DNA of 64,000 nt, from NCBI GenBank assembly GCA_025056865.1, contig JANWVO010000052.1, positions 62,001 to 126,000 on the forward strand. The letters run 5' to 3'. The stretch comes from Bryobacteraceae bacterium (lineage in GTDB: Bacteria > Acidobacteriota > Terriglobia > Bryobacterales > Bryobacteraceae). Positions 1 through 64,000 of this stretch are shown here, in pieces. A program made the translations under genes and the position numbers. The notes under the pieces are model-generated. The model saw only the letters and a program-made list of their open reading frames with translations. It was not told where the DNA came from and ran no database searches. The first letter of the stretch is position 1, and each line of letters starts with the position of its first letter.

Positions 1-273
1 TTCGACACGCTGCCGCCCGAGATCCAGGAGGCGATCAAGGCCAAGCGCGCCGAAGTGGGCATGACGCCCGAGCAGGTGAAAATGGCGCTCGGCCATCCGC
101 GGGACAAGTGGCGCGAAACGGTGGACGGAGTGGAGACCGAGGACTGGGTGTACGGCTACCCGCCGGGCAAGATCACCTTCGTCACCTTCGCCAACGGCAA
201 GGTGATCCGCGTGAAGGACACCTACGCGGGTCTCGGCGGACAGACCGTCCCCATGCCCCCGCCGCCCCGCTGA
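1..273 (+). CDS. BamE/SmpA-like lipoprotein fragment (5' end missing)
   Basis: The reading frame is open from base 1, so the gene starts upstream of the window; the first internal Met (base 55) is not taken as the start. The visible 90 residues contain GMTPEQVKMALG followed by a conserved-looking WVY block and a strand-rich tail (ITFVTFANGKV). This matches the short SmpA/OmlA (BamE) fold, in which a 'GMT-x-x-Q-V' helix precedes a beta sheet. The C-terminus is proline-rich (PMPPPPR). In other bacteria this fold occurs in outer-membrane assembly lipoproteins, but stand-alone copies of unknown role are common in acidobacteria, so the family is a moderate call and the function is open. A convergent gene ends 11 bases downstream. 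Confidence 0.5.
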   Translation, partial: FDTLPPEIQEAIKAKRAEVGMTPEQVKMALGHPRDKWRETVDGVETEDWVYGYPPGKITFVTFANGKVIRVKDTYAGLGGQTVPMPPPPR

Positions 274-283
274 GCTGCGCTCG

Positions 284-1252
284 TCAGGGCACCAGCAGGA
301 GCTTTCCCGCCGTGCGGCGCGAGGCCAGATCCAGGTGCGCCTGAGCGGCGTCGGCCAGACGGTAGACCTTGTCGATGAGCAGGCGGAAGCGGCCCTCAAG
401 CACCCAGCGCAGCACGTCACCGGCGCGCCACAGCAGCTCGTCGCGGGTGGCGCAGTAGTGCATCAGCGTAGGCCGGGTCAGGAACAGAGACCCCTTCTGG
501 CTGAGCACGAGCGGCTGAAACGGCGGCACAGGGCCGCTGGCGTTGCCGAAGCTCACCATCATGCCGCGCGGGCGGATGCAGTTGAGGCTCTTCTCCCAGG
601 TGTCGGCGCCGACCGAGTCGTAGACGACATCGACGCCGCGCCCGCCGGTGAGCTTTTTCGTTTCATATTCGAAGTCCTGCTCGGTGTAAAGAATGACCTC
701 GTCACAGCCGGCTTCGCGGGCAATCCTGGCTTTCTCGGGCGTGGATGTGGTGCCGATGACGCGCGCCCCCCGGATCCTGGCCGCGGCTGCCACCCAGCGC
801 CCCGTGCCGCCTGCGGCGGCGTGCACCAGGCAGGTCTCGCCCGGCTTCAGCGGCCAGGTGGAATGGGTGAGATAATGCGCCGTCATGCCCTGGAGCATCG
901 AGGCAGCGGCGGACTGGAAATCGAGCTCCGCAGGAATCTGCACAAGCAGCCACGCCGGCACGGCGGCGTATTCGGCGTACGTGCCACGGTGCATCGCCCA
1001 GGCCACGCGGTCGCCCGGGCGTACTTCGGTTACGCCGGGCGCCACCTTCTCGACAACGCCCGCCGCTTCCATGCCCAGGACAACGGGCGGCGCCGCCGGG
1101 TAGAGCCCGGTGCGGTAGTAGATGTCAATGAAGTTGACGCCAATGGCATGGATCCGCACCAGCGCCTGCCCGTCGCCCAGCACGGGCGCCGGCAGATCCT
1201 CGTAGCGCAGTTTGTCGACTCCTCCGAATTCCGTGACGAAGACAGCTTTCAT
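284..1252 (-). CDS. Quinone oxidoreductase / zinc-independent MDR-family reductase
   Basis: A 322-residue medium-chain dehydrogenase/reductase. It begins MKAVFVTEFGG, has a GroES-like N-terminal half (GVNFIDIYYRTGLYP) and a Rossmann half with the nucleotide-binding stretch VHAAAGGTGRWVA near residue 150. The 'N-F-I-D-x-Y-x-R-x-G-x-Y' block is typical of NADPH:quinone oxidoreductase 1 (QOR/zeta-crystallin), and no catalytic or structural zinc cysteine cluster is visible. Expected reaction: NADPH-dependent one- or two-electron reduction of quinones or enones in the cytoplasm. The start at 1252 was chosen because homology begins there; upstream in-frame Met codons would add about 90 residues of unrelated, arginine-rich sequence. 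It overlaps the end of the upstream gene by four bases, so the two are probably co-translated. Confidence 0.85.
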   Translation of the reverse strand: MKAVFVTEFGGVDKLRYEDLPAPVLGDGQALVRIHAIGVNFIDIYYRTGLYPAAPPVVLGMEAAGVVEKVAPGVTEVRPGDRVAWAMHRGTYAEYAAVPAWLLVQIPAELDFQSAAASMLQGMTAHYLTHSTWPLKPGETCLVHAAAGGTGRWVAAAARIRGARVIGTTSTPEKARIAREAGCDEVILYTEQDFEYETKKLTGGRGVDVVYDSVGADTWEKSLNCIRPRGMMVSFGNASGPVPPFQPLVLSQKGSLFLTRPTLMHYCATRDELLWRAGDVLRWVLEGRFRLLIDKVYRLADAAQAHLDLASRRTAGKLLLVP

Positions 1253-1863
1253 GCGCGCAGCGCCCTCCGCAGATGAACATACGCTGCAAAGGCGAGCAAG
1301 TAAAGTAGTACGAAAGGCACAAAAACGAGGCGCCCGAGCGTCGCCGCGCCCTCTGCTCCGGTGAGCCCGGCCCGGAACAGCAGGAAGTGAAGCATGGTGC
1401 GCCACTGGCTGATGTCGAACCAGAAGTAGTCGCAATTCTCGTTGACGATGAACACTTTTGCCGGCACCTGCCAGGCGAGCGCCCACTTCCACTTCGCCAT
1501 CACGGCTTCGTCCGAGCACAGGATGCCGACGGCGTCGTAGCCGCGCCGGCGGAGCATGGCATACAGCCTCTTGCGGGCGGCGCGGCCCTGCCAGTCGTGG
1601 GTGCGGAAGACCTCGCCGCGCGCCGGATCAAAGCCCTGCGGGATGCCGCTGAAGCAGGTGAAAAGATCGACGCGTTCGTTGACGGGTTGCGAGTAGATCC
1701 CCGGCAGCAGGGTTTCAATCAGGCGCCGCGAGCCGCTTTCCACCAGCAGGACGCGGCGCAACGGCGGGATGTACCTGGAGAAAAAATGCAGCAACCTACC
1801 GATTTTAGCGCGGCCGCGCCGGCAGGCCGCCGGAAAGGCATCCGGCCCGGAGGAATCAGCCAC
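1249..1863 (-). CDS. Conserved hypothetical protein with C-terminal membrane helix
   Basis: A 204-residue protein I cannot assign to a named family. Residues about 30-150 form an alpha/beta-looking region (RRVLLVESGSRRL, YDAVGILCSDEAVM, AKVFIVNENCDYFWFD) that resembles a Rossmann-like or glycosyltransferase-B-like half domain. The C-terminus is one strong hydrophobic helix (LVFVPFVLLYLLAFAAYV) followed by an arginine-rich tail. There is no signal peptide. It sits 27 bases after the DUF1080/PHP gene and overlaps the quinone reductase gene by four bases, forming a three-gene minus-strand unit. The start is uncertain: the ATG at 1863 gives a polar, poorly conserved-looking first 25 residues, and a non-ATG start near residue 23 is possible. 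Confidence 0.55.
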   Translation of the reverse strand: MADSSGPDAFPAACRRGRAKIGRLLHFFSRYIPPLRRVLLVESGSRRLIETLLPGIYSQPVNERVDLFTCFSGIPQGFDPARGEVFRTHDWQGRAARKRLYAMLRRRGYDAVGILCSDEAVMAKWKWALAWQVPAKVFIVNENCDYFWFDISQWRTMLHFLLFRAGLTGAEGAATLGRLVFVPFVLLYLLAFAAYVHLRRALRA

Positions 1864-1890
1864 TCCGCGGCGCGGCAGGCAGCGGCTGCC

Positions 1891-3387
1891 TCACGCGGCC
1901 CGCAGCGCCGCCCCCTTGCGGTCGACGGCTCTGCGGCCGGCGGGCGGGGGCGTCCAGAAGTCGCTCCAGCCGAGTCTGCATTCGCGCACCATGCGCCGCC
2001 CGTAATCGCAGCGGCGGAGGTCTTTCGGCCCCGCATTGTTGGTCCCGAACGCGAATTTCACTCCCATTTCCTTGCCCATGCGGATGAATTTCGCCGAAGG
2101 AATTCCGTAGCGGTCGTTGATTTCCATTGCCACTTCATTTCTCGCGAGGGCGGATAGCACCTTCTTCATCCGCTCTTCCGTCCACAATTCGTCGTACCGC
2201 GGCTGGAGCTGATCCGGAATATAGGTGGGATTGACGTAGAGATCGATGGGCTCCTTCTCGATGATTTCGACGGTGCGGGCGACGAGCGTGTCCATGAACT
2301 CCTGCGCGTCCGCGATGGCGCCCACCTCGGCGGGGATCCAGGTCCGCATGCGGCGGCCGCGGTTGTCGGTCCAGGTCATCGAGTCGGTGAACACGTAGTC
2401 GAACATGGAGGCGACGCGGCGGGAGAACATCTGCATCCATTCGCGGCCCTCCGCCTGCATGGCGATGAAGCAGGGCTGGCCCTTCATCCGCTCGAAGAAT
2501 CGCAGCGCGGCTTCGTCGTTCTCCACTTCGTGCCCCTTGCCGCAGTTGACGGCGATGCCGTAGAAGATGCCGTCGAGGCGCGAGCGGTCCAGCGCCTGCT
2601 GAAGCGTGAGCCCGCCCTTGAGATGCACATGGAAGTCCGCCATCGGGTAGTTCTGCGCGCCGAGAGCAAGGATTTCCCGCCAGTCGGCGTCCGCCACCGG
2701 CTCCACCGCTCCCGCGGGCAGCGGCATCGCGTCCGGGAGCGGGCGGACACGAATGCGGCGGAAGCGGACCTTCGAGCCCGGATCATGGCATTGCAGCGCG
2801 AAGGTGCCGGCGCCGATGCGGCGCTCCTTCTCCATGCCGGGATAGGGCGGCGGCGGCAGCGGCTCGGTGTAGTCGACGGCCAGCATGCCGTTCAGCCGCA
2901 CCTGCACGTTCCTGTTTCGCACGAGCACGTTCAGCGTGAACCATTCGTTGTCGCTGACGAACTGCCGGTAAAGGTTGCGCACTCCGTAGAGGGAGCCGGT
3001 CTTCTTGTTCTCGCGGTAGTTCCCTTCCCCGGTGGCGGTATTGTTGATCTGAACCTCGAATCCTTTCAGTGGCCAGCCTTCCGGCTGGAAAGCAGTGTGG
3101 AAGTAAACGCCCGAGTTGGCTCCCGGCGCCGCCATCGCCTCCACTTCCAGCTCGAAATTGCGAAACGAAGCGGAGCGCACGTTCCCGGCATAGAAGAGGT
3201 GGGATCTTGGCCCGTCGGCGACAATCGCGCCGCCCTCCACGCGCCAGGACGCCGGGTTCTCGTTCGGCTTCCAGCCATCCAGCGACGTTCCGTTGAACAG
3301 CTCCACCCAGTCCTCGCTCTGCGCAGCCAGCAGCGGCGCGGCGAGCGAAGCGGCAAAGGCGCGGCGGTCCATGAGAGTCGAAGGCAT
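1891..3387 (-). CDS. Exported DUF1080 (3-keto-disaccharide hydrolase-like) and PHP-like fusion protein
   Basis: 498 residues with two parts. After an export signal (MDRRAFAASLAAPLLAAQ) residues about 25-215 form a DUF1080/concanavalin-like domain: WVELFNGTSLDGW, then NSGVYFHTA, FEVQINN, EWFTLNVLVRN and a last strand IRVRPLPD. This family includes 3-keto-disaccharide hydrolases. Residues about 245-480 resemble a PHP metal-dependent hydrolase: MADFHVHLK (H253, H255), VNCGKGHEVENDE, a VFTDSMTW block, EVAMEINDRYG and KFAFGTNNA, in the order expected for PHP metal ligands. The start at 3387 has GGAG seven bases upstream; an alternative Met lies at 3372. A periplasmic sugar-related hydrolase is inferred; the actual substrate is unknown. 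It probably leads the downstream three-gene unit. Confidence 0.75.
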   Translation of the reverse strand: MPSTLMDRRAFAASLAAPLLAAQSEDWVELFNGTSLDGWKPNENPASWRVEGGAIVADGPRSHLFYAGNVRSASFRNFELEVEAMAAPGANSGVYFHTAFQPEGWPLKGFEVQINNTATGEGNYRENKKTGSLYGVRNLYRQFVSDNEWFTLNVLVRNRNVQVRLNGMLAVDYTEPLPPPPYPGMEKERRIGAGTFALQCHDPGSKVRFRRIRVRPLPDAMPLPAGAVEPVADADWREILALGAQNYPMADFHVHLKGGLTLQQALDRSRLDGIFYGIAVNCGKGHEVENDEAALRFFERMKGQPCFIAMQAEGREWMQMFSRRVASMFDYVFTDSMTWTDNRGRRMRTWIPAEVGAIADAQEFMDTLVARTVEIIEKEPIDLYVNPTYIPDQLQPRYDELWTEERMKKVLSALARNEVAMEINDRYGIPSAKFIRMGKEMGVKFAFGTNNAGPKDLRRCDYGRRMVRECRLGWSDFWTPPPAGRRAVDRKGAALRAA

Positions 3388-3552
3388 GCAGAGTCTCCGG
3401 GATGAGTATATGCCACGCCCGCAGGAAACACCGGCGCAGCCTGCGCGGCGGCGCAAAACGGCGGTGGCTGCGCACGGACCAGATTGCGCAGCGGAAGGCG
3501 GCGGCGCCTGCGCCCGCCCGGGCAGGCGCGTGTCCCGCAGAGAGGACGCGGC

Positions 3553-3792
3553 TCAGCCGCGGCGCGGGCGGAACCGGACCGTGTAGAAGATGCCGAGAAG
3601 CAGCAGGAAAGCGCCCCACCAGAGGCCGACGCGCAGCTCCTTCAGCACGACGTCGTGAACGCCCGGGTGGCCGTGGTAATAGATGTCGGCGCCCACGATC
3701 AGAATGCCGTAGATGACAAGCAGCGTGCCGATGAAAAACCAGATCGAGATGCCCGTGTCTTTTCCGGTCAAGGCGTCTTCTCCCTTCCCCAT
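3553..3792 (-). CDS. Small two-helix membrane protein
   Basis: A 79-residue protein with two hydrophobic segments (IWFFIGTLLVIYGILIVGADIYY and LWWGAFLLLLGIFYTVRF) separated by a polar loop carrying HGHPGVHD. The N-terminus is short and polar and the C-terminus ends in RPRRG, which by the positive-inside rule puts the tail in the cytoplasm. I do not recognise the family; similar tiny membrane proteins are widespread in acidobacteria without known function. It ends 165 bases before the DUF1080/PHP start, and that gap is G+C-rich with repeated TGCGCA-type words but no clear terminator. The next upstream gene is the exported sugar isomerase, 27 bases away on the same strand. Confidence 0.6.
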   Translation of the reverse strand: MGKGEDALTGKDTGISIWFFIGTLLVIYGILIVGADIYYHGHPGVHDVVLKELRVGLWWGAFLLLLGIFYTVRFRPRRG

Positions 3793-3819
3793 ACGATATC
3801 GCGGCGCGCCGCCGTGGGG

Positions 3820-4728
3820 CTAGCGGATGAGCGCGAAGGCCTTCCGCATGGCGGCGGCGGCCGCGGCCAGCGCCTGCTCAGCCGGCAGCGCGCGCAGGGC
3901 CGCATTGAAGGGCTCGCAACGCACCGGCGCATCGCAGCCGAGCGCGTTGAGCGTGTTCAGGAAATCGGCAAGCGCAATGACGCCGGTGGCGAGCGGAAGC
4001 TCGCGTTCAAGATCCTTCTGCTCGTCGCGGGCGCGCCCGGCGGGAGCGTCGTTCAGATCAACGGCGACGACGTCCTCCGCCCGCAGGCCCTTCAGATCCT
4101 CCACCGTCTCGCCGGCCGTGTACCAATGCCAACTATCGAGCACGAGGCCGACGTTGGGCCGGCCGATTTCGGCGATCAACTCGCGCGCCTCGCGCAGGGT
4201 GTGGACGAACGGGAACCGGCGTGCGCTCCAGGAAGTCTTCGGCCCGACGTACTCCAGCCCGAACCGGCAGCCGTGATTGGCAAGGATGGAAGCGATCTCG
4301 CGCAGGCGCCGCACGTGCAGCCGGAAATTCTCGAGGTAGGTCAGCTCGTCGCTCGCCGGATTCAGCCATGTCGTGACGCGCGAGGCGCCTGCCGCCTGAA
4401 GCGCCCGGGCGCGCGCAGGCAGTTCGCGCAGCCCCTTCTGAAACTCTTCCTCGCTGCGCCGGAACTCGACCGGCAGGCCCGAATGGCCCCAGACGAGATT
4501 TGTCTCTTTCATCCGGGCCAGCAGCGCGTCGCGTTCTGCCGCCGAAGCCGAGGCCAGCCAGCCGGAGTCGGCCGTGACGGCTTCGAAGCCGTAGCGGGCT
4601 GCGTAGAAGACGGCCTCCGGCTGCGTTGCTTTCACGCCGATGGCGCCGCAGTCGAGCTGGATCTTCATGCGGGTATGGCCGGCCGCGAGCAGGACGGCGG
4701 CACTGGCCATCAGGTCTCGCCTCGTCAT
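3820..4728 (-). CDS. Exported sugar phosphate isomerase/epimerase-like (xylose-isomerase-like TIM barrel) protein
   Basis: 302 residues beginning MTRRDLMASAAVLLAAGH, a short signal of the type these bacteria put on periplasmic AP-endonuclease-2/xylose-isomerase-like proteins. The barrel follows: IQLDCGAIGV, FEAVTADSGW, CRFGLEYVG, VGLVLDSWHW and VAVDLNDAP, with acidic and His residues (E at GLEYVG, D and H in LDSWHW) at the positions that bind a metal in this fold. Likely reaction class is isomerisation or epimerisation of a (keto)sugar; the substrate is unknown. The nearby DUF1080 protein suggests a shared sugar-handling theme. The start at 4728 gives a clean signal; only 26 bases separate it from the divergent gene's first possible start, so promoters there must overlap coding sequence. 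Confidence 0.7.
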   Translation of the reverse strand: MTRRDLMASAAVLLAAGHTRMKIQLDCGAIGVKATQPEAVFYAARYGFEAVTADSGWLASASAAERDALLARMKETNLVWGHSGLPVEFRRSEEEFQKGLRELPARARALQAAGASRVTTWLNPASDELTYLENFRLHVRRLREIASILANHGCRFGLEYVGPKTSWSARRFPFVHTLREARELIAEIGRPNVGLVLDSWHWYTAGETVEDLKGLRAEDVVAVDLNDAPAGRARDEQKDLERELPLATGVIALADFLNTLNALGCDAPVRCEPFNAALRALPAEQALAAAAAAMRKAFALIR

Positions 4729-4754
4729 ACAATGCCTTTCAACCGGACGCCGCC

Positions 4755-5204
4755 ATGGCCGTCCCCCGTATCCTGATGAGCTTATCACTCGAGCAGATCC
4801 TTGTGCGGCTGGAGGATCCGGACACCCCGGTCATCTGGCTGGATCCGTCCCTGCCGGCGAGCCTCTGGGAGGCACTGCCGGAATACGCATCCCGGAAAGG
4901 CTATCAGGTGCTGGATCTCCAGGCCGCCGGGCCGATCTTTGACCTCAGCTCGCTGCTGGCTGCGTTTGACCGGCTGCTGGCGGCCGGCGCGATCTTCGAC
5001 CACAGCCTGCCCTCGCTCCGAGAATCCCTGCTCGAGCTGGAACCGAAGGCCCCCCTGGGCTTTCTCGTGCTGTTCCCCACGCCCGACGCCCTGCGCCAGA
5101 ACGACGAGGCTGGGTTCGAAGAATTCGTCGAAGTTCTTGAAAACGTGGATGAAATCCGGCGGCGGGAGGGGCGGTCGGGACTCAAGGCCATCATCAAGGA
5201 CTAG
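4755..5204 (+). CDS. Barstar-like hypothetical protein
   Basis: A 149-residue acidic cytoplasmic protein. The C-terminal part runs FDHSLPSLRESLLEL, then a hydrophobic strand GFLVLFPTPDAL, a helix around FEEFVEVLENVDEIRR and a final strand GLKAIIKD. That order, with an aromatic/acidic helix before the strand and a 'F-x-x-x-L-x-x-V' helix after it, resembles the barstar fold (ribonuclease-inhibitor family), but the match is by pattern only and no barnase-type nuclease is next to it. Two starts are possible: ATG 4755 (MAVPRIL) or ATG 4776 (MSLSLEQ). A regulatory region and a TetR gene follow. The call stays tentative. Confidence 0.45.
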   Translation: MAVPRILMSLSLEQILVRLEDPDTPVIWLDPSLPASLWEALPEYASRKGYQVLDLQAAGPIFDLSSLLAAFDRLLAAGAIFDHSLPSLRESLLELEPKAPLGFLVLFPTPDALRQNDEAGFEEFVEVLENVDEIRRREGRSGLKAIIKD

Positions 5205-5217
5205 GCCGGGAGATCCG

Positions 5218-5234
5218 CAGATTTTCTGCATCTG
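5218..5234. promoter_or_regulatory. Candidate operator for the TetR gene
   Basis: An inverted repeat CAGAT-N7-ATCTG lies 33 bases before the TetR start codon. A second GCATCTG copy follows at 5242-5248 (direct repeat of 5228-5234), and two GCTAGC palindromes occur at 5238-5243 and 5279-5284. TetR genes that control adjacent efflux operons usually bind such palindromes, so autoregulation is inferred. A -10-like TATCTT at 5250-5255 would put transcription only a few bases before the ATG. Confidence 0.3.
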
Positions 5235-5266
5235 AAAGCTAGCATCTGCTATCTTAGTAACTGATC

Positions 5267-5959
5267 ATGTTAGCGGACGCTAGCCCGGAGGGACAGGCGG
5301 GAGCCGTACAGGCCAAACACAAGGGGCGGATGACCGCAGCCGAGCGCCGGGCTGCGATCGTCGAGGCGGCGATCCAGCGATTTGCGCTCCATGGGTTCCG
5401 CGGGACGACGACGCGGGAGCTGGCAGCGGCAGCGGGCGTCAGCGAGCCGGTGCTTTACCAGCACTTTGCCACCAAGCGCGAGCTCTACACGGCGATTGTG
5501 GACCACCTGATCGCGCAGACGCACGCGCGGTTCGATGAGAGGGCGCGAAGCCTGGCACCGAACTGCACGGACCGCGAATTTTTCCAGTGGCTCGGCGAAG
5601 CGATCATCAGCTACTACAGCGACACGCCGGAGCAGATCCGGCTGCTGCTGTTCAGCGCGCTGGAAGGCCACGAGCTGGCCGAGCTCTGGTATCAGAAGGC
5701 GACGGTGGAGTTCATCCGCTGGGTGGAGCAGTACGTCGAGCGGCGGGTGGCGGAGGGCGCCTTCGCGATGAAGGAACCCGAGGTGGTGGCGCGGGCGTTC
5801 ATTTTCATGGTTGCCCACTACGGATTTTCCGCTTTGCTGTTTCCGGAGCACCGGCTGAAGCTGGAAAACTCTGAAATCGTGGCGAAATTTGTGGACATAT
5901 TTCTGAACGGAATTCTGGCAAAAGGTTCGACGAGCGGGGCAATTCATGCAGGGAAATAG
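5267..5959 (+). CDS. TetR/AcrR-family transcriptional regulator of the efflux operon
   Basis: 230 residues. The N-terminal helix-turn-helix is clear: AAIVEAAIQRFALHGF, then TTTRELAAAAGVSEPVLYQHF and TKRELY, the TetR signature. The C-terminal ligand-binding half ends with a hydrophobic dimerisation region (FIFMVAHYGFSALLFPEH). It overlaps the membrane-fusion protein gene by 14 bases, so it is almost certainly the local repressor of the RND pump, released by a pump substrate (inference from family and context). The start at 5267 has no Shine-Dalgarno sequence but sits just after a -10-like TATCTT, so a nearly leaderless transcript is possible; ATG 5330, preceded by AAGGGG, is an alternative that removes 21 unconserved residues. 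Confidence 0.9.
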   Translation: MLADASPEGQAGAVQAKHKGRMTAAERRAAIVEAAIQRFALHGFRGTTTRELAAAAGVSEPVLYQHFATKRELYTAIVDHLIAQTHARFDERARSLAPNCTDREFFQWLGEAIISYYSDTPEQIRLLLFSALEGHELAELWYQKATVEFIRWVEQYVERRVAEGAFAMKEPEVVARAFIFMVAHYGFSALLFPEHRLKLENSEIVAKFVDIFLNGILAKGSTSGAIHAGK

Positions 5960-7151
5960 CGCTTTCTGGTTGTGGATTCCCGCAGCGCTCGCGGTGGCGC
6001 TGGCGGGGTGCGGAACGAAGCAGGAGACGACGGCGAAGGCGGCCTCCCGGCCGGCGGCTCCGGTGGCGGTGCGGACGGCGGTGGCCGAGCAGCGCACGGT
6101 TGAGCGCTCGATCATGGTCACCGGATCCCTGGCGGCAGACGACACGACGACGGTCTCCTGCGAGGTGCCGGGCCGCGTGGCGAAGCTGCACTTCGACTTC
6201 GGGCAGGCGGTGCGGAAGGGGCAGGTGATGGCGGAGCTGGACCGGCAGGAGCTGACGCTCCAGCTCGAGCGCGCCCGGGCCTCGCTCGAACAGGCGATGG
6301 CGCGCGTGGGCATGGACCGGGAAACGATGAAGGAGCCCGACACCACGCCGCTGATCCGGCAGGCGAAGGCGCAGATGGAAGACGCGCTGTCGAAGTACGA
6401 GAACGCGAAAAGGCTGGTGAAGACGGGCGACATCGCGCAGGAGCGCTTCACGGAAATTGAAAAGATGTACCTGGCGCGCAAGGCCGCCTACGAAGCGGCT
6501 CTGGACGACCTGCGCACGCAACTGGCGCTGATCCGCGCGCTGCGGGCCGAGGTGGCGCTGGCCGAGAAGCGGCTGCGGGATGCGACCGTGATCGCGCCGA
6601 TGGATGGCATCGTGCAGGCGCGCCATGTGGCCGAAGGGCAGTACGTGCGCGACAATGCGCCGATCTACACGCTGGTGAAGGGCTGGCCGCTCCGGCTGCG
6701 CGTGGAGATCCCCGAGTCGGCGGTGGCGCACGCGCGCGTCGGAGCGACGCTCGTGTTCACCACCAGCGCGGCGCCGGGCGCCGAGTTCCGGGCGAGGATC
6801 TCGACGCTCGATCCGGCTCTGGATCCGCGGGCGCGCACGCTGAAAGCCGAGGCGAAGATCGAGACCCGGGACGAGCGGCTGAAGCCCGGCTCCTTCGTCC
6901 AGGTGCGGCTGGTGACCGATCCCGCCTACCCGGTGGTTTCGATTCCGCGCGCGGCGGTTTACACGGTAGCCGGCCTGAACAAGTTCTTCACGATCGAGAA
7001 CGGCAAGGCGGTCGAGCACCGCATCCCGGAAATCCTGGGCGGCAACGGGTATGTGGAGATCCCGCCGGGCATCATCCAGCCGGGCGCGGTGGTGGCAGTT
7101 TCCAACGTGCCGATGCTCACCGATGGCGCGGCCGTGACGATCCGCAAATAG
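5946..7151 (+). CDS. RND efflux periplasmic adaptor (membrane-fusion) lipoprotein
   Basis: 401 residues, HlyD/AcrA family. A lipobox LAGC places the lipidated Cys at residue 22. Order of parts: a first beta/lipoyl strand (TVSCEVPGRVAKLHFDFGQAV), a long helical hairpin (about residues 95-205, ELTLQLERARASLEQAM to VALAEKRLRDATV), a second lipoyl half (APMDGIVQARHVAEGQYV), a beta-barrel (LRLRVEIPE...) and a membrane-proximal domain (IPRAAVYTVAG). It bridges the inner-membrane pump and outer-membrane channel in the periplasm. It lies between the TetR regulator and the pump gene, 27 bases before the latter. Because the pump carries its own channel domain, adaptor and pump may be the only two polypeptides of the export system. 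Confidence 0.93.
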   Translation: MQGNSAFWLWIPAALAVALAGCGTKQETTAKAASRPAAPVAVRTAVAEQRTVERSIMVTGSLAADDTTTVSCEVPGRVAKLHFDFGQAVRKGQVMAELDRQELTLQLERARASLEQAMARVGMDRETMKEPDTTPLIRQAKAQMEDALSKYENAKRLVKTGDIAQERFTEIEKMYLARKAAYEAALDDLRTQLALIRALRAEVALAEKRLRDATVIAPMDGIVQARHVAEGQYVRDNAPIYTLVKGWPLRLRVEIPESAVAHARVGATLVFTTSAAPGAEFRARISTLDPALDPRARTLKAEAKIETRDERLKPGSFVQVRLVTDPAYPVVSIPRAAVYTVAGLNKFFTIENGKAVEHRIPEILGGNGYVEIPPGIIQPGAVVAVSNVPMLTDGAAVTIRK

Positions 7152-7178
7152 GCGGTCTGCAATCCGGAGTCATTTTCG

Positions 7179-11963
<4,785 letters not shown>

Positions 11964-12048
11964 CAGGCGCGCCGAACAGAGCGCGCATCGACGCCACCGC
12001 CGGTCAGGAGTTCCGCAGCCTCGGCGGTGCAGGCGGCCTGGCCGGCCC

Positions 12049-14442
12049 TCACATCACCAGCGCGTTGAAGAAAAGCTTGAGCGTGAGCCAGCTCTGGCCG
12101 CGGTATTGGGGGCGGAAGCCGAACAGGATGGCGCGGCCCTGGCCCACTGGCATGTCGAGCAGGGCAGGCTTGCCCGCCAGGTGTTTTTCTCCGAGCAGCC
12201 AGCCCGAGGCGAGCACGCCATTGTCGGGGTAGCGCAGCACGGCGGCGCCGACGTTGCCTTCCGGTTCCCAGACGGGGCTCGTCTCATTCCAGATGGTGAA
12301 CTCCGGCGGCAGGCCGAGCGTGAGGGATCCGCCCTGGTCCACGCGCACGTTCAGCAGCGAGCCGGGGCAATAGAAGTCCCGCGCGGGCACTTCGGCGACC
12401 AGATTGCGGGCCTTCACTCCGAGGTGCCGCACGGCGTACTGGCCGGAGTGATTGAAAAAGACGACGCGCCCGCCGGCGGCGAGAAACTCGCGCAGCGCCG
12501 TGGCGCCCTCTTCGCCAAGCCCGCCCGTGTATTCCTCGGGCATCGAGCCCGGGCTGTGGCCGGAGTCGATCGTGTTGGCGCCCATGTCGGCGATGACGAT
12601 CACATCGAACCGCTCTCGGAGACGCCCGGCGCGGATGTCCTGGTTGGTGGCCGAAACATATTCCCAGCCGAAATGTTCGAGGATCCAGCGGGTCCAGCCC
12701 TCGTCCATGGAGGGAACCCAGGGCTTGTAGACGGCGATGCGCGGCCGGCGCAGGGGCTGGAACTCCTCCGAGGGACGAGAGCCGATGGCGAAGTCGCCGG
12801 TCTTCGGATGACGGAAAACAGGCCGCGCCGATTTCCAGGCCTCGTTGACGGCGCGCCAGGAATCGCTGTCCGCCGCGGAGAGCGGGCGCGCCGGAAAGCG
12901 GAACTCCCGCACGCGTTCGAGCTTCGCCTCAAACGGAGCGTCGATGGTGCGGACGTCCACGCCAAGCAGCAGCGGCAGCGTGTGCGCGGTCACATCGTAG
13001 GGACGTTTGGGGGGGCCGCCCGGATACTGGCGCAGGTCAGGATACTTCTGCCGCTCGAGCAGCGCCTTGGCGAACGCGGAGTAGGGCTGCTGCATGCGGA
13101 TGACATAGCTGCCTGCCGGGTAGCGCACGCCGCCCGCCTCAAAGGGCTGCGCGGCGCGTTCGACTTCCACCATCGCAAAGTCCATGGTTTCCAGCAGCCG
13201 CCGCGCGGCGCCGGGATCGGCCTGTTCGGCCGGCACGACGAAGGCAAACGGCGACGTCCGCGTGGCGGCGCGGCGCTGGATGTCGTAGAACGACCGCAGG
13301 AAGAACTCGCGCCGCACGGCTGCCGTGTCAAGCAGGCTCTCCATGGCGATGAGCTGGTCTGTGACGATGTCGCGCAGCGTCCACCGGCCGCCGGGCCAGG
13401 GCTCGAGATGATTCCAGGAGCTTTCGCGGGGCGAGTAGCCGGTGCCCTGTTGCGGAATCCGCGCCGGATCCACGTCGATCGGCGTGGCGATGCGTACGCT
13501 GGCCGATTCGCTGAGAATGCGCAGACCGCCGTGATAGCTCTGGTAGTGGCGGGCGGGCGTCCAGTAGTCATAGACGGCATTGACCACGACGCCCTTGCGG
13601 CCGGCGGCGGTGAGGTCGGCGGCCATCGTCATGCCCACCATGTTGCAGAGCTGCGCGATGAGCGGATCGATGTTCGGCTCGATCGGGTCCAGCCACGGCG
13701 GCACGAACATCCGCGCGCCGTACGGGCCCATCTGGTGGACGTCATAGACGATCTGCGGCCGGAAAACATTGTGCAGTTTTTCGATGACCGCGCGGTTTTC
13801 GGCCTGGGTGAAGAAATACCAGTCCCGGTTATTGTCGTGGCCGACATACTTCTGGTAAAGCTCGGGCGGGCTGGTCCCCTCGAATTTCGTTCCCAGAGTG
13901 CGGCGGTACCAGGCGGTGACGAGGTCAAGCCCGTCGGGATTGATGGAGGGCGCGAGCACCAGGATGACATTGCCCAGGATCCGGAGCACCTTCGGGTCCT
14001 GCGACGTGGCCAGCTTCCAGGCAAATTCGACCGCCGTGTGCGTGGAGGCGATCTCGGTCGCGTGGACACTGCAAGTGATCAGCACCACGGTCTTGCCTTC
14101 GCGGGCCAGCCTTTCGGCTTCGCCCGGCGGCGTGGCCCGGGGATCGGCCAGCCGGCGCTGGATGCCGAGGTATCTGTCCAGGTCCTTCAGCGTCTCCGGC
14201 GCCGAGATCACCGCCGCGATCATCGGGCGGCCTTCTGTCGATTTTCCATACTCGAGGAATTTCACGCGCGGCGAATTCTTCTCGAGCAGCCGGAAATAGG
14301 ACACGACTTTGTCCCAGTCGAGCACCGTGCGGTCGGCGCCCATTTCATGCCCGAAGTGCTCCCGGGGCGCAGGCGGCTGCGCCAGGGCGGGAACCAGGAG
14401 AAGGGCCAGCGATGCAAGCAGTCGTCGGCGGGGGATTCTCAT
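12049..14442 (-). CDS. Secreted M14-family zinc carboxypeptidase
   Basis: 797 residues with an N-terminal signal (RRRLLASLALLLVPALAQ). Residues about 40-330 form the M14 catalytic domain: zinc ligands H127 and E130 in CSVHATEIAST and the third ligand H236 in YDVHQMG, with substrate-binding NPDG (168-171) and NNRDW (204-208). The remaining 450 residues are unassigned; a segment around FDVIVIADMG and ALREFLAAGGRVVFFNHSG resembles a class I glutamine-amidotransferase-like (ThuA-like) accessory fold, which is common behind M14 domains in acidobacteria. It should hydrolyse C-terminal residues of peptides or murein stems outside the cytoplasm. It overlaps the preceding isomerase gene by four bases, ending a long minus-strand run. 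It converges on the RND-TolC gene with 85 bases between them; no clear terminator is visible there. Confidence 0.88.
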   Translation of the reverse strand: MRIPRRRLLASLALLLVPALAQPPAPREHFGHEMGADRTVLDWDKVVSYFRLLEKNSPRVKFLEYGKSTEGRPMIAAVISAPETLKDLDRYLGIQRRLADPRATPPGEAERLAREGKTVVLITCSVHATEIASTHTAVEFAWKLATSQDPKVLRILGNVILVLAPSINPDGLDLVTAWYRRTLGTKFEGTSPPELYQKYVGHDNNRDWYFFTQAENRAVIEKLHNVFRPQIVYDVHQMGPYGARMFVPPWLDPIEPNIDPLIAQLCNMVGMTMAADLTAAGRKGVVVNAVYDYWTPARHYQSYHGGLRILSESASVRIATPIDVDPARIPQQGTGYSPRESSWNHLEPWPGGRWTLRDIVTDQLIAMESLLDTAAVRREFFLRSFYDIQRRAATRTSPFAFVVPAEQADPGAARRLLETMDFAMVEVERAAQPFEAGGVRYPAGSYVIRMQQPYSAFAKALLERQKYPDLRQYPGGPPKRPYDVTAHTLPLLLGVDVRTIDAPFEAKLERVREFRFPARPLSAADSDSWRAVNEAWKSARPVFRHPKTGDFAIGSRPSEEFQPLRRPRIAVYKPWVPSMDEGWTRWILEHFGWEYVSATNQDIRAGRLRERFDVIVIADMGANTIDSGHSPGSMPEEYTGGLGEEGATALREFLAAGGRVVFFNHSGQYAVRHLGVKARNLVAEVPARDFYCPGSLLNVRVDQGGSLTLGLPPEFTIWNETSPVWEPEGNVGAAVLRYPDNGVLASGWLLGEKHLAGKPALLDMPVGQGRAILFGFRPQYRGQSWLTLKLFFNALVM

Positions 14443-15200
14443 GGTCGGTTCAGCTCCAGCCAGAGGGCTCGATAGTAGCGCATGAATCGCTCGGGCTCGC
14501 GGCTCTCGGCCGCTTCCATCAGCGTGTAGCGCTCATAGCGGTTCTGCCGCAGCAGCGTGAACAGTTCGCGCCACGGATAGCGCGGGTCCGCCAGCTCGTT
14601 GATGTGGACGTTGCGGATCCAGGGTCTCAGCAGGTCGAAGGCGGCGCGGATGCTTCCGTTGACCACTTCCCCCGGGTTGGAGTTCCAGCACAGCCCGACC
14701 GCCGGGTGCCTGACGGCGCGCATGATGTCGGCGCAGACGCGCGGATCCGAAGTGCCGGAACCGTGCACCTCCAGCCAGATCTCGACGCCGCGCCCGGCAG
14801 CATAGTCGCCGGCTTCGCGGAGCGATTCCGCGATTCTTGCGATGGTGGCCTGCGGAGGAACGTCCCTGGGCAGTGCGTTGGGCCGCACCTTCACGCCCCA
14901 GGCGCCGGTGTCGTGGGCCAGGTCCACCCACATCTTCGTTTCCTCGATGTTCTTGCGGCGGACTTGCGGATCCGGACTGTGGTATTCGCAGGTGCTGCCG
15001 AAGCTGAGCAGGCGGACCTTCGATTTCTCAAAGCGCGCGCGGACGCGGGCGCGCTCCTGCGGCGGAAGCGAAGGCTCGACGCCGTGCGCGTGCGTGGTGC
15101 GGAGCTCGACGGCTTCATAGCCGAGCTGCTCCAGCTTGGCGAGGATGGTTTCGAGGTCCCAGTCCTTGAGTACGTTATAGGTGACGGCTCCGAGCAACAT
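14439..15200 (-). CDS. Sugar phosphate isomerase/epimerase (xylose-isomerase-like TIM barrel)
   Basis: 253 residues without a signal peptide, so cytoplasmic. Barrel strands include LLGAVTYNV, EAVELRTTHAHGVEP, VRLLSFGSTCEYH, WGVKVRPNA, VEIWLEVHGSG, VGLCWNSNPG, IRNVHINEL and YTLMEAAE. The acids and histidines at the strand ends (E in WLEVH, N in CWNSN, H in VHINE, E in MEAAE) match the metal site of AP-endonuclease-2/xylose-isomerase-like proteins. The substrate cannot be read from sequence; epimerisation or isomerisation of a sugar or inositol derivative is typical. It lies six bases after the symporter gene and overlaps the M14 peptidase by four. Confidence 0.8.
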   Translation of the reverse strand: MLLGAVTYNVLKDWDLETILAKLEQLGYEAVELRTTHAHGVEPSLPPQERARVRARFEKSKVRLLSFGSTCEYHSPDPQVRRKNIEETKMWVDLAHDTGAWGVKVRPNALPRDVPPQATIARIAESLREAGDYAAGRGVEIWLEVHGSGTSDPRVCADIMRAVRHPAVGLCWNSNPGEVVNGSIRAAFDLLRPWIRNVHINELADPRYPWRELFTLLRQNRYERYTLMEAAESREPERFMRYYRALWLELNRP

Positions 15201-15206
15201 GGCAGT

Positions 15207-16466
15207 TCACTCCTGCTGCGGTTGGAGGGCGGCGGGCGGCGTGTCCTCCTCCCCGGGCGTCTGCGGAACCAGATCGTAGCCTTCCCACCGGGCCACGGCG
15301 GCGGTCGCGAGGCAGTTGCCGAGCAGGTTGACCGAGGTGCGGCCCATGTCCATCAGCGTGTCCACGCCGAGGATGAGCGCCACTCCCTCGAGCGGCAGGT
15401 TGAAGGTGGAGAGCGTGGCGGCCAGGATGACAAGCGACGCGCGGGGCACGGCGGCGACGCCCTTGGAAGTAAGCATCAGCGTGGCGATCATCGTGAGCTG
15501 CTGGCTGAAGCTCATGTCCACCCCCGCCGCCTGTGCCACGAAAACGCTGGCCATGGCAAGGTACAGCGTGCTGCCGTCGAGATTGAAGGAGTAGCCGGTG
15601 GGCAGCACGAAGGCGACGATGTGGCGCGGCACGCCAAAGGCCTCCATGTTGCGCATGGCCATCGGGAATGCCGCTTCGCTGGACGCAGTGGAGAAGGCGA
15701 GGATGTAGGGATCCTTGGCCGCGCGCAGGAAGCGCAGGACGGGAATCCGGAACAGCAGCGCGGCCGGGCCCATGACGAAGAGGATGTAGCCGAGCAGGGC
15801 GATGTAGAGCGAGCCGATCAGCTTGCCGAGCCCGACCAGCACGCCGATGCCTTTGGCTCCGACAACGCTGGCAATGGCCGCGCCCACGCCGAGAGGCGCC
15901 AGGTACATCACATACCGCGTGTACTCGAACATCACGTCGGACAGGGACCGGCAGAAGCCCACGACGGGCTGCGCCCGTTCTCCCAGAGCGATGCAGGCCA
16001 TGCCAAACAGCACCGAGAAGACGACGAGCTGAAGCACTTCGTTGCGGGCCATGGCGTCCAGCACGCTGGTGGGCACGGCGTTGACGAGCACATTCAGGAA
16101 GCTGGCCTTCGCCTCCGGCAGCTCGGCGCGGCCGGCGCCTTCCAGCGAGACGCCGACGCCCGGCTTGAAATAGTTCACGGCCAGCAGGGCGAGCGCAAGG
16201 GCGCCCACGGTGGTGACGTTGAAGTAGATCAGCGCCTTGAGGCCGATGCGGCCCATGGCCTTCGCGCTGCCGGAACCGGCGATGCCGACCACGAGCGTCG
16301 CGAACAGCAGCGGGGCGATGATCGACTTGATCAGCCGAAGGAAGATCGTGCTCAGGAACGCGGTGTCCTTGCCGAATTCCGGGAAGAAGTGGCCGATGGC
16401 GATGCCCGCGGCCATCGCGATGAAGATCCAGGTGGTGAGAGAGATTCGTTTCACCGTTCCCCCCAT
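15207..16466 (-). CDS. Dicarboxylate/amino acid:cation symporter (DAACS family)
   Basis: 419 residues, GltP/DctA-type. Eight hydrophobic segments and the two re-entrant hairpins are visible: HP1 around AFSTASSEAAFPMAMRNM and the unwound TM7 motif GYSFNLDGSTLY, which in the family binds substrate and sodium. The start region ISLTTWIFIAMAAGIAIGHFF and LIKSIIAPLLFATLVVGIAG are also typical. It should import C4-dicarboxylates or acidic/neutral amino acids with Na+ or H+. The C-terminus is soluble and acidic (PGEEDTPPAALQPQQE). The gene overlaps the end of nadK by 16 bases, an unusual partner that suggests simple read-through packing rather than functional linkage. Confidence 0.93.
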   Translation of the reverse strand: MGGTVKRISLTTWIFIAMAAGIAIGHFFPEFGKDTAFLSTIFLRLIKSIIAPLLFATLVVGIAGSGSAKAMGRIGLKALIYFNVTTVGALALALLAVNYFKPGVGVSLEGAGRAELPEAKASFLNVLVNAVPTSVLDAMARNEVLQLVVFSVLFGMACIALGERAQPVVGFCRSLSDVMFEYTRYVMYLAPLGVGAAIASVVGAKGIGVLVGLGKLIGSLYIALLGYILFVMGPAALLFRIPVLRFLRAAKDPYILAFSTASSEAAFPMAMRNMEAFGVPRHIVAFVLPTGYSFNLDGSTLYLAMASVFVAQAAGVDMSFSQQLTMIATLMLTSKGVAAVPRASLVILAATLSTFNLPLEGVALILGVDTLMDMGRTSVNLLGNCLATAAVARWEGYDLVPQTPGEEDTPPAALQPQQE

Positions 16467-17317
16467 TTGAGTTTCTGTCGCAGTACGTCGAAGAAGAGCA
16501 TGCGCGGCGGCCGCACAAGAGACAGCGAGTGCGGCGACGCGCGGCAGATGATGCGGTCGTCGCGGAGCAGCGGCTCGCCCACCTGCCCGTCGATGGTGAG
16601 GTAGGCGTCGTTGTCGGCCGCGGAATTGACGATCTGGATGACGCTCGCGTCGGGCACGATCACCGGCCGGTTGGTCAGCGTATGAGGACAGATGGGCGTG
16701 ATGCAGAGGGCGGCCACGCTCGGAAAGATGATGGGCCCGCCGGCGCTGAGCGAATAGGCGGTGGAGCCGGTGGGCGTGGAAACGATCAGCCCGTCGGCCT
16801 TGTAGCGGCAGACGAAATGGGCGTCGACATAGGCGACGAGGTCGATCATGCGGGCGATGTGGGCCTTGGTGATGACCACGTCGTTGAGCGCGATGTAGCG
16901 CGACACGGTCTCTTCGCCGCGGCGCACCTCGCAGGCAAGCATGCGGCGGCGCGCGATGCGGTGTTCGCCTCGCAGGGCGCGCTCGAGTTCGGGAAACAGC
17001 TCGTTGGTGGAAATGGTGGTGAGGAACCCGAGCCCGCCGAGGTTGACCGCGAACAGCGGGATGTCGCGGCCGGCGATGGCGCGGGCGGCGGCCAGCAGCG
17101 TGCCGTCGCCGCCGAGGACGATGACCATCTGGCAGCCTTCCGGAAGCTCGTCGCGGGGGATGGCCGCTCCCCGGCCCGGCGCGTAGGCGGCGGCCACAGG
17201 GTCGAGCCGGTAGGCGATGCCGCGCTGGTCCAGCCAGTCGAGCAGCGAGACGACGAGGCTCGCCGCGTGCGGCACGTCAGGCTTGGCGATGATGCCGACC
17301 GTGCGGATCGAATCCAT
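16451..17317 (-). CDS. nadK: NAD kinase
   Basis: 288 residues. The ATP/polyphosphate site GGDGTLLAAAR lies near residue 70, followed by VNLGGLGFLT, the NAD-binding LNDVVITK block, ADGLIVSTPTGSTAYSLSAGGPI and ITPICPHTL, all diagnostic of NadK. It phosphorylates NAD to NADP in the cytoplasm. It is part of the bacterial xseB-ispA-tlyA-nadK neighbourhood seen here, overlapping tlyA by 41 bases. The final residues (LFFDVLRQKLKWGER) are usual for the family, so the gene is complete. Start ATG 17317 gives an N-terminus (IRTVGIIAKPD) matching the family. Confidence 0.96.
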   Translation of the reverse strand: MDSIRTVGIIAKPDVPHAASLVVSLLDWLDQRGIAYRLDPVAAAYAPGRGAAIPRDELPEGCQMVIVLGGDGTLLAAARAIAGRDIPLFAVNLGGLGFLTTISTNELFPELERALRGEHRIARRRMLACEVRRGEETVSRYIALNDVVITKAHIARMIDLVAYVDAHFVCRYKADGLIVSTPTGSTAYSLSAGGPIIFPSVAALCITPICPHTLTNRPVIVPDASVIQIVNSAADNDAYLTIDGQVGEPLLRDDRIICRASPHSLSLVRPPRMLFFDVLRQKLKWGER

Positions 17318-18029
17318 ACAGCAGGAACTCCTTGTTGCCTTCAGCGCCTGGGACGGGGCTATCCATCACTTCGCACTCGAAGCCGAGGTCCCGGACCGCC
17401 CTGCCGACGCGTTCGACGGCAGCCTGGTGGACGGCCGGGTCACGCACAATGCCGCCCTTGCCGACCTGGGCGCGGCCAGCCTCGAACTGCGGCTTGACGA
17501 GGATCACGAGCTCGCGGGGCGGGGCGAGCAGCGGAGCAATGGCCGGAACAATCAGGGTGGCAGAAATGAAGCTCACGTCGCAACAGGCGAACTGAACGTC
17601 TTCGCCGATGATATCCCGCGCCAGGAACCGTGCGTTGACGCCTTCATGCAGGACGACGCGGGGATCATTCCGCAGCCGCCAGTGGAGCTGGCCGCGGCCC
17701 ACGTCGACCGCATGCACGCGCAACGCGCCGCGCGCCAGCAGCACTTCGGTGAAGCCTCCCGTGGAGGAGCCGACGTCGAGGCAGATGCGGCCGGCCGGGT
17801 CGATGCCCCAATGGTCGAGCGCGGCCAGCAGCTTGAGCGCGCCGCGGCTGACCCAGGGGAAAGGCTCGGTGACCTCGATGGGCGCCGCCTCGTCGACCAG
17901 CGCGCCCGGCTTGTCCACGAGCTGGCCGTGGGCGCGCACCGCTCCTGCCAGCAGCAGCGCGCGCGCCTTCTCCCGCGAAGGGGCAAGGCCCCGTTCCACA
18001 AGGAGCAGGTCGATGCGGCGGCGGGGCAC
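17277..18029 (-). CDS. tlyA: TlyA-family rRNA 2'-O-methyltransferase
   Basis: 250 residues. Residues 1-60 form an S4 RNA-binding domain (RRIDLLLVERGLAPSREKAR), followed by an FtsJ-like SAM methyltransferase: the linker FPWVSRGALKLLAAL, motif I LDVGSSTGGFTEVLL, HAVDVGRGQLHW, the catalytic-region CDVSFIS and LVKPQFE. TlyA proteins 2'-O-methylate 16S and/or 23S rRNA cytidines and affect capreomycin susceptibility in mycobacteria. Only four bases separate it from ispA, and it overlaps nadK by 41 bases, so the three are one transcriptional unit. Confidence 0.93.
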   Translation of the reverse strand: MPRRRIDLLLVERGLAPSREKARALLLAGAVRAHGQLVDKPGALVDEAAPIEVTEPFPWVSRGALKLLAALDHWGIDPAGRICLDVGSSTGGFTEVLLARGALRVHAVDVGRGQLHWRLRNDPRVVLHEGVNARFLARDIIGEDVQFACCDVSFISATLIVPAIAPLLAPPRELVILVKPQFEAGRAQVGKGGIVRDPAVHQAAVERVGRAVRDLGFECEVMDSPVPGAEGNKEFLLYGFDPHGRHHRQA

Positions 18030-18033
18030 GGTG

Positions 18034-18918
18034 TCAGGAGGAGCGCTCCACGATCAGGTCGGCGAGCTGGCGCAGGCGGAAGCCGGCGTCGCCGAAGCAG
18101 GCAAGCGCTTCATGGGCCAGCGCCCGCTGCTGCGCCGCCATGCGCCGGCTCTCTTCCAGCCCGTAGACAGCCGGGAAGGTGATCTTGTGCTGGGCCGCGT
18201 CCTTGCCCGCGGTCTTGCCAAGCTGCTCGGAAGTCTGGGTGACGTCCAGGATGTCGTCGACGATCTGGAACGCCAGCCCGATGTGCTCTCCGTAGCGCGT
18301 GAGCGCATCGAGCTGCTCCGTGCTGGCTCCGGCGTGCATCGCGCCCAGCCGCAGCGAGCAGCGCAGCAGCGCGCCTGTCTTGGCGCGGTGGATGCGCTCG
18401 AGCAGCCCGGCGGAGGGCGCGAGCTTCTCGCCCTCGATGTCGTGGACCTGGCCGGCGATCATGCCGCCCACGGTTCCGGCGGCGCGGGCCAGCTCGGCCA
18501 CCAGCGTGGAGGAAGCGGCGCGGGCCAGCACTTCGAAGGCGAACGTGAGCAGGGCGTCGCCTGCGAGAATCGCCATCGCCTCGCCGAAGACCTTGTGCGA
18601 TGTGGGCCGCCCGCGGCGCAGATCGTCATTGTCCAGCGCGGGCAGGTCGTCGTGGATCAGCGAGTAGGTGTGGATCAGCTCAAGCGAGCAGGCGACATCG
18701 AAGATGCCTTCCGGATCCGCGCCGGCGACGGCGCGTGCAGCCTCGAGGCAGAGGATCGGGCGGATGCGCTTGCCGCCGGCGAACACCGAATAGCGCATGG
18801 CGCGGTGGATCGTCTCCGGCGGCTCGCTTTCCGGCGGCAGAAGCCGGTCGAGCGCGGCATCGACGAGCTTCACCTGGGCGGCGAGGTATTCGCTGAGGGG
18901 CGCAACAGAAACCGTCAT
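18034..18918 (-). CDS. ispA: Polyprenyl (farnesyl) diphosphate synthase
   Basis: 294 residues, trans-isoprenyl diphosphate synthase family. The first aspartate-rich motif is in HDDLPALDNDDLRRG and the second in FQIVDDILDVT; GGKRIRP supplies the IPP-binding arginine. The bulky-residue pattern and length fit a short-chain synthase making FPP or GGPP from IPP and DMAPP, but chain length cannot be fixed from sequence. It overlaps xseB by four bases (ATGA). In many genomes dxs lies between ispA and tlyA; here it is absent and the two genes are only four bases apart. Confidence 0.93.
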   Translation of the reverse strand: MTVSVAPLSEYLAAQVKLVDAALDRLLPPESEPPETIHRAMRYSVFAGGKRIRPILCLEAARAVAGADPEGIFDVACSLELIHTYSLIHDDLPALDNDDLRRGRPTSHKVFGEAMAILAGDALLTFAFEVLARAASSTLVAELARAAGTVGGMIAGQVHDIEGEKLAPSAGLLERIHRAKTGALLRCSLRLGAMHAGASTEQLDALTRYGEHIGLAFQIVDDILDVTQTSEQLGKTAGKDAAQHKITFPAVYGLEESRRMAAQQRALAHEALACFGDAGFRLRQLADLIVERSS

Positions 18919-19193
18919 TTTTGTTCCGATCCGAAGGGCTGGGGGATGACCTTCTGGCCCCGCTTGAGCAGGATCTCAATGCGGGATTCGGCCTCCACAA
19001 GCTGGCGGCGGCAGGCCTCGGACAGCCTGACGCCTTTCTCGAAAAGCTCCAGCGCGCGCTCGAGCGACACATCAGGCTTTTCCAGCTCTTCCACAATCTG
19101 CTGAAGCTCCTTGAGCGACTGCTCGAAGGAGACCTCGCGCGGCTTTTCTTCAGGCGCTTTCGTCTTTTCGTGTTCCGCAGGCATCTGCTTCAT
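18915..19193 (-). CDS. xseB: Exodeoxyribonuclease VII small subunit
   Basis: 92 residues. The core FEQSLKELQQIVEELEKPD, SLERALELFEKGVRLSEAC and RRQLVEAESRIEIL is the standard XseB helical hairpin; residues 1-20 are a charged extension. XseB assembles with XseA to degrade single-stranded DNA. xseA is not in this window. The gene starts one base after the POT transporter stop; ATG 19193 is used, with ATG 19184 (MPAEH) as an alternative. Confidence 0.94.
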   Translation of the reverse strand: MKQMPAEHEKTKAPEEKPREVSFEQSLKELQQIVEELEKPDVSLERALELFEKGVRLSEACRRQLVEAESRIEILLKRGQKVIPQPFGSEQK

Positions 19194-19194
19194 T

Positions 19195-20691
19195 TTACGA
19201 TCCGCTGCGTTCCCCAGCCGCGGCTTCCAGCAGCCGGCGGGCGGGACGGACCAGCAGGAAGAGGACCGCTGCGGCGGCCAGCGTCAGCACGGCCAGCGCG
19301 CGGAAGAGCTCATACGGCGGCAGGTGCCCATAGAAGGAAGCGAGGCGGCCAGCGAGATAGTTGCCCATCGAGAGCGACAGGAACCAGACGCCCATCATCA
19401 GGCTGGCGACGCGCGCCGGCGCGAGCCGCGTCATGGCGCTCAGCCCCACCGGGCTGAGCAGCAGTTCTCCGAAGGTGTGCAGCAGGTATGTGCCCACCAG
19501 CCACAGCGGGCTCACGAGGATGCCCGTGGCCGAACGGCGGCTGGCCTCCATCATCAGCGCGAAGCCCGCCGAGGCGCATACCATCGCCAGGGCGAACTTC
19601 GCCACCGAGGAAGGCTGACGGTCGCCCAGGCGGATCCAGAGCCATGCGAAAGCGGCGGCGAAGCAGATGATGAACGCGGCATTGAGGGACTGGTACCAGC
19701 TTGCGGGGAAGGCGAAGCCGAACAGAACGTTGTTGGTGTAGTTCTTGGCGAACAGGTTCAGCGACGAGCCGGCCTGCTCGAACGCGGCCCAGAAGATCGA
19801 GGATCCGCAAAAAAGAACGGCAATGACGGCCAGGCGCCGCCGCTCGGCGGGCGTCCAGCCGCCGCCGAAAAACATCCAGGCGAAGAGGCCGAGCGTGGTG
19901 AGCGCGAGCACCGCGCCGGCGGAATTGACCAGGAATTCCACGCTGAGCGGGAAAATTCCAGTGAAATGAAGCAGGATCAGCAAGGCGGGGATGCAGAAAA
20001 TGACCAGCAGGCCGCGGCGGAAATTCCTGCGCCAGCGCAGGCCGGTTTCCGCGTCAGGCGGCTCGACGGGCCGTGAGCCGGCGCCTTGAAGCCGGCCGAG
20101 ACCGCGCCAGAAAGTCAGCACGCCGATCAGCATTCCCAGGCCCGCCAGGCCGAAGCCCGGGCGGTAGTTGATCCGTTCGCCCACCCAGCCGCAGGCCAGC
20201 GGTGCGATGGTCGCGCCGATGTTGATCCCCATGTAGAAGATGGAAAATCCCGAGTCGCGGCGCGGATCAGCGGGCGAATAAATCTGGCCGACAATCGTGG
20301 AGATGTTCGGCTTCAGCAGCCCCGTGCCAATGACGACGACGGCAAGGCCGCCATAAAAAGCCAGTTCGGAGGGGACGGCCAGCGTCAGGTAGCCGATGGC
20401 GATGATGATGCCGCCGTAAAGCACGCTGCGCTGCTGGCCGAGGATGCGGTCCGCAATCCAGCCGCCCGGCAGGCTGGCCATGTAGACGCTGGCCGTGTAG
20501 AGGCCGTAGATGGCGTAGGCGCGCGAAGGATCGAGCCCGAGGCCCCCGGCGGCGGCCGCGGCGGTCATGAAGAGCACAAGAATCGCGCGCATGCCATAGT
20601 AGCCGAAACGTTCCCACAGCTCCGTGAAAAACAGCGTGGCGAGACCGGCCGGATGGCCGAAGAAGCGGCGGTCGGGGTTCTTCGTGGTCAT
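19195..20691 (-). CDS. POT/PTR2-family proton-coupled peptide transporter
   Basis: 498 residues, major facilitator fold with about 12-14 hydrophobic helices. The N-terminal ELWERFGYYGMRA carries the POT motif E-x-x-E-R-F-x-Y-Y that couples protons, and GLLKPNISTIVGQIY plus FSIFYMGINIGA match the PTR2 signature. The C-terminal half has FWAAFEQAGSSLNLFA, which contains a conserved Glu. It should import di- and tripeptides with protons across the inner membrane. A single base separates it from xseB, so the housekeeping genes downstream may be transcribed from its promoter. Confidence 0.92.
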   Translation of the reverse strand: MTTKNPDRRFFGHPAGLATLFFTELWERFGYYGMRAILVLFMTAAAAAGGLGLDPSRAYAIYGLYTASVYMASLPGGWIADRILGQQRSVLYGGIIIAIGYLTLAVPSELAFYGGLAVVVIGTGLLKPNISTIVGQIYSPADPRRDSGFSIFYMGINIGATIAPLACGWVGERINYRPGFGLAGLGMLIGVLTFWRGLGRLQGAGSRPVEPPDAETGLRWRRNFRRGLLVIFCIPALLILLHFTGIFPLSVEFLVNSAGAVLALTTLGLFAWMFFGGGWTPAERRRLAVIAVLFCGSSIFWAAFEQAGSSLNLFAKNYTNNVLFGFAFPASWYQSLNAAFIICFAAAFAWLWIRLGDRQPSSVAKFALAMVCASAGFALMMEASRRSATGILVSPLWLVGTYLLHTFGELLLSPVGLSAMTRLAPARVASLMMGVWFLSLSMGNYLAGRLASFYGHLPPYELFRALAVLTLAAAAVLFLLVRPARRLLEAAAGERSGS

Positions 20692-20722
20692 GGTTCGTGG
20701 GCGGCAAGCGGGGCCAGCAGCG

Positions 20723-21475
20723 TCACTGCGCCAGCCAGCCTCCGTCGATGACGATGTCGGTACCGGTGATGAAGCGGGCCTGCTCGGAGCAGAGGTAAAC
20801 GGCCAATGCGCCGATGTCGTCCGGCCGGCCCCATTCGCCGAGCGGGAGCCGGGCGAGGAAAGCAGCGTTGGCCTGCGGATCGTTCATCAGCGCGGCGTTC
20901 ATCTCGGTGGCGAACGGCCCCGGGCTGATTCCGTTCACAGTGATGTGGTGCGGCGCGAGCTCGAGCGCGAGAGCGCGCGTCAGGCCGAGAAGGCCAGCCT
21001 TCGACGATGAATAGGCGGCGCGGCCTGGCAACGAAACGTGGCTCATGATGGAGGTCAGATTGAGGATGCGCCCGTAGCCGGAGCGGATCATCTGCGGGAT
21101 GAAGGCGCGCGCGCACAGAAAGGCGCTGGTGAGGTTGGAATCAATGACCCACCGCCATTCTTCCAGCGTGAACTCGGTGACCGGCTTGCGCAGATTGACG
21201 CCGGCGTTGTTGACGAGAATGTTGGCCGGGCCCATGTGCTCGGCCACATGCGCCGCAAGGCGGGAAACTTCTTCCTCCCGAGTGACGTCGGCAGGAACGA
21301 TGTGGGCTCCGGGACCGCACAGACGGGCGGTCTCGTCCAGCTTCTCCACATCGCGGCCAACACAGGCGACGCGCGCGCCGGCCTGGGCGAGCGCCACGGC
21401 GATGGCGCGCCCGAGGCCGCGGGAGGCTCCGGTGACGACGGCGATGCGCTGATCGAGAGGCAATGGTTGCGTCAT
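20723..21475 (-). CDS. Short-chain dehydrogenase/reductase (classical SDR)
   Basis: 250 residues. Cofactor motif VTGASRGLGRAIA, structural NNAGVN, catalytic Ser in LNLTSIMSH and the Tyr-Lys pair in AAYSSSKAGL, plus the C-terminal ITGTDIVIDGGWLAQ, so it is complete and active-looking. Closest in style to gluconate 5-dehydrogenase or 3-oxoacyl-ACP reductase-like proteins; the substrate is not determined. It is separated by only eight bases from the upstream PH-domain protein gene and by 31 bases from the POT transporter gene downstream on the same strand. Confidence 0.9.
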   Translation of the reverse strand: MTQPLPLDQRIAVVTGASRGLGRAIAVALAQAGARVACVGRDVEKLDETARLCGPGAHIVPADVTREEEVSRLAAHVAEHMGPANILVNNAGVNLRKPVTEFTLEEWRWVIDSNLTSAFLCARAFIPQMIRSGYGRILNLTSIMSHVSLPGRAAYSSSKAGLLGLTRALALELAPHHITVNGISPGPFATEMNAALMNDPQANAAFLARLPLGEWGRPDDIGALAVYLCSEQARFITGTDIVIDGGWLAQ

Positions 21476-21483
21476 GGGCGGAT

Positions 21484-21930
21484 TCAGGAGGCCTTGCCTT
21501 TGGCAGCGCGCGAGGCGGCCAGCAGCCGGTCGGCCACCGACTGCGGATCGTCGATGCCCTCCAGGGTGATGCCGCCCGATTCAGCGGCGGTCTCGATCAC
21601 GAGGTCGCCAATGCCCCACAGGCGCTGCCAGAACGTCCGGCGCACGGAGATTTTTTCAAGGCGGTCGAGGTCGATGGTGGTGACATTCTGGCTTAGGAGG
21701 CCCTCGCGCAGGCGCACGGCGCCGTTTTCAATGGTCAGCAGCGACGACCAGGAACGCAGGTAGTAACGGAGCGGGAACACCAGCAGCACCAGTCCGAGCA
21801 GCAGGACCGCTCTTGGCGTCTCCGGCGCAGTGAAGAACACGTAGCGCAGCAGCGCACCAATGGGGAGCGCGCACAGGAACAGCAGGGCGTGCGCCTGCCG
21901 CACGGACGGACGGATGCGGAGTTCTGCCAC
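21484..21930 (-). CDS. Bacterial PH-domain (bPH2/YdbT-like) membrane protein
   Basis: 148 residues: two adjacent hydrophobic helices (AHALLFLCALPIGALLRYVFF and AVLLLGLVLLVFPLRYYL) followed by a PH-like beta domain LLTIENGAVRLREGLLSQNVTTIDLDRLEKISV with WQRLWGIGDLVIETAA. This architecture defines the bPH2 (DUF304/YdbT) family of unknown function, sometimes linked to membrane stress. A TATACA hexamer (minus strand, 21953-21958) lies 22 bases upstream as a possible -10. Confidence 0.85.
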   Translation of the reverse strand: MAELRIRPSVRQAHALLFLCALPIGALLRYVFFTAPETPRAVLLLGLVLLVFPLRYYLRSWSSLLTIENGAVRLREGLLSQNVTTIDLDRLEKISVRRTFWQRLWGIGDLVIETAAESGGITLEGIDDPQSVADRLLAASRAAKGKAS

Positions 21931-21952
21931 GATGCGGCCTCGACTGCCTTAT

Positions 21953-21958
21953 TGTATA
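21953..21958 (-). promoter_or_regulatory. Possible -10 element for the PH-domain protein gene
   Basis: TATACA on the minus strand, 22 bases before the ATG at 21930. It resembles the TATACT/TAAACT words found just upstream of several other genes in this window. No convincing -35 is visible. Confidence 0.3.
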
Positions 21959-22059
21959 GCAGCGCGGAACGCCGTCCCTCCCGGGCGTTGGGTTGCCCCC
22001 AGGGATTGTGAGGAGAGCCGGGATAGAGTACTCTGACGGGGAAGGAGGAGAATTCCATC

Positions 22060-23109
22060 ATGAGACTTGGAACGACTGCCGCCCTCCTTCTGTTGGGCGG
22101 CATGCTGGCGCAGGCCGATTTCAGCTATCAGCAAAAGACGCAGATCACGGGCGGATCGCTCGTCAAGATGATGAAGATCCTGCCTGGCGCTGGCAAGGCA
22201 GTGGAGCCGCAATACAGCCGGCTCTACTTCCAGAAGAACCGGATGGCCACCGTGACCGACCGCGAGGTGGACATAATCGACCTTGCCGCCGGGCGGGTGA
22301 TCCACGTCGATCTGGAGAAGAAGACTTACTCCGTGATCACCTTCGAGGAATTCCGCAAAGCGATGGACGCGATGGCGCAGCAAATGGCCAAACAGATGGG
22401 CAGCGGCCAGCAGGCGGTGATGGACATGCGGCTGTCGGTGAAGGAAGGAGGCGAGACCCGGACCATCCAGAATCTGCCGGCGAAGCTGATGAAGCTGCTG
22501 CTCGAGATGGACATGAAGGACCAGAAGAGCGGGCAGACGTTCACTTCCACGATCGAAATCGATGAATGGCGGACGCCGGCCGTGCCGGGCTATGACGAGG
22601 TCCGCGCCTTCTACATGGCCTACGCCGAGAAGGTAGGCATCAGTCCGGAGTCTCTGCGGACGATGCGGATGGCGATGGGGCAGGCGGGAACGGCCGAGGG
22701 GATGGCGAAGCTGGCCCAGGAAGCGGCGAAGCTGGAAGGCGTGCCGCTGGTTCAGGTGACCCGGATGACGGGCCTGGGAGTTGACATTCCCGACATCCAG
22801 ATGCCGAGCGGCGCGGAGATGGGCGGCGCCGCGGCCGAATCAGCCGCAGGCGCGGCGCTGGGCCGTCTGGGCCGCCTGGGCGGCCTCGGCGGGTTCGGCC
22901 GCCGCAAGAAGCAGGAAGAGCCCCCGCCTGCTCCAAAGAAGGCGGAGCCTGTCGCCAGCGCGCAGAAGAGCGTGCTGCTGGAGGCGACGACGGAGCTGTC
23001 GGATTTCTCCACCGCGGCCGTGGACGCCTCAAGGTTTTCCATCCCCGCGGGGTTCCGGGAAGTGGAGCATGAGATGAAGAAGATCCTCCGCGAATCCTCA
23101 AAAAAGTAG
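22060..23109 (+). CDS. Secreted hypothetical protein
   Basis: 349 residues with a signal peptide (MRLGTTAALLLLGGMLAQA). The body has a strand-rich N-terminal half (SRLYFQKNRMATVTD, DIIDLAAGRVIHVDLEKKTYSVITFEE written in parts) suggestive of DUF4412-like or outer-membrane-lipoprotein-sorting folds, then a helical Met-rich region (MAKQMG, TMRMAMGQAGTAEGMAK). A low-complexity stretch rich in Gly, Leu and Ala around residues 265-290 precedes KKQEEPPPAPKK and a conserved-looking end FSIPAGFREV. I cannot assign a function. A strong Shine-Dalgarno AAGGAGGAG precedes the start, and an intrinsic terminator follows, so it is a single-gene transcript. Confidence 0.75.
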   Translation: MRLGTTAALLLLGGMLAQADFSYQQKTQITGGSLVKMMKILPGAGKAVEPQYSRLYFQKNRMATVTDREVDIIDLAAGRVIHVDLEKKTYSVITFEEFRKAMDAMAQQMAKQMGSGQQAVMDMRLSVKEGGETRTIQNLPAKLMKLLLEMDMKDQKSGQTFTSTIEIDEWRTPAVPGYDEVRAFYMAYAEKVGISPESLRTMRMAMGQAGTAEGMAKLAQEAAKLEGVPLVQVTRMTGLGVDIPDIQMPSGAEMGGAAAESAAGAALGRLGRLGGLGGFGRRKKQEEPPPAPKKAEPVASAQKSVLLEATTELSDFSTAAVDASRFSIPAGFREVEHEMKKILRESSKK

Positions 23110-23135
23110 CTGGAATTGCAGGTGGAATCCCACTG

Positions 23136-23163
23136 GCGGGCGCGCCGCGCGCCCGCTTTTTTT
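23136..23163 (+). terminator. Intrinsic terminator after the secreted hypothetical gene
   Basis: A perfect 9-bp G+C stem GCGGGCGCG (23136-23144) and CGCGCCCGC (23148-23156) with a 3-base loop is followed directly by seven T residues (23157-23163). It lies 26 bases after the stop codon and isolates that gene from the MoxR/TraB-like pair downstream. Confidence 0.9.
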
Positions 23164-23213
23164 GTCCGCTTTGACCGGCTGCATGAGCAGCGGATCCGCG
23201 GGAGAATGAAAGC

Positions 23214-24032
23214 ATGACGGTGGAAGTGGAAGGCGTCCTGCTTCATCTCAGCCACCCGGTCGAGTACGCGGCGGAATGGATCGGCCAGGAGGAGGTGCTG
23301 CGCGAGCTCCTGGCCGCCTGGATGACGCTCGGCGAAGGCGACCTGCCGATGAACCCCCGCATCACGGGCAAGCCAGGCGTAGGCAAGACGACGCTGGCTT
23401 ATACGGCGGCAAGGCGGCTGGGGCGCGAGGTCTACATCATGCAGGGCACGGTGGACACGCGCCCGGAGGATCTCATCGTTCAGCCGGTGGTGGAGGGGCC
23501 TGGCACGCTCCGCTATGTGGCCTCGCCGCTGGTGACGGCGATGCTGCGCGGGGGCGTGGCCATCCTCGATGAGGCCAACCGGATGCCGGAAAAGAGCTGG
23601 GCGAGCCTGGCTCCGCTGCTGGATGCGCGCCGCTATGTGGAGAGCATCGTGGCGGGAATCAAGATTCCGGCGCATCCTGAGTTCCGTCTGGTGTGCACAA
23701 TGAACGAGGACGCCTCGACGTTCGATCTTCCGGAGTACATTTTTTCGCGCCTTCAGCCGCAAATTCATGTCGATTTTCCGGAAATGGAAGAAGAACTGGA
23801 AATTCTGCGGCAGAATCTCCCGATGGCGGAGGAGGAAATTCTGTACAGGATTTCCCGGTTCCTCCAGGCGGCTCACGAGATGGACGAGCCGTATACCGTC
23901 CGCGACGGCATCAACATCGGCCGGTACGCGCTGCGGCTGATGAGCGCCGGGCGGCAGCCGGACCCGGAACGGGCGCTGCGGTTCGCCGTCCGCCACGTGC
24001 TGGGCGAGGAGGCGTTGCGGTATGCCGGCTGA
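23214..24032 (+). CDS. MoxR-type AAA+ ATPase
   Basis: 272 residues. Walker A ITGKPGVGKTT near residue 50, Walker B GGVAILDEANRMPEKSW near 115, sensor 1 VCTMNEDAST and an arginine-finger region IFSRLQPQ. The loop between Walker A and B (TVDTRPEDLIVQPV) is the 'T-x-x-T-x-P-x-D-L' type of MoxR/RavA ATPases. MoxR proteins act as chaperones that assemble or activate partner proteins, usually with von Willebrand factor A proteins. No vWA gene is adjacent; instead an 11-base overlap couples it to a large protein of unusual type. GGGAG precedes the start. Confidence 0.9.
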   Translation: MTVEVEGVLLHLSHPVEYAAEWIGQEEVLRELLAAWMTLGEGDLPMNPRITGKPGVGKTTLAYTAARRLGREVYIMQGTVDTRPEDLIVQPVVEGPGTLRYVASPLVTAMLRGGVAILDEANRMPEKSWASLAPLLDARRYVESIVAGIKIPAHPEFRLVCTMNEDASTFDLPEYIFSRLQPQIHVDFPEMEEELEILRQNLPMAEEEILYRISRFLQAAHEMDEPYTVRDGINIGRYALRLMSAGRQPDPERALRFAVRHVLGEEALRYAG

Positions 24033-25851
24033 GGAGCCGTTAGCGGATCTGCTCGGGCTCCGGCGCGGCGCATGGACGTTTCTGCCCGTGGCGCCGCGGC
24101 GGATCGAGTTCGCGGCCGCCATCCGTCAGCGCCTGCTGGCACTTCGGCCCGCAGTTGTTGCGGTGGAGCTTCCGCGCGAAGCGGGCGGCATGGTTCTGGA
24201 GGCGATCGCGGCGCTGCCGGAATTCAGCGCCGTGCTCGCCGTCGGCGGCGGAGAGGAAGAGGAAGATAGCGTTGCGGCAGTGATCGAGCCGGGGGATGCG
24301 CTCAGCGAAGCCGTGCGCACGGCGCGCGAGCTGGGGGCGCGCATCGAGCTGATCGGCTCGGCCGCGGCGCCGCTGTTTCCGCACGCCGACGCGTATCCGG
24401 ATCCTTGTGCGCTCGAATTCATCCCATACGAGAAATACATCGAACAGTATTTCCTGACGCCGCCGGACTCGCCGGGTGCCGGACAGCGTGCCCTCGCCGC
24501 TGCGGCGGGCCTCCAGAGGCTCGACCGGAGTGCCAGCACGGCTGTGGTCGTCACGCTGCCGGTCTTCGTGCGGCTGCTTTCGCTGCTGGCCCGCGAGCAG
24601 CGGCAGGCAATGCCCGCCTGGCGCGGCGCGTTCCGGCGCGCGCCCATCGCCGCCGGGTGCCTGGGGGATGTCACGGAAGATTGCCCTTACCTTCAGGAGC
24701 GGTACGAGGACTGGCGGACACAGGCCGGCCCGGAAGAGGGCAGCGGGCCGCCCCCGCGGCGGATGTGGCTGGGCGAACTCTGGCGCGAAGCACAGGAAAA
24801 CTACCTGGCCATCTACCGGGGCGAGCTCGCGCCCTGGCAGCGCAGGCAGGCTTCGCGGTTCCTCGAAAGGCTGGTGCGCTTCGATGGCGCCATTGCGCCG
24901 TCGCTGTTCGATCTCATCGCCGCGGCGCGCGGCGTGGTAGACGACAACTTCGCATATGAGATTTGGCGGCTGGGAACGACGCCGCGCTATCACAGTCCCC
25001 CGCCGGACAGCGAGCCGGCCCGGCTGCGGCCGGAGCAGGTTTTTGCGGCAACACGGAGGCTGCGGTTGCGGCAGCGCTATGAGCGGGAGAAGCGGCGCCT
25101 GGTGCCCCGGGCCTGGAAGCGGCGCCCTCCGCGCGACGTGCGCGGCTGGGCCGCGCAATTGGGCGGCGACGCCATTTGCAGCTACCCACCCGAAGACATC
25201 GTCATCGAGGACTATGGCCGCTTCCTGCGCCAGAAAGCGAAGACCATGCTCGGCGAGGATCGCTCGCGCGTGGAGCCTTTCACGACCAGCGTCCTGGACG
25301 GCATCGACCTGCGGGAAACGATCCGGCGCTGGCACGAGGGTCGGCTGTATGTGCGCGAGACTGAGCGCGTGAGCGGCGATACGGGCGCAGTGGTCGTCAT
25401 CTTCGATGAAGACCCCGAGGACCGCTACCCCTGGCTGACCACGTGGCTGGGCGAGCACTCCAATGAGAGCGACATGGCGTTCTATTCCACGCCGCCATTC
25501 GACAATCTTGTGGGGCCAGGCATCGGTCGCGCCGAATACGGCGGATTCATGATGACGCTGCCGCCGGGCCGGCTGATGGACGTCTGGACGGATCCCGACT
25601 ACGATTTTGCCGAGTCGAAGCCCGAGCGGCTCCTGTTGGCCGCGCTGGACTATTCGCTCGAGCGGCATGTCGTCTACGTAGGGCCGAAGCCGCCGCGGGC
25701 GATCTTTCGCCAGATCGCCGCCCGGCTGGGCCGCCAGATCGTCTACATTCCGCTGGGGGCTCTTTCGCCGGAGAAGCTGCGGAAGATCCGCGTGCTGCAT
25801 GTGCTGGACAGCCACGAGCGGCGCCGGATCGCCCCGCGCTACATCTGGTGA
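24022..25851 (+). CDS. Large TraB/DUF5682-like protein coupled to MoxR ATPase
   Basis: 609 residues, no signal peptide or membrane helix. Residues about 25-180 look like the TraB/PrgY/DUF5682 superfamily: a helix then LALRPAVVAVELPREAGG, a strand FSAVLAVGG, an acidic loop, and GARIELIGSAAAPLFPHAD. Residues about 230-360 are helical and Arg-rich. Residues about 380-609 form a separate region with ICSYPPEDIVIEDYGRFLR, LDGIDLRETIRRWHEG, GAVVVIFDEDPEDRYPW, WLGEHSNESDMAFYSTPP, EYGGFMMTLPPGRLMDVW and LEVL-free end LHVLDSHERRRIAPRYIW; I do not recognise it. DUF5682 proteins are known partners of MoxR ATPases in predicted ternary systems, which fits the 11-base overlap. Catalytic activity is unknown. 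Confidence 0.6.
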   Translation: MPAEEPLADLLGLRRGAWTFLPVAPRRIEFAAAIRQRLLALRPAVVAVELPREAGGMVLEAIAALPEFSAVLAVGGGEEEEDSVAAVIEPGDALSEAVRTARELGARIELIGSAAAPLFPHADAYPDPCALEFIPYEKYIEQYFLTPPDSPGAGQRALAAAAGLQRLDRSASTAVVVTLPVFVRLLSLLAREQRQAMPAWRGAFRRAPIAAGCLGDVTEDCPYLQERYEDWRTQAGPEEGSGPPPRRMWLGELWREAQENYLAIYRGELAPWQRRQASRFLERLVRFDGAIAPSLFDLIAAARGVVDDNFAYEIWRLGTTPRYHSPPPDSEPARLRPEQVFAATRRLRLRQRYEREKRRLVPRAWKRRPPRDVRGWAAQLGGDAICSYPPEDIVIEDYGRFLRQKAKTMLGEDRSRVEPFTTSVLDGIDLRETIRRWHEGRLYVRETERVSGDTGAVVVIFDEDPEDRYPWLTTWLGEHSNESDMAFYSTPPFDNLVGPGIGRAEYGGFMMTLPPGRLMDVWTDPDYDFAESKPERLLLAALDYSLERHVVYVGPKPPRAIFRQIAARLGRQIVYIPLGALSPEKLRKIRVLHVLDSHERRRIAPRYIW

Positions 25852-25921
25852 AACGCGCAAGGCCATGCGGCGCGTCCCACAGGGGTGGCATGGCGGATCG
25901 AGGCCGCGTTCATCACGCTGA

Positions 25922-25927
25922 TATACT
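25922..25927 (+). promoter_or_regulatory. Possible -10 element for the first NHL gene
   Basis: TATACT 27 bases before the ATG at 25955. The same word precedes hypF and the Oar-like receptor. No -35 consensus at normal spacing is seen, so this is suggestive only. Confidence 0.35.
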
Positions 25928-25928
25928 G

Positions 25929-25952
25929 AGAGTTTGCTCGCTTTGAACTCCC
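25929..25952 (+). promoter_or_regulatory. Leader element shared with the TonB receptor gene
   Basis: 24 bases immediately after the TATACT word match the leader at 43936-43959 at 20 of 24 positions (consensus AGAGTTyGCTCkCTTT then kAAyTCCC). Both lie between the probable promoter and the start of an exported protein gene. It could be a translation-control or regulator-binding site, or chance; two copies are seen. Confidence 0.3.
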
Positions 25953-25954
25953 CA

Positions 25955-28696
25955 ATGAAGTGGATCTTTGCCCTGTGTGCGCTGGCGGGTGTGTGCCAAG
26001 CGCAGGAATTCTATTCGGCGCAGGCTGCGCGTCTCGTCATTGGACAGAAGCCCTTCACGGCGGCTTCCTATGGTGCCAGCGACGTGCTGCTCGGCTCGAT
26101 CACGGGCGTCGCTTATGCCGCCGACACACTGATCGTGGCCGACGGCAACAACATTGGCGGCACGCCGGTCAATCACCGCGTTCTCATCTACCGCAACGTC
26201 AGCTCTTTCATACCCGACCGGAAGGCGGTGCTGCCGCTGAACGACCCGCGTTGCCCGGCCTGCGTCGGCAAGGCCGACGTGGTCCTGGGCCAGCCGGACT
26301 TCACCACCACCGAGCTCAAGGCCGCGGCGCAGAACACGCTGCGCAACCCTCTGGGCGTGGCCTACAACGGGCGCGTGCTCGCTGTGGCGGACACCGATAA
26401 CAACCGCGTGCTGATCTGGCGCTCGCTGCCGACGGTGAACCAGCAGCCCGCTGACCTCGTGGTGGGCCAGAAGGACTTCACCTCCTCGGCAGCCGGCATC
26501 GGCGACTCGTCGCTGCGGGGTCCGAACGCAGTGTTCCTCGACGACAATGACGGACTCTGGGTGGCCGACACGGGGAACAACCGCGTGCTCTATTTCGGCC
26601 GCATCACGCAGAACGGGCAGGCAGCGAGGCTTGTGCTCGGCCAACCGGACTTCAACACCGATCAGCAGTTCCGCAGGTTCCCTGAATACATCACCCGGGC
26701 GGACACGATGCTCGCGCCGGCTTCCGTATGGGTGGCCGGGGGCAGAGTGTTCGTGGCGGATCTCGGCATGAGCCGGGTTCTGATCTGGAACTCCATCCCC
26801 ACGCGCAATGCGCAGCCTGCCGACGTCGTCGTGGGCCAGCCGGACTTCACATCGCCTGAGTGGAAGACCACGGCGACGCCAGCCAACCAGAAGCTGTGCG
26901 CCTCCAACGGCACCGACAAGGACGGCAAGCCCACCTATCCCGACCGCTGCGCGGCCACTCTGGACATGCCCCGCGCGGTGCTCAGCGACGGGCGGCGCCT
27001 CTTCGTGGCCGATTCCGGCAACGACCGCGTGCTCATCTGGAATGAGATCCCGACGCGCAACGGCCAGCCTGCCGACATCGTGCTCGGCCAGCTCAACTTC
27101 GAGCTGAACCAGAGCTCGGATTCGGGCGAGCCCCGGCGCGTGGCCTCCACCGACTCGTTCAAGACGCCCACGGCGCTTGCCTACGACGGTCTGAACCTCT
27201 ACGTTTCCGACACGTACAACCGCCGCGTTCTCGTTTACACGCCCGGCGACTTCAACCTGCCCGTCACGGCGGTGCGAAACGCGCCCAGCCCTGCCACCTA
27301 CGCACGCGGCTCGGTCGTCCTGGGCGGCACGGTGGAGAAGGAGCAGGAGCTCACCATCAAGATCGGCAACGAGAACGTGAAAGACGCCGACGGCAACGTG
27401 ATCACGAAGAGCTACAAGATCACGACCACCGTCGACGACAACTTCCAGACGATCATCGACCGCTTCGTCCAGCTCATCAACGACTCGCAGGATCCCTACG
27501 TCATCGCGACGCCCAACTACCTTTTCAACGCGATCATCCTGATCGCGCGCCAGGCCGACACCCAAGGCAACTCGGTCACCCTTGGCACCGAGATCAAGCC
27601 GGACGGCGCGAAGATCACGATGACAACCAGCGGATCGAAGCTCTCTGGCGGGCAGGACCCGGCGCTGATCGCTCCGTTCGCCCTGGTGGCCGTGCTTGGC
27701 GACAACCTGGCGGACCAGACGGTGAGCGTTCCCGATATCACCAGGCCTTTGCCGTATGAGCTGGGCGGGGTGCAGTTCTTTGTCGATGGGCTTCCCTGCC
27801 CCATCCTTGCCGTGTCGCCGGACCGCGTGATTGCGCAGATCCCGGTGGAAGTAGCCGGGTCGAACAGCGCCAGCGGCGTGCTGCGCGTGCGCCGCAAAAA
27901 CGGCGAGATTACCGTTTCGAGCGCCGTCGCGGTGCGGCTTATCGAGCAGAATCCCTCGGTCTACACGACGGACTCGCCGGCTCCGGCGCCAGGCATTGCC
28001 TACCACTATTCGAGCCACGCCACCGCGACCGTTTCGGTGGACGGCGCCGCCAACCCTGGCGACACGCCCTCCATCTCCATCCGCGACCGCAAGTACACCT
28101 ACAGGGTGCAGGCGACGGACACGCTGCAAACGATCCGCGACAACCTGATCGCGCTGATCAATGCATTCGATCCGGAGGTGGAAGCCTTCGCCGCCGGTCC
28201 GTTCCAGCGCATCAGGCTGCGGGCGCGCATTGAAGGACCTGCGGGCAATGGCATTCCGATCAAGGCAGAGGCCAACACGGATGCGCAGGTGATCATGACG
28301 GCGCTCAACAGCGAGCTTTGCTGCGCCAACACCGCCGGAGCTCCCGTGACCGAAGACAATCCGGCGCAGCCCGGCGAGACCATCGTCGTGCTGGCCTCCG
28401 GCCTGGGGCTGGTGGGCCCGGAGGCGGCCCGGCAGGCCATGAAGACGGGCCTGCCTTACGACGGTCCGGAAATGAACGACCCGGTCGAGTTCGTCTCGTC
28501 GCTCGTGGGCGGACGCACCGCCAACGTGCTCTTCGCGGGACTGAAACGGGGCGCGATCGGAGTCTACGAAGTCCACCTGGAGCTGAACCCGGATCTGCCG
28601 ACGAACCTGAAGACCGAGGGCTGGATCGCCCAGAGCTTCCAGATCTCCAACATCTTCACGATTCCAGTGGTCAGCCGCAAGCCGAGGCAGCCATGA
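25955..28696 (+). CDS. Secreted NHL-repeat protein with TIGR03437 domain and two inserted repeats
   Basis: 913 residues with signal MKWIFALCALAGVCQAQ. Residues about 20-435 hold at least five NHL-type beta-propeller repeats marked by VLGQPDFTT and VADTDNNRVLIW-like units. Residues about 440-565 are a first inserted domain (LTIKIGN, DDNFQTIIDRFVQLIND, DPYVIATP). Residues about 565-685 are the first part of a TIGR03437 domain (VAVLGDNLADQ, VQFFVDGLPCPILAVSPD, IAQIPVEVAG). Residues about 690-790 are a second insert resembling the first (ISIRDRKYTYRVQATDTLQTI, LIALINAFDPEVEAFA). The TIGR03437 domain then resumes (GETIVVLASGLGLVGP, FAGLKRGAIGVYEVHL). Role: probably a surface or periplasmic binding protein; function unknown. 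Its stop overlaps an ATG (ATGA). Confidence 0.85.
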   Translation: MKWIFALCALAGVCQAQEFYSAQAARLVIGQKPFTAASYGASDVLLGSITGVAYAADTLIVADGNNIGGTPVNHRVLIYRNVSSFIPDRKAVLPLNDPRCPACVGKADVVLGQPDFTTTELKAAAQNTLRNPLGVAYNGRVLAVADTDNNRVLIWRSLPTVNQQPADLVVGQKDFTSSAAGIGDSSLRGPNAVFLDDNDGLWVADTGNNRVLYFGRITQNGQAARLVLGQPDFNTDQQFRRFPEYITRADTMLAPASVWVAGGRVFVADLGMSRVLIWNSIPTRNAQPADVVVGQPDFTSPEWKTTATPANQKLCASNGTDKDGKPTYPDRCAATLDMPRAVLSDGRRLFVADSGNDRVLIWNEIPTRNGQPADIVLGQLNFELNQSSDSGEPRRVASTDSFKTPTALAYDGLNLYVSDTYNRRVLVYTPGDFNLPVTAVRNAPSPATYARGSVVLGGTVEKEQELTIKIGNENVKDADGNVITKSYKITTTVDDNFQTIIDRFVQLINDSQDPYVIATPNYLFNAIILIARQADTQGNSVTLGTEIKPDGAKITMTTSGSKLSGGQDPALIAPFALVAVLGDNLADQTVSVPDITRPLPYELGGVQFFVDGLPCPILAVSPDRVIAQIPVEVAGSNSASGVLRVRRKNGEITVSSAVAVRLIEQNPSVYTTDSPAPAPGIAYHYSSHATATVSVDGAANPGDTPSISIRDRKYTYRVQATDTLQTIRDNLIALINAFDPEVEAFAAGPFQRIRLRARIEGPAGNGIPIKAEANTDAQVIMTALNSELCCANTAGAPVTEDNPAQPGETIVVLASGLGLVGPEAARQAMKTGLPYDGPEMNDPVEFVSSLVGGRTANVLFAGLKRGAIGVYEVHLELNPDLPTNLKTEGWIAQSFQISNIFTIPVVSRKPRQP

Positions 28697-28749
28697 AGCG
28701 GGAAATGGCGCAAAATCCGGCAGGAGAAACTAGAAAAACGGAGCGGGAA

Positions 28750-30639
28750 ATGAAACGGTTTCTGGCGGGCATCTCGGCCGTTCTGATGCTGGCAGCCGCC
28801 GCTTTTGCCCAGGCGCCGCCAACTTACACCATCGGGAATTTCGCCGGCAACGGCGCGGCCGGCTTCGCCGGCGACAACGGCAAGGCGCCGGAGGCGCAGT
28901 TGAATTATCCGCTGGGCCTGGCCATCGACAGGTCCGGCAACATCTACATCGCCGACCAGATCAACCACCGCATCCGCCGCGTCGCGCCGGACGGCACCAT
29001 CACGACAGTGGCCGGCTCCGACAGCCAGGGCTCGACGGGCGACGACGGGCCGGCGACCAGCGCGCGGCTGAATTATCCTTCCGGAATTGCCGTCGACAGC
29101 TCTGGCGCGCTGTACATTACCGACACGATGAATCATGTGATCCGCAAGGTAGTGGTCGGCGGAAACATCACGAAATTCGCCGGCTCGCGCGGCGTTTCCG
29201 GCTTCCGGGAGACCAACTCGAAGGGCGAATATCTCGACGCGAAAGACGCCGAGCTGAACGCACCAACCGGCATCGCCATCGATGCGGCGGGCAACATTTA
29301 CTTCTGCGACACGCGCAATCACCGCGTGCGCAAGATCGGCACCGATGGGAAGATCCGGACCATCGCCGGCACGGGCGAAAAAGGCGAGACAGGGGACGGC
29401 GGCGACGCGCTGAAAGCGAAGCTGAATTCCCCGACAGGCGTGGCGGTGGACTCTGCCGGCAACGTATACATCGCCGACCAGTTGAACCACCGCATCCGCA
29501 AGGTGGATGCCAATGGCATCATCACCACGGTGGCCGGTACGGGCCTTCCCGGCTACTCCGGCAACGGCGGGCTGGCCACCCGGGCCCAGCTTTTCTATCC
29601 CTGCTGCATTGCGGTAGACGCGCAGGGCAACCTGTTCATCGCCGACCGCACCAACAACCGCGTGCGGCGGGTGGACGCGGCCACGGGCACGATTTCGCTG
29701 GTGGCCGGCACGGGACGCTTCGGCGATGATTACGATGGACGTCCCGCCGAGCAGGCGCGGCTGCGGTTTCCCATGGGATTGGCAGCCGACCCGCAGGGCC
29801 GCATTTACTTCAGCGACAATGCCAACAGCCGGGTGAAGATGCTCACGCCGGCTGCGCAGGGTCCGACGGGCGGGCTGGCCGCTCCTCCCTCCATCCGCGC
29901 CGATGGCGGCATCGCCGGCGACCCGAATTTCGGCGCGCCGCTCGCGGTTGCGCCGGGCGCATGGATCGAGATTTACGGAACGAACCTGGCCCCCTCCGAG
30001 CGCGAATGGAACGCCGGAGACTTCGCCGACGGCCGCGCTCCGGCGACGCTCGAGGGCACGACGGTCTGGATCGATGGCAAGCCCGCGCCGCTGGCCTACG
30101 TCAGCCCTTCGATGATCCGCGCCCAGGTTCCGCTGGACATCGACGGCTCGGAGGCCACAGTCGTGGTGGAAACGGCGGCGGGCCGCAGCGCGCCGCGCAC
30201 GCTGGGGATCGATCCGTCGGCAGCAGCGATTCTTGCCCCCGCAAAGCTGCGGATCGCCGGAAAGCAGTTCGCGGCGGCGGAGATTGCCAGCGAGGGCGCC
30301 TACGCCCTGCCGCAGGGCGCGCCGCCAGACCTCGCCGCCCGCCCCGCGCGTCCCGGCGACACGCTGGTGCTGTACGGCATCGGCCTTGGCGAGGTGACTC
30401 CGCGCGTCGACGCGGGCCAGGTGGCGCCCGGGCCCACCCAGGTGACGGCCTCGATGGTGGTGCGCATTGGCGGCATGCCTGCCGAAGTCCTTTACGCCGG
30501 GCTTTCCCCCGGCAAGGTGGGGCTGTACGAGATCCGCGTCACGGTGCCGCCACTGATGGAAACCGGGGCCGTTCCGCTGGAAGTGCTTGTCAACGGCAGG
30601 CCTGTTCCGCAGGAACTCTTCATCGCCGTGCAGCAGTAG
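28750..30639 (+). CDS. Secreted NHL-repeat protein with C-terminal TIGR03437 domain
   Basis: 629 residues with signal MKRFLAGISAVLMLAAAAFAQ (written here as a description; the cleavage is after AFA). Six NHL propeller blades follow, each with a pattern like GNIYIADQINHRIRRV and ITTVAGTG, spanning residues about 25-375. The TIGR03437 domain occupies about 395-629: PGAWIEIYGTNLAP, VWIDGKPAPLAYVSPSMIRA, GDTLVLYGIGLGEV and EVLYAGLSPGKVGLYEI. TIGR03437 is a domain described from Solibacter. The start at 28750 has GGAG upstream and gives a normal signal peptide; an in-frame ATG at 28693 overlapping the previous stop would add 19 polar residues. Probably co-transcribed with the preceding NHL gene. 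Confidence 0.87.
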   Translation: MKRFLAGISAVLMLAAAAFAQAPPTYTIGNFAGNGAAGFAGDNGKAPEAQLNYPLGLAIDRSGNIYIADQINHRIRRVAPDGTITTVAGSDSQGSTGDDGPATSARLNYPSGIAVDSSGALYITDTMNHVIRKVVVGGNITKFAGSRGVSGFRETNSKGEYLDAKDAELNAPTGIAIDAAGNIYFCDTRNHRVRKIGTDGKIRTIAGTGEKGETGDGGDALKAKLNSPTGVAVDSAGNVYIADQLNHRIRKVDANGIITTVAGTGLPGYSGNGGLATRAQLFYPCCIAVDAQGNLFIADRTNNRVRRVDAATGTISLVAGTGRFGDDYDGRPAEQARLRFPMGLAADPQGRIYFSDNANSRVKMLTPAAQGPTGGLAAPPSIRADGGIAGDPNFGAPLAVAPGAWIEIYGTNLAPSEREWNAGDFADGRAPATLEGTTVWIDGKPAPLAYVSPSMIRAQVPLDIDGSEATVVVETAAGRSAPRTLGIDPSAAAILAPAKLRIAGKQFAAAEIASEGAYALPQGAPPDLAARPARPGDTLVLYGIGLGEVTPRVDAGQVAPGPTQVTASMVVRIGGMPAEVLYAGLSPGKVGLYEIRVTVPPLMETGAVPLEVLVNGRPVPQELFIAVQQ

Positions 30640-30686
30640 CGGCCGCAGGGCTTCCGGCGCATGCACCCGCCCGGCCCGCGCGCCCG

Positions 30687-30692
30687 TATACT
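30687..30692 (+). promoter_or_regulatory. Possible -10 element for the hyp operon
   Basis: TATACT 18 bases before the GTG start of hypF. The surrounding GTATACTGGAATT is nearly identical to GTAAACTGGAATT at 43921-43933 before the TonB receptor. No clear -35 is seen. Confidence 0.35.
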
Positions 30693-30710
30693 GGAATTAA
30701 GGATATAGAG

Positions 30711-32906
30711 GTGCGAATTCGGGTCCGCATCACCGGCGCGGTTCAGGGCGTGGGCTTCCGCCCGCATGTCTTCCGGCTGGCGGCGCGGCATGGTGTGGCC
30801 GGATTCGTGCTGAATTCGGTGCAGGGCGTGCTTGTGGAAGCGGAGGGCGGCGATGGCCGGGTGCGCGCTTTTGTCGACGAACTTCGCGCCTCGCCGCCAC
30901 CGCTGGCCGTCATCGCGGGCTTCGAAACATTTGAAGTGGCGGAGCGCGGCGAAAAGGAGTTCCGCGTCGAGACGAGCGCGGAGGAGGGCGAGCCGGAAGC
31001 CTTCCTGCTGCCGGATCTTGCCCTGTGCGGCGAGTGCCGCCGCGAGATTTTCGATCCATCCAACCGCCGCTACCGCTACCCGTTCACGACCTGCACGCAT
31101 TGCGGGCCGCGTTACTCGATCGTCGCTTCCCTGCCCTACGACCGTCCGCGCACCACGATGGCGGACTTCCCGATGTGCCCGGCCTGCGAGGCTGAGTACC
31201 ATGATCCGGCCGACCGGCGCTTCCACGCGCAGACCAACTGCTGCCCGGCCTGCGGGCCGCACATCGAGCTCTGGGGGCGGGACGGGCGCGTCGCCGCTTC
31301 GCGGGAGGAAGCCCTACAGGCCGCGGCCAACGCTATTCGGGAAGGCCGCATTCTCGCGTTGAAGGGCATCGGCGGCTTCCATCTCATTTGCGATGCGCGC
31401 AACCGGGAGGCGGTCCTTGAACTCCGGCGGCGCAAGCATCGGCCGGCAAAACCTTTCGCCGTGATGCTGCCGGATCATCCTCACCCGCTGCTGCACACGC
31501 CGGCCTCGCCGATCGTGCTGGTCGAGAACACGCTGGCCCTTCCGGAAGAAGTTGCTCCGGGCAATCCGCTGCTCGGCGTGATGATCCCTTACTCGCCGTT
31601 GCACGCGCTGCTCCTGGCCGAGCTGGGTTTTCCCATCGTGGCCACCAGCGGAAATCTGACAGACGATCCAATCTGCCATGACGAGCGCGAGGCGCTCGTG
31701 CGGCTGGGCTGCGTGGCTGACCTGTTCCTCGTGCACAACCGCCGCATTCTTCGTCCGGTGGACGACAGCGTCGTGCGGGAGATCGGCGGCGAGCCGGTGC
31801 TGCTGCGGCGTGCCCGCGGCTATGCGCCCCTGCCGCTGGAGTCGCCTCGTCCGCTGCCCGAGCTGTTCGCCACGGGAGGCCACATGAAGAATACGGTGGC
31901 CTTCTCCCGGAACAGACGTGTTTTCCTGTCGCAGCACCTCGGCGATCTGTCGACTCCGGCGGCGCTGGCCCATCACCGGCGCTCGATGCGGGATTTCCAG
32001 AGCATCTACGGAGTGCGCCCGGCAGCGGCCGTCTGTGATCTGCACCCGGACTACGGCTCGACGGCGACAGCGCGCGAGCTGGGCGTCCCCGTGATCGGCG
32101 TGCAGCACCACGTGGCGCACCTGTTTTCGGCCGTGCTGGAACACGGGCTGGAGCCGCCGGTGTTTGCCGCCTCGTGGGACGGCACGGGCGCCGGCCCGGA
32201 CGGCGCGGTTTGGGGAGGCGAGTTCCTGGTGTGGGAGGGGGCGCGCGTCCGCCGCACGGGACACCTGCGCCCCTTCCGCCTGCCGGGCGGCGAGCAGGCG
32301 GTGCGCGAGCCGCGCCGCGCGCTGCTCGGCGTGGCGTGGGAGATGGGCAGGCCGGAGCTGGCGCGGCCGCTGTTTGCGGAGGGCGAGTGGACCGTGCTGG
32401 TCCGGATGCTGGAGCGCGGACTGAACAGCCCGTGGACGACGAGCGCCGGCCGGCTGTTCGACGCCGCCGCCGCGCTGCTCGGCCTGTGCGGGAAGCAGAC
32501 TTTTGAGGGCGAGGCGGCGATGCGGGTGGAGTTCGCGGCCCGCGGCGCGCGGCTGCCGGCCGCCGCGCCGGAGATCGAACAGGATTGGGCGCCGCTGTTT
32601 GAAGCATTGGCGGACCATTCTGTTTCCGTTCCGGAGCGCGCCGCGCTGTTCCACGCCGCCCTGGCCGCGGCGGTGGCGCGCGCCGCGGCGCGGGCTGGCG
32701 CTCCGCAGGCGGTGCTGACGGGAGGATGCTTTCAGAACGCCCTGCTGGCGGAGCTGGCCGCGGAGAAGCTGCGCGGCGCGGGCTTCCGCGTCTTCCTGCA
32801 CCGCGCCGTGCCGCCGAACGACGGCGGGCTGGCGGCGGGGCAGTTGCTTGCGGCAGGCTGGGAGGTGAAGCTCGATGTGCCTGGCGATTCCTGGCGAGAT
32901 TGTTGA
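30711..32906 (+). CDS. hypF: Hydrogenase maturation carbamoyltransferase HypF
   Basis: 731 residues. Acylphosphatase domain (ITGAVQGVGFRPHVFRLA) at the N-terminus, two C-x2-C...C-x2-C zinc fingers (CGECRREIF...CTHCG and CPACEAEYH...CCPACG), a YrdC-like domain (KGIGGFHLICDA, RKHRPAKPFAVM) and a Kae1/TobZ-like domain (LGDLSTPAALAHHRR, VQHHVAHLFSAVLEHG, SWDGTGAGPDGAVWGGEF). HypF makes thiocarbamate on HypE from carbamoyl phosphate, the source of the cyanide ligands of [NiFe] hydrogenases. The GTG at 30711 is chosen because AAGGA lies seven bases upstream and the acylphosphatase domain begins there. First gene of an eight-gene overlapping operon. Confidence 0.95.
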   Translation: MRIRVRITGAVQGVGFRPHVFRLAARHGVAGFVLNSVQGVLVEAEGGDGRVRAFVDELRASPPPLAVIAGFETFEVAERGEKEFRVETSAEEGEPEAFLLPDLALCGECRREIFDPSNRRYRYPFTTCTHCGPRYSIVASLPYDRPRTTMADFPMCPACEAEYHDPADRRFHAQTNCCPACGPHIELWGRDGRVAASREEALQAAANAIREGRILALKGIGGFHLICDARNREAVLELRRRKHRPAKPFAVMLPDHPHPLLHTPASPIVLVENTLALPEEVAPGNPLLGVMIPYSPLHALLLAELGFPIVATSGNLTDDPICHDEREALVRLGCVADLFLVHNRRILRPVDDSVVREIGGEPVLLRRARGYAPLPLESPRPLPELFATGGHMKNTVAFSRNRRVFLSQHLGDLSTPAALAHHRRSMRDFQSIYGVRPAAAVCDLHPDYGSTATARELGVPVIGVQHHVAHLFSAVLEHGLEPPVFAASWDGTGAGPDGAVWGGEFLVWEGARVRRTGHLRPFRLPGGEQAVREPRRALLGVAWEMGRPELARPLFAEGEWTVLVRMLERGLNSPWTTSAGRLFDAAAALLGLCGKQTFEGEAAMRVEFAARGARLPAAAPEIEQDWAPLFEALADHSVSVPERAALFHAALAAAVARAAARAGAPQAVLTGGCFQNALLAELAAEKLRGAGFRVFLHRAVPPNDGGLAAGQLLAAGWEVKLDVPGDSWRDC

Positions 32907-33126
32907 GATCACGGGCAGCGATCCGCTCACCCGCATGGCGCGCGTGCGCTTTGGCGGCGTCATCCGGGAAGCATCGCTGGCCTATGTGCCCGATGCAAAA
33001 CCGGGCGATTATGTTCTGGTCCACGCGGGCTTCGCGTTGCAGACCGTCGACGAGGAGGAAGCGCGCCGCACGCTCGAGCTGCTCGAGCAGCTCGGGCAGG
33101 CGGCCGGGGAGGAAAACGGACCGTGA
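32875..33126 (+). CDS. hypC: Hydrogenase maturation chaperone HypC
   Basis: 83 residues beginning with the diagnostic MCLAIPG; Cys2 binds the Fe(CN)2CO unit with HypD. The OB-like body ([33 protein letters not shown]) and a helical tail follow. It overlaps the end of hypF by 32 bases and shares a GTGA junction with hypD. Confidence 0.95.
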
Positions 33127-34214
33127 AGCATCTGGACGAGTACCGCGACGCGGCGCGCGTGCGCGGGCTGGCCGCGGAATTGCGGCGCGTGGCGAAGCGT
33201 CCCTGGCGGATCATGGAGATCTGCGGCGGCCAGACCCATGCCATCCTGCGCTTCGGCGTCGACCAGCTTCTGCCGCCGGGGCTGGAGCTGGTGCACGGCC
33301 CCGGCTGCCCGGTCTGCGTCACGCCGCTGGAACTGATCGACAAGGCGATCGAGCTCGCCTTCCGCCCGGGCGTCGTGCTGGCGTCGTTCGGCGACATGCT
33401 GCGCGTGCCGGGCTCCCGGACGGATCTTCTTTCGGCGCGGGCGCGCGGGGCGCGAGTCGCCGCAGTGTACTCGCCTCTGGATGCGGTGCGGCTGGCGGAA
33501 ATGCGGCCGGACGAGCATGTTGTTTTCTTCGCGGTAGGATTCGAGACCACCGCACCCGGCGTCGCGCTTGCACTGAAGCGGGCGCGGCAGGCGCTCATCT
33601 TCAACTTTTCCATCCTCGCGGCTCACGTGCTGGTGCCGCCGGCGCTGCGCGCGATTCTGGGCGCGCCGGGCAACCGGATTCAGGGGCTTCTGGCCGCAGG
33701 CCACGTATGCACGGTGGAGGGCTACGTGGACTACGAGCCGATCGCGCGGGAATTCAGAGTGCCGATTGTCGTCACCGGATTCGAGCCGGCCGATCTGATG
33801 CTCGGCCTGCTGATGTGCGTGCGGCAGCTCGAGCAGGACCGGGCGGAGGTGGAGAACCAGTACGCCCGTGCGGTGCGCCGCGAGGGCAACCCGGCAGCCC
33901 GCGCGCTGGTGCGGGAGATCTTCGAGCCATGCGACCGGAACTGGCGCGGCATCGGGCGGATTCCGATGAGCGGTCTCCGGCTTCGCAGAGAGTGGGCGGA
34001 GTTCGATGCCGAACAGCGGTTCCCGCTCGAGACAGGCCAGGTGCAGGAATCCGCCCTCTGCATCAGCGGGCTGGTGCTACAGGGCGCGAAGCGGCCGGTG
34101 GAATGCCCGGCGTTCGGGCGCGAATGCACGCCGGATCATCCGCTGGGCGCGCCGATGGTGTCGAGCGAAGGAGCCTGCGCCGCCTATTACCGCTACGGGA
34201 GGCAGCATGTCTGA
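33123..34214 (+). CDS. hypD: Hydrogenase maturation Fe-S protein HypD
   Basis: 363 residues. Conserved [34 protein letters not shown] and the C-terminal cysteine cluster [17 protein letters not shown]...EGACAAYY that binds a [4Fe-4S] cluster. HypD with HypC is the scaffold on which the iron receives CN and CO ligands. The start is GTG within a GTGA overlap with the hypC stop; a GGGGAGG-like stretch lies about 12 bases upstream. Confidence 0.96.
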
Positions 34215-35226
34215 GTTCTCTTTGGCCTGCCCTGCTCCGCTGGCCGAACGCGAGCGCGTGCTGATGGCGCACGGAGGCGGCGGGCGGCTGATGCGCGAGC
34301 TGATCGAGAGGCTTTTCGCGCCGCGCTTTTCACCGGAGCATGAAACGGATGCGGCGCTGCTGGCGCTGGGCGCAAAGCGGCTGGCGTTCACGACGGACTC
34401 GTTCGTCGTCAGCCCGCCCTTCTTTCCCGGCGGCGACATCGGCTCGCTGGCCGTGCACGGCACGGTGAACGACCTGGCAATGATGGGCGCCGAGCCGGTG
34501 GCGCTGTCGGCGGCATTCATCCTGGAGGAAGGACTGGAGCTGGACGTGCTGCGCCGCGTGGCGGATTCGATGGCCGCCGCGGCAAGGGCCGCCGGCGTGC
34601 GCATCGTCACCGGCGACACGAAAGTCGTGGAGCGCGGGCGCGCCGATCAGCTTTACATCACGACATCGGGCGTCGGCGTGCTGATCCACGACGGCGAGCT
34701 GGCGCCCTGGCGCGTCGCGGAGGGCGACGAGATCGTGCTCTCGGGCGATATCGGACGCCACGGCATGGCGGTGATGAGCGCGCGCGAGGGGCTCGCGTTC
34801 GAGCCGGAGATCCTGTCTGATTCGGCGCCGCTGCACCGCGAGGCGCTCGGACTGCTGCGCCATGGGATCCGCGTGCACTGCATGCGCGATCTCACGCGCG
34901 GCGGGCTGGCGTCCGCAGTCATTGAAATCGCCCGCGCAGGCAAGGCGGACATCGAGCTGGAAGAGAGCCGCATTCCGGTGCGCGAGGATGTGCGCGCGGC
35001 ATGCGAACTGCTGGGCCTGGATCCGCTCTACGTCGCCAATGAAGGGCGCTTCGTGGCGTTCGTCGCCGAAGGCGACGGCGGGCGCGCGGCGGCGCTGCTG
35101 CCCGGAGGCACGGTCATCGGGCGGGTAAAGAAGCCCGGCGCCGGAGCGGTCACTCTGCGGTCCGTGATCGGAGCCACGCGAATGCTGGACCTGTTGAGCG
35201 GCGAGCAGTTGCCGAGGATCTGCTGA
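34207..35226 (+). CDS. hypE: Hydrogenase maturation dehydratase HypE
   Basis: 339 residues of the AIR-synthase/selenophosphate-synthase fold: [67 protein letters not shown] and [11 protein letters not shown]. The C-terminus ends in LPRIC, whose last Cys is thiocarbamoylated by HypF and dehydrated to thiocyanate. Start ATG 34207 overlaps hypD by eight bases and begins just before the conserved region; more upstream in-frame starts would run inside hypD. Confidence 0.95.
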
Positions 35227-35574
35227 ATGCACGAGCTGGCGATCACGCAGGCGATGCTGGACGTCGTGCTGAAGCACGCGGGCGGGGCGCGCGTCCGCAA
35301 AGTGAATGTGACCGTGGGGGAATGGACGGGCTACGTGGGCGAGTCGATCGAGCTCTTCTGGCAGGAGCTGGCGCGGGGAACGGCAGCCGAGGGCGCGCGG
35401 CTGGAGTTCCGCTTCGAGCCGGCGTTGCTGCGCTGCCGCGCCTGCGGCGAGCGGTTCCCCGTCGATGGAAGCGGACTGGAGTGCCCCCGCTGCGGCTCGC
35501 TCGGCGGCGAGCCGGCGGGCGGACAGGATTGCACGGTGGACTCGATCGAGGTGGAAGGAGGCGAAGGGCCATGA
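35227..35574 (+). CDS. hypA: Hydrogenase nickel-insertion protein HypA
   Basis: 115 residues starting MHE, where the N-terminal amine and His2 bind nickel. The zinc site is C70-x2-C73...C86-x2-C89 (CRACGERF, CPRCGS). HypA delivers nickel to the large hydrogenase subunit with HypB. It begins directly after the hypE stop codon and overlaps hypB by four bases. Confidence 0.95.
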   Translation: MHELAITQAMLDVVLKHAGGARVRKVNVTVGEWTGYVGESIELFWQELARGTAAEGARLEFRFEPALLRCRACGERFPVDGSGLECPRCGSLGGEPAGGQDCTVDSIEVEGGEGP

Positions 35575-36233
35575 GCACGACAGTGCCGGTCGTGGAACGG
35601 GTGCTGAGCGCCAATGACGCGGTGGCGGCGGAGGTGCGCGCGCGGCTGGACGGGCTGGGCATTTATTGCGTCAATCTCATGGCCAGCCCGGGCGCGGGCA
35701 AGACTTCGCTGATCGAACGCACGGTGGCCGCGCTCAAAGGGGAAATCCCCATCGGCATGATCAACGGCGACACGTCGGCAGCGGCGTTTGACGCCGAGCG
35801 CGGACAGACGGCGGGAGCCGCCGCCGTGCACGTCAACACGGGCGGCAAGTGCCATCTGGAGGCGTCCATGGTGCGGGACGCGCTGGCGCTGCTGCCGCTG
35901 GAAAGAATCCGGCTGCTGCTTGTGGAGAACGTGGGCAACCTGGTCTGTCCGATGAGCTGGAAGCTGGGCGCGCACGCCAATGTGCTCATCAGCTCGGTGG
36001 CTGAAGGCGACGACAAGCCGTACAAGTACCCGAAGATGTACGCCGGCGTGGACGTGCTGGTGCTGAACAAGATCGACCTGCTGCCCCATGTCGATTTCGA
36101 CCGCGGGCGCTTCCTGCGCGGCGTGGAAGCCCTGAACGCGGGGCTGCGCAGCTTCGAGCTGAGCTGCCGCACGGGCGAAGGGCTGGAGGCGTGGCTCGAA
36201 TGGCTGAGGGAACAGACGCGGCGCGCACGCTGA
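35571..36233 (+). CDS. hypB: Hydrogenase nickel-insertion GTPase HypB
   Basis: 220 residues of the SIMIBI GTPase class: P-loop MASPGAGKTSLIERT, switch region GMINGDTSAAAFDAERG, VHVNTGGKCHLEASMV, VENVGNLVCP and LNKIDLLP. It lacks the N-terminal CxxCGC and the His-rich stretch found in some HypB proteins, so it resembles the minimal form. Start ATG 35571 in an ATGA overlap with hypA. It overlaps the protease gene downstream by 34 bases. Confidence 0.95.
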   Translation: MSTTVPVVERVLSANDAVAAEVRARLDGLGIYCVNLMASPGAGKTSLIERTVAALKGEIPIGMINGDTSAAAFDAERGQTAGAAAVHVNTGGKCHLEASMVRDALALLPLERIRLLLVENVGNLVCPMSWKLGAHANVLISSVAEGDDKPYKYPKMYAGVDVLVLNKIDLLPHVDFDRGRFLRGVEALNAGLRSFELSCRTGEGLEAWLEWLREQTRRAR

Positions 36234-36721
36234 TCGCAGCGCTGGGCAACCCGTTGATGGGCGACGACGGCGCGGGCGCGGCCATCCTGGAAGAGCTGCG
36301 CCGGCGCGGGGCGGCGGCCCGCGCGCGTCTGCACGACGCGGGCGCGGCGGGGGTGGATCTGCTGCTGGAACTGGAAGGCGTGGAGACACTCGTCCTGCTT
36401 GATGCGGTGTGCTCGGAGGACATGCCGGGCACGGTGTGCGTGCTTCAGGACGAAGAGATTCTCCAGTACGCGGAGCAGCGCGGCATGGGTTCGCACCAGC
36501 CGTCGCTGGCGGACACGCTGCGCCTGGCCGGGCGGCTCTCGCTCAAACCGCGGCGGATCCTCGTGGTCGGCATCGCAGCACGGCAGTTCGGCCTCGGTGC
36601 CGGGCTCAGCCCGGAAGTGCAGGCGGCGGTGGCCGAGGCAGCAGACGCCGTGGCGAGACGGCTCGGCTGGGAAGCAGACAGCGCCGGCGCGCCTGATACA
36701 CTGGTGCCGGGAGCGGAATGA
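36200..36721 (+). CDS. Hydrogenase maturation protease (HyaD/HybD family)
   Basis: 173 residues. The N-terminal TLIAALGNPLMGDDGAGAAILEEL matches the GN-x-L-x-x-DDG motif (Asp binds nickel) and VLLDAVCSEDMPGTV the second conserved Asp; SHQPSLADTLRLA supplies a conserved His. Such endopeptidases remove the C-terminal tail of the large [NiFe] hydrogenase subunit after nickel insertion. Start 36200 is preferred because GGAGG lies ten bases upstream; a GTG at 36191 is possible. The gene is within the hyp operon, and its stop overlaps the next ATG. Confidence 0.9.
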   Translation: MAEGTDAARTLIAALGNPLMGDDGAGAAILEELRRRGAAARARLHDAGAAGVDLLLELEGVETLVLLDAVCSEDMPGTVCVLQDEEILQYAEQRGMGSHQPSLADTLRLAGRLSLKPRRILVVGIAARQFGLGAGLSPEVQAAVAEAADAVARRLGWEADSAGAPDTLVPGAE

Positions 36722-38394
36722 GCAGGCGCTGGGCAGCGGCGGCAGCGGTTCTGGCGGGCGTGCTTCTTTCCGCATTTCGAGCGCCCGCGCCCGAATCCCC
36801 CATCCATTTCGCCGGCCGGCGCCTTGATTTCTTCCTCGACAACGACGAATCCCCGAAACGCCGCGCGCCCGAGACGATGGCCGGCGGCATGGCCGCCTTC
36901 GACTACGACAACGACGGCGACCTCGACCTTTTCTTCTGCAACGGAGCGGATCTCTCCACGCTCGAGAAGAAGGGGCCGAAGCACTGGAACCGCCTCTACG
37001 CCAACGACGGGCGCGGCCATTTCACCGACATCACCGCGAAGGCCGGATTGCAGGGTTCAGGCTACGACACCGGAGCCGCTGTCGGCGACTTCGACAACGA
37101 CGGCTGGCTGGATCTCTTCGTCGCCGGCGTGCACCGCAACACGCTCTACCGCAACAACGGCGACGGCACGTTCACGGACGTCACCGCGAAGGCGGGCCTG
37201 CCGCCCGCGCGGTTGCCGAAGTTCGGTCCCCTCTGGGCCGTATCGGCGGTATGGACTGACGTCAATCTCGACGGATTTCTCGATCTTTTCATCGTCAATT
37301 ATCTGCTCTGGGAGGAAAAAACCGAGCCGTCCTGCCCGTATGAGGGCCGGAATGAATATTGCCATCCCAAGTATTACAGGGAAATTCCGAACCAGCTTCT
37401 TCTGAACAACGGCAACGGGACCTTCACCGATGCGAGCGAGCGCAGCGGCATCGGCCTTCAGCCGGGCAAGGGCATGGGAGCGGGCGCTGCCGACTTCGAC
37501 CTGGACGGCAGGCCGGACATCTTTGTCTCCAACGACAAGCTGTTCAATTTCTTCTTCCACAACCTGGGCGGCGGAAAATTCGAGGAAAAAGCCTTCGAAT
37601 TGGGTGTCGCGCTGGCCGAGCACGGAAACATGATTTCCGGGATGGGCGTGGATTTCCGCGATCTGGACAACGACGGCTTTCCGGATATTGTGCTGGTAGC
37701 GCTCGACAATGAGACGTTTCCGGTGTTCCAGAACACGGGCAGAGGGTCGTTCCGCGAAGTCACGGCTTCCACGGGCATGACGGCCCTGTCCCGCTCCATG
37801 GCGGGCTACGGGCCCACGCTCGCCGACTTCGACAACGACGGCTGGAAAGACCTGCTGGTGACGCGGGGCCATGTGCAGTCGCCCCTGATGGAGCCGCGGG
37901 TGCAGATCAACCAGCACAACAGCGTGTTCCGCAATCTCGGCAAAGGGAGGTGGCAGGCGCTGACCGCAGAGGCAGGCCTTGACGCCCTGCCGCCGGCGCG
38001 GCACCGCGGATCGGCCGTAGGCGATTTCAACGGAGACGGGCGGCTGGATTTCGCCGCCACCGCACTGAACGGCTCCGCCGAGCTATGGATCAACGACAGC
38101 CTGGGCGCCAATCACTGGATCGCTTTCCGCCTGCGCGGCACGCGGTCGCCGCGCGACGGACAGGGCGCCAGGGTGCGGGTCGTGAGCCGGGGGCTCACGC
38201 AGCACAACCACGTGGCCTTCACGGTGGGCTACGCCAGTGCGAGCGCCGGCCCGCTGCATTTCGGGCTGGGCGCCGACGACAGCGCTGATCTGGTGGAAAT
38301 CGTCTGGCCCTCCGGCCAGCGGCAGGAGCTCCGCCACCTGAAGGCGGGCCGCGTCTACGACGTCACGGAGCCGGAAGGCCCCGCAGACCATTGA
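36718..38394 (+). CDS. Exported FG-GAP/VCBS-repeat protein with ASPIC/UnbV domain (CRTAC1-like)
   Basis: 558 residues with a signal-like N-terminus (RRWAAAAAVLAGVLLSAFRA). Repeats of the calcium-binding FG-GAP type, e.g. FDYDNDGDLDLFF, GDFDNDGWLDLFV, ADFDLDGRPDIFV, DLDNDGFPDIVL and DFNGDGRLDF, spread over residues about 55-445. The C-terminal ASPIC/UnbV domain is FRLRGTRSPRDGQGARVRV...FGLGADDSADLVEIVWPSGQRQEL. These proteins are integrin-alpha/cartilage acidic protein-like and typically extracellular. Coupling through ATGA to the hyp operon is odd, since no hydrogenase link is known; it may be incidental. Confidence 0.9.
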   Translation: MSRRWAAAAAVLAGVLLSAFRAPAPESPIHFAGRRLDFFLDNDESPKRRAPETMAGGMAAFDYDNDGDLDLFFCNGADLSTLEKKGPKHWNRLYANDGRGHFTDITAKAGLQGSGYDTGAAVGDFDNDGWLDLFVAGVHRNTLYRNNGDGTFTDVTAKAGLPPARLPKFGPLWAVSAVWTDVNLDGFLDLFIVNYLLWEEKTEPSCPYEGRNEYCHPKYYREIPNQLLLNNGNGTFTDASERSGIGLQPGKGMGAGAADFDLDGRPDIFVSNDKLFNFFFHNLGGGKFEEKAFELGVALAEHGNMISGMGVDFRDLDNDGFPDIVLVALDNETFPVFQNTGRGSFREVTASTGMTALSRSMAGYGPTLADFDNDGWKDLLVTRGHVQSPLMEPRVQINQHNSVFRNLGKGRWQALTAEAGLDALPPARHRGSAVGDFNGDGRLDFAATALNGSAELWINDSLGANHWIAFRLRGTRSPRDGQGARVRVVSRGLTQHNHVAFTVGYASASAGPLHFGLGADDSADLVEIVWPSGQRQELRHLKAGRVYDVTEPEGPADH

Positions 38395-38397
38395 GCG

Positions 38398-39021
38398 TCA
38401 GTCCTCGAACTTCACCGAAAGCGTGTCGACCGGCGCCGGATGGGTCTGTTCGAAGGCGGCGATTTCGGCTTCGTGCTTCAGCAGGAAGCCGAGTTCGTCG
38501 ATGCCCTCCAGCAGACACGTCTTTGCGAAAGAATCGACAGGGAACTCCACCGGCGTGCCGTCGGGCAGGGTGAGCGTCTGCGAAGCGAGATCCACGCGCA
38601 CGGTGGCCAAAGGATCCGTTTCCAGCATCTTCAGCAGGCGCGCATGGATTTCCGGCGGCACGACAATGGGAAGCAATGCGTTTTTCAGCGCATTCCCCTT
38701 GAAAATGTCCGCAAAAGATGTGGAGATGACCGCCCTGAAGCCGAACTGCGTCAGCGCCCACGGCGCGTGCTCGCGCGAGCTGCCGCAGCCGAAATTGTCG
38801 CCGGCCAGAAGCACCTGGGCGCGGTTGCCGGGCGGACGGTTCAGCACGAAGTCCGGCCGCGGGTTGCCATCGGCGTCGTATCGCCAGTCGTAGAAGAGCT
38901 GATCGCCGAGGCCTTCCTTGGAAACCGTCTTCAAGAAGCGCGCCGGAATGATCTGGTCCGTGTCGATGTTGTCCACCGGCAGGACGGCCACCCAGGATTC
39001 GAAAGCAGTGAATTTCTCCAT
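38398..39021 (-). CDS. leuD: 3-isopropylmalate dehydratase small subunit
   Basis: 207 residues, aconitase swivel domain. Start region [45 protein letters not shown] and [18 protein letters not shown] are diagnostic for LeuD. With LeuC it isomerises 2- to 3-isopropylmalate. Start ATG 39021 fits the family N-terminus; longer in-frame starts would run into leuC. It lies 19 bases after leuC, the last gene of the leu unit, and converges with the FG-GAP gene with three bases between stops. Confidence 0.95.
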
Positions 39022-39040
39022 CGCGTGCGGAACCTCCCTG

Positions 39041-40450
39041 TCAGCCGAGCAGCGTGCGCGGATCGGTGACCACGCCGGTGACGGCGCTGGCGGCAGCCGT
39101 GAGCGGGCTGGCGAGGAACGTCCGCCCGCCCTTGCCCTGCCGGCCCTCGAAATTGCGGTTGGACGTGGAAACGGCGTATTCACCGGGAGCGAGCTGATCG
39201 CCGTTCATGGCAATGCACATCGAGCAGCCCGCTTCGCGCCATTCCGCGCCCGCCTCGCGGAAGATGCGGTCGAGTCCCTCGGCTTCGGCCTGCCGCTTGA
39301 TCTGCTGCGAACCCGGCACCACCAGCACGCGGACCCTGGGATTCACCTTGCGGCCCTTCAGCACGCTGGCGGCGGCGCGCAGATCGGTCATGCGCGAGTT
39401 GGTGCAGGAGCCGATGAAGACGACGTCGACCGGATGCCCGGCCAGCGGCTTGCCGGGCTCGAGCCCCATGTAGGCGAGCGCCTTGCGGCGCGTTTCGCGT
39501 TCCACCGGATCGGCGGCTTCGCCGGGGTCGGGCACGGGCGCGCTGATGGGGATGCCCATGCCAGGGTTGGTGCCGTAGGTAATCATCGGCTCGAGCTGGC
39601 TGGCATCGAGCGTCACTTCCCGGTCATAGACGGCCCCTTCGTCGGTGGGCAGCGTCTTCCAGTAAGCCACGGCGCGGTCCCAGGCTGCGCCCTTCGGAGC
39701 GAAGGGGCGTCCGTGGAGGAACTCGAACGTGGTGTCGTCCGGCGCGATCAGGCCGGCGCGCGCGCCGCCTTCGATGGACATGTTGCACACGGTCATGCGC
39801 TCTTCCATCGAAAGCGCGCGGATGGCAGAGCCGGTGTATTCGAACACGCAGCCAGTGCCGCCGCCGACGCCGATCTTCGCAATCAGCGCGAGGATGATGT
39901 CCTTGGCGGTGACGCCCGGCCGCAGGTGGCCGTCGACGCGGACGTTGAAGCTCTTCGAGGGCGATTGCAGCAGGCATTGCGTGGCCAGCACGTGTTCCAC
40001 CTGGCTGGTGCCAATGCCGAAGGCGAGCGCGCCGAAGGCGCCGTGCGTGGCGGTGTGAGAGTCGCCGCAGACGATGGTCATGCCCGGCTGCGTGAGCCCG
40101 TATTCGGGGCCGATCACGTGCACGATGCCCTGGCGCGGGCTGCGGAAGCCGAAGAATGGAATGCCGAACTCGCGGCAGTTCTTCTCAAACTGCTCGACCT
40201 GCGCGCGGGCCACCGGGTCGACGATCGGCAGGTCGCGCGGCGTGGTGGGCGTCGAATGGTCGCAGGTGCCGAAGGTCCTGTCGGGACGGCGGACTTTCAG
40301 CCCGCGGCGGCGCAGCCCGTCGAACGCCTGCGGCGAGGTGACCTCGTGCACGAGGTGCAGGTCGATGTAGAGCAGCGCGGGAGCGCCCGGAGGCTGGCAG
40401 ACGACATGGGAATCCCACAGCTTCTGGATGATGGTGCGTGGCTGGCTCAT
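39041..40450 (-). CDS. leuC: 3-isopropylmalate dehydratase large subunit
   Basis: 469 residues, aconitase family. Fe-S ligands are in [17 protein letters not shown] and [11 protein letters not shown]; other signatures are [39 protein letters not shown] and [12 protein letters not shown]. Catalyses isopropylmalate isomerisation with LeuD. Six bases separate it from the upstream leuB. Confidence 0.96.
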
Positions 40451-40456
40451 GGCGTT

Positions 40457-41539
<1,083 letters not shown>

Positions 41540-41603
41540 AAGTCAGCAAAGCGCTCCCTGCGCAAACAGACCAGTGTAGCGTGCGGGCCGGGCCGGCGCG
41601 GCT

Positions 41604-42806
41604 TCAGTCGGCGGCCACGCGGTCCGCCTTGACGCGCTCGCCCGCCTTGAGCGTGTGGATCAGCGCCAGAATCTCCTGGTCCGTGACGCCCTTCTTGCGG
41701 TCCGCGATCTCGATGAAGCCCTGATAGACGGCCTCCAGCTCCTCGCGCGAAAGCTGATAGCCGAGATGCTCGCACTTGGCGCGCAGGGCGTGGCGGCCGG
41801 AGTGCTTGCCCAGCACGAGCCGCCCTTCCGGCACGCCCACGGTCTTCGGGTCGATGATCTCGTAGGTCGTCTTCTCCTTCAGGTACCCGTCCTGATGGAT
41901 GCCCGCCTCGTGGGCGAAGGCGTTGGAGCCGACAATCGCCTTGTTGGGCTGCGGGCCAAAGGTGATGAGCTGCGTGAGAAGCTGGCTGGCCGGGAAGATC
42001 TGCTCGGTGACGATGCCCGTTTCGAAGGGGAAGCGGTCCTGCCGGACTTTCATCGTCATCACGACTTCCTCCAGCGCGCAGTTGCCGGCGCGCTCGCCGA
42101 TGCCGTTCACCGTGCATTCAACCTGCCGCGCGCCCGCCAGCACGGCGGCCAGCGAATTCGCCGTGGCCAGGCCGAGATCATTGTGGCAATGCACGCTGAT
42201 GATGGCGCGCCCGTTCACTGCCCGCACCATCCTGCCAATGAGCGCCGCGTGCTCTTCCGGCACCGAGTAGCCGACCGTGTCCGGCAGGTTCACTGTTTTT
42301 GCGCCCGCCTCCACCACGGCGCGAACCACCTGCTCGAGATAATCCGGATCCGTGCGCGTGGCGTCCTCGGCGGAAAACTCGACGTCGTCGGTGTACTGCC
42401 GCGCCAGCTCCACCGCCGCGCACGCCTCTTCGAGCACCTGCTGGCGGGACTTGCGCAGCTTGTATTTCAGATGAATGTCGCTCGTGGCGATGAAGGTGTG
42501 GATGCGCGCCAGCCGCGCCGGCTCCAGCGCGCTGGCAGCCCGCTCGATGTCCAGACGGCAGGCGCGCGCCAGCGCCGCGACCCGCACCCAGGGCAGCTCC
42601 GCGCTGATCAGGCGCACCGCCTGATAGTCGCCCTCGCTGGCGATCGGGAATCCCGCTTCCAGGATGTCCACGCCCAGCTCGGCGAGCTTCTGCGCCATGC
42701 GAAGCTTCTCGGGCACCGTCATCGAGCAGCCTGGGGACTGCTCGCCGTCGCGCAACGTCGTGTCGAAAATGTAGACACGCTCCTTCTGCCGTACTCCGTC
42801 TTCCAT
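41604..42806 (-). CDS. leuA: 2-isopropylmalate synthase without the C-terminal regulatory domain
   Basis: 400 residues. The HMGL-like TIM barrel is intact: [64 protein letters not shown] and [16 protein letters not shown], then the linker [23 protein letters not shown] and [13 protein letters not shown]. It ends soon after [15 protein letters not shown], where full-length LeuA (about 510 residues) continues with a leucine-binding dimer domain. Only 64 bases follow before leuB, so the domain is absent, not frameshifted. It condenses acetyl-CoA with 2-oxoisovalerate; a homologous activity such as citramalate synthase cannot be excluded but leuBCD context supports leuA. Start ATG 42806 or the adjacent GTG 42809; AAGGAG lies 10-13 bases upstream. 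Confidence 0.9.
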
Positions 42807-42934
42807 CACTCTGGTCGAGCTCCTTTGAGTGTCAATCGGTTCCCTGCGGCGCCGCCAACCGGTCGGCCTTGCGGTGCCGCCCTTTCTCTCCATTGTCCGG
42901 GAACGGTTGGCATAGATCAAATTTATAATGAAGT

Positions 42935-42948
42935 GGTATTGTATAACC
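42935..42948. promoter_or_regulatory. Candidate LysR-type operator between leuA and the LysR gene
   Basis: The 197-base divergent gap is unusually A+T-rich near 42911-42977. It contains the interrupted palindrome GGTATTGTATAACC and, at 42924-42929, an exact TATAAT. LysR regulators often bind such imperfect palindromes and control the divergent operon; direct evidence is lacking. Confidence 0.3.
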
Positions 42949-43003
42949 AGGTGATATGTGATAAGTATGCTTTATACGCGTCGGCGGAAAGGAGGACTGC
43001 CGC

Positions 43004-43906
43004 TTGGAGTTCTATCTGCTGAAAGTTTTCCACACAGTGGCGAACGAGGGAAGCTTCTCGCGCGCCGCGGAGAAGCTGATGAGGACGCAGCCCGCAGTGT
43101 CACTGGCCTTGCAGAAGCTGGAGGCGCAACTGGGTGAAAAGCTGGTGGACCGTGCCGGGCGGGACCTGATCCTGACCGATGCGGGCCGGATCGTGCTGGA
43201 CTTCTGCCGGCGGTTCGAAAATCTGGAGAACGACATGATGAACGCGCTGGCGGAGCTGCGCGACCGGGCGGCGGGCCGGCTCTCCATCGGGGCGAACGAA
43301 TCGACCGCGCTGTATCTGCTGAAGCACATCGAGGCCTACCGGCGGCTGTATCCGAAAGTGAAAGTGCAGGTGCGGCGGTGCCTGTCCAGCAAGATCCCGG
43401 CGCAGCTCATCGACGGCGATCTGGAAATGGGCGTTATCAGTTACGACCCCGAGGACGACCGGCTGGCCACCAAGGTGATCTATATTGACCACCTCGCGTT
43501 CGTGGTCAGTCCCGAGCACCGCTTCGCGGGCCGCAAGAGCGTCTCTATCAGCGAACTCGGCATGGAGACTTTCGTCGCCCACAACGTGCTGTCGCCCTAC
43601 CGCGAGGTCGTGCTGAAGGCGTTTCAGCGGGCGCGGGTGCCGCTGAATATGGATGTCGAGATGCCGACGGTGGAGACGATCCGGCGGATGGTGCAGCGCA
43701 ACGAAGGCGTGGCATTCCTGCCGAAGATGTGCGTTGAGCAGGAGATCGAGCAGGGGCTGCTGTGCGAGGTGGAAGTGGAGGAGCTGCGCGTGGAACGCAA
43801 GATCCGGCTTGTGTATCCGGCGCGGCGCGCTTTGAGCCACGCGGCGCAGGCGTTCCTGGAGATCGTGGGCGCCTCCGCCCCGCAGGAGACCTCGGCGGTG
43901 CGGTAG
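43004..43906 (+). CDS. LysR-family transcriptional regulator
   Basis: 300 residues. N-terminal winged helix MEFYLLKVFHTVANEGSFSR, then AAEKLMRTQPAVSLALQKLE and ILTDAGRIVLDFC, the LysR signature; residues 90-290 form the periplasmic-binding-protein-like effector domain (GRLSIGANESTALYLL, LAFVVSPEHRFAG). Start is TTG at 43004, with a perfect GGAGG eight bases upstream. It is divergent from leuA, so control of leucine synthesis is the natural guess, with a pathway intermediate as possible effector. It could also regulate the TonB receptor gene 60 bases downstream. Confidence 0.92.
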   Translation: MEFYLLKVFHTVANEGSFSRAAEKLMRTQPAVSLALQKLEAQLGEKLVDRAGRDLILTDAGRIVLDFCRRFENLENDMMNALAELRDRAAGRLSIGANESTALYLLKHIEAYRRLYPKVKVQVRRCLSSKIPAQLIDGDLEMGVISYDPEDDRLATKVIYIDHLAFVVSPEHRFAGRKSVSISELGMETFVAHNVLSPYREVVLKAFQRARVPLNMDVEMPTVETIRRMVQRNEGVAFLPKMCVEQEIEQGLLCEVEVEELRVERKIRLVYPARRALSHAAQAFLEIVGASAPQETSAVR

Positions 43907-43921
43907 GCAACGCGTCTGGTG

Positions 43922-43959
43922 TAAACTGGAATTTAAGAGTTCGCTCTCTTTTAATTCCC
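43922..43959 (+). promoter_or_regulatory. Possible promoter and leader of the TonB receptor gene
   Basis: TAAACT (43922-43927) lies 39 bases before the ATG within GTAAACTGGAATT, almost the same as before hypF. The following leader (43936-43959) matches that of the first NHL gene at 20 of 24 bases. It can fold as AGAG-TTCG-CTCT, a stem capped by a stable UUCG tetraloop, followed by CTTTT. Confidence 0.3.
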
Positions 43960-43966
43960 AGCACGT

Positions 43967-45748
43967 ATGTGGAGAATGCACGCCCCGCCTCTGTTGTCTT
44001 TCCTTGCCTGTCTGACGCTGGCTGCACAGCCGCCGGAGCCGCCGCAGCGCCGCGATGTGATCATCGTGACCGGCACCTGGGAGCCGCTGCCGCTGGAAGA
44101 AGCTGACCGTGCCGTCAACTCGCTGCCGGCGCGCAGCCAGTCGATCCTGTTTGCCAATGTCATGGACCTGCTGCAACTGGACCCGTCGCTGGACTTGCGC
44201 CGCCGCGCGCCTGCGGGCGTCCAGAGCGACCTATCGATCCGCGGAGCAACGTTCGGCCAGACGCTGGTACTGCTGAACGGGCGGCGGATGAACGACCCGC
44301 AGAGCGGCCACCACTCGCTGGACATTCCTCTGCCCTTCGACGCCGTCCAGGCGGTCGAGGTGCTGCGCGGAGCGGGTTCGACCCTCTACGGCTCCGACGC
44401 GCTGGGCGGGGCGGTGAATTTCATTCCGGCGCGACCGGAGGGCTGGCAGGCGCGGCTCCGGATGGCCGGCGGCAGCTTCGGCACGCAGCAGCAGTTCGCC
44501 TCGGTGTCGGGGCTCCTTGGCAGCGTGGCCCAGCACCTGGCCGTCTCGCGCGACTTCTCCACCGGATTCATGCCGAACCGCGATTACCGCCATCTGGCCG
44601 CCAGCTCCCACACGCAGGCGAAAACGCGCCACGGCTCCACTGCCATCGACCTCGGCTACGCGGACAAGCCTTTTGGCGCGCAGAACTTCTACGGCGCCTA
44701 TCCTTCGTGGGAACGGACGAAGACCTGGTTCGCCGGCCTGCATCAGAACTTCAACGAGCGCTGGGAGGCGGCTTTCAGCTACCGGCGCCACTCGGATCTT
44801 TTCTACCTGTTCCGCGACAATCCGCAGCGCTATCAGAACCACCACGTGGCCGATGGCTTTCACGGCTCCCTTCGGCGGCGCGACCCGCTGGGAGGCTCTG
44901 CTACGCTGTTCACCGGCACGGAGGCATTCACCGACCACATCGAGTCTTCCAACCTTGGAGTGCACTCGCGCGCCCGCGGCGCTGCCTATGCGGCGCTGGA
45001 TGTGCGCGCGCTGCGGCGGTTCTCGCTTTCGCTGGGCCTTCGCACCGAAAGCTACCGGGGCGCGTTTGACCAGGTGAGCCCGTCTCTGGCGGGAGGCTGG
45101 TGGGCGAGCGCGAAGCTCAAGCTGCGGGCGTCCGTGAGCCGCGCCTACCGGCTTCCCACGTTCACGGATCTTTACTACCGCGATCCGGTCAACCGCGGCA
45201 ACGCGTCATTGCGTCCCGAAACAGCATGGAATTATGAGACTGGCGCGGAGTTGCGGCCGGCAGAGAGCTGGCGTTTGCAGGGGACGGTTTTTCACCGCCG
45301 GGACCGCGACGGAATCGACTATGCCGGGCCGTCTCCTCTGGGTCCCTGGGAGGCCCGCAACATCACGCGGCTGAATTTCACCGGCGTGGAAGCCTCGGCT
45401 GCGTGGCGGCGGCGGGCGCACGTCGCGGAATGGTCTTACACCGCCATGCGGGCGGTTTCCACGCTTCCGCCGGGGATTTTCACGAAATATGTAATGAATT
45501 ACCCGGTACATTCGGGCGTATTTTCCTGGACGGGCACGGCGGGCAAGTTTACCGCGCGCACGCGGCTCGGCGCGGTGGAGCGGCGGGCGCGCTCGCCCTA
45601 CGCGGTCTGGGATGCCGCCCTCGCGTGGCGCGGGCGCAGGATCTCGCCCTTCCTCCAGGCGACCAACCTGACCGGCACGCGCTACGAGGAGATCCTCGGC
45701 GTGCGGATGCCCGGGCGCGCTTTTCTGGCAGGAATCGAGCTGCATTAG
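43967..45748 (+). CDS. TonB-dependent outer-membrane receptor
   Basis: 593 residues. Signal HAPPLLSFLACLTLAAQ, then a TonB-box-like RRDVIIVTGT and a plug domain (DLSIRGATFGQTLVLLNGRRMNDPQ written in parts: DLSIRGATFG, LVLLNGRRMNDP, VEVLRGAGSTLYGSDALGGAVNF). The rest is a 22-strand-type barrel with late motifs YRLPTFTDLYYRDP, LRPETAWNYETG and the final strand FLAGIELH. It resembles BtuB/siderophore-type receptors; the ligand (cobalamin, siderophore, other) is unknown. It carries no carboxypeptidase-like N-terminal domain, unlike the Oar-like protein downstream. Confidence 0.9.
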   Translation: MWRMHAPPLLSFLACLTLAAQPPEPPQRRDVIIVTGTWEPLPLEEADRAVNSLPARSQSILFANVMDLLQLDPSLDLRRRAPAGVQSDLSIRGATFGQTLVLLNGRRMNDPQSGHHSLDIPLPFDAVQAVEVLRGAGSTLYGSDALGGAVNFIPARPEGWQARLRMAGGSFGTQQQFASVSGLLGSVAQHLAVSRDFSTGFMPNRDYRHLAASSHTQAKTRHGSTAIDLGYADKPFGAQNFYGAYPSWERTKTWFAGLHQNFNERWEAAFSYRRHSDLFYLFRDNPQRYQNHHVADGFHGSLRRRDPLGGSATLFTGTEAFTDHIESSNLGVHSRARGAAYAALDVRALRRFSLSLGLRTESYRGAFDQVSPSLAGGWWASAKLKLRASVSRAYRLPTFTDLYYRDPVNRGNASLRPETAWNYETGAELRPAESWRLQGTVFHRRDRDGIDYAGPSPLGPWEARNITRLNFTGVEASAAWRRRAHVAEWSYTAMRAVSTLPPGIFTKYVMNYPVHSGVFSWTGTAGKFTARTRLGAVERRARSPYAVWDAALAWRGRRISPFLQATNLTGTRYEEILGVRMPGRAFLAGIELH

Positions 45749-45802
45749 CTCCGCGCCAGCCCGATTGACACCGCAGCGTGAATCGGGAAAGATATCACGC
45801 TG

Positions 45803-47182
45803 ATGAGATACTGGGCTTTCCTTCTTCCTGCTTTTGCTCTGGCTCAGGGACCCTACATTGCCGAAGGGCTGCGCGTGGGCGAGGTGACGGACCGCTCCGC
45901 GGCGGTACGGTTCCGGCTCTCCCAGATGCCGGCGCCCAACAAGGGGAAATACCAGCCTCCCCGGTATGAGGGCACGAGGCCGCCTGCCCTGCCGGAGACG
46001 GAAGACCCGTGGCTGCTGCCCGGAGGGGTGCCCGGGCTGGCCGGCAGGGCCCGTCTCTGGGTGGGCACGCGCCCGGACCTGAAGGATGCCAAGCCCGCCG
46101 AGTGGCTCCAGTCGGCGGCGAAGGACGACTTTGTGCTCAAGACGTCCATCCCGGGCCTGCGGGCCGGCCGCACGTACTACGTCGGGGTGGAGATCCACTC
46201 GAAACCGGAGAAAGCGGCTGCGTCTTTCACGACGGCGCCGGAAGCAGGGAGGCGGGCGCCGGTGAAATTCACCGCCGCAAGCTGTTTTTCCTGGCTGGCG
46301 CTGGACCACGACGAAGGGTTTGACATCTTCCCCTCGATGGAGAAATTCGGCCCGAATTTCGCGGTATTTCTCGGAGATAACGTCTATTACGACACCGATC
46401 CGCCCCGCGCCACGACCACGGAAGCGGCCCGCTACCACTGGCAGCGGCTCTGGGCGCTGCCCCGCCCGCTCGCCTTCCTGGCGAAGACGCCCGCCTATTG
46501 GATGAAAGACGACCACGACACGCTCTGCGACGACTGCTGGCCGGGCAGGGATCCCGACTGGATGAAGCCCATGACTTTCGCCGAAGGCCAGCGCATTTTT
46601 CTGGAGCAGACGCCCATCGAGGGCAGGACCTACCGCACGTTCCGCTGGGGCAAGTCGCTCCAGATCTGGCTGCTCGAAGGCCGAGACTACCGTTCGCCGA
46701 ACACGGATCCGGACGGCCCGTCGAAGACGATTCTCGGCGCCGAACAGAAGGCGTGGCTGAAGAAGACGGTGGAAGAGAGCGACGCCGACTGGAAGATCAT
46801 CTTCAGCCCGACGGCCTGGGTGGGCCCGGACCAGCCCGCAAACAACGACAACCACGCGAACGCGGCCTTCTCCACCGAAGGCAAAGAGCTGCGTTCGTGG
46901 GCGGGCAGCAGGAAAAACGTCGTCGTCATCTGCGGCGACCGCCACTGGCAGTACCATTCGGTGGACCCGGAGACCGGCCTGCACGAGTTCTCCACGGGTC
47001 CGGCGGCGGACAGGAGCGCGCTCGGCAGCCCGGGAGAGGACAAGCGGTATCACCGCTTCCATCGCGTGGCAGGCGGCTTCCTCAGCGTTTCGGTGGAGCC
47101 CCTGGCGTCCGGCAGCCGGCTCGTGTTCCGCCACCACGACACCAAGGGAGCGGTTGTATACGAGTTCACGCTGGGAGGCTGA
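45803..47182 (+). CDS. PhoD-like alkaline phosphatase family protein
   Basis: 459 residues with a short signal (MRYWAFLLPAFALAQ). An N-terminal fibronectin-like domain (residues about 20-145) precedes the metallophosphatase: ASCFSWLALDHDEG, VFLGDNVYYDT, YWMKDDHDTLCDD, LEGRDYRSP and VVVICGDRHWQYH carry the conserved Asp, Asn and His metal ligands of PhoD-type enzymes. It probably hydrolyses phosphodiesters or monoesters outside the cytoplasm using Fe/Ca. It follows the TonB receptor by 54 bases and may share its transcript. Confidence 0.88.
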   Translation: MRYWAFLLPAFALAQGPYIAEGLRVGEVTDRSAAVRFRLSQMPAPNKGKYQPPRYEGTRPPALPETEDPWLLPGGVPGLAGRARLWVGTRPDLKDAKPAEWLQSAAKDDFVLKTSIPGLRAGRTYYVGVEIHSKPEKAAASFTTAPEAGRRAPVKFTAASCFSWLALDHDEGFDIFPSMEKFGPNFAVFLGDNVYYDTDPPRATTTEAARYHWQRLWALPRPLAFLAKTPAYWMKDDHDTLCDDCWPGRDPDWMKPMTFAEGQRIFLEQTPIEGRTYRTFRWGKSLQIWLLEGRDYRSPNTDPDGPSKTILGAEQKAWLKKTVEESDADWKIIFSPTAWVGPDQPANNDNHANAAFSTEGKELRSWAGSRKNVVVICGDRHWQYHSVDPETGLHEFSTGPAADRSALGSPGEDKRYHRFHRVAGGFLSVSVEPLASGSRLVFRHHDTKGAVVYEFTLGG

Positions 47183-47212
47183 GGTCGGCCTCCCCGGCCG
47201 CACAGTGCCGCT

Positions 47213-48163
47213 TCACCGAGCGCCTGCGCCTTTTCCGGCGCGCATCCATGCGGCCATGCTCCGCACGCCTTCTTCGTAGGGCGTCTTCCGGATGTTGCCG
47301 AGCGCGGCTTCCAGCGCGCTTCCATCCAGCAGCACCGGCGTCTCGCCCAGGTATTGCAGCTCCACCAGCTCGCGCATCAGCGGGCTGAACAGTCCGCCAA
47401 GGCGGAGCAGCAGGCGACCGGTCGGCAGAACGCGGGCCGGCACGCCCAGCTCGCACGCAGCCAGAGCGGCAAAGCCGCGGCCGCTGATGGCGCCCGGTCC
47501 GGCCAGATTCCAGCGCCTGCCGAAGCAGCCGGGACGCGCTAACAGCTCGACGATGACCTGCGCCGCATCCGCAACGAAAACGAACTCATGGGGAAGATCC
47601 GGATCCCCCAGCCAGCGGGCCGGGCGTCCAGCCATCAACGATTCCAGCATCATGGCGGCGAGGCTGTTGGACGCATACGGCCCGTAGAAATCCGGCAGGT
47701 GCAGCACCAGCGTCTCCAGCGCGCCAGGCTGATGCGCGGCGAGGGCGGCATCCTCCTGCTGCTTGCGGAAGCGGCCCTTTCGGGACTCCGGCTCGCGGGG
47801 GTGGTCTTCGCCGACGCGTGCGGTCCGCGGGCGTCCGTAGGAGTATACGCTGGAGACCACGATCATCCGCTGCACGCCCGCCATGCGCGCAGCTTCCAGC
47901 GCGCTGCGCATCAGCGCCGGATGCTCTTCGAAGCGCGGATAGGGAAGCCCGACGCAGTAGACAGCCTGCGTGACGCCCTCCAGCGCCCGCGCCGCCTGAT
48001 CCGGCCGGGATAGATCCGCCACGCGGATCTCCGCCCTGCCCTCAAAAGTCGCCCGCAGCTTCGCCGCGTCGCGTCCAATGACGACGGGCCTCGCCGCGCG
48101 GCCCTCCAGCTCGTCGGCCACGGCCCGGCCGATGGCGCCAGCAGCGCCAAGAATGCCTGTCAA
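47213..48163 (-). CDS. NAD(P)-binding epimerase/dehydratase-like protein (extended SDR)
   Basis: 316 residues. The N-terminal TGILGAAGAIGRAVADEL is a Gly-rich dinucleotide site, followed by VVIGRDAAKL, AVYCVGLPYP, MIVVSSVYSYG (Ser/Tyr region) and LHLPDFYGPYAS, as in NAD-dependent epimerases or UDP-glucose 4-epimerase-like reductases. The catalytic YxxxK is not obvious: RKGRFRKQQEDA stands where Y-x-x-x-K would be expected, so activity may differ. Start TTG 48163 is supported by AGGAGG five bases upstream. Substrate unknown; about 30 bases separate its stop from the convergent PhoD gene. Confidence 0.75.
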   Translation of the reverse strand: MTGILGAAGAIGRAVADELEGRAARPVVIGRDAAKLRATFEGRAEIRVADLSRPDQAARALEGVTQAVYCVGLPYPRFEEHPALMRSALEAARMAGVQRMIVVSSVYSYGRPRTARVGEDHPREPESRKGRFRKQQEDAALAAHQPGALETLVLHLPDFYGPYASNSLAAMMLESLMAGRPARWLGDPDLPHEFVFVADAAQVIVELLARPGCFGRRWNLAGPGAISGRGFAALAACELGVPARVLPTGRLLLRLGGLFSPLMRELVELQYLGETPVLLDGSALEAALGNIRKTPYEEGVRSMAAWMRAGKGAGAR

Positions 48164-48479
48164 AAGAACCTCCTGTCTGGCAGAAACCGGGGCAAGCCCT
48201 GCCCGCGAGGGGGCCTCCGGCCCATCCCCTGCCCTGGCCCCAAGAAATGCTGATGAGGTCCATCGAAAAATTGTTGGCTGCTTTCCCAGGAACCTGCCCT
48301 ATACTAGCGCAAAAGCGCATCCGAGACCTGCCATTTCCCGGGCAGGCTCCCCGTTTCTTCCAGGCGCGCATCCCGTCTCTGCCGTAAGTTTTTCCATTGC
48401 AGCGTGGCTGCCGGCCCGTCGCCGGTGGAATTCCCATCTGTTTCCAGAGGGGCTCTTGTCACACAGGAGGTGTCTTCCG
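48164..48479. other. Intergenic leader region before the Oar-like receptor gene
   Basis: No gene is supported in these 316 bases; an open frame extends upstream of the receptor start but lacks coding character. It holds the divergent start of the epimerase-like gene, a TATACT word (48300-48305), a hairpin GCGC-AAAA-GCGC (48307-48318) and a Shine-Dalgarno AGGAGG (48465-48470). A leader of about 170 bases is therefore implied. Confidence 0.5.
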
Positions 48480-51400
48480 ATGAGGCTGAAGCCGTTTCTT
48501 CACACTTTTGCAACCGTTCTGTGCCTGGCTGGCGCAGTCTGGGCCCAGTCGTTCTTCGGAGGGTTGCGCGGAACGGTGGTGGATCCCGGTGGCGCAGCCG
48601 TGCCGACGGCGAAAGTCACATTGATCGACGAAGCCACCGGCGCCGAACGCGCGACGCTCACCACCCAGGAGGGCGAGTTCGCGTTCAGCCAGGTGGTTCC
48701 GTCCACCTACAGCGTTCGCGTGGAGTCGCCCGGCTTCCGCGTGTTTGAAAGAAAGGGCATCAGCATCGCTACGCAGCAGTTCTCGACGGTCAATATCCAG
48801 CTCGAGGTAGGCCAGGTGACCGAAAGCGTCTTCGTCACGGAGGAGGCGCCTCTGCTGGAGACGGGCAGCGCCAGCCAGGGTCAGGTGATCGACCGCCAGA
48901 AGCTCATTGACCTGCCCAACCTCGGCCGCAATCCGTTCATGATGTCGCGGCTGGCGCAGAACGTCGTGCAGGTGGGCAACCCTGCCTACAACCGGATGCA
49001 GGACCAGAGCGGCTCCTCGCAGATTTCGATTGCCGGCGGCCCGGTACGGGGCAACAACTACCTGCTGGACGGCATTCCGATCACCGATGCGCTGAACCGA
49101 GCCATCATCATCCCCTCGCTGGAAGCGGTCGAGGAGGTGAAAATCCAGGCCAGCACCTACGACGCCGAAATGGCCCGCACCGGCGGAGGGATGTTCAACA
49201 CCTACCTGAAATCGGGAAGCAACACCTACCACGGCAGCGCGTTCGGCTACATCCGGGAGACGGCCTGGGCGGCCAATTCGTTCTTCAACAACCGCGCCGG
49301 GCTGCCCCGCGTCGACAATCCAAACCGCACGTGGGGCGCTTCGCTGGGCGGGCACCTGACGCTGCCAAAGCTGTACAACGGCCGCAACCGCACCTTCTGG
49401 TGGTCAGCCTGGGAAGCCTATTCCGACACCCAGGCAGCGAGCGCGGAATTCGCCGTTCCCACCATGAAGGAGCGCGTTGGCGACTTTTCTTCCAGTTTCG
49501 CGCGATCGGGCGGCATGCAGCTCATCTATGACCCCTTGTCGACTCGTTCGGACGGCTCGCGTGACCCCTTCGCGGGCAATGTGATCCCGGCCAGCCGGAT
49601 CGATCCGGTGGGCCGGGCGATCGCTGCCACCTACATGCCGCCCTCGCGCGAAGCCCGCTTCTTTGGGGACCAGAACATCAGCGCAGCGGCGCGCATGAAG
49701 TCCAAGGCGGACCAGAAGACGCTCAAGCTCGACCATCAGGTCGCTCCGTGGTGGCGGGCCAGCGTGAGCTACCTGCGCTACTACTCGCTGGAGCCGGGCG
49801 AGGACTGGTTCCCGACCATTTCTTCGCCGGCCCAGTGGAAGCTGATGCGGCGCGTCGACGCCACGCAGTGGAACAACCTGATCTCCCTGAACGCTTCCAC
49901 AATCTTCAACGTCCGCTACGGCTTCAACCGCTTCCCCAACTTCAGCTTCCAGAAGAGCCTCGGCTACAATCCCGGGCAGCTCGGCTTTGCGCAGGCGTTC
50001 CTGCGCGACATTCCGTCGTATGTGTTCCCCAACATCACGATGGAGACCCTGCACAGCCTGGGCACGAACAGCAACTCCTATTACGTGCACCATTCAAAGA
50101 ATTTCTCCGTCAGCGGCTCGCATTTCCGCGGAATTCACAGCATCAAGGCGGGCTTTGATTTCCGCCGCATCAGCGCCGACGGCATCGACCTCGGCAACAG
50201 CTCGGGCGCCTTCACGTTCAACGACCAGTTCACCCGCGCCGTGCCTGGCCGCGCCGTGGCCGGCACGGGAGCCGATCTGGCCAGCATGCTGCTGGGCTAC
50301 CCGGCGTCAGGCAGCGGGTTCCTGTCCACGAAGCTCTTCAATTACGCCGACTACTACGCGGTTTACGTGCACGATGACATCCGCCTGTTCCGCTCCGTCA
50401 CCCTGAACCTCGGCCTGCGCTGGGAGCGCGAATACGGGCTGGCGGAGCGCAACAACGCGATGATCACCGGCTTCGACCGCGACGCGGTGAACCCCATCAG
50501 CGCGAACCTGGGCGGCTTCATCGCCCGCGGCGCGGTGCAGTTCGCCGGCGTCGGCAGCAATCCCCGCACTGCGGGAAATCCCAATATGCACAAGTGGGGG
50601 CCGCGCGCGGGCATCGCCTGGCAGATCAACCCTGCGACAACCCTGCGCGCCGGCTACGGGCTGTACTGGGCGCCGCAATTCGCCATTGGCGCGCCTTACA
50701 CGCCGGAGGGCTACACGGCTTCGACGCCGTATGTCGGCTCCAACGACAACGGCTTCACCCCGGCGGGCGTGCTGGCCAATCCGTTCCCTTCCGGGCTGAA
50801 CAAGCCCACGGGCAATGCGCTCGGCGCTCTCACGGGCATCGGCCGCTCGCTTTCCATCATCGACCCCGGCGCCCGGTCTCCGCGCGTGCACCAGTTCTCG
50901 TTTGACATCCAGCGCCAGCTTCGTGGCGGTTTCGTCGTCAGCGGCGCCTACGTGGGTTCACGGACCTCGCACCTGGTGCTCGGCACGGCGGCCATCAACA
51001 TCAACATGCTCTCGCCGGAGTACTTTGCGCTCGGCTCGGCCCTCAACGACCGCGTGGCCAACCCGTTCTTCGGCCGCGGGGGTTCCGGCGTCGTTGGGGC
51101 GGCGACGGTGGCGAGGCAGCAGCTCCTTCGTCCATTCCCGGCATTCGGCGACGTCAACCTGCTGTTCTCCGACCAGAACCGGGCCCGCTACGACTCGATG
51201 GTTCTGAAAGTCCAGAAGCGCCTCGACCATGGCCTCTCGCTGCTGGCCACCTACACCTACAGCAAGATGTTCGACGCCAGCTCCGGCGGACCGGGGAACA
51301 ACCTCAATCAGGGCGCCGTCGGTCCGCAGAACCCATACGACATGGCGGCCGAGTACGCGCTGTCCAATGTCGACACGCCGCACCGCTTCTCGAGCGGCTT

Positions 51401-51914
51401 CACGTGGCAGGTGCCGGACGCGCGCCTGAAAGCGCGCCGTGCGCTCTATCTTCTGGCCGGCGGCTGGTCGCTGAACGCTGTCACCGTATACCAGAGCGGA
51501 TTCCCGCTCCAGATCCGCCAGAACTCGAACAACAACTCCATCATTGGCGCGCCGAGCCAGAGGCCCAATGCGACCGGCCTCAGCCCGGCCACGCAAGGCT
51601 CCGCCACCGCCCGGCTCGACAACTGGCTCAACCCTGCGGCCTTCTCGCAGGCTGGCCCGTTCACCTTCGGCAACGTGGCCCGTACGATTCCCGTGCGAGG
51701 CCCGGGCATCGCCAACTGGGACCTGTCGCTGTTCAAGACAGCTTCCATCACGGAAACTTACAAGCTCCAGTTCCGCGCCGAGGCAATGAACGCGTTCAAT
51801 ACGCCGCTGTTCCGCTCGCCGAACACGGCTTACGGCAACGCCGCCTTCGGGCGCATCACCTCGCAGGCGAACTTCCCGCGGCTGATTCAGCTCGGCCTGC
51901 GGTTCTACTTCTGA
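48480..51914 (+). CDS. Oar-like TonB-dependent receptor with carboxypeptidase-regulatory-like domain
   Basis: 1144 residues. After a signal (FLHTFATVLCLAGAVWAQ) residues about 25-110 are a carboxypeptidase-regulatory-like beta domain (GTVVDPGGAAVPTAKVTLID, STYSVRVESPGF). A plug follows (VTEEAPLLETGSASQGQVID, GGPVRGNNYLLDGIPITD, EEVKIQASTYDAEMARTGG) and then a large barrel with repeated strand pairs and the late motifs LKLRFN-type RAEAMNAFNTPLF, FGRITSQANFPRLIQLGLRFYF. Acidobacteria carry many such receptors, thought to import sugars or peptides; the ligand is not known. AGGAGG is nine bases before the start. The next gene begins 17 bases after its stop. Confidence 0.93.
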   Translation: MRLKPFLHTFATVLCLAGAVWAQSFFGGLRGTVVDPGGAAVPTAKVTLIDEATGAERATLTTQEGEFAFSQVVPSTYSVRVESPGFRVFERKGISIATQQFSTVNIQLEVGQVTESVFVTEEAPLLETGSASQGQVIDRQKLIDLPNLGRNPFMMSRLAQNVVQVGNPAYNRMQDQSGSSQISIAGGPVRGNNYLLDGIPITDALNRAIIIPSLEAVEEVKIQASTYDAEMARTGGGMFNTYLKSGSNTYHGSAFGYIRETAWAANSFFNNRAGLPRVDNPNRTWGASLGGHLTLPKLYNGRNRTFWWSAWEAYSDTQAASAEFAVPTMKERVGDFSSSFARSGGMQLIYDPLSTRSDGSRDPFAGNVIPASRIDPVGRAIAATYMPPSREARFFGDQNISAAARMKSKADQKTLKLDHQVAPWWRASVSYLRYYSLEPGEDWFPTISSPAQWKLMRRVDATQWNNLISLNASTIFNVRYGFNRFPNFSFQKSLGYNPGQLGFAQAFLRDIPSYVFPNITMETLHSLGTNSNSYYVHHSKNFSVSGSHFRGIHSIKAGFDFRRISADGIDLGNSSGAFTFNDQFTRAVPGRAVAGTGADLASMLLGYPASGSGFLSTKLFNYADYYAVYVHDDIRLFRSVTLNLGLRWEREYGLAERNNAMITGFDRDAVNPISANLGGFIARGAVQFAGVGSNPRTAGNPNMHKWGPRAGIAWQINPATTLRAGYGLYWAPQFAIGAPYTPEGYTASTPYVGSNDNGFTPAGVLANPFPSGLNKPTGNALGALTGIGRSLSIIDPGARSPRVHQFSFDIQRQLRGGFVVSGAYVGSRTSHLVLGTAAININMLSPEYFALGSALNDRVANPFFGRGGSGVVGAATVARQQLLRPFPAFGDVNLLFSDQNRARYDSMVLKVQKRLDHGLSLLATYTYSKMFDASSGGPGNNLNQGAVGPQNPYDMAAEYALSNVDTPHRFSSGFTWQVPDARLKARRALYLLAGGWSLNAVTVYQSGFPLQIRQNSNNNSIIGAPSQRPNATGLSPATQGSATARLDNWLNPAAFSQAGPFTFGNVARTIPVRGPGIANWDLSLFKTASITETYKLQFRAEAMNAFNTPLFRSPNTAYGNAAFGRITSQANFPRLIQLGLRFYF

Positions 51915-51931
51915 TCGACGGAGGAAACGCC

Positions 51932-53077
51932 ATGGATAAGCTGATTTCCCGATCCGCGCAGCTCGACATGCTGCGCCGCGGCTTCAGCCGCCGTTCGCTC
52001 GCCCGCGCCGCCGCCCTGCTTGGAGCCGGCGCCGCCCTGCCCTTCTACAACGAACCGGCGCTTGCCCAGCTTTCCAACATCGGCAGGCTGCCGCCCGACG
52101 CAGTGAAGATCAATGCGAATGAAAACCCGCTCGGCCCCTGCCCGGAGGCCCTCGAGGCCATTGCCCGTGCGGCGCGCAACGGCGGCCGTTACCAGTACGA
52201 GGAGACCTCCGACTTCGTGAATCTGCTGGCCAGCGTGGAGGGACTCAAGCCGGACCATGTGATGCCCTTCGCCGGATCGAGCGACCCGCTGCACCGCGTG
52301 ATCCTCGCCTTCACGTCGAAGACGCAGCCCCTCGTGATGGCCGATCCCGGCTACGAAGCCGGCCAGCGGGCGGCTGCGTTCGTCGGTTCTCAGGTGATCC
52401 GCGTGCCGCTGCGCAAAGACTACGCCCATGATGTCCGCGCCATGGCTGCCGCGCATCCCACGCCCGGCGTGTTCTACATCTGCAACCCGAACAACCCGAC
52501 CGGCACGGTCACGCCGCGCGAGGACATCGAGTGGCTGGTGAAGAACAAGCCTGCGGGCAGCATCGTGCTGCTCGACGAAGCCTACATCCACTTCACGGAG
52601 GAACCGGCAGGCAGCGACCTGGTGGCGGCTGGCAAAGACGTCATCATCCTCCGTACATTCTCCAAGCTCTATGGCATGGCCGGGCTTCGTGCCGGTGCGG
52701 CGTTCGGCCGTCCCGATCTGCTTGAGAAACTGCGGGGCTTCAGCGCCGGAGCCTTGCCCGTTACCGGCATGGTGGCGGCCTCGGCCAGCCTCAGGGTGAA
52801 GAATCTGGTTCCGGAGCGGCGGAAATACCTGCGCGAAATCCGTGAAGACATCTTTGAATGGCTTGAGAAAAACCGCTTCTCCTATGTGCCTTCGGTCAGC
52901 AACAAGTTCATGGTGGACGTGAAGCGCCCCGGCCAGGAGGTGGTACGCGAAATGGCCGCCCGCAAGGTGTACATCGGCCGGGTATGGCCGGCCTGGCCGA
53001 CCCATGTCCGCGTCTCCATCGGAACGCGCGAGGAAATGGAGAAGTTCAAGGCCGCGTTCCTCGAGGTGATGTCCTGA
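51932..53077 (+). CDS. Exported PLP-dependent aminotransferase (HisC-like)
   Basis: 381 residues. The N-terminus has a twin-arginine-like FSRRSLARAAALLGAGAAL and a cleavage-like EPALAQ, then a class I/II aminotransferase: VKINANENPLGPCPEAL, YQYEETSDFVNLLA, MPFAGSSDPLHRVIL, YICNPNNPTGTV, VLLDEAYIHFTEE and the PLP lysine K245 in RTFSKLYGMAGLRAG, with the C-terminal HVRVSIGTREEMEKF. The sequence is closest to histidinol-phosphate aminotransferase, but export argues against histidine synthesis. Tat export would allow a cytoplasm-folded, cofactor-loaded enzyme to work in the periplasm. It follows the receptor by 17 bases and precedes the SulP gene by 13. Confidence 0.85.
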   Translation: MDKLISRSAQLDMLRRGFSRRSLARAAALLGAGAALPFYNEPALAQLSNIGRLPPDAVKINANENPLGPCPEALEAIARAARNGGRYQYEETSDFVNLLASVEGLKPDHVMPFAGSSDPLHRVILAFTSKTQPLVMADPGYEAGQRAAAFVGSQVIRVPLRKDYAHDVRAMAAAHPTPGVFYICNPNNPTGTVTPREDIEWLVKNKPAGSIVLLDEAYIHFTEEPAGSDLVAAGKDVIILRTFSKLYGMAGLRAGAAFGRPDLLEKLRGFSAGALPVTGMVAASASLRVKNLVPERRKYLREIREDIFEWLEKNRFSYVPSVSNKFMVDVKRPGQEVVREMAARKVYIGRVWPAWPTHVRVSIGTREEMEKFKAAFLEVMS

Positions 53078-53090
53078 CGGGAGGCGTGCC

Positions 53091-54356
53091 TTGCGACTCT
53101 CCTCGTTCCGCTATGGCTGGAGGCAGGCCGCCGGGGATCTGTCCGGCGGTCTCATCGCCGCGCTTATCGCCCTGCCTTACGGCCTGGCAATGGCCGCACT
53201 GATGGGGCTGCCTCCGGCCACGGGCCTTTTCACCTCGCTGATTTCTGCTCCCGTCACGGCGGTGCTGGGCCGGAATCCGGTCCTGATTGGCGGGCCTTCG
53301 GCAGGCACCGTGCCATTCATCGCGGCGGCAGTTCAGGAGCATGGGCAGGCGGGCGCGGCAAAGGTCGTGCTGGCAGCCGCAGTGTTCCTTCTGGTATTTT
53401 CGACCCTGCGTCTGGGCCAGCTTGCCGGCCGCGTGCCACATAGCGTGGTTTCCGGATTTTCCTGCGGCATCGGCGCGATGATGGTGATCACGCAGTTGCG
53501 CACGGTGCTCGGCCTGGAGTCGCTTCCCTCCGCGGGAACTCTCCTCGAGCAGTTGGCGCGCGCGCTGCGGCACATCGGCGATGCGCGGTGGCAGCCGGTG
53601 CTGCTGGCGGCAGTGGCCATCCTGGTGTCCACGGTGGCAGCCCGGGCCTCCTCCCGTTTGCCGGCGCCGCTGCTGGGGTTGCTGGCGGCGCTGGCCTGCG
53701 CCCGCCTGCCTGGGATCTCCGAAGCCGAGGTCGGCGTGCTCAGCGTCGAGTTGCCTCCCCTGGCTGCATTTCAGTGGCGGCCTGCGGATGTTCTCGATGT
53801 GCTGCCTTCCGCCTGCGGCCTCGCCTTCGTCATCGCCGTGAACCTGCTGTTGACCTCGCGGGTCGTGGATCACTTCCGGGGAAGGCGCCGCCCGCCGCGG
53901 CGCACGGATCCGGACGCCGAGCTTGGCGCCTATGGCATCGCCAATATCCTGTGCGGCATTTTCGCGGCGCCGGCAACCGTGGGCATTCCGGCGCGGAGCA
54001 TCGCCAATGTCCGCTGCGGCGGAACGACGCGCGTCTCGGTGGTCATCCACGCCCTGGCGCTGCTGGCCCTGGTCTCGCTCGGCTCGCCCGTGCTTCAGCA
54101 TCTGCCCGTGGCCGCACTGGGCGGGGTGACCATCTGGATGGGGTTCCTGCTGCTGGACTGGAGCACGTGGCGGCGGCTCCAACGGATGCGGCGCGTGGAT
54201 GCAGCCGCATTCCTGTGCACGTCCGCCAGCATGCTGGTGATGAATCCCATTGCTGCTGTCGCGGCCGGCTGCGCCCTCTATGTGGCTCTGGCCCAGGCTT
54301 CCGCATGGTGGAAGCGGACGGAGTTCACCGGCATGGGAGCGGAGGCGGCAGAATGA
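53091..54356 (+). CDS. SulP-family anion permease without STAS domain
   Basis: 421 residues with about ten to eleven hydrophobic helices. Helices open with GGLIAALIALPYGLAMAALMG and ATGLFTSLISAPVTAVLGRNP, and GGPSAGTVPFIAAA, SGFSCGIGAMMVI, ANLLLTSR-type VIAVNLLLTSRVVDH and GAYGIANILCGIFAAPATVG are SulP-like. SulP proteins normally end in a cytoplasmic STAS domain of about 120 residues; here the frame stops soon after the last helix with EFTGMGAEAAE. Possible anions are sulfate, bicarbonate or dicarboxylates. Start TTG 53091, with GGGAGG six bases upstream. Operon partner of the receptor and aminotransferase. Confidence 0.8.
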   Translation: MRLSSFRYGWRQAAGDLSGGLIAALIALPYGLAMAALMGLPPATGLFTSLISAPVTAVLGRNPVLIGGPSAGTVPFIAAAVQEHGQAGAAKVVLAAAVFLLVFSTLRLGQLAGRVPHSVVSGFSCGIGAMMVITQLRTVLGLESLPSAGTLLEQLARALRHIGDARWQPVLLAAVAILVSTVAARASSRLPAPLLGLLAALACARLPGISEAEVGVLSVELPPLAAFQWRPADVLDVLPSACGLAFVIAVNLLLTSRVVDHFRGRRRPPRRTDPDAELGAYGIANILCGIFAAPATVGIPARSIANVRCGGTTRVSVVIHALALLALVSLGSPVLQHLPVAALGGVTIWMGFLLLDWSTWRRLQRMRRVDAAAFLCTSASMLVMNPIAAVAAGCALYVALAQASAWWKRTEFTGMGAEAAE

Positions 54357-54371
54357 GCCGGTGCAGCGGGC

Positions 54372-54989
54372 TTACGAGGCGGGCTTTCCTCCGGCGTCCA
54401 GCACGATGCGCCCGCGCTCGTCTTCCTCATGGAACTGTTCCACGAGCTCCCGCGCCGTCAGCCCGCGCCGGAAAATCCCTTTCGGGACATGTTCCTTGCG
54501 CTGGAGCAGGATATGCACCAGCTCGTGCGCTGCCACGCGTGCCAGCGCGCGGCCCAGGAACACATCGCCGAGGCTGCGTTCCCCTCCGCGCAGCGCCGAT
54601 TGCGCCGCGCGCGTCACGCTGGCGCAGTCGATTTCGCTGAAGGGCAGAACCACGCCCTCGCTGACGTGCGTCCACGCCAGGGGACCGCGCTCGTCGGGCG
54701 GCATGGGCAGATCCGGCATCCGGCACTCGCCTTTCAGCCGCAGCACCACGATGCCTTCCGCCTCGAAGCCAAGCCCGGTCTCGCCCCGGTCGGCCCACTG
54801 AAGCCGGACCTTCGAGGCCCCGAACAGCCGCGCCATTTCCTCGCGCATCGATTGGATCGCCTTCGACGGAAGCGGGCGGTCCGCCTCCATCACCAGCGTG
54901 ACCTGCCCGCTCAGTGCTTCCAGCCCTTCCGCCCGTGCGCCGGAGTTCCAGAGCAGCGCCGCAATCAGGGCCAGCAGGGAGGTGCGCAT
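54372..54989 (-). CDS. Secreted HExxH protein (putative zinc metallopeptidase)
   Basis: 205 residues with a signal (RTSLLALIAALLWNSGARA). The mostly unassigned body is 40-160, then RVAAHELVHILLQRKEHVPKGI contains H-E-L-V-H, and a later Glu (e.g. in ARELVEQFHEEDE) could be the third zinc ligand. The motif suggests a zinc protease, though the rest matches no family I know. It is convergent with the SulP gene, whose stop is 15 bases away. About 94 bases upstream lie before the next gene, without recognised signals. Confidence 0.55.
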   Translation of the reverse strand: MRTSLLALIAALLWNSGARAEGLEALSGQVTLVMEADRPLPSKAIQSMREEMARLFGASKVRLQWADRGETGLGFEAEGIVVLRLKGECRMPDLPMPPDERGPLAWTHVSEGVVLPFSEIDCASVTRAAQSALRGGERSLGDVFLGRALARVAAHELVHILLQRKEHVPKGIFRRGLTARELVEQFHEEDERGRIVLDAGGKPAS

Positions 54990-55083
54990 CGGTTCCTTCT
55001 CCGGGCCAGCAGAATCTGACCGCCTCCAGTTTATTGGACTTTTTCGTCCGATTCAAGACCGCTGTGGCCGGCCCGCGTTCCCT

Positions 55084-55959
55084 TCAGACCTGCGCCCACT
55101 CCGCGGCATGATCCCGCAGGAACTGGCTGACCGGCGCGGCGGGCGTCCCCCAGAGGCGCTCGACGTCGCGGGTGGTCAGGTCCAGCAGGCCCTCGGCGAT
55201 GGCGCGCTCGAAGCCTGTCTGCAATTCCGCCAGCATGGGATCCGTGCCCGCCGCTTTCAGTTCGGCCAGCCGGACGGCTGGCTCCACCGGCTCGTAGACC
55301 ACCGTCCGCCCGCTCAGCTCGCCGGCGATTCGCGCGAGATCCGCGAACGAAAGCGCCTCCGGACCAGAAACTTCATACGAGCAGCGCGTCTCGCCCCGCA
55401 GCAGGGCTCCGGCAGCAGCCCGGGCGCAATCCTCGCGCGTCACGAAAGCGGCCTTGCCGCCGCCGGCGGCAGCGCGCAGCCTGCCGGTTCGGACCGCGTC
55501 GGGCAGCAGGAACAGCAGGCTTTCGGCGTAGATGTTGTTCCTGAGCAGCGTGTACTCAACTCCGCATTCCCGCAACAGGTTCTCGGTCTGGAAATGGTCC
55601 CGCGCCAGCGGCACGGGCGACACCGGGTAGGGGAAAGTGATCGACGTATACACGATGTGCCCGACGCCCGCCTCGACAGCCGCGCGGACGGCGCGCTCGT
55701 GCTGCTCGAACCGCTTCCCCCACGCCTCCAGCGTATTCGTGCTCACCAGCAGCATCTTCTGCGCCCCGCGGAAGGCGCGCACCAGCGCGGCGTGTTCCTG
55801 GGTGAAATCCGCATTGCGCACGGTGACGCCTCTGCCTTGCAGATCCTCGAGCCTTTCCGGCGTGCGCGTCGTCGTCATCAGGGGCCCCGCGCCCTGCTCC
55901 AGCAGCAGCTCCAGCACGCGGCGCGCCAGCCTTCCGCTGCCACCCGTGACCAGAATCAT
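55084..55959 (-). CDS. NmrA-like NAD(P)-binding reductase (QOR2-type)
   Basis: 291 residues. The Rossmann start MILVTGGSGRLARRVLELLL, then VRNADFTQEHAALVRAFRGA and VSTNTLEAWGKRFEQHERAV, YTSITFPYP and YTLLRNNIYAESLLFL, with a C-terminal part like NmrA/QOR2 (YtfG) proteins that reduce quinones with NADPH. No classical YxxxK is used in this subfamily. It is the last gene of the photolyase operon, 54 bases after the SDR. Confidence 0.82.
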   Translation of the reverse strand: MILVTGGSGRLARRVLELLLEQGAGPLMTTTRTPERLEDLQGRGVTVRNADFTQEHAALVRAFRGAQKMLLVSTNTLEAWGKRFEQHERAVRAAVEAGVGHIVYTSITFPYPVSPVPLARDHFQTENLLRECGVEYTLLRNNIYAESLLFLLPDAVRTGRLRAAAGGGKAAFVTREDCARAAAGALLRGETRCSYEVSGPEALSFADLARIAGELSGRTVVYEPVEPAVRLAELKAAGTDPMLAELQTGFERAIAEGLLDLTTRDVERLWGTPAAPVSQFLRDHAAEWAQV

Positions 55960-56013
55960 TTCACCTCCGGGATGTTTCCGTGGAGTCTGCCCCTATTTTC
56001 TCCGGAACGGCCC

Positions 56014-56754
56014 TCACCGTGGACGGACGCACGCGAGGCCGCCGTCAACGCCAATCACCTGCCCCGTCACCCAGGAGTTCTCGGGATCGAGCAGCCACGC
56101 CATGGCGGAGGCAATCTCTTCCGGGCGCCCGATCCGGCCCAGAGCATGCATTGCTTCGCTGGCCTTGCGCGAGACCTCATTGGCGGTGATGCGGGAAGTC
56201 AGCGACGTCTCGGTGAGGCCCGGGGCCACGCAGTTGACGCGGATGCGGCGCGGCGCATAGCTGGCGGCTGCCGCGAGCGTCAGCCCGAGGATCGCAGCCT
56301 TGGCCGCCGCAATGGCCTCATGGTTGGCCAGGCCCACGCGCGCGGCGGCGCTGGAAACGAGGACGATGGAGCCGCCGCCGTTCATCATCGCTTTGGCCGC
56401 TGCCCGCACCGTGCCAAACGCGGCATCAGCGTTGACGGCCATCGTGGCGCGGTATTCCGCTTCCGTGGTCAGATGCGCCGGCTTCAGCAGCAGCGACCCC
56501 GTGCACAGGGCCACTCCGTCCAGCCGTCCGTAGCGGGCCGCAGCGCTCTGTACGGCCTGCTCGATGCTTTCCCACGAGGACGCCTCGAACACGATGCCCT
56601 CTTCGCCGACCTCCGCCGCAATCCCGCGCAGGCGCTCCGCGTTTCGCCCGGCAGGAATCGCTGTCCCGCCCGAAGAGCGGAGACGCCGGGCCAACGCTGC
56701 GCCAATGGCGCTGGTGGCGCCCAGAACCAGCGTGACCGTGCCCTCGAAAGCCAT
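56014..56754 (-). CDS. Atypical SDR lacking the catalytic tyrosine, coupled to photolyase gene
   Basis: 246 residues. Glycine-rich VTLVLGATSAIGAALARRL and CTGSLLL, then VLVSSAAARVGLANHEAIAAAKAAILGL. The position equivalent to the SDR Tyr is isoleucine (I148), four before the retained K152, so the standard Tyr-x3-Lys is broken although Ser remains nearby. The C-terminus DPENSWVTGQVIGVDGGLA is usual. It may be a non-catalytic or differently acting member. Start ATG 56754 shares one base with the photolyase stop (TGATG), indicating translational coupling. Confidence 0.85.
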   Translation of the reverse strand: MAFEGTVTLVLGATSAIGAALARRLRSSGGTAIPAGRNAERLRGIAAEVGEEGIVFEASSWESIEQAVQSAAARYGRLDGVALCTGSLLLKPAHLTTEAEYRATMAVNADAAFGTVRAAAKAMMNGGGSIVLVSSAAARVGLANHEAIAAAKAAILGLTLAAAASYAPRRIRVNCVAPGLTETSLTSRITANEVSRKASEAMHALGRIGRPEEIASAMAWLLDPENSWVTGQVIGVDGGLACVRPR

Positions 56755-58292
56755 CAGACACAAACCTCCTTCTTCACCCGCCCTGCCTGCGCGCGGATCT
56801 CCCGCCGAGCGTCCGGAGCCAGCCGCCGCAGATTCGCGAGCTGCATCTCCATGCGCGGCACCCGCCGCAATTCCCCCTCATTCCGCATGAGAAAGTCCCA
56901 GTAAAGCACCGTAAACGGGCAGGCATTCTCCCCGGTGGCCCGAGCTGGGTCGTAACGGCACCCCTGGCAGTAATTGCTCATGCGGGCGATGTACTTGCCC
57001 GTAGCGGCATAGGGCTTGGAGGCCATCCGGCCGCCGTCGGCAAACTGGCTCATGCCCAGCACGTTCGGCAGCTCCACCCACTCCACCGCGTCCACGTAGA
57101 TGCCCAGATACCACTCGTGCACCTGCCGCGGCTCGACGCCCGCCAGCAGCGCGAACAGCCCGGCCACCATCAGCCGCTGGATGTGATGCGCGTAGCCGTA
57201 TTCAAGCGTCTGGCCGATCACTTCACGCAGGCAGCGCATCTCCGTTTCGCCCGTCCAGTAGAAGCGCGGCAGCGGAGCCTGAGCGTCGAGCGCGTTCCAC
57301 GTGGCGTATTCCGGCATCCACAGCCAGTACACGCCGCGCACGTACTCGCGCCAGCCAAGGATCTGGCGGATGAAACCTTCAACGGAAGCGAGCGGAGCTT
57401 TCCCTTCGCGCCAGGCTTCTTCCGCAGCGCGCACCGCGTCGCGGGCCTCGAGCAGCTTCAGGTTCATGGCCGCCGACAGGCGCGAGTGAAACAGAAACGG
57501 TTGCTCCGTCCACATCGCGTCCTGAAAGCGGCCGAACTGCGGCAGACGGTTGCCGATGAAATCATCCAGCGCCGCGCGCGCCTGCTCCGGCGTGACCGGC
57601 CAGTCGAAATGGCGCAGGCTGCCGGGGTTGTCCGGGAACCGCTGCTCGACAAGGCGCAGGACTTCGCGCGTGATGTCGTCGGGCGGGAATCCGGCAGGTT
57701 GCGGAATGCCTCCAGGCCCGCTGCTGGAAAAAGACTCGCGATTCTCGGCGTCGAAATTCCATTTTCCTCCCGCAGGCCCGTGCTTCTCCATGAGAATTCC
57801 GTGCCGGCGGCGCATTTCCCGGTAAAAGAATTCCATCCGCAACTGCTTCCGGCCGCGCGCATGCTGGCGGAAATCGTCCCGCGTGGCGTAGAAGTGCGGG
57901 TCGCTGAGCCAGACCAACGGCACGCCTTCCGCGCCGCAGACATCTTCGAACATCTTCGCCACACGCCACTCGCCGGCCTCCAGCAGCACCACGCGCCGGG
58001 GATGATGGCGGCGGATCGCAGCGAGCAGCTCGCCGCCGAGGCTTCCCGTGTTGCCTGGATCGTCCAGCCGCCGGTAATCGACTCGCCAGCCCTGCGCGGC
58101 GAGCCACGCCGCGTGGTGCCGCATCGCGGCAAGGAACAGCGCCGTCCGTGCCTTGTGCGATGGCACGTGGGTGGACTCTTCGGCCGCCTCCGCCATCCAG
58201 ACGACGTCCTCGCCGCGGCGGGCGCGCTCGAGCACCGGCGAGCGCCGGCAGAGCTGGTCGCCAAGGATCACGCATAGGTCCCGGCAGGGCAT
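56754..58292 (-). CDS. FeS-type photolyase/cryptochrome (PhrB-like)
   Basis: 512 residues, deoxyribodipyrimidine photolyase-related family. The N-terminal Rossmann part CVILGDQLCRRSPVLERA and the C-terminal FAD domain (GFIRQILGWREYVRGVYW, GYAHHIQRLMVAGLFALL, YLGIYVDAVEWVELPNVLGMS written as separate blocks) fit FeS-BCP proteins. Cysteines C354, C442, C445 and C458 (NYCQGCRYDP...ENACPF) have the spacing of the [4Fe-4S] ligands in the (6-4) photolyase PhrB. Likely light-driven repair of (6-4) photoproducts or blue-light sensing. Start ATG 58292 (MPCRDLCVILGD) gives the family N-terminus; upstream starts would run into the divergent gene. Confidence 0.93.
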   Translation of the reverse strand: MPCRDLCVILGDQLCRRSPVLERARRGEDVVWMAEAAEESTHVPSHKARTALFLAAMRHHAAWLAAQGWRVDYRRLDDPGNTGSLGGELLAAIRRHHPRRVVLLEAGEWRVAKMFEDVCGAEGVPLVWLSDPHFYATRDDFRQHARGRKQLRMEFFYREMRRRHGILMEKHGPAGGKWNFDAENRESFSSSGPGGIPQPAGFPPDDITREVLRLVEQRFPDNPGSLRHFDWPVTPEQARAALDDFIGNRLPQFGRFQDAMWTEQPFLFHSRLSAAMNLKLLEARDAVRAAEEAWREGKAPLASVEGFIRQILGWREYVRGVYWLWMPEYATWNALDAQAPLPRFYWTGETEMRCLREVIGQTLEYGYAHHIQRLMVAGLFALLAGVEPRQVHEWYLGIYVDAVEWVELPNVLGMSQFADGGRMASKPYAATGKYIARMSNYCQGCRYDPARATGENACPFTVLYWDFLMRNEGELRRVPRMEMQLANLRRLAPDARREIRAQAGRVKKEVCV

Positions 58293-58359
58293 CCAGTAAA
58301 GGGATGCGCTGCGCCGGCTGCCTGCTCCAGAATTGCAGCGCTCCGTTAGGATTTGAAGT

Positions 58360-59913
58360 ATGTGCTGCACACGGCGTCTGCTTTTCGCACTGTGCTTTCC
58401 GCTGCTCGTCCGCGCCCAGCCCGCGCTGGATGAGACCGTCGAGCGCGCCCTGCGCACGTTCGAGGTGCCCGGCGCAGCGGTGCTGGTGGTCAAGGACGGC
58501 GAGATCGTCACCGCGAAGGGCTACGGCGTCCGCAGGCTGGGCGAGCCCGCGCCCGTCACGCCCCGCACGCTGTTCGGCATCGCTTCCAATACAAAGGCGT
58601 TCACCGCGGCGGCAATGGCCATTCTGGTCGACGAGGGGATAGTGAAGTGGGACGACCGCGTGATCGACCACCTGCCCGAATTCCAGATGTCAGATCCCTA
58701 TGTGACGCGCGAGATGCGCGTGCGCGACCTGTTCACGCACCGCAGCGGGCTCGGCCTTGGAGCGGGCGACCTGATGTACTTCCCGCCTTCCGACCTCAGC
58801 CGGGCGGAAATCCTGCGCCGCCTGCGATTTGTCCCGCTGGCGCACAGCTTCCGCGAGCGCTACGACTACGACAACGTCCTCTACATCGTGGCGGGCGAGC
58901 TGATCGCGCGCGTTTCCGGCATGAGCTGGGACGACTTTGTGCGCACGCGCATCCTCGATCCGCTGGGAATGCGGGCGACCAACACGAGCATCCGCGCCCA
59001 CGGCGAGCAGGCCGAAGTGGCGTTTCCGCATGCCCGGGCCGACGGAAAGCTGGTGCCGCTGCCGCTGGCCGACAGCGACAACTGGGGCGCGGCGGCGGGA
59101 ATCAATTCGAACCTGGAAGACCTGAGCCGCTGGGTGCGGATGCAGCTCAACCGCGGAGCGTGGGGCGGCCGGAGGATCTTCAGCGAGGCGCGCCACCGCG
59201 AAATGTGGACACCGGTGACGCTGATTCCGGCGCGCCCCGGAGAAGGCGAGCTGGCGCAGGTGTCGCCGCAGTGGTCTGCCTACGCGCTGGGCTGGAACGT
59301 CAGCGATTACCGCGGCCAGCGCATCGTGCATCACAGCGGCGGGCTGGCCGGCATGGTGACGCGCACCGTGCTGGTTCCCGTGTTGAATCTCGGCGTCGTC
59401 GTGCTCACCAACCAGGAGTCGGGCGCCGCGTTGAACGCCATCGTCTACACGGTGCTCGACCACTGGATGAACGCGGCTCCGGTGGACTGGGTGGCCGTGC
59501 TCAACGAGAGCCAGAAGAAGCGGGAGAAGGAAGCGGCGGAGAAGGTCTCCTCCGCACTGGCGAAGCGGAATCCGGCCTCCCGCGCTTCGCTGCCTCTCAG
59601 GTCGTACGCGGGCCGCTACCGCGACGCCTGGTATGGCGATGTGATCATCGAGGAGCAGGGCGGGCGGCTGCGCATCCTCTTTTCCCACACGCCGTGGCTG
59701 GAAGGCACGCTGGAACATTTCCACTACGATACGTTCATCGCCCGGTGGGACCGCCGCTGGCTGCTGGCGGACGCGTGGGTGACCTTCGCGCTGAAGCCGG
59801 ACGGCAGCGTGGAGGAAGTGCGGATGAGCGCCCTCTCGCCGCTCACGGACTTCAGCTTCGATTTCCACGACCTGCGCCTGAAGCCCGCGCCAGCCGGGGC
59901 GAAGCCTTACTGA
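58360..59913 (+). CDS. Secreted serine hydrolase, class C beta-lactamase family
   Basis: 517 residues with a signal (RRLLFALCFPLLVRAQ). Catalytic motifs: S76-x-x-K79 in FGIASNTKAFT, the Tyr-x-Asn-like YDYDNVLYIVAGEL, and HHSGGLAGMV in place of the third motif. It belongs to the beta-lactamase/penicillin-binding-protein-like esterase group; a C-terminal DUF3471-like beta domain (ARLPLRSYAGRYRDAWYGD; LRILFSHTPWLEG) follows from about residue 410. Function may be peptidase, esterase or amidase; beta-lactam hydrolysis is not implied. It is divergent from the photolyase and overlaps the OPT gene by seven bases. Confidence 0.88.
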   Translation: MCCTRRLLFALCFPLLVRAQPALDETVERALRTFEVPGAAVLVVKDGEIVTAKGYGVRRLGEPAPVTPRTLFGIASNTKAFTAAAMAILVDEGIVKWDDRVIDHLPEFQMSDPYVTREMRVRDLFTHRSGLGLGAGDLMYFPPSDLSRAEILRRLRFVPLAHSFRERYDYDNVLYIVAGELIARVSGMSWDDFVRTRILDPLGMRATNTSIRAHGEQAEVAFPHARADGKLVPLPLADSDNWGAAAGINSNLEDLSRWVRMQLNRGAWGGRRIFSEARHREMWTPVTLIPARPGEGELAQVSPQWSAYALGWNVSDYRGQRIVHHSGGLAGMVTRTVLVPVLNLGVVVLTNQESGAALNAIVYTVLDHWMNAAPVDWVAVLNESQKKREKEAAEKVSSALAKRNPASRASLPLRSYAGRYRDAWYGDVIIEEQGGRLRILFSHTPWLEGTLEHFHYDTFIARWDRRWLLADAWVTFALKPDGSVEEVRMSALSPLTDFSFDFHDLRLKPAPAGAKPY

Positions 59914-61892
59914 CGCGCCCTGCGCAGCGGAATCCAGACGAGCGCCCCGCCCAGCACGGCAAAGCCCAGCCAGGCGAGCCATCCTCCCCAGCGCGGATAC
60001 CAGGAGAAAGCCTCCGCGCCGGCCACGGCCTGCACCAGCGAAGGCGCGCCTGCAAGGAAAAGCGCGGCAAGCAGAATGCCGGTGACCGCCTCGCCGGCGA
60101 TGAGCCCGCTGGCCAGCAGCGTTCCGGCCTCTTCCGCGCGCTGCCGGCGCTGTTCGGGCTGCCGCGCCAGCAGCCGGTCCGCCAGCCAGCGGATGAAGCC
60201 GCCAACAAGAATGGCGGAACTTGTTTCAAAAGGGAGGTACATGCCGACGGCTACCAGCATCACGGACCGCGCGCCGCACAGGATCAGCGCCAGGCCAAAG
60301 GCCAGGCCGATGCCGAGCAGCCCCCACGCCATGCCGCCGCCGACGATGCCTTTGGCGAGCTGCGCCATCAGGCCCGCCTGAGGCGCCGGCAGCGCGCGGC
60401 CGCCAATGCCGCCCGTCGACAGGTTGGCCTCGTGCAGGACGATCACCGGCGCCAGCAGGAACATCGCCAGCAGCACCACGGCGAGCATCTCCACCACCTG
60501 CATCTTCCACGGCGTGCCACCCAGAAGATGCCCCGCCTTCAGGTCCTGGATCATCGAGCCAGCCACCGAAACGGCCACGGCCACCACCGCCGCCACGCCG
60601 AGCACGGCGGCGGCTCCGGCGGCGCCGCGCACGCCGATCGCCGTCATCAGCAGCGCCGCCAGAATCAGCGCCGAAAGCGTCAGGCCGCTGAGCGGCTGGT
60701 TCGAACTCCCTACGAGCCCCACCAGATAGCCGCCGGCCGCCGAAAGCAGGAAGCCGGCCGCGCCCATCAGCGCCGTGGCCGCCGCCGCAGCCGTCCAGGA
60801 GCCGGTGAAGTTGTGGTAGATGGCTGCCACCGGCAGGGCCAGCACGGCGATGCCCGCCAGCACCAGCGCCGGCGGCAGGTCGCGTTCGGTTCGTTCTGCC
60901 ATATGAACCGCCCCGCGCCGGGCGCGCCAGGCCCCGGCCAGCGACTGCGCCAGCGACCGCCGCATCGACCACATCGTGCTGGCCGCACCTGCCAGCATCA
61001 TGCCGACCGCCACCGGGCGCACGATGTTCATCCAGATCGTATACGCGGCCACCGAGGGATCGCGCGCGCCCGCGCGGGCGGCGAAGTCCGGATCGAAAAA
61101 CAGCAGCAGCGGGATGAGCACCCACCAGGCCAGGATGCCGCCGCTGGCATTGATGGAGGCATACTTCGGCCCGATGATGTAGCCGATGCCCAGCAGGGCC
61201 GGAGACAGCGCCGGCGTCGACCACGCGACTCCGCCCCGGTGCGCCACCTCGCCGAGCGGAGCCTTCGAGAAGTCAAAGTGGCGGACGAGACTCGCTGGAA
61301 AGGGGAGAAATCCTTCGGCAAATTCCCGGAAAACAGGCAGCCCTTTTTCGCTCTTGAGCAACTGGATCAGTGCTCCCAGCCCCATTCCGCCGAAAACAAG
61401 CCGAGGCGCTTCGCCGGACTCCTGCCCGGCGCGGACGATCTCGTAGCTCGCCACGCTTTCCGGCCACGGCAGGCCGGCATCGACGCACAGCGCCCGCCTG
61501 AGCAGCACGATGAAGAGGATCCCGGCCAGACCGCCAGCCAGAAGAATGAAGGAGCCTTCCCAGTAATGCGAGCGCAGGTCCTGCCAGAGCCGCCGCCCGT
61601 CCATCTCCACCATCAGGAACGCCGGCAGCGTGAAGATGGCCCCGGCGACGAGGGCTTCGCCTACGCTGGCAGCCGTGCGGGCGATGTTCTGCTCCAGCAC
61701 GCCGCCACGCCATTGCGGCAGCCGCGCCAGCGCCATGGCGATCACCGCCGCGGGAATCGTCGCCGCCACCGTCTGGCCCGCCTTCATGCCGAGATAGGCA
61801 TTGGCCGCGCCGAAGACGAAAGCAAGAAACAGGCCGAGCCCGACGGCCTTCACGGTCAGCTCTCGGGGAGCCTGGTCCGGGATCCTGTTCAC
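59907..61892 (-). CDS. OPT-family oligopeptide transporter
   Basis: 661 residues, about 15-16 hydrophobic helices. Recognisable OPT signatures are GLFLAFVFGAANAYLGMKAG, IPAAVIAMALAR, IIGPKYASINASGGILAWWV, GGYLVGLVGSSNQPLSGLTL, MIQDLKAGHLLGGTPWKMQ and VGMYLPFETSSAILVGGFIRW. The family transports oligopeptides or metal chelates with protons. It is tail-to-tail with the hydrolase gene (stops overlap by seven bases). Sixty-four bases separate its start from ppk, which is divergent. Confidence 0.93.
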   Translation of the reverse strand: MNRIPDQAPRELTVKAVGLGLFLAFVFGAANAYLGMKAGQTVAATIPAAVIAMALARLPQWRGGVLEQNIARTAASVGEALVAGAIFTLPAFLMVEMDGRRLWQDLRSHYWEGSFILLAGGLAGILFIVLLRRALCVDAGLPWPESVASYEIVRAGQESGEAPRLVFGGMGLGALIQLLKSEKGLPVFREFAEGFLPFPASLVRHFDFSKAPLGEVAHRGGVAWSTPALSPALLGIGYIIGPKYASINASGGILAWWVLIPLLLFFDPDFAARAGARDPSVAAYTIWMNIVRPVAVGMMLAGAASTMWSMRRSLAQSLAGAWRARRGAVHMAERTERDLPPALVLAGIAVLALPVAAIYHNFTGSWTAAAAATALMGAAGFLLSAAGGYLVGLVGSSNQPLSGLTLSALILAALLMTAIGVRGAAGAAAVLGVAAVVAVAVSVAGSMIQDLKAGHLLGGTPWKMQVVEMLAVVLLAMFLLAPVIVLHEANLSTGGIGGRALPAPQAGLMAQLAKGIVGGGMAWGLLGIGLAFGLALILCGARSVMLVAVGMYLPFETSSAILVGGFIRWLADRLLARQPEQRRQRAEEAGTLLASGLIAGEAVTGILLAALFLAGAPSLVQAVAGAEAFSWYPRWGGWLAWLGFAVLGGALVWIPLRRARQ

Positions 61893-61956
61893 GAGTCGAT
61901 CCTACCCTGTCCCGCTGCGCCTCCGCCGCCGCTCGGCTACATTAAGAGGAAGCTCT

Positions 61957-64000
61957 ATGGCGTCCGGAAAGGCGAAGCATGGCGGGAAGAACGCGAAAGA
62001 GAAGCCACCCGCAGGGCCGAACCTGAACGATCCCTCTCTTTACGTCAACCGCGAGCTCAGCCTGCTCGAGTTCCAGCGCCGCGTGCTCGAGGAGGCGCAG
62101 GATCCCTCCAATCCGCTGCTCGAACGCGTGAAGTTTCTTTCGATTCTTGGCTCCAACCTCGATGAGTTTTTCATGGTGCGCGTGGCCGGGCTGTACAGCC
62201 AGCTTGAGTCTGGCGCGGTGGAGACCGGGCCGGATGCCATGACGCCCGCCGAACAGCTCGAGGCGATCCGCGAGGTTTACGAGAAGCTGTTCGCGGAAGC
62301 GCACAAGTGCCGCAAGGAGCTGTTTGCAGAGCTGAAGAAGCACGGCATTCTGATGCTCGACTGGGAGGAGCTTTCCGACGCGCAGAAGGAAACGGCGACA
62401 CGGTTCTTCGAGGACGTCATCTATCCGGTGCTCACCCCGCTGGCGTTCGATCCGGGACGGCCGTTCCCGCACATCTCGAATCTCAGCCTCAACCTGGCCG
62501 TACTGGTGCGCCACCCGAACGGCGAGGAGCGCTTCGCGCGCATCAAGGTGCCTGACACGATTCCGCAGATCATCCCGCTGCACAAGCCGCCTTCGCGCCG
62601 CAGCGGGCGTCCGCTGACCTTCGTCTGGGTGGAGCAGGTGATCCAGGCCAACCTCCAGGCGCTGTTTCCGGGAATGGAGATCATCGAAGCGCACCCGTTC
62701 CACGTCACGCGCGACGCCGACATCGCCATTCAGGAGCTGGAAGCCGAAGACCTTCTGGAAAGCGTGGCTGAAAGCGTCCGGCAGCGCCGCTTCGGCGCAG
62801 TGGTGCGGCTGAAAGTGCCGAAAAAGATGCCGGACTCGATCCTGGAAATTCTCAAAACGAACCTCGAAATCGGCGACGATGCGGTGTACCGCGTGGAGGG
62901 GCCGCTGGCGCTGGTGCGGCTGAAGCATATCGCGTCGCTGGACCGGCCCGACCTGAAGGACGCCCCGTTCACGCCCGCGCCCCTACAGGGCCTTTCCGAG
63001 GAAGAGGACATCTTCGCCGCCATCCGCCGCGGCGACATTCTGCTGCACCACCCGTTCGACAGCTTCCAGCCGGTCATCGATTTCCTGCGCGCTGCCGCGC
63101 GGGATCCGAATGTGCTCGCCATCAAGATGACGTTGTACCGCGTGGGGCCCAACGCGCCGGTGGTCGAAGCGCTGCTGGAGGCGAACGCCCGCGGCAAGCA
63201 GGTGGCGGCGCTGGTGGAGCTGAAAGCGCGCTTCGACGAGGAGTCCAACATCGAGTGGGCGCGCGCGCTGGAACGGGAGGGCGTGCATGTCGTCTACGGG
63301 CTGGTGGGCGTAAAGGTGCACTGCAAGGTGGCGATGGTGGTGCGGCGGGAGGGGCAGAAGATCCGCCGCTACGTGCACCTTTCGACTGGCAACTATAACG
63401 CTGTCACCGCGCAGCTTTACACCGACATCGGCCTGTTCACCTGCGATGAAGAGATCGGCGCCGCCTGCACGGATCTCTTCAACTATCTCACCGGGTACTC
63501 GGCCCGCAACGACTACGGCAAGCTGCTGGTGGCACCGGTGAACATGCGGGAGAAGTTCGAGGCGCTGATCCGGCGCGAAATCGCCATTGCCCGCTCCGGC
63601 AAGCCGGCCCATGTGATCTTCAAGATGAACGCGCTGGTGGACCCGCGCATCATCCGGCTGCTGTACGAGGCTTCGATGGCGGGCGTCAAAGTGGACCTGC
63701 TGTGCCGCGGCATCTGCTGCCTGCGGCCCGGCATTGCGGGCATCAGCGACAACATCCGCGTCATCAGCATCGTCGGCCGCTTCCTTGAGCACAGCCGGAT
63801 CTACTGGTTCCGCAACAACGGCCACGAGGAGATCCTGCTGGGCTCGGCCGACCTGATGCCGCGCAACCTGAACCGGCGCGTGGAGACGCTGTTCCCGGTG
63901 GAGAAACCTGCTCTGATCCGCCATCTGCGCGACCGGGTGCTGGCCATCTATCTCAAGGACAACGTCAAGGCGCGCCGCATGAAGAAGGACGGCAGCTACG
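61957..64000 (+). CDS. ppk: Polyphosphate kinase 1 (3' end beyond the window)
   Basis: The reading frame is open to the last base, giving 681 residues of PPK1. Order: N-terminal helical domain (LYVNRELSLLEFQRRVLEEA, ILGSNLDEFFMVRVAGL), then the head domain, then catalytic domains with MTLYRVG, LVELKARFDEESNIEWAR, the autophosphorylated histidine H455 in VGVKVHCKVAM, HLSTGNYN and H612 in FLEHSRIYWF. The spacing of the two His residues (157) equals that in E. coli PPK. It makes polyphosphate from ATP reversibly. AGAGGA lies six bases before the ATG; an N-terminal Lys-rich extension precedes the core. Confidence 0.95.
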   Translation, partial: MASGKAKHGGKNAKEKPPAGPNLNDPSLYVNRELSLLEFQRRVLEEAQDPSNPLLERVKFLSILGSNLDEFFMVRVAGLYSQLESGAVETGPDAMTPAEQLEAIREVYEKLFAEAHKCRKELFAELKKHGILMLDWEELSDAQKETATRFFEDVIYPVLTPLAFDPGRPFPHISNLSLNLAVLVRHPNGEERFARIKVPDTIPQIIPLHKPPSRRSGRPLTFVWVEQVIQANLQALFPGMEIIEAHPFHVTRDADIAIQELEAEDLLESVAESVRQRRFGAVVRLKVPKKMPDSILEILKTNLEIGDDAVYRVEGPLALVRLKHIASLDRPDLKDAPFTPAPLQGLSEEEDIFAAIRRGDILLHHPFDSFQPVIDFLRAAARDPNVLAIKMTLYRVGPNAPVVEALLEANARGKQVAALVELKARFDEESNIEWARALEREGVHVVYGLVGVKVHCKVAMVVRREGQKIRRYVHLSTGNYNAVTAQLYTDIGLFTCDEEIGAACTDLFNYLTGYSARNDYGKLLVAPVNMREKFEALIRREIAIARSGKPAHVIFKMNALVDPRIIRLLYEASMAGVKVDLLCRGICCLRPGIAGISDNIRVISIVGRFLEHSRIYWFRNNGHEEILLGSADLMPRNLNRRVETLFPVEKPALIRHLRDRVLAIYLKDNVKARRMKKDGSY

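Follow-up and report, generated by a model that had tools for sequence, protein, structure and literature searches.

What does a MoxR-type ATPase work with when the gene coupled to it encodes no obvious vWA protein, and is such a gene pair a system in its own right? MoxR motors occur widely, and most of the partners known for them are vWA proteins. In the available text of PMC3893208, a vWA cofactor gene nearby is described as usual for MoxR ATPases. In the 64,000-nucleotide window, that is, the whole stretch of DNA analysed, a MoxR-type AAA+ ATPase of 272 aa (23214..24032, ORF and Pfam) is followed by a partner protein of 609 aa, P2 (24022..25851, ORF); all features of the window described here lie on the + strand. 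As the earlier note had claimed, the two genes share 11 bases at the start of P2 (ORF coordinates 24022–24032). The boundary before the pair is marked by a terminator-like hairpin found by sequence scan (23135..23157; 10 pairs, 9 of them G-C, followed by a T run), which probably terminates the upstream gene, since it directly follows the stop of that gene at 23109. The same note had regarded this terminator as isolating the pair; the hairpin is indeed present, but it adds little weight, since shuffled sequence yields 2.3 ± 1.5 terminator-like sites and the scanned region has three. The scan revealed no sigma-70-like promoter.

The ATPase exceeds the curated cut-offs of Pfam AAA_5 (77.6 bits, cut-off 22) and AAA_3 (33.5, cut-off 27) and displays Walker A (GKPGVGKT, residues 52–59, 23367..23390) and a Walker B-like ILDE (residues 117–120, 23562..23573), which together place it in the AAA+ family. 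Its best solved relatives are Midasin (4e-23), NorQ (1.2e-13) and CbbQ (3.2e-9), and in the NCBIfam search the GvpN model scores 40.7 bits, far below its cut-off of 266.8.

MoxR and P2 firmly constitute a genuine two-gene system. P2 is detected in 74 of the 299 sampled genomes of the class, and MoxR at E ≤ 1e-50 occurs in exactly the same 74, so the two genes cannot be regarded as chance neighbours, nor are the homologues of P2 scattered without MoxR. The genes are adjacent and on the same strand in 71 of these 74 genomes, whereas two others retain both far apart; at this threshold there is one MoxR per genome, except for G117, in which MoxR is in two pieces. The repeated pairing that the earlier note had proposed to look for is also seen at the level of loci: MoxR lies upstream on the same strand at 57 of 65 P2 loci, and the remaining eight are either cut by a contig end (two) or belong to genomes with a close MoxR elsewhere (six). 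Moreover, the distance matrices of the two proteins are strongly correlated (85 pairs, Mantel r 0.86, reached by 0 of 2000 permutations). Beyond its own family, the pair is found in other acidobacterial families, in a deltaproteobacterial phylum and on a Neochlamydia plasmid.

The N-terminus of P2 (residues 14–230, 24061..24711) is a TraB/ChaN/EreA-type domain by sequence relationship: the P2 profile retrieves ordinary TraB proteins, all seven of those scanned being members of PF01963 (TraB_PrgY_gumN), whereas the window P2 alone has no match to PF01963. The domain may share the TraB (TIKI) fold as well. Its structure model matches ChaN (Z 6.9, 141 residues), HopBA1 (Z 6.9, 141 residues) and EreC (Z 5.7, 150 residues), with a Tetrahymena complex IV subunit in higher rows of the same search (Z 8.9–9.4); Foldseek returned nothing for it at E ≤ 0.001. 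The TraB part of the claimed TraB/DUF5682-like N-terminus thus stands, whereas membership of DUF5682 (PF18934) does not, as neither the window P2 nor its own genome has a match and only 2 of 40 homologues pass the cut-off, one of them barely (26.1 versus 26 bits). The TraB active-site motifs are likewise lost in the window lineage. Among 97 distinct P2 homologues, both histidine motifs are present in 52, neither in 45, as in the window P2, and one alone in none; the joint loss corresponds to about 3–4 events. In the structure model, the TraB-type domain is followed by a helical middle part (residues 246–324, 24757..24993) and a linker (residues 325–382, 24994..25167), with residues 355–384 under pLDDT 50.

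The conserved C-terminal core (residues 383–609, 227 aa, 25168..25848) has no recognized fold. The conserved-looking blocks noticed here earlier are real and conserved across homologues: C386, E478, E482, D484, E535 and H593 are each kept in 97 of 97, three of them (E478, E482 and D484) within the GEHSNESDMAFY block (residues 477–488, 25450..25485), and the protein ends in a conserved hydrophobic tail, APRYIW (residues 604–609, 25831..25848). Mean pairwise identity in the two groups is 56% and 67% for the core versus 40% and 45% for the N-terminus. NG86 estimates on nine pairs, several with saturated dS values, give dN/dS of 0.066–0.394 for the N-terminal and 0.013–0.132 for the C-terminal part. 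The extreme pair is the window and L008 (0.394 versus 0.042), which indicates that in the window genus the N-terminal domain is under weaker constraint; other motif-less pairs range from 0.066 to 0.236 in this domain.

Searches with P2 yielded no match in Pfam at E ≤ 10, in NCBIfam and PADLOC at E ≤ 1, in PHROGs at E ≤ 0.01 or in phage records. A known housekeeping enzyme as the C-terminal half was considered and rejected, as searches of Pfam, NCBIfam, PADLOC, PHROGs and PDB sequences produced none. Neither PDB nor viral models yielded a fold match to the C-terminal model at E ≤ 0.001; in a second look, the best structural match was creatine amidinohydrolase (Z 3.9, rmsd 4.3, 110 residues), and numerous RNase H-like rows scored Z 2–2.7. 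These failed searches do not show that the fold is new. The idea of an undescribed two-gene assembly agrees both with the lack of a matching family for the C-terminal domain and with the literature, since no description of this pair was found in the open part of PubMed Central, which is weak evidence. P2 would enter the databases as a new protein family.

Within the core, residues 425–464 (25294..25413) resemble the pre-MIDAS part of CoxE/YehP-type vWA proteins, with D429-x-R431-x-T433-x-R435 followed by the strand VVVIFDED. These four residues are conserved in 96, 96, 95 and 97 of 97 homologues, respectively. Compared with 15 such vWA proteins, two of which are YehP, which had prompted the comparison, and the L082 protein, the stretch scores 27.0 (P 0.0056, a value of the score that none of 400 column permutations reaches) at an hhalign probability of only 6.6%. 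The match is local, spanning about 62 columns, and global alignment fails (probability 0.1%); without three divergent homologues the score falls to 22.9 (P 0.022), reached by 1 of 150 permutations. The MIDAS motif DxSxS is missing from P2, which has FDEDP at the aligned place, the aligned aspartates D462 and D464 being present in 88 and 93 of 96 homologues, respectively. Following them, the C-terminal model has strands where vWA has a helix. No vWA chain is among the PDB structural matches listed for this model, and its viral structure matches include two phage VWFA-domain proteins, both weak (E 0.79 and 1.6). Overall, the sequence likeness suggests, tentatively, a vWA ancestry of the P2 tail.

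In the loci compared, vWA and SWIM genes do not recur as separate neighbours of the pair. The earlier statement that such partners are lacking is therefore borne out for separate genes, but as regards vWA it may be only half right, given the weak likeness between the P2 tail and the pre-MIDAS stretch found in vWA partners of MoxR. A similar arrangement is found in E. coli, where yehL-yehM-yehP-yehQ encode, in that order, MoxR, DUF5682, VWA_CoxE and SWIM proteins: in both systems MoxR comes first, followed by a TraB/DUF5682-like part and then by a part with the CoxE-type pre-MIDAS stretch or, in P2, a putative counterpart of it. The gene order at L082 was counted as support alongside that of yeh. 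In contrast to the four yeh genes, however, the MoxR–P2 system has two and no SWIM component, P2 has no intact DxSxS vWA and is not a DUF5682 Pfam member, and MoxR and YehL share only 23% identity (28.5 bits, 196 columns). Another comparison is offered by NorQ/NorD, a MoxR AAA+ protein with a vWA partner that act in iron insertion; NorQ is similar in size to the MoxR described here and among its nearest solved structures. In the available portions of PMC9976466 and PMC13036017, the N-terminal domain of NorD is joined by a linker to a C-terminal domain that binds the ring and has a finger and a functional C-terminus; P2, too, is a single large partner, with a linker between its N- and C-terminal domains. 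The vWA metal motif, missing from P2, is intact in NorD, and those portions describe no TraB-like domain for NorD. P2 also differs from TraB/PrgY/gumN (TIKI) proteins, to which its N-terminus is related, in fusing this domain to the helical part and the C-terminal core and, in the window, in lacking both histidine motifs. The vWA-MoxR-VMAP and iSTAND ternary systems have a MoxR-centred operon in common with the pair, which, judged from neighbouring genes, differs in having no separate vWA or third component.

The reading that we favour, with a probability of roughly 45%, is a MoxR remodelling machine in which the vWA role has been placed, much altered, in the tail of P2. To judge from its family, MoxR would probably assemble as a hexameric ring, with P2 as a dedicated adaptor. 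The C-terminal domain of P2 would engage this ring, residues 425–464 may correspond in function to the 'finger' with which NorD enters the pore of NorQ, and the hydrophobic C-terminus, likewise conserved, might work like NorD's tail on the ring. The TraB-like domain would hold the client, being a possible hydrolase where both histidine motifs are kept and a putative non-catalytic holder in lineages that, like that of the window, have lost both. The roles of yehM and yehP would thus be merged in one P2 chain from which the vWA metal motif has gone. A conserved pair without a separate vWA gene would reveal which partner parts are needed for coupling, namely, the finger and the C-terminus rather than the metal site. 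Furthermore, the several joint losses of the histidine motifs, with the rest of the machine retained, amount to a natural experiment that makes the role of TraB/DUF5682 proteins beside MoxR testable.

It is also quite possible, if somewhat short of an even chance, that the C-terminal domain is a separate MoxR-partner fold unrelated to vWA, its D-x-R-x-T-x-R likeness being convergent or due to chance. None of 40 P2 members matches VWA_CoxE (PF05762) or any other vWA Pfam family, the vWA profile match is weak and local, and the second look brought up, for the most part, RNase H-like or other folds with Z below 4; against this, no permutation of the 400 reaches the observed score when the divergent branch is included, and the matched stretch agrees with the gene and domain order of yehL-M-P. 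Along these lines, we tentatively entertain, with the odds against it, a vWA-free MoxR machine, i.e. an ancient two-gene unit common to Acidobacteriota, deltaproteobacteria and Chlamydiota, whose single partner chain would combine a TraB-type client module, repeatedly turned into a non-catalytic holder, with a ring-engaging domain of undescribed fold.

Two other explanations assign P2 a different part. P2 might be the client rather than the adaptor; as an enzyme or cofactor protein, it would have its conserved C-terminal site (putatively C386, E391, D392, E396, E432, E478, E482, D484, E535 and H593) assembled or metal-loaded by MoxR, much as MoxR proteins mature other enzymes. The many polar positions that are invariant or nearly so in the 97 homologues, six of them completely, fit this proposal, as do the concentration of conservation in the core in both groups and the 3 of 30 pair-bearing genomes without a match to VWA_2, one vWA model. 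However, like conservation is also expected at an interface with a conserved ring, and no known enzyme fold is recognized in the core; we consider the proposal unlikely, if still worth weighing. We regard it as improbable that P2 is an effector which MoxR deploys in defence or conflict. In the available text of PMC7159879, a conflict role is proposed for other multi-gene systems centred on MoxR, one copy of the pair is plasmid-borne (Neochlamydia), and the distribution outside the home family is patchy, with a strong match in 53 of the 345 genomes sampled from the deltaproteobacterial phylum and a match in 15 of 297 genomes of the own-phylum sample. By contrast, the pair is present in 63 of the 67 sampled genomes of its own family, with a single MoxR per genome (G117 apart), the C-terminal core shows conservation instead of diversification, and P2 has neither a PADLOC model nor a phage record match nor a recurring defence neighbour.

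More generally, no neighbour other than P2 recurs beside MoxR in the loci compared. Neighbouring genes, taken from crude ORF picks in 66 loci (one genome being counted twice, as L121 and L174), were grouped by single-linkage clustering. The largest cluster covers 12 of the 66 loci; its six scanned members are mixed in family, comprising three response regulator-HD proteins, two sigma-54 activators and one protein without a family, and the cluster was therefore taken as a lump of common regulators and rejected as a recurring third gene. Clusters present in four loci were mostly contributed by close relatives. Some individual pairs may have a vWA gene in their vicinity; at L004, a non-recurrent vWA-like ORF (13240–14220) is located ~3.4 kb downstream on the opposite strand.

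In the window, a MoxR gene (23214–24032, forward strand) is followed on the same strand by the gene of its 609-residue partner, P2 (24022–25851), whose start overlaps the MoxR frame by 11 bases. A Pfam scan identifies the MoxR product as a clear AAA+ ATPase; the solved structures closest to it in sequence are the AAA modules of Midasin (4e-23), NorQ (1.2e-13) and CbbQ (3.2e-9). For P2, scans against Pfam, NCBIfam, PADLOC and PHROGs gave no matching model. The genome carries one copy of P2 and a single close copy of MoxR, with four further sites matching MoxR weakly (E 4e-17 or worse). On the 3′ side of the pair's neighbours lies a HypF-like carbamoyltransferase (29961–32906, forward strand) with PF22521 (1.2e-68), HypF fingers and an acylphosphatase domain.

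The earlier note had suggested a two-gene assembly, and it is near certain that MoxR and P2 form a conserved two-gene unit. Of 299 genomes sampled across the class, 74 contain P2 (63/67 in its own family, 1/8 in a second family of the same order and 10 in a more distant family), and MoxR, at E ≤ 1e-50, is found in the identical set of 74 (Fisher p 4e-72, a test that ignores relatedness). The matched stretches adjoin on one strand in 71 of these genomes, with a spacing of −8 to +59 nt; the genes lie on two contigs in G261, with P2 at a contig end, on one contig with 2.8 Mb between them in G252 and on different contigs in G029. A closer look at 66 loci revealed P2 (E ≤ 1e-20) in 65, of which 57 have MoxR, invariably upstream and on the same strand (47 within 60 nt, 10 at 89–2065 nt). 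Two of the eight P2 loci lacking MoxR, L116 and L124, are truncated by a contig end, and each of the remaining six genomes has a close MoxR elsewhere: G029, and G362, G487, G524, G635 and G886 with matches at E ≤ 3.2e-113. In G635 this MoxR precedes P2 by some 7 kb, in the same orientation. MoxR and P2 distances are correlated over 85 pairs (Mantel r 0.86, 0/2000 permutations), as would also be expected from shared descent alone. Clustering of the genes around the pair yielded no third co-travelling gene; the biggest of the remaining clusters, present in 12 loci, seems to be made up of common regulators.

Several loci depart from the usual arrangement. In L177, MoxR and P2 are separated by genes for a HEPN protein (PF05168, 1.5e-31) and for a nucleotidyltransferase (PF01909, 2.6e-10), at 5229–5916 on the reverse strand, which resemble an inserted HEPN-MNT toxin-antitoxin pair. 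In G117, P2 (L119, 452–2271, forward strand) consists of two separate open pieces, with MoxR divided between two contigs. The acidobacterial genome G844 has two P2 genes (L168, L171), each with MoxR upstream, the second P2 (L145) deviating at five C-terminal positions that are otherwise invariant.

The N-terminal domain of P2 (residues 14–230) is very likely (about 0.9) of TraB type and, in the lineage of the window, not catalytic in the usual way. The P2 profile reached ordinary TraB proteins (PF01963 in 7/7 scanned), and residues 26–192 align with E. coli YehM, a DUF5682/TraB-like protein (hhalign, probability 63.5%). DUF5682 itself matched 2 of 40 P2 homologues, one barely above the cut-off and confined to the region of the second histidine motif. 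A Foldseek search with the predicted P2 model (mean pLDDT 85.8, pTM 0.62) gave nothing at E ≤ 0.001; matches of a second look include ChaN (Z 6.9), HopBA1 (Z 6.9) and EreC (Z 5.7), all outranked by a Tetrahymena complex IV subunit (Z 8.9–9.4). Passages of PMC6254334 describe a conserved His-Glu pair used by TIKI-family enzymes and at least one family member without the catalytic residues. Of 97 distinct full-length P2 homologues, 52 carry both motifs, LPxxH and GxxH, 45 carry neither and none has just one of them, and the glutamate at position 49 is kept in 93 (52/52 with the motifs, 41/45 without). On a quick tree built from residues 246–609 only, the motif state requires four changes, at least three of them forced by well-supported branches. 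The motifs are absent throughout the window's class; in the deltaproteobacterial set, L121/L179/L180 and L120/L122 lack them and L123, a neighbour of L120/L122, retains them. Given this both-or-none pattern and the repeated changes, LPxxH and GxxH look like one site, lost entire several times while P2 and MoxR persisted. Between the window (24061–24711) and its nearest relative, L008, dN/dS is 0.39 in the N-terminal domain and 0.04 in the C-terminal core, the largest such contrast among nine pairs.

The C-terminal core (residues 383–609) is the best conserved part of P2, with a mean pairwise identity of 56% in the group with the motifs and 67% in the group without; the N-terminal part reaches 40 and 45%, respectively. 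All 34 C-terminal positions checked are kept in 91 of the 97 proteins, L145 differing at five and five others at one each. The C-terminus falls 5–9 residues from position 604 in 96/97 homologues, and in 59 of the 97 the chain closes with an aromatic (or similar) residue, an aliphatic residue and a final W; such an ending would suit tail contact. The model of the isolated core (pLDDT 88.5, pTM 0.80) found no PDB or viral structural match at E 0.001, and its top second-look Z was 3.9; viral fold matches include two phage VWFA-domain proteins, whose E values of 0.79 and 1.6 are too poor to carry weight.

Descent of this core from a vWA partner of MoxR is possible, at somewhat less than even odds. 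The first hhalign hit, to YehP, the CoxE-type vWA protein of E. coli, lies at 'DFKSTLRANLQHWHPQHGKLYIES' (probability 1.9%, P 0.025). A template of 15 CoxE/YehP-type vWA proteins, including YehP and L082, aligned over the same stretch and onwards up to the aspartate of the metal site (P 0.022; one column permutation in 150 scored as high); in alignment A4, 7 of the 15 are more than 30% identical to the first row, alongside others at 19–51%. Adding two divergent homologues to the P2 alignment gave a score of 26.1 (P 0.0076), and adding three gave 27.0 (P 0.0056; 0/400 permutations, mean 14.4, maximum 24.8), the reversed template and the P2 N-terminus scoring 13.6 and 14.0. The remainder of the vWA domain fails to align with P2: the template minus its pre-MIDAS part, the stretch just before the metal site, scores 20.8 in another register, and global-mode alignment of the core gives a probability of 0.1%. 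Passages of PMC13036017 place the NorD finger that enters the NorQ pore at residues 403–448 and report that NorD co-purification requires its last two residues; judging from the published NorD residue numbers alone, this finger would be the pre-MIDAS stretch. According to passages of PMC9976466, the vWA metal motif of NorD is required for function and dispensable for NorQ binding. The E. coli operon yehL-yehM-yehP-yehQ encodes MoxR, DUF5682, VWA_CoxE and SWIM proteins in that order, and L082 has MoxR, DUF5682 and a vWA-type ORF; compared with both, P2 reads like the products of their second and third genes within a single chain, the third strongly altered. Whether P2 acts as an adaptor of MoxR or as its client is about evenly balanced. 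In a search of 30 genomes with the VWA_2 model, 27 gave matches and G507, G545 and G580, all pair-bearing, gave none.

The P2 profile matched 64 of 345 genomes of the deltaproteobacterial phylum of L005 (53 strong, 1 divergent and 10 short N-terminal-only matches to frames of 390–560 residues) and 20 of 297 genomes of the phylum to which the window belongs (15 strong, 1 divergent, 4 N-terminal only). The pair also occurs on a Neochlamydia plasmid, where it is annotated as an AAA family ATPase and a hypothetical protein. A divergent P2 branch of 778–782 residues (L117, L148, L231) directly follows a MoxR relative. G892 has two such long copies (L231, 3256–6487; L148, 3942–7128), each with a MoxR relative directly upstream, and near the divergent pair of L117 is a 927-residue protein (383–3166, forward strand) that has an AAA module and matches to the RyR domain (PF02026, 3.6e-16). 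No P2 match was found in phage records. In the IMG/VR contig L116 (125–6954), P2 stands at the very start, followed by genes resembling phage structural genes, one of them an 804-residue ORF with a right-handed beta-helix match; the P2 region of this contig is probably host DNA next to a prophage.
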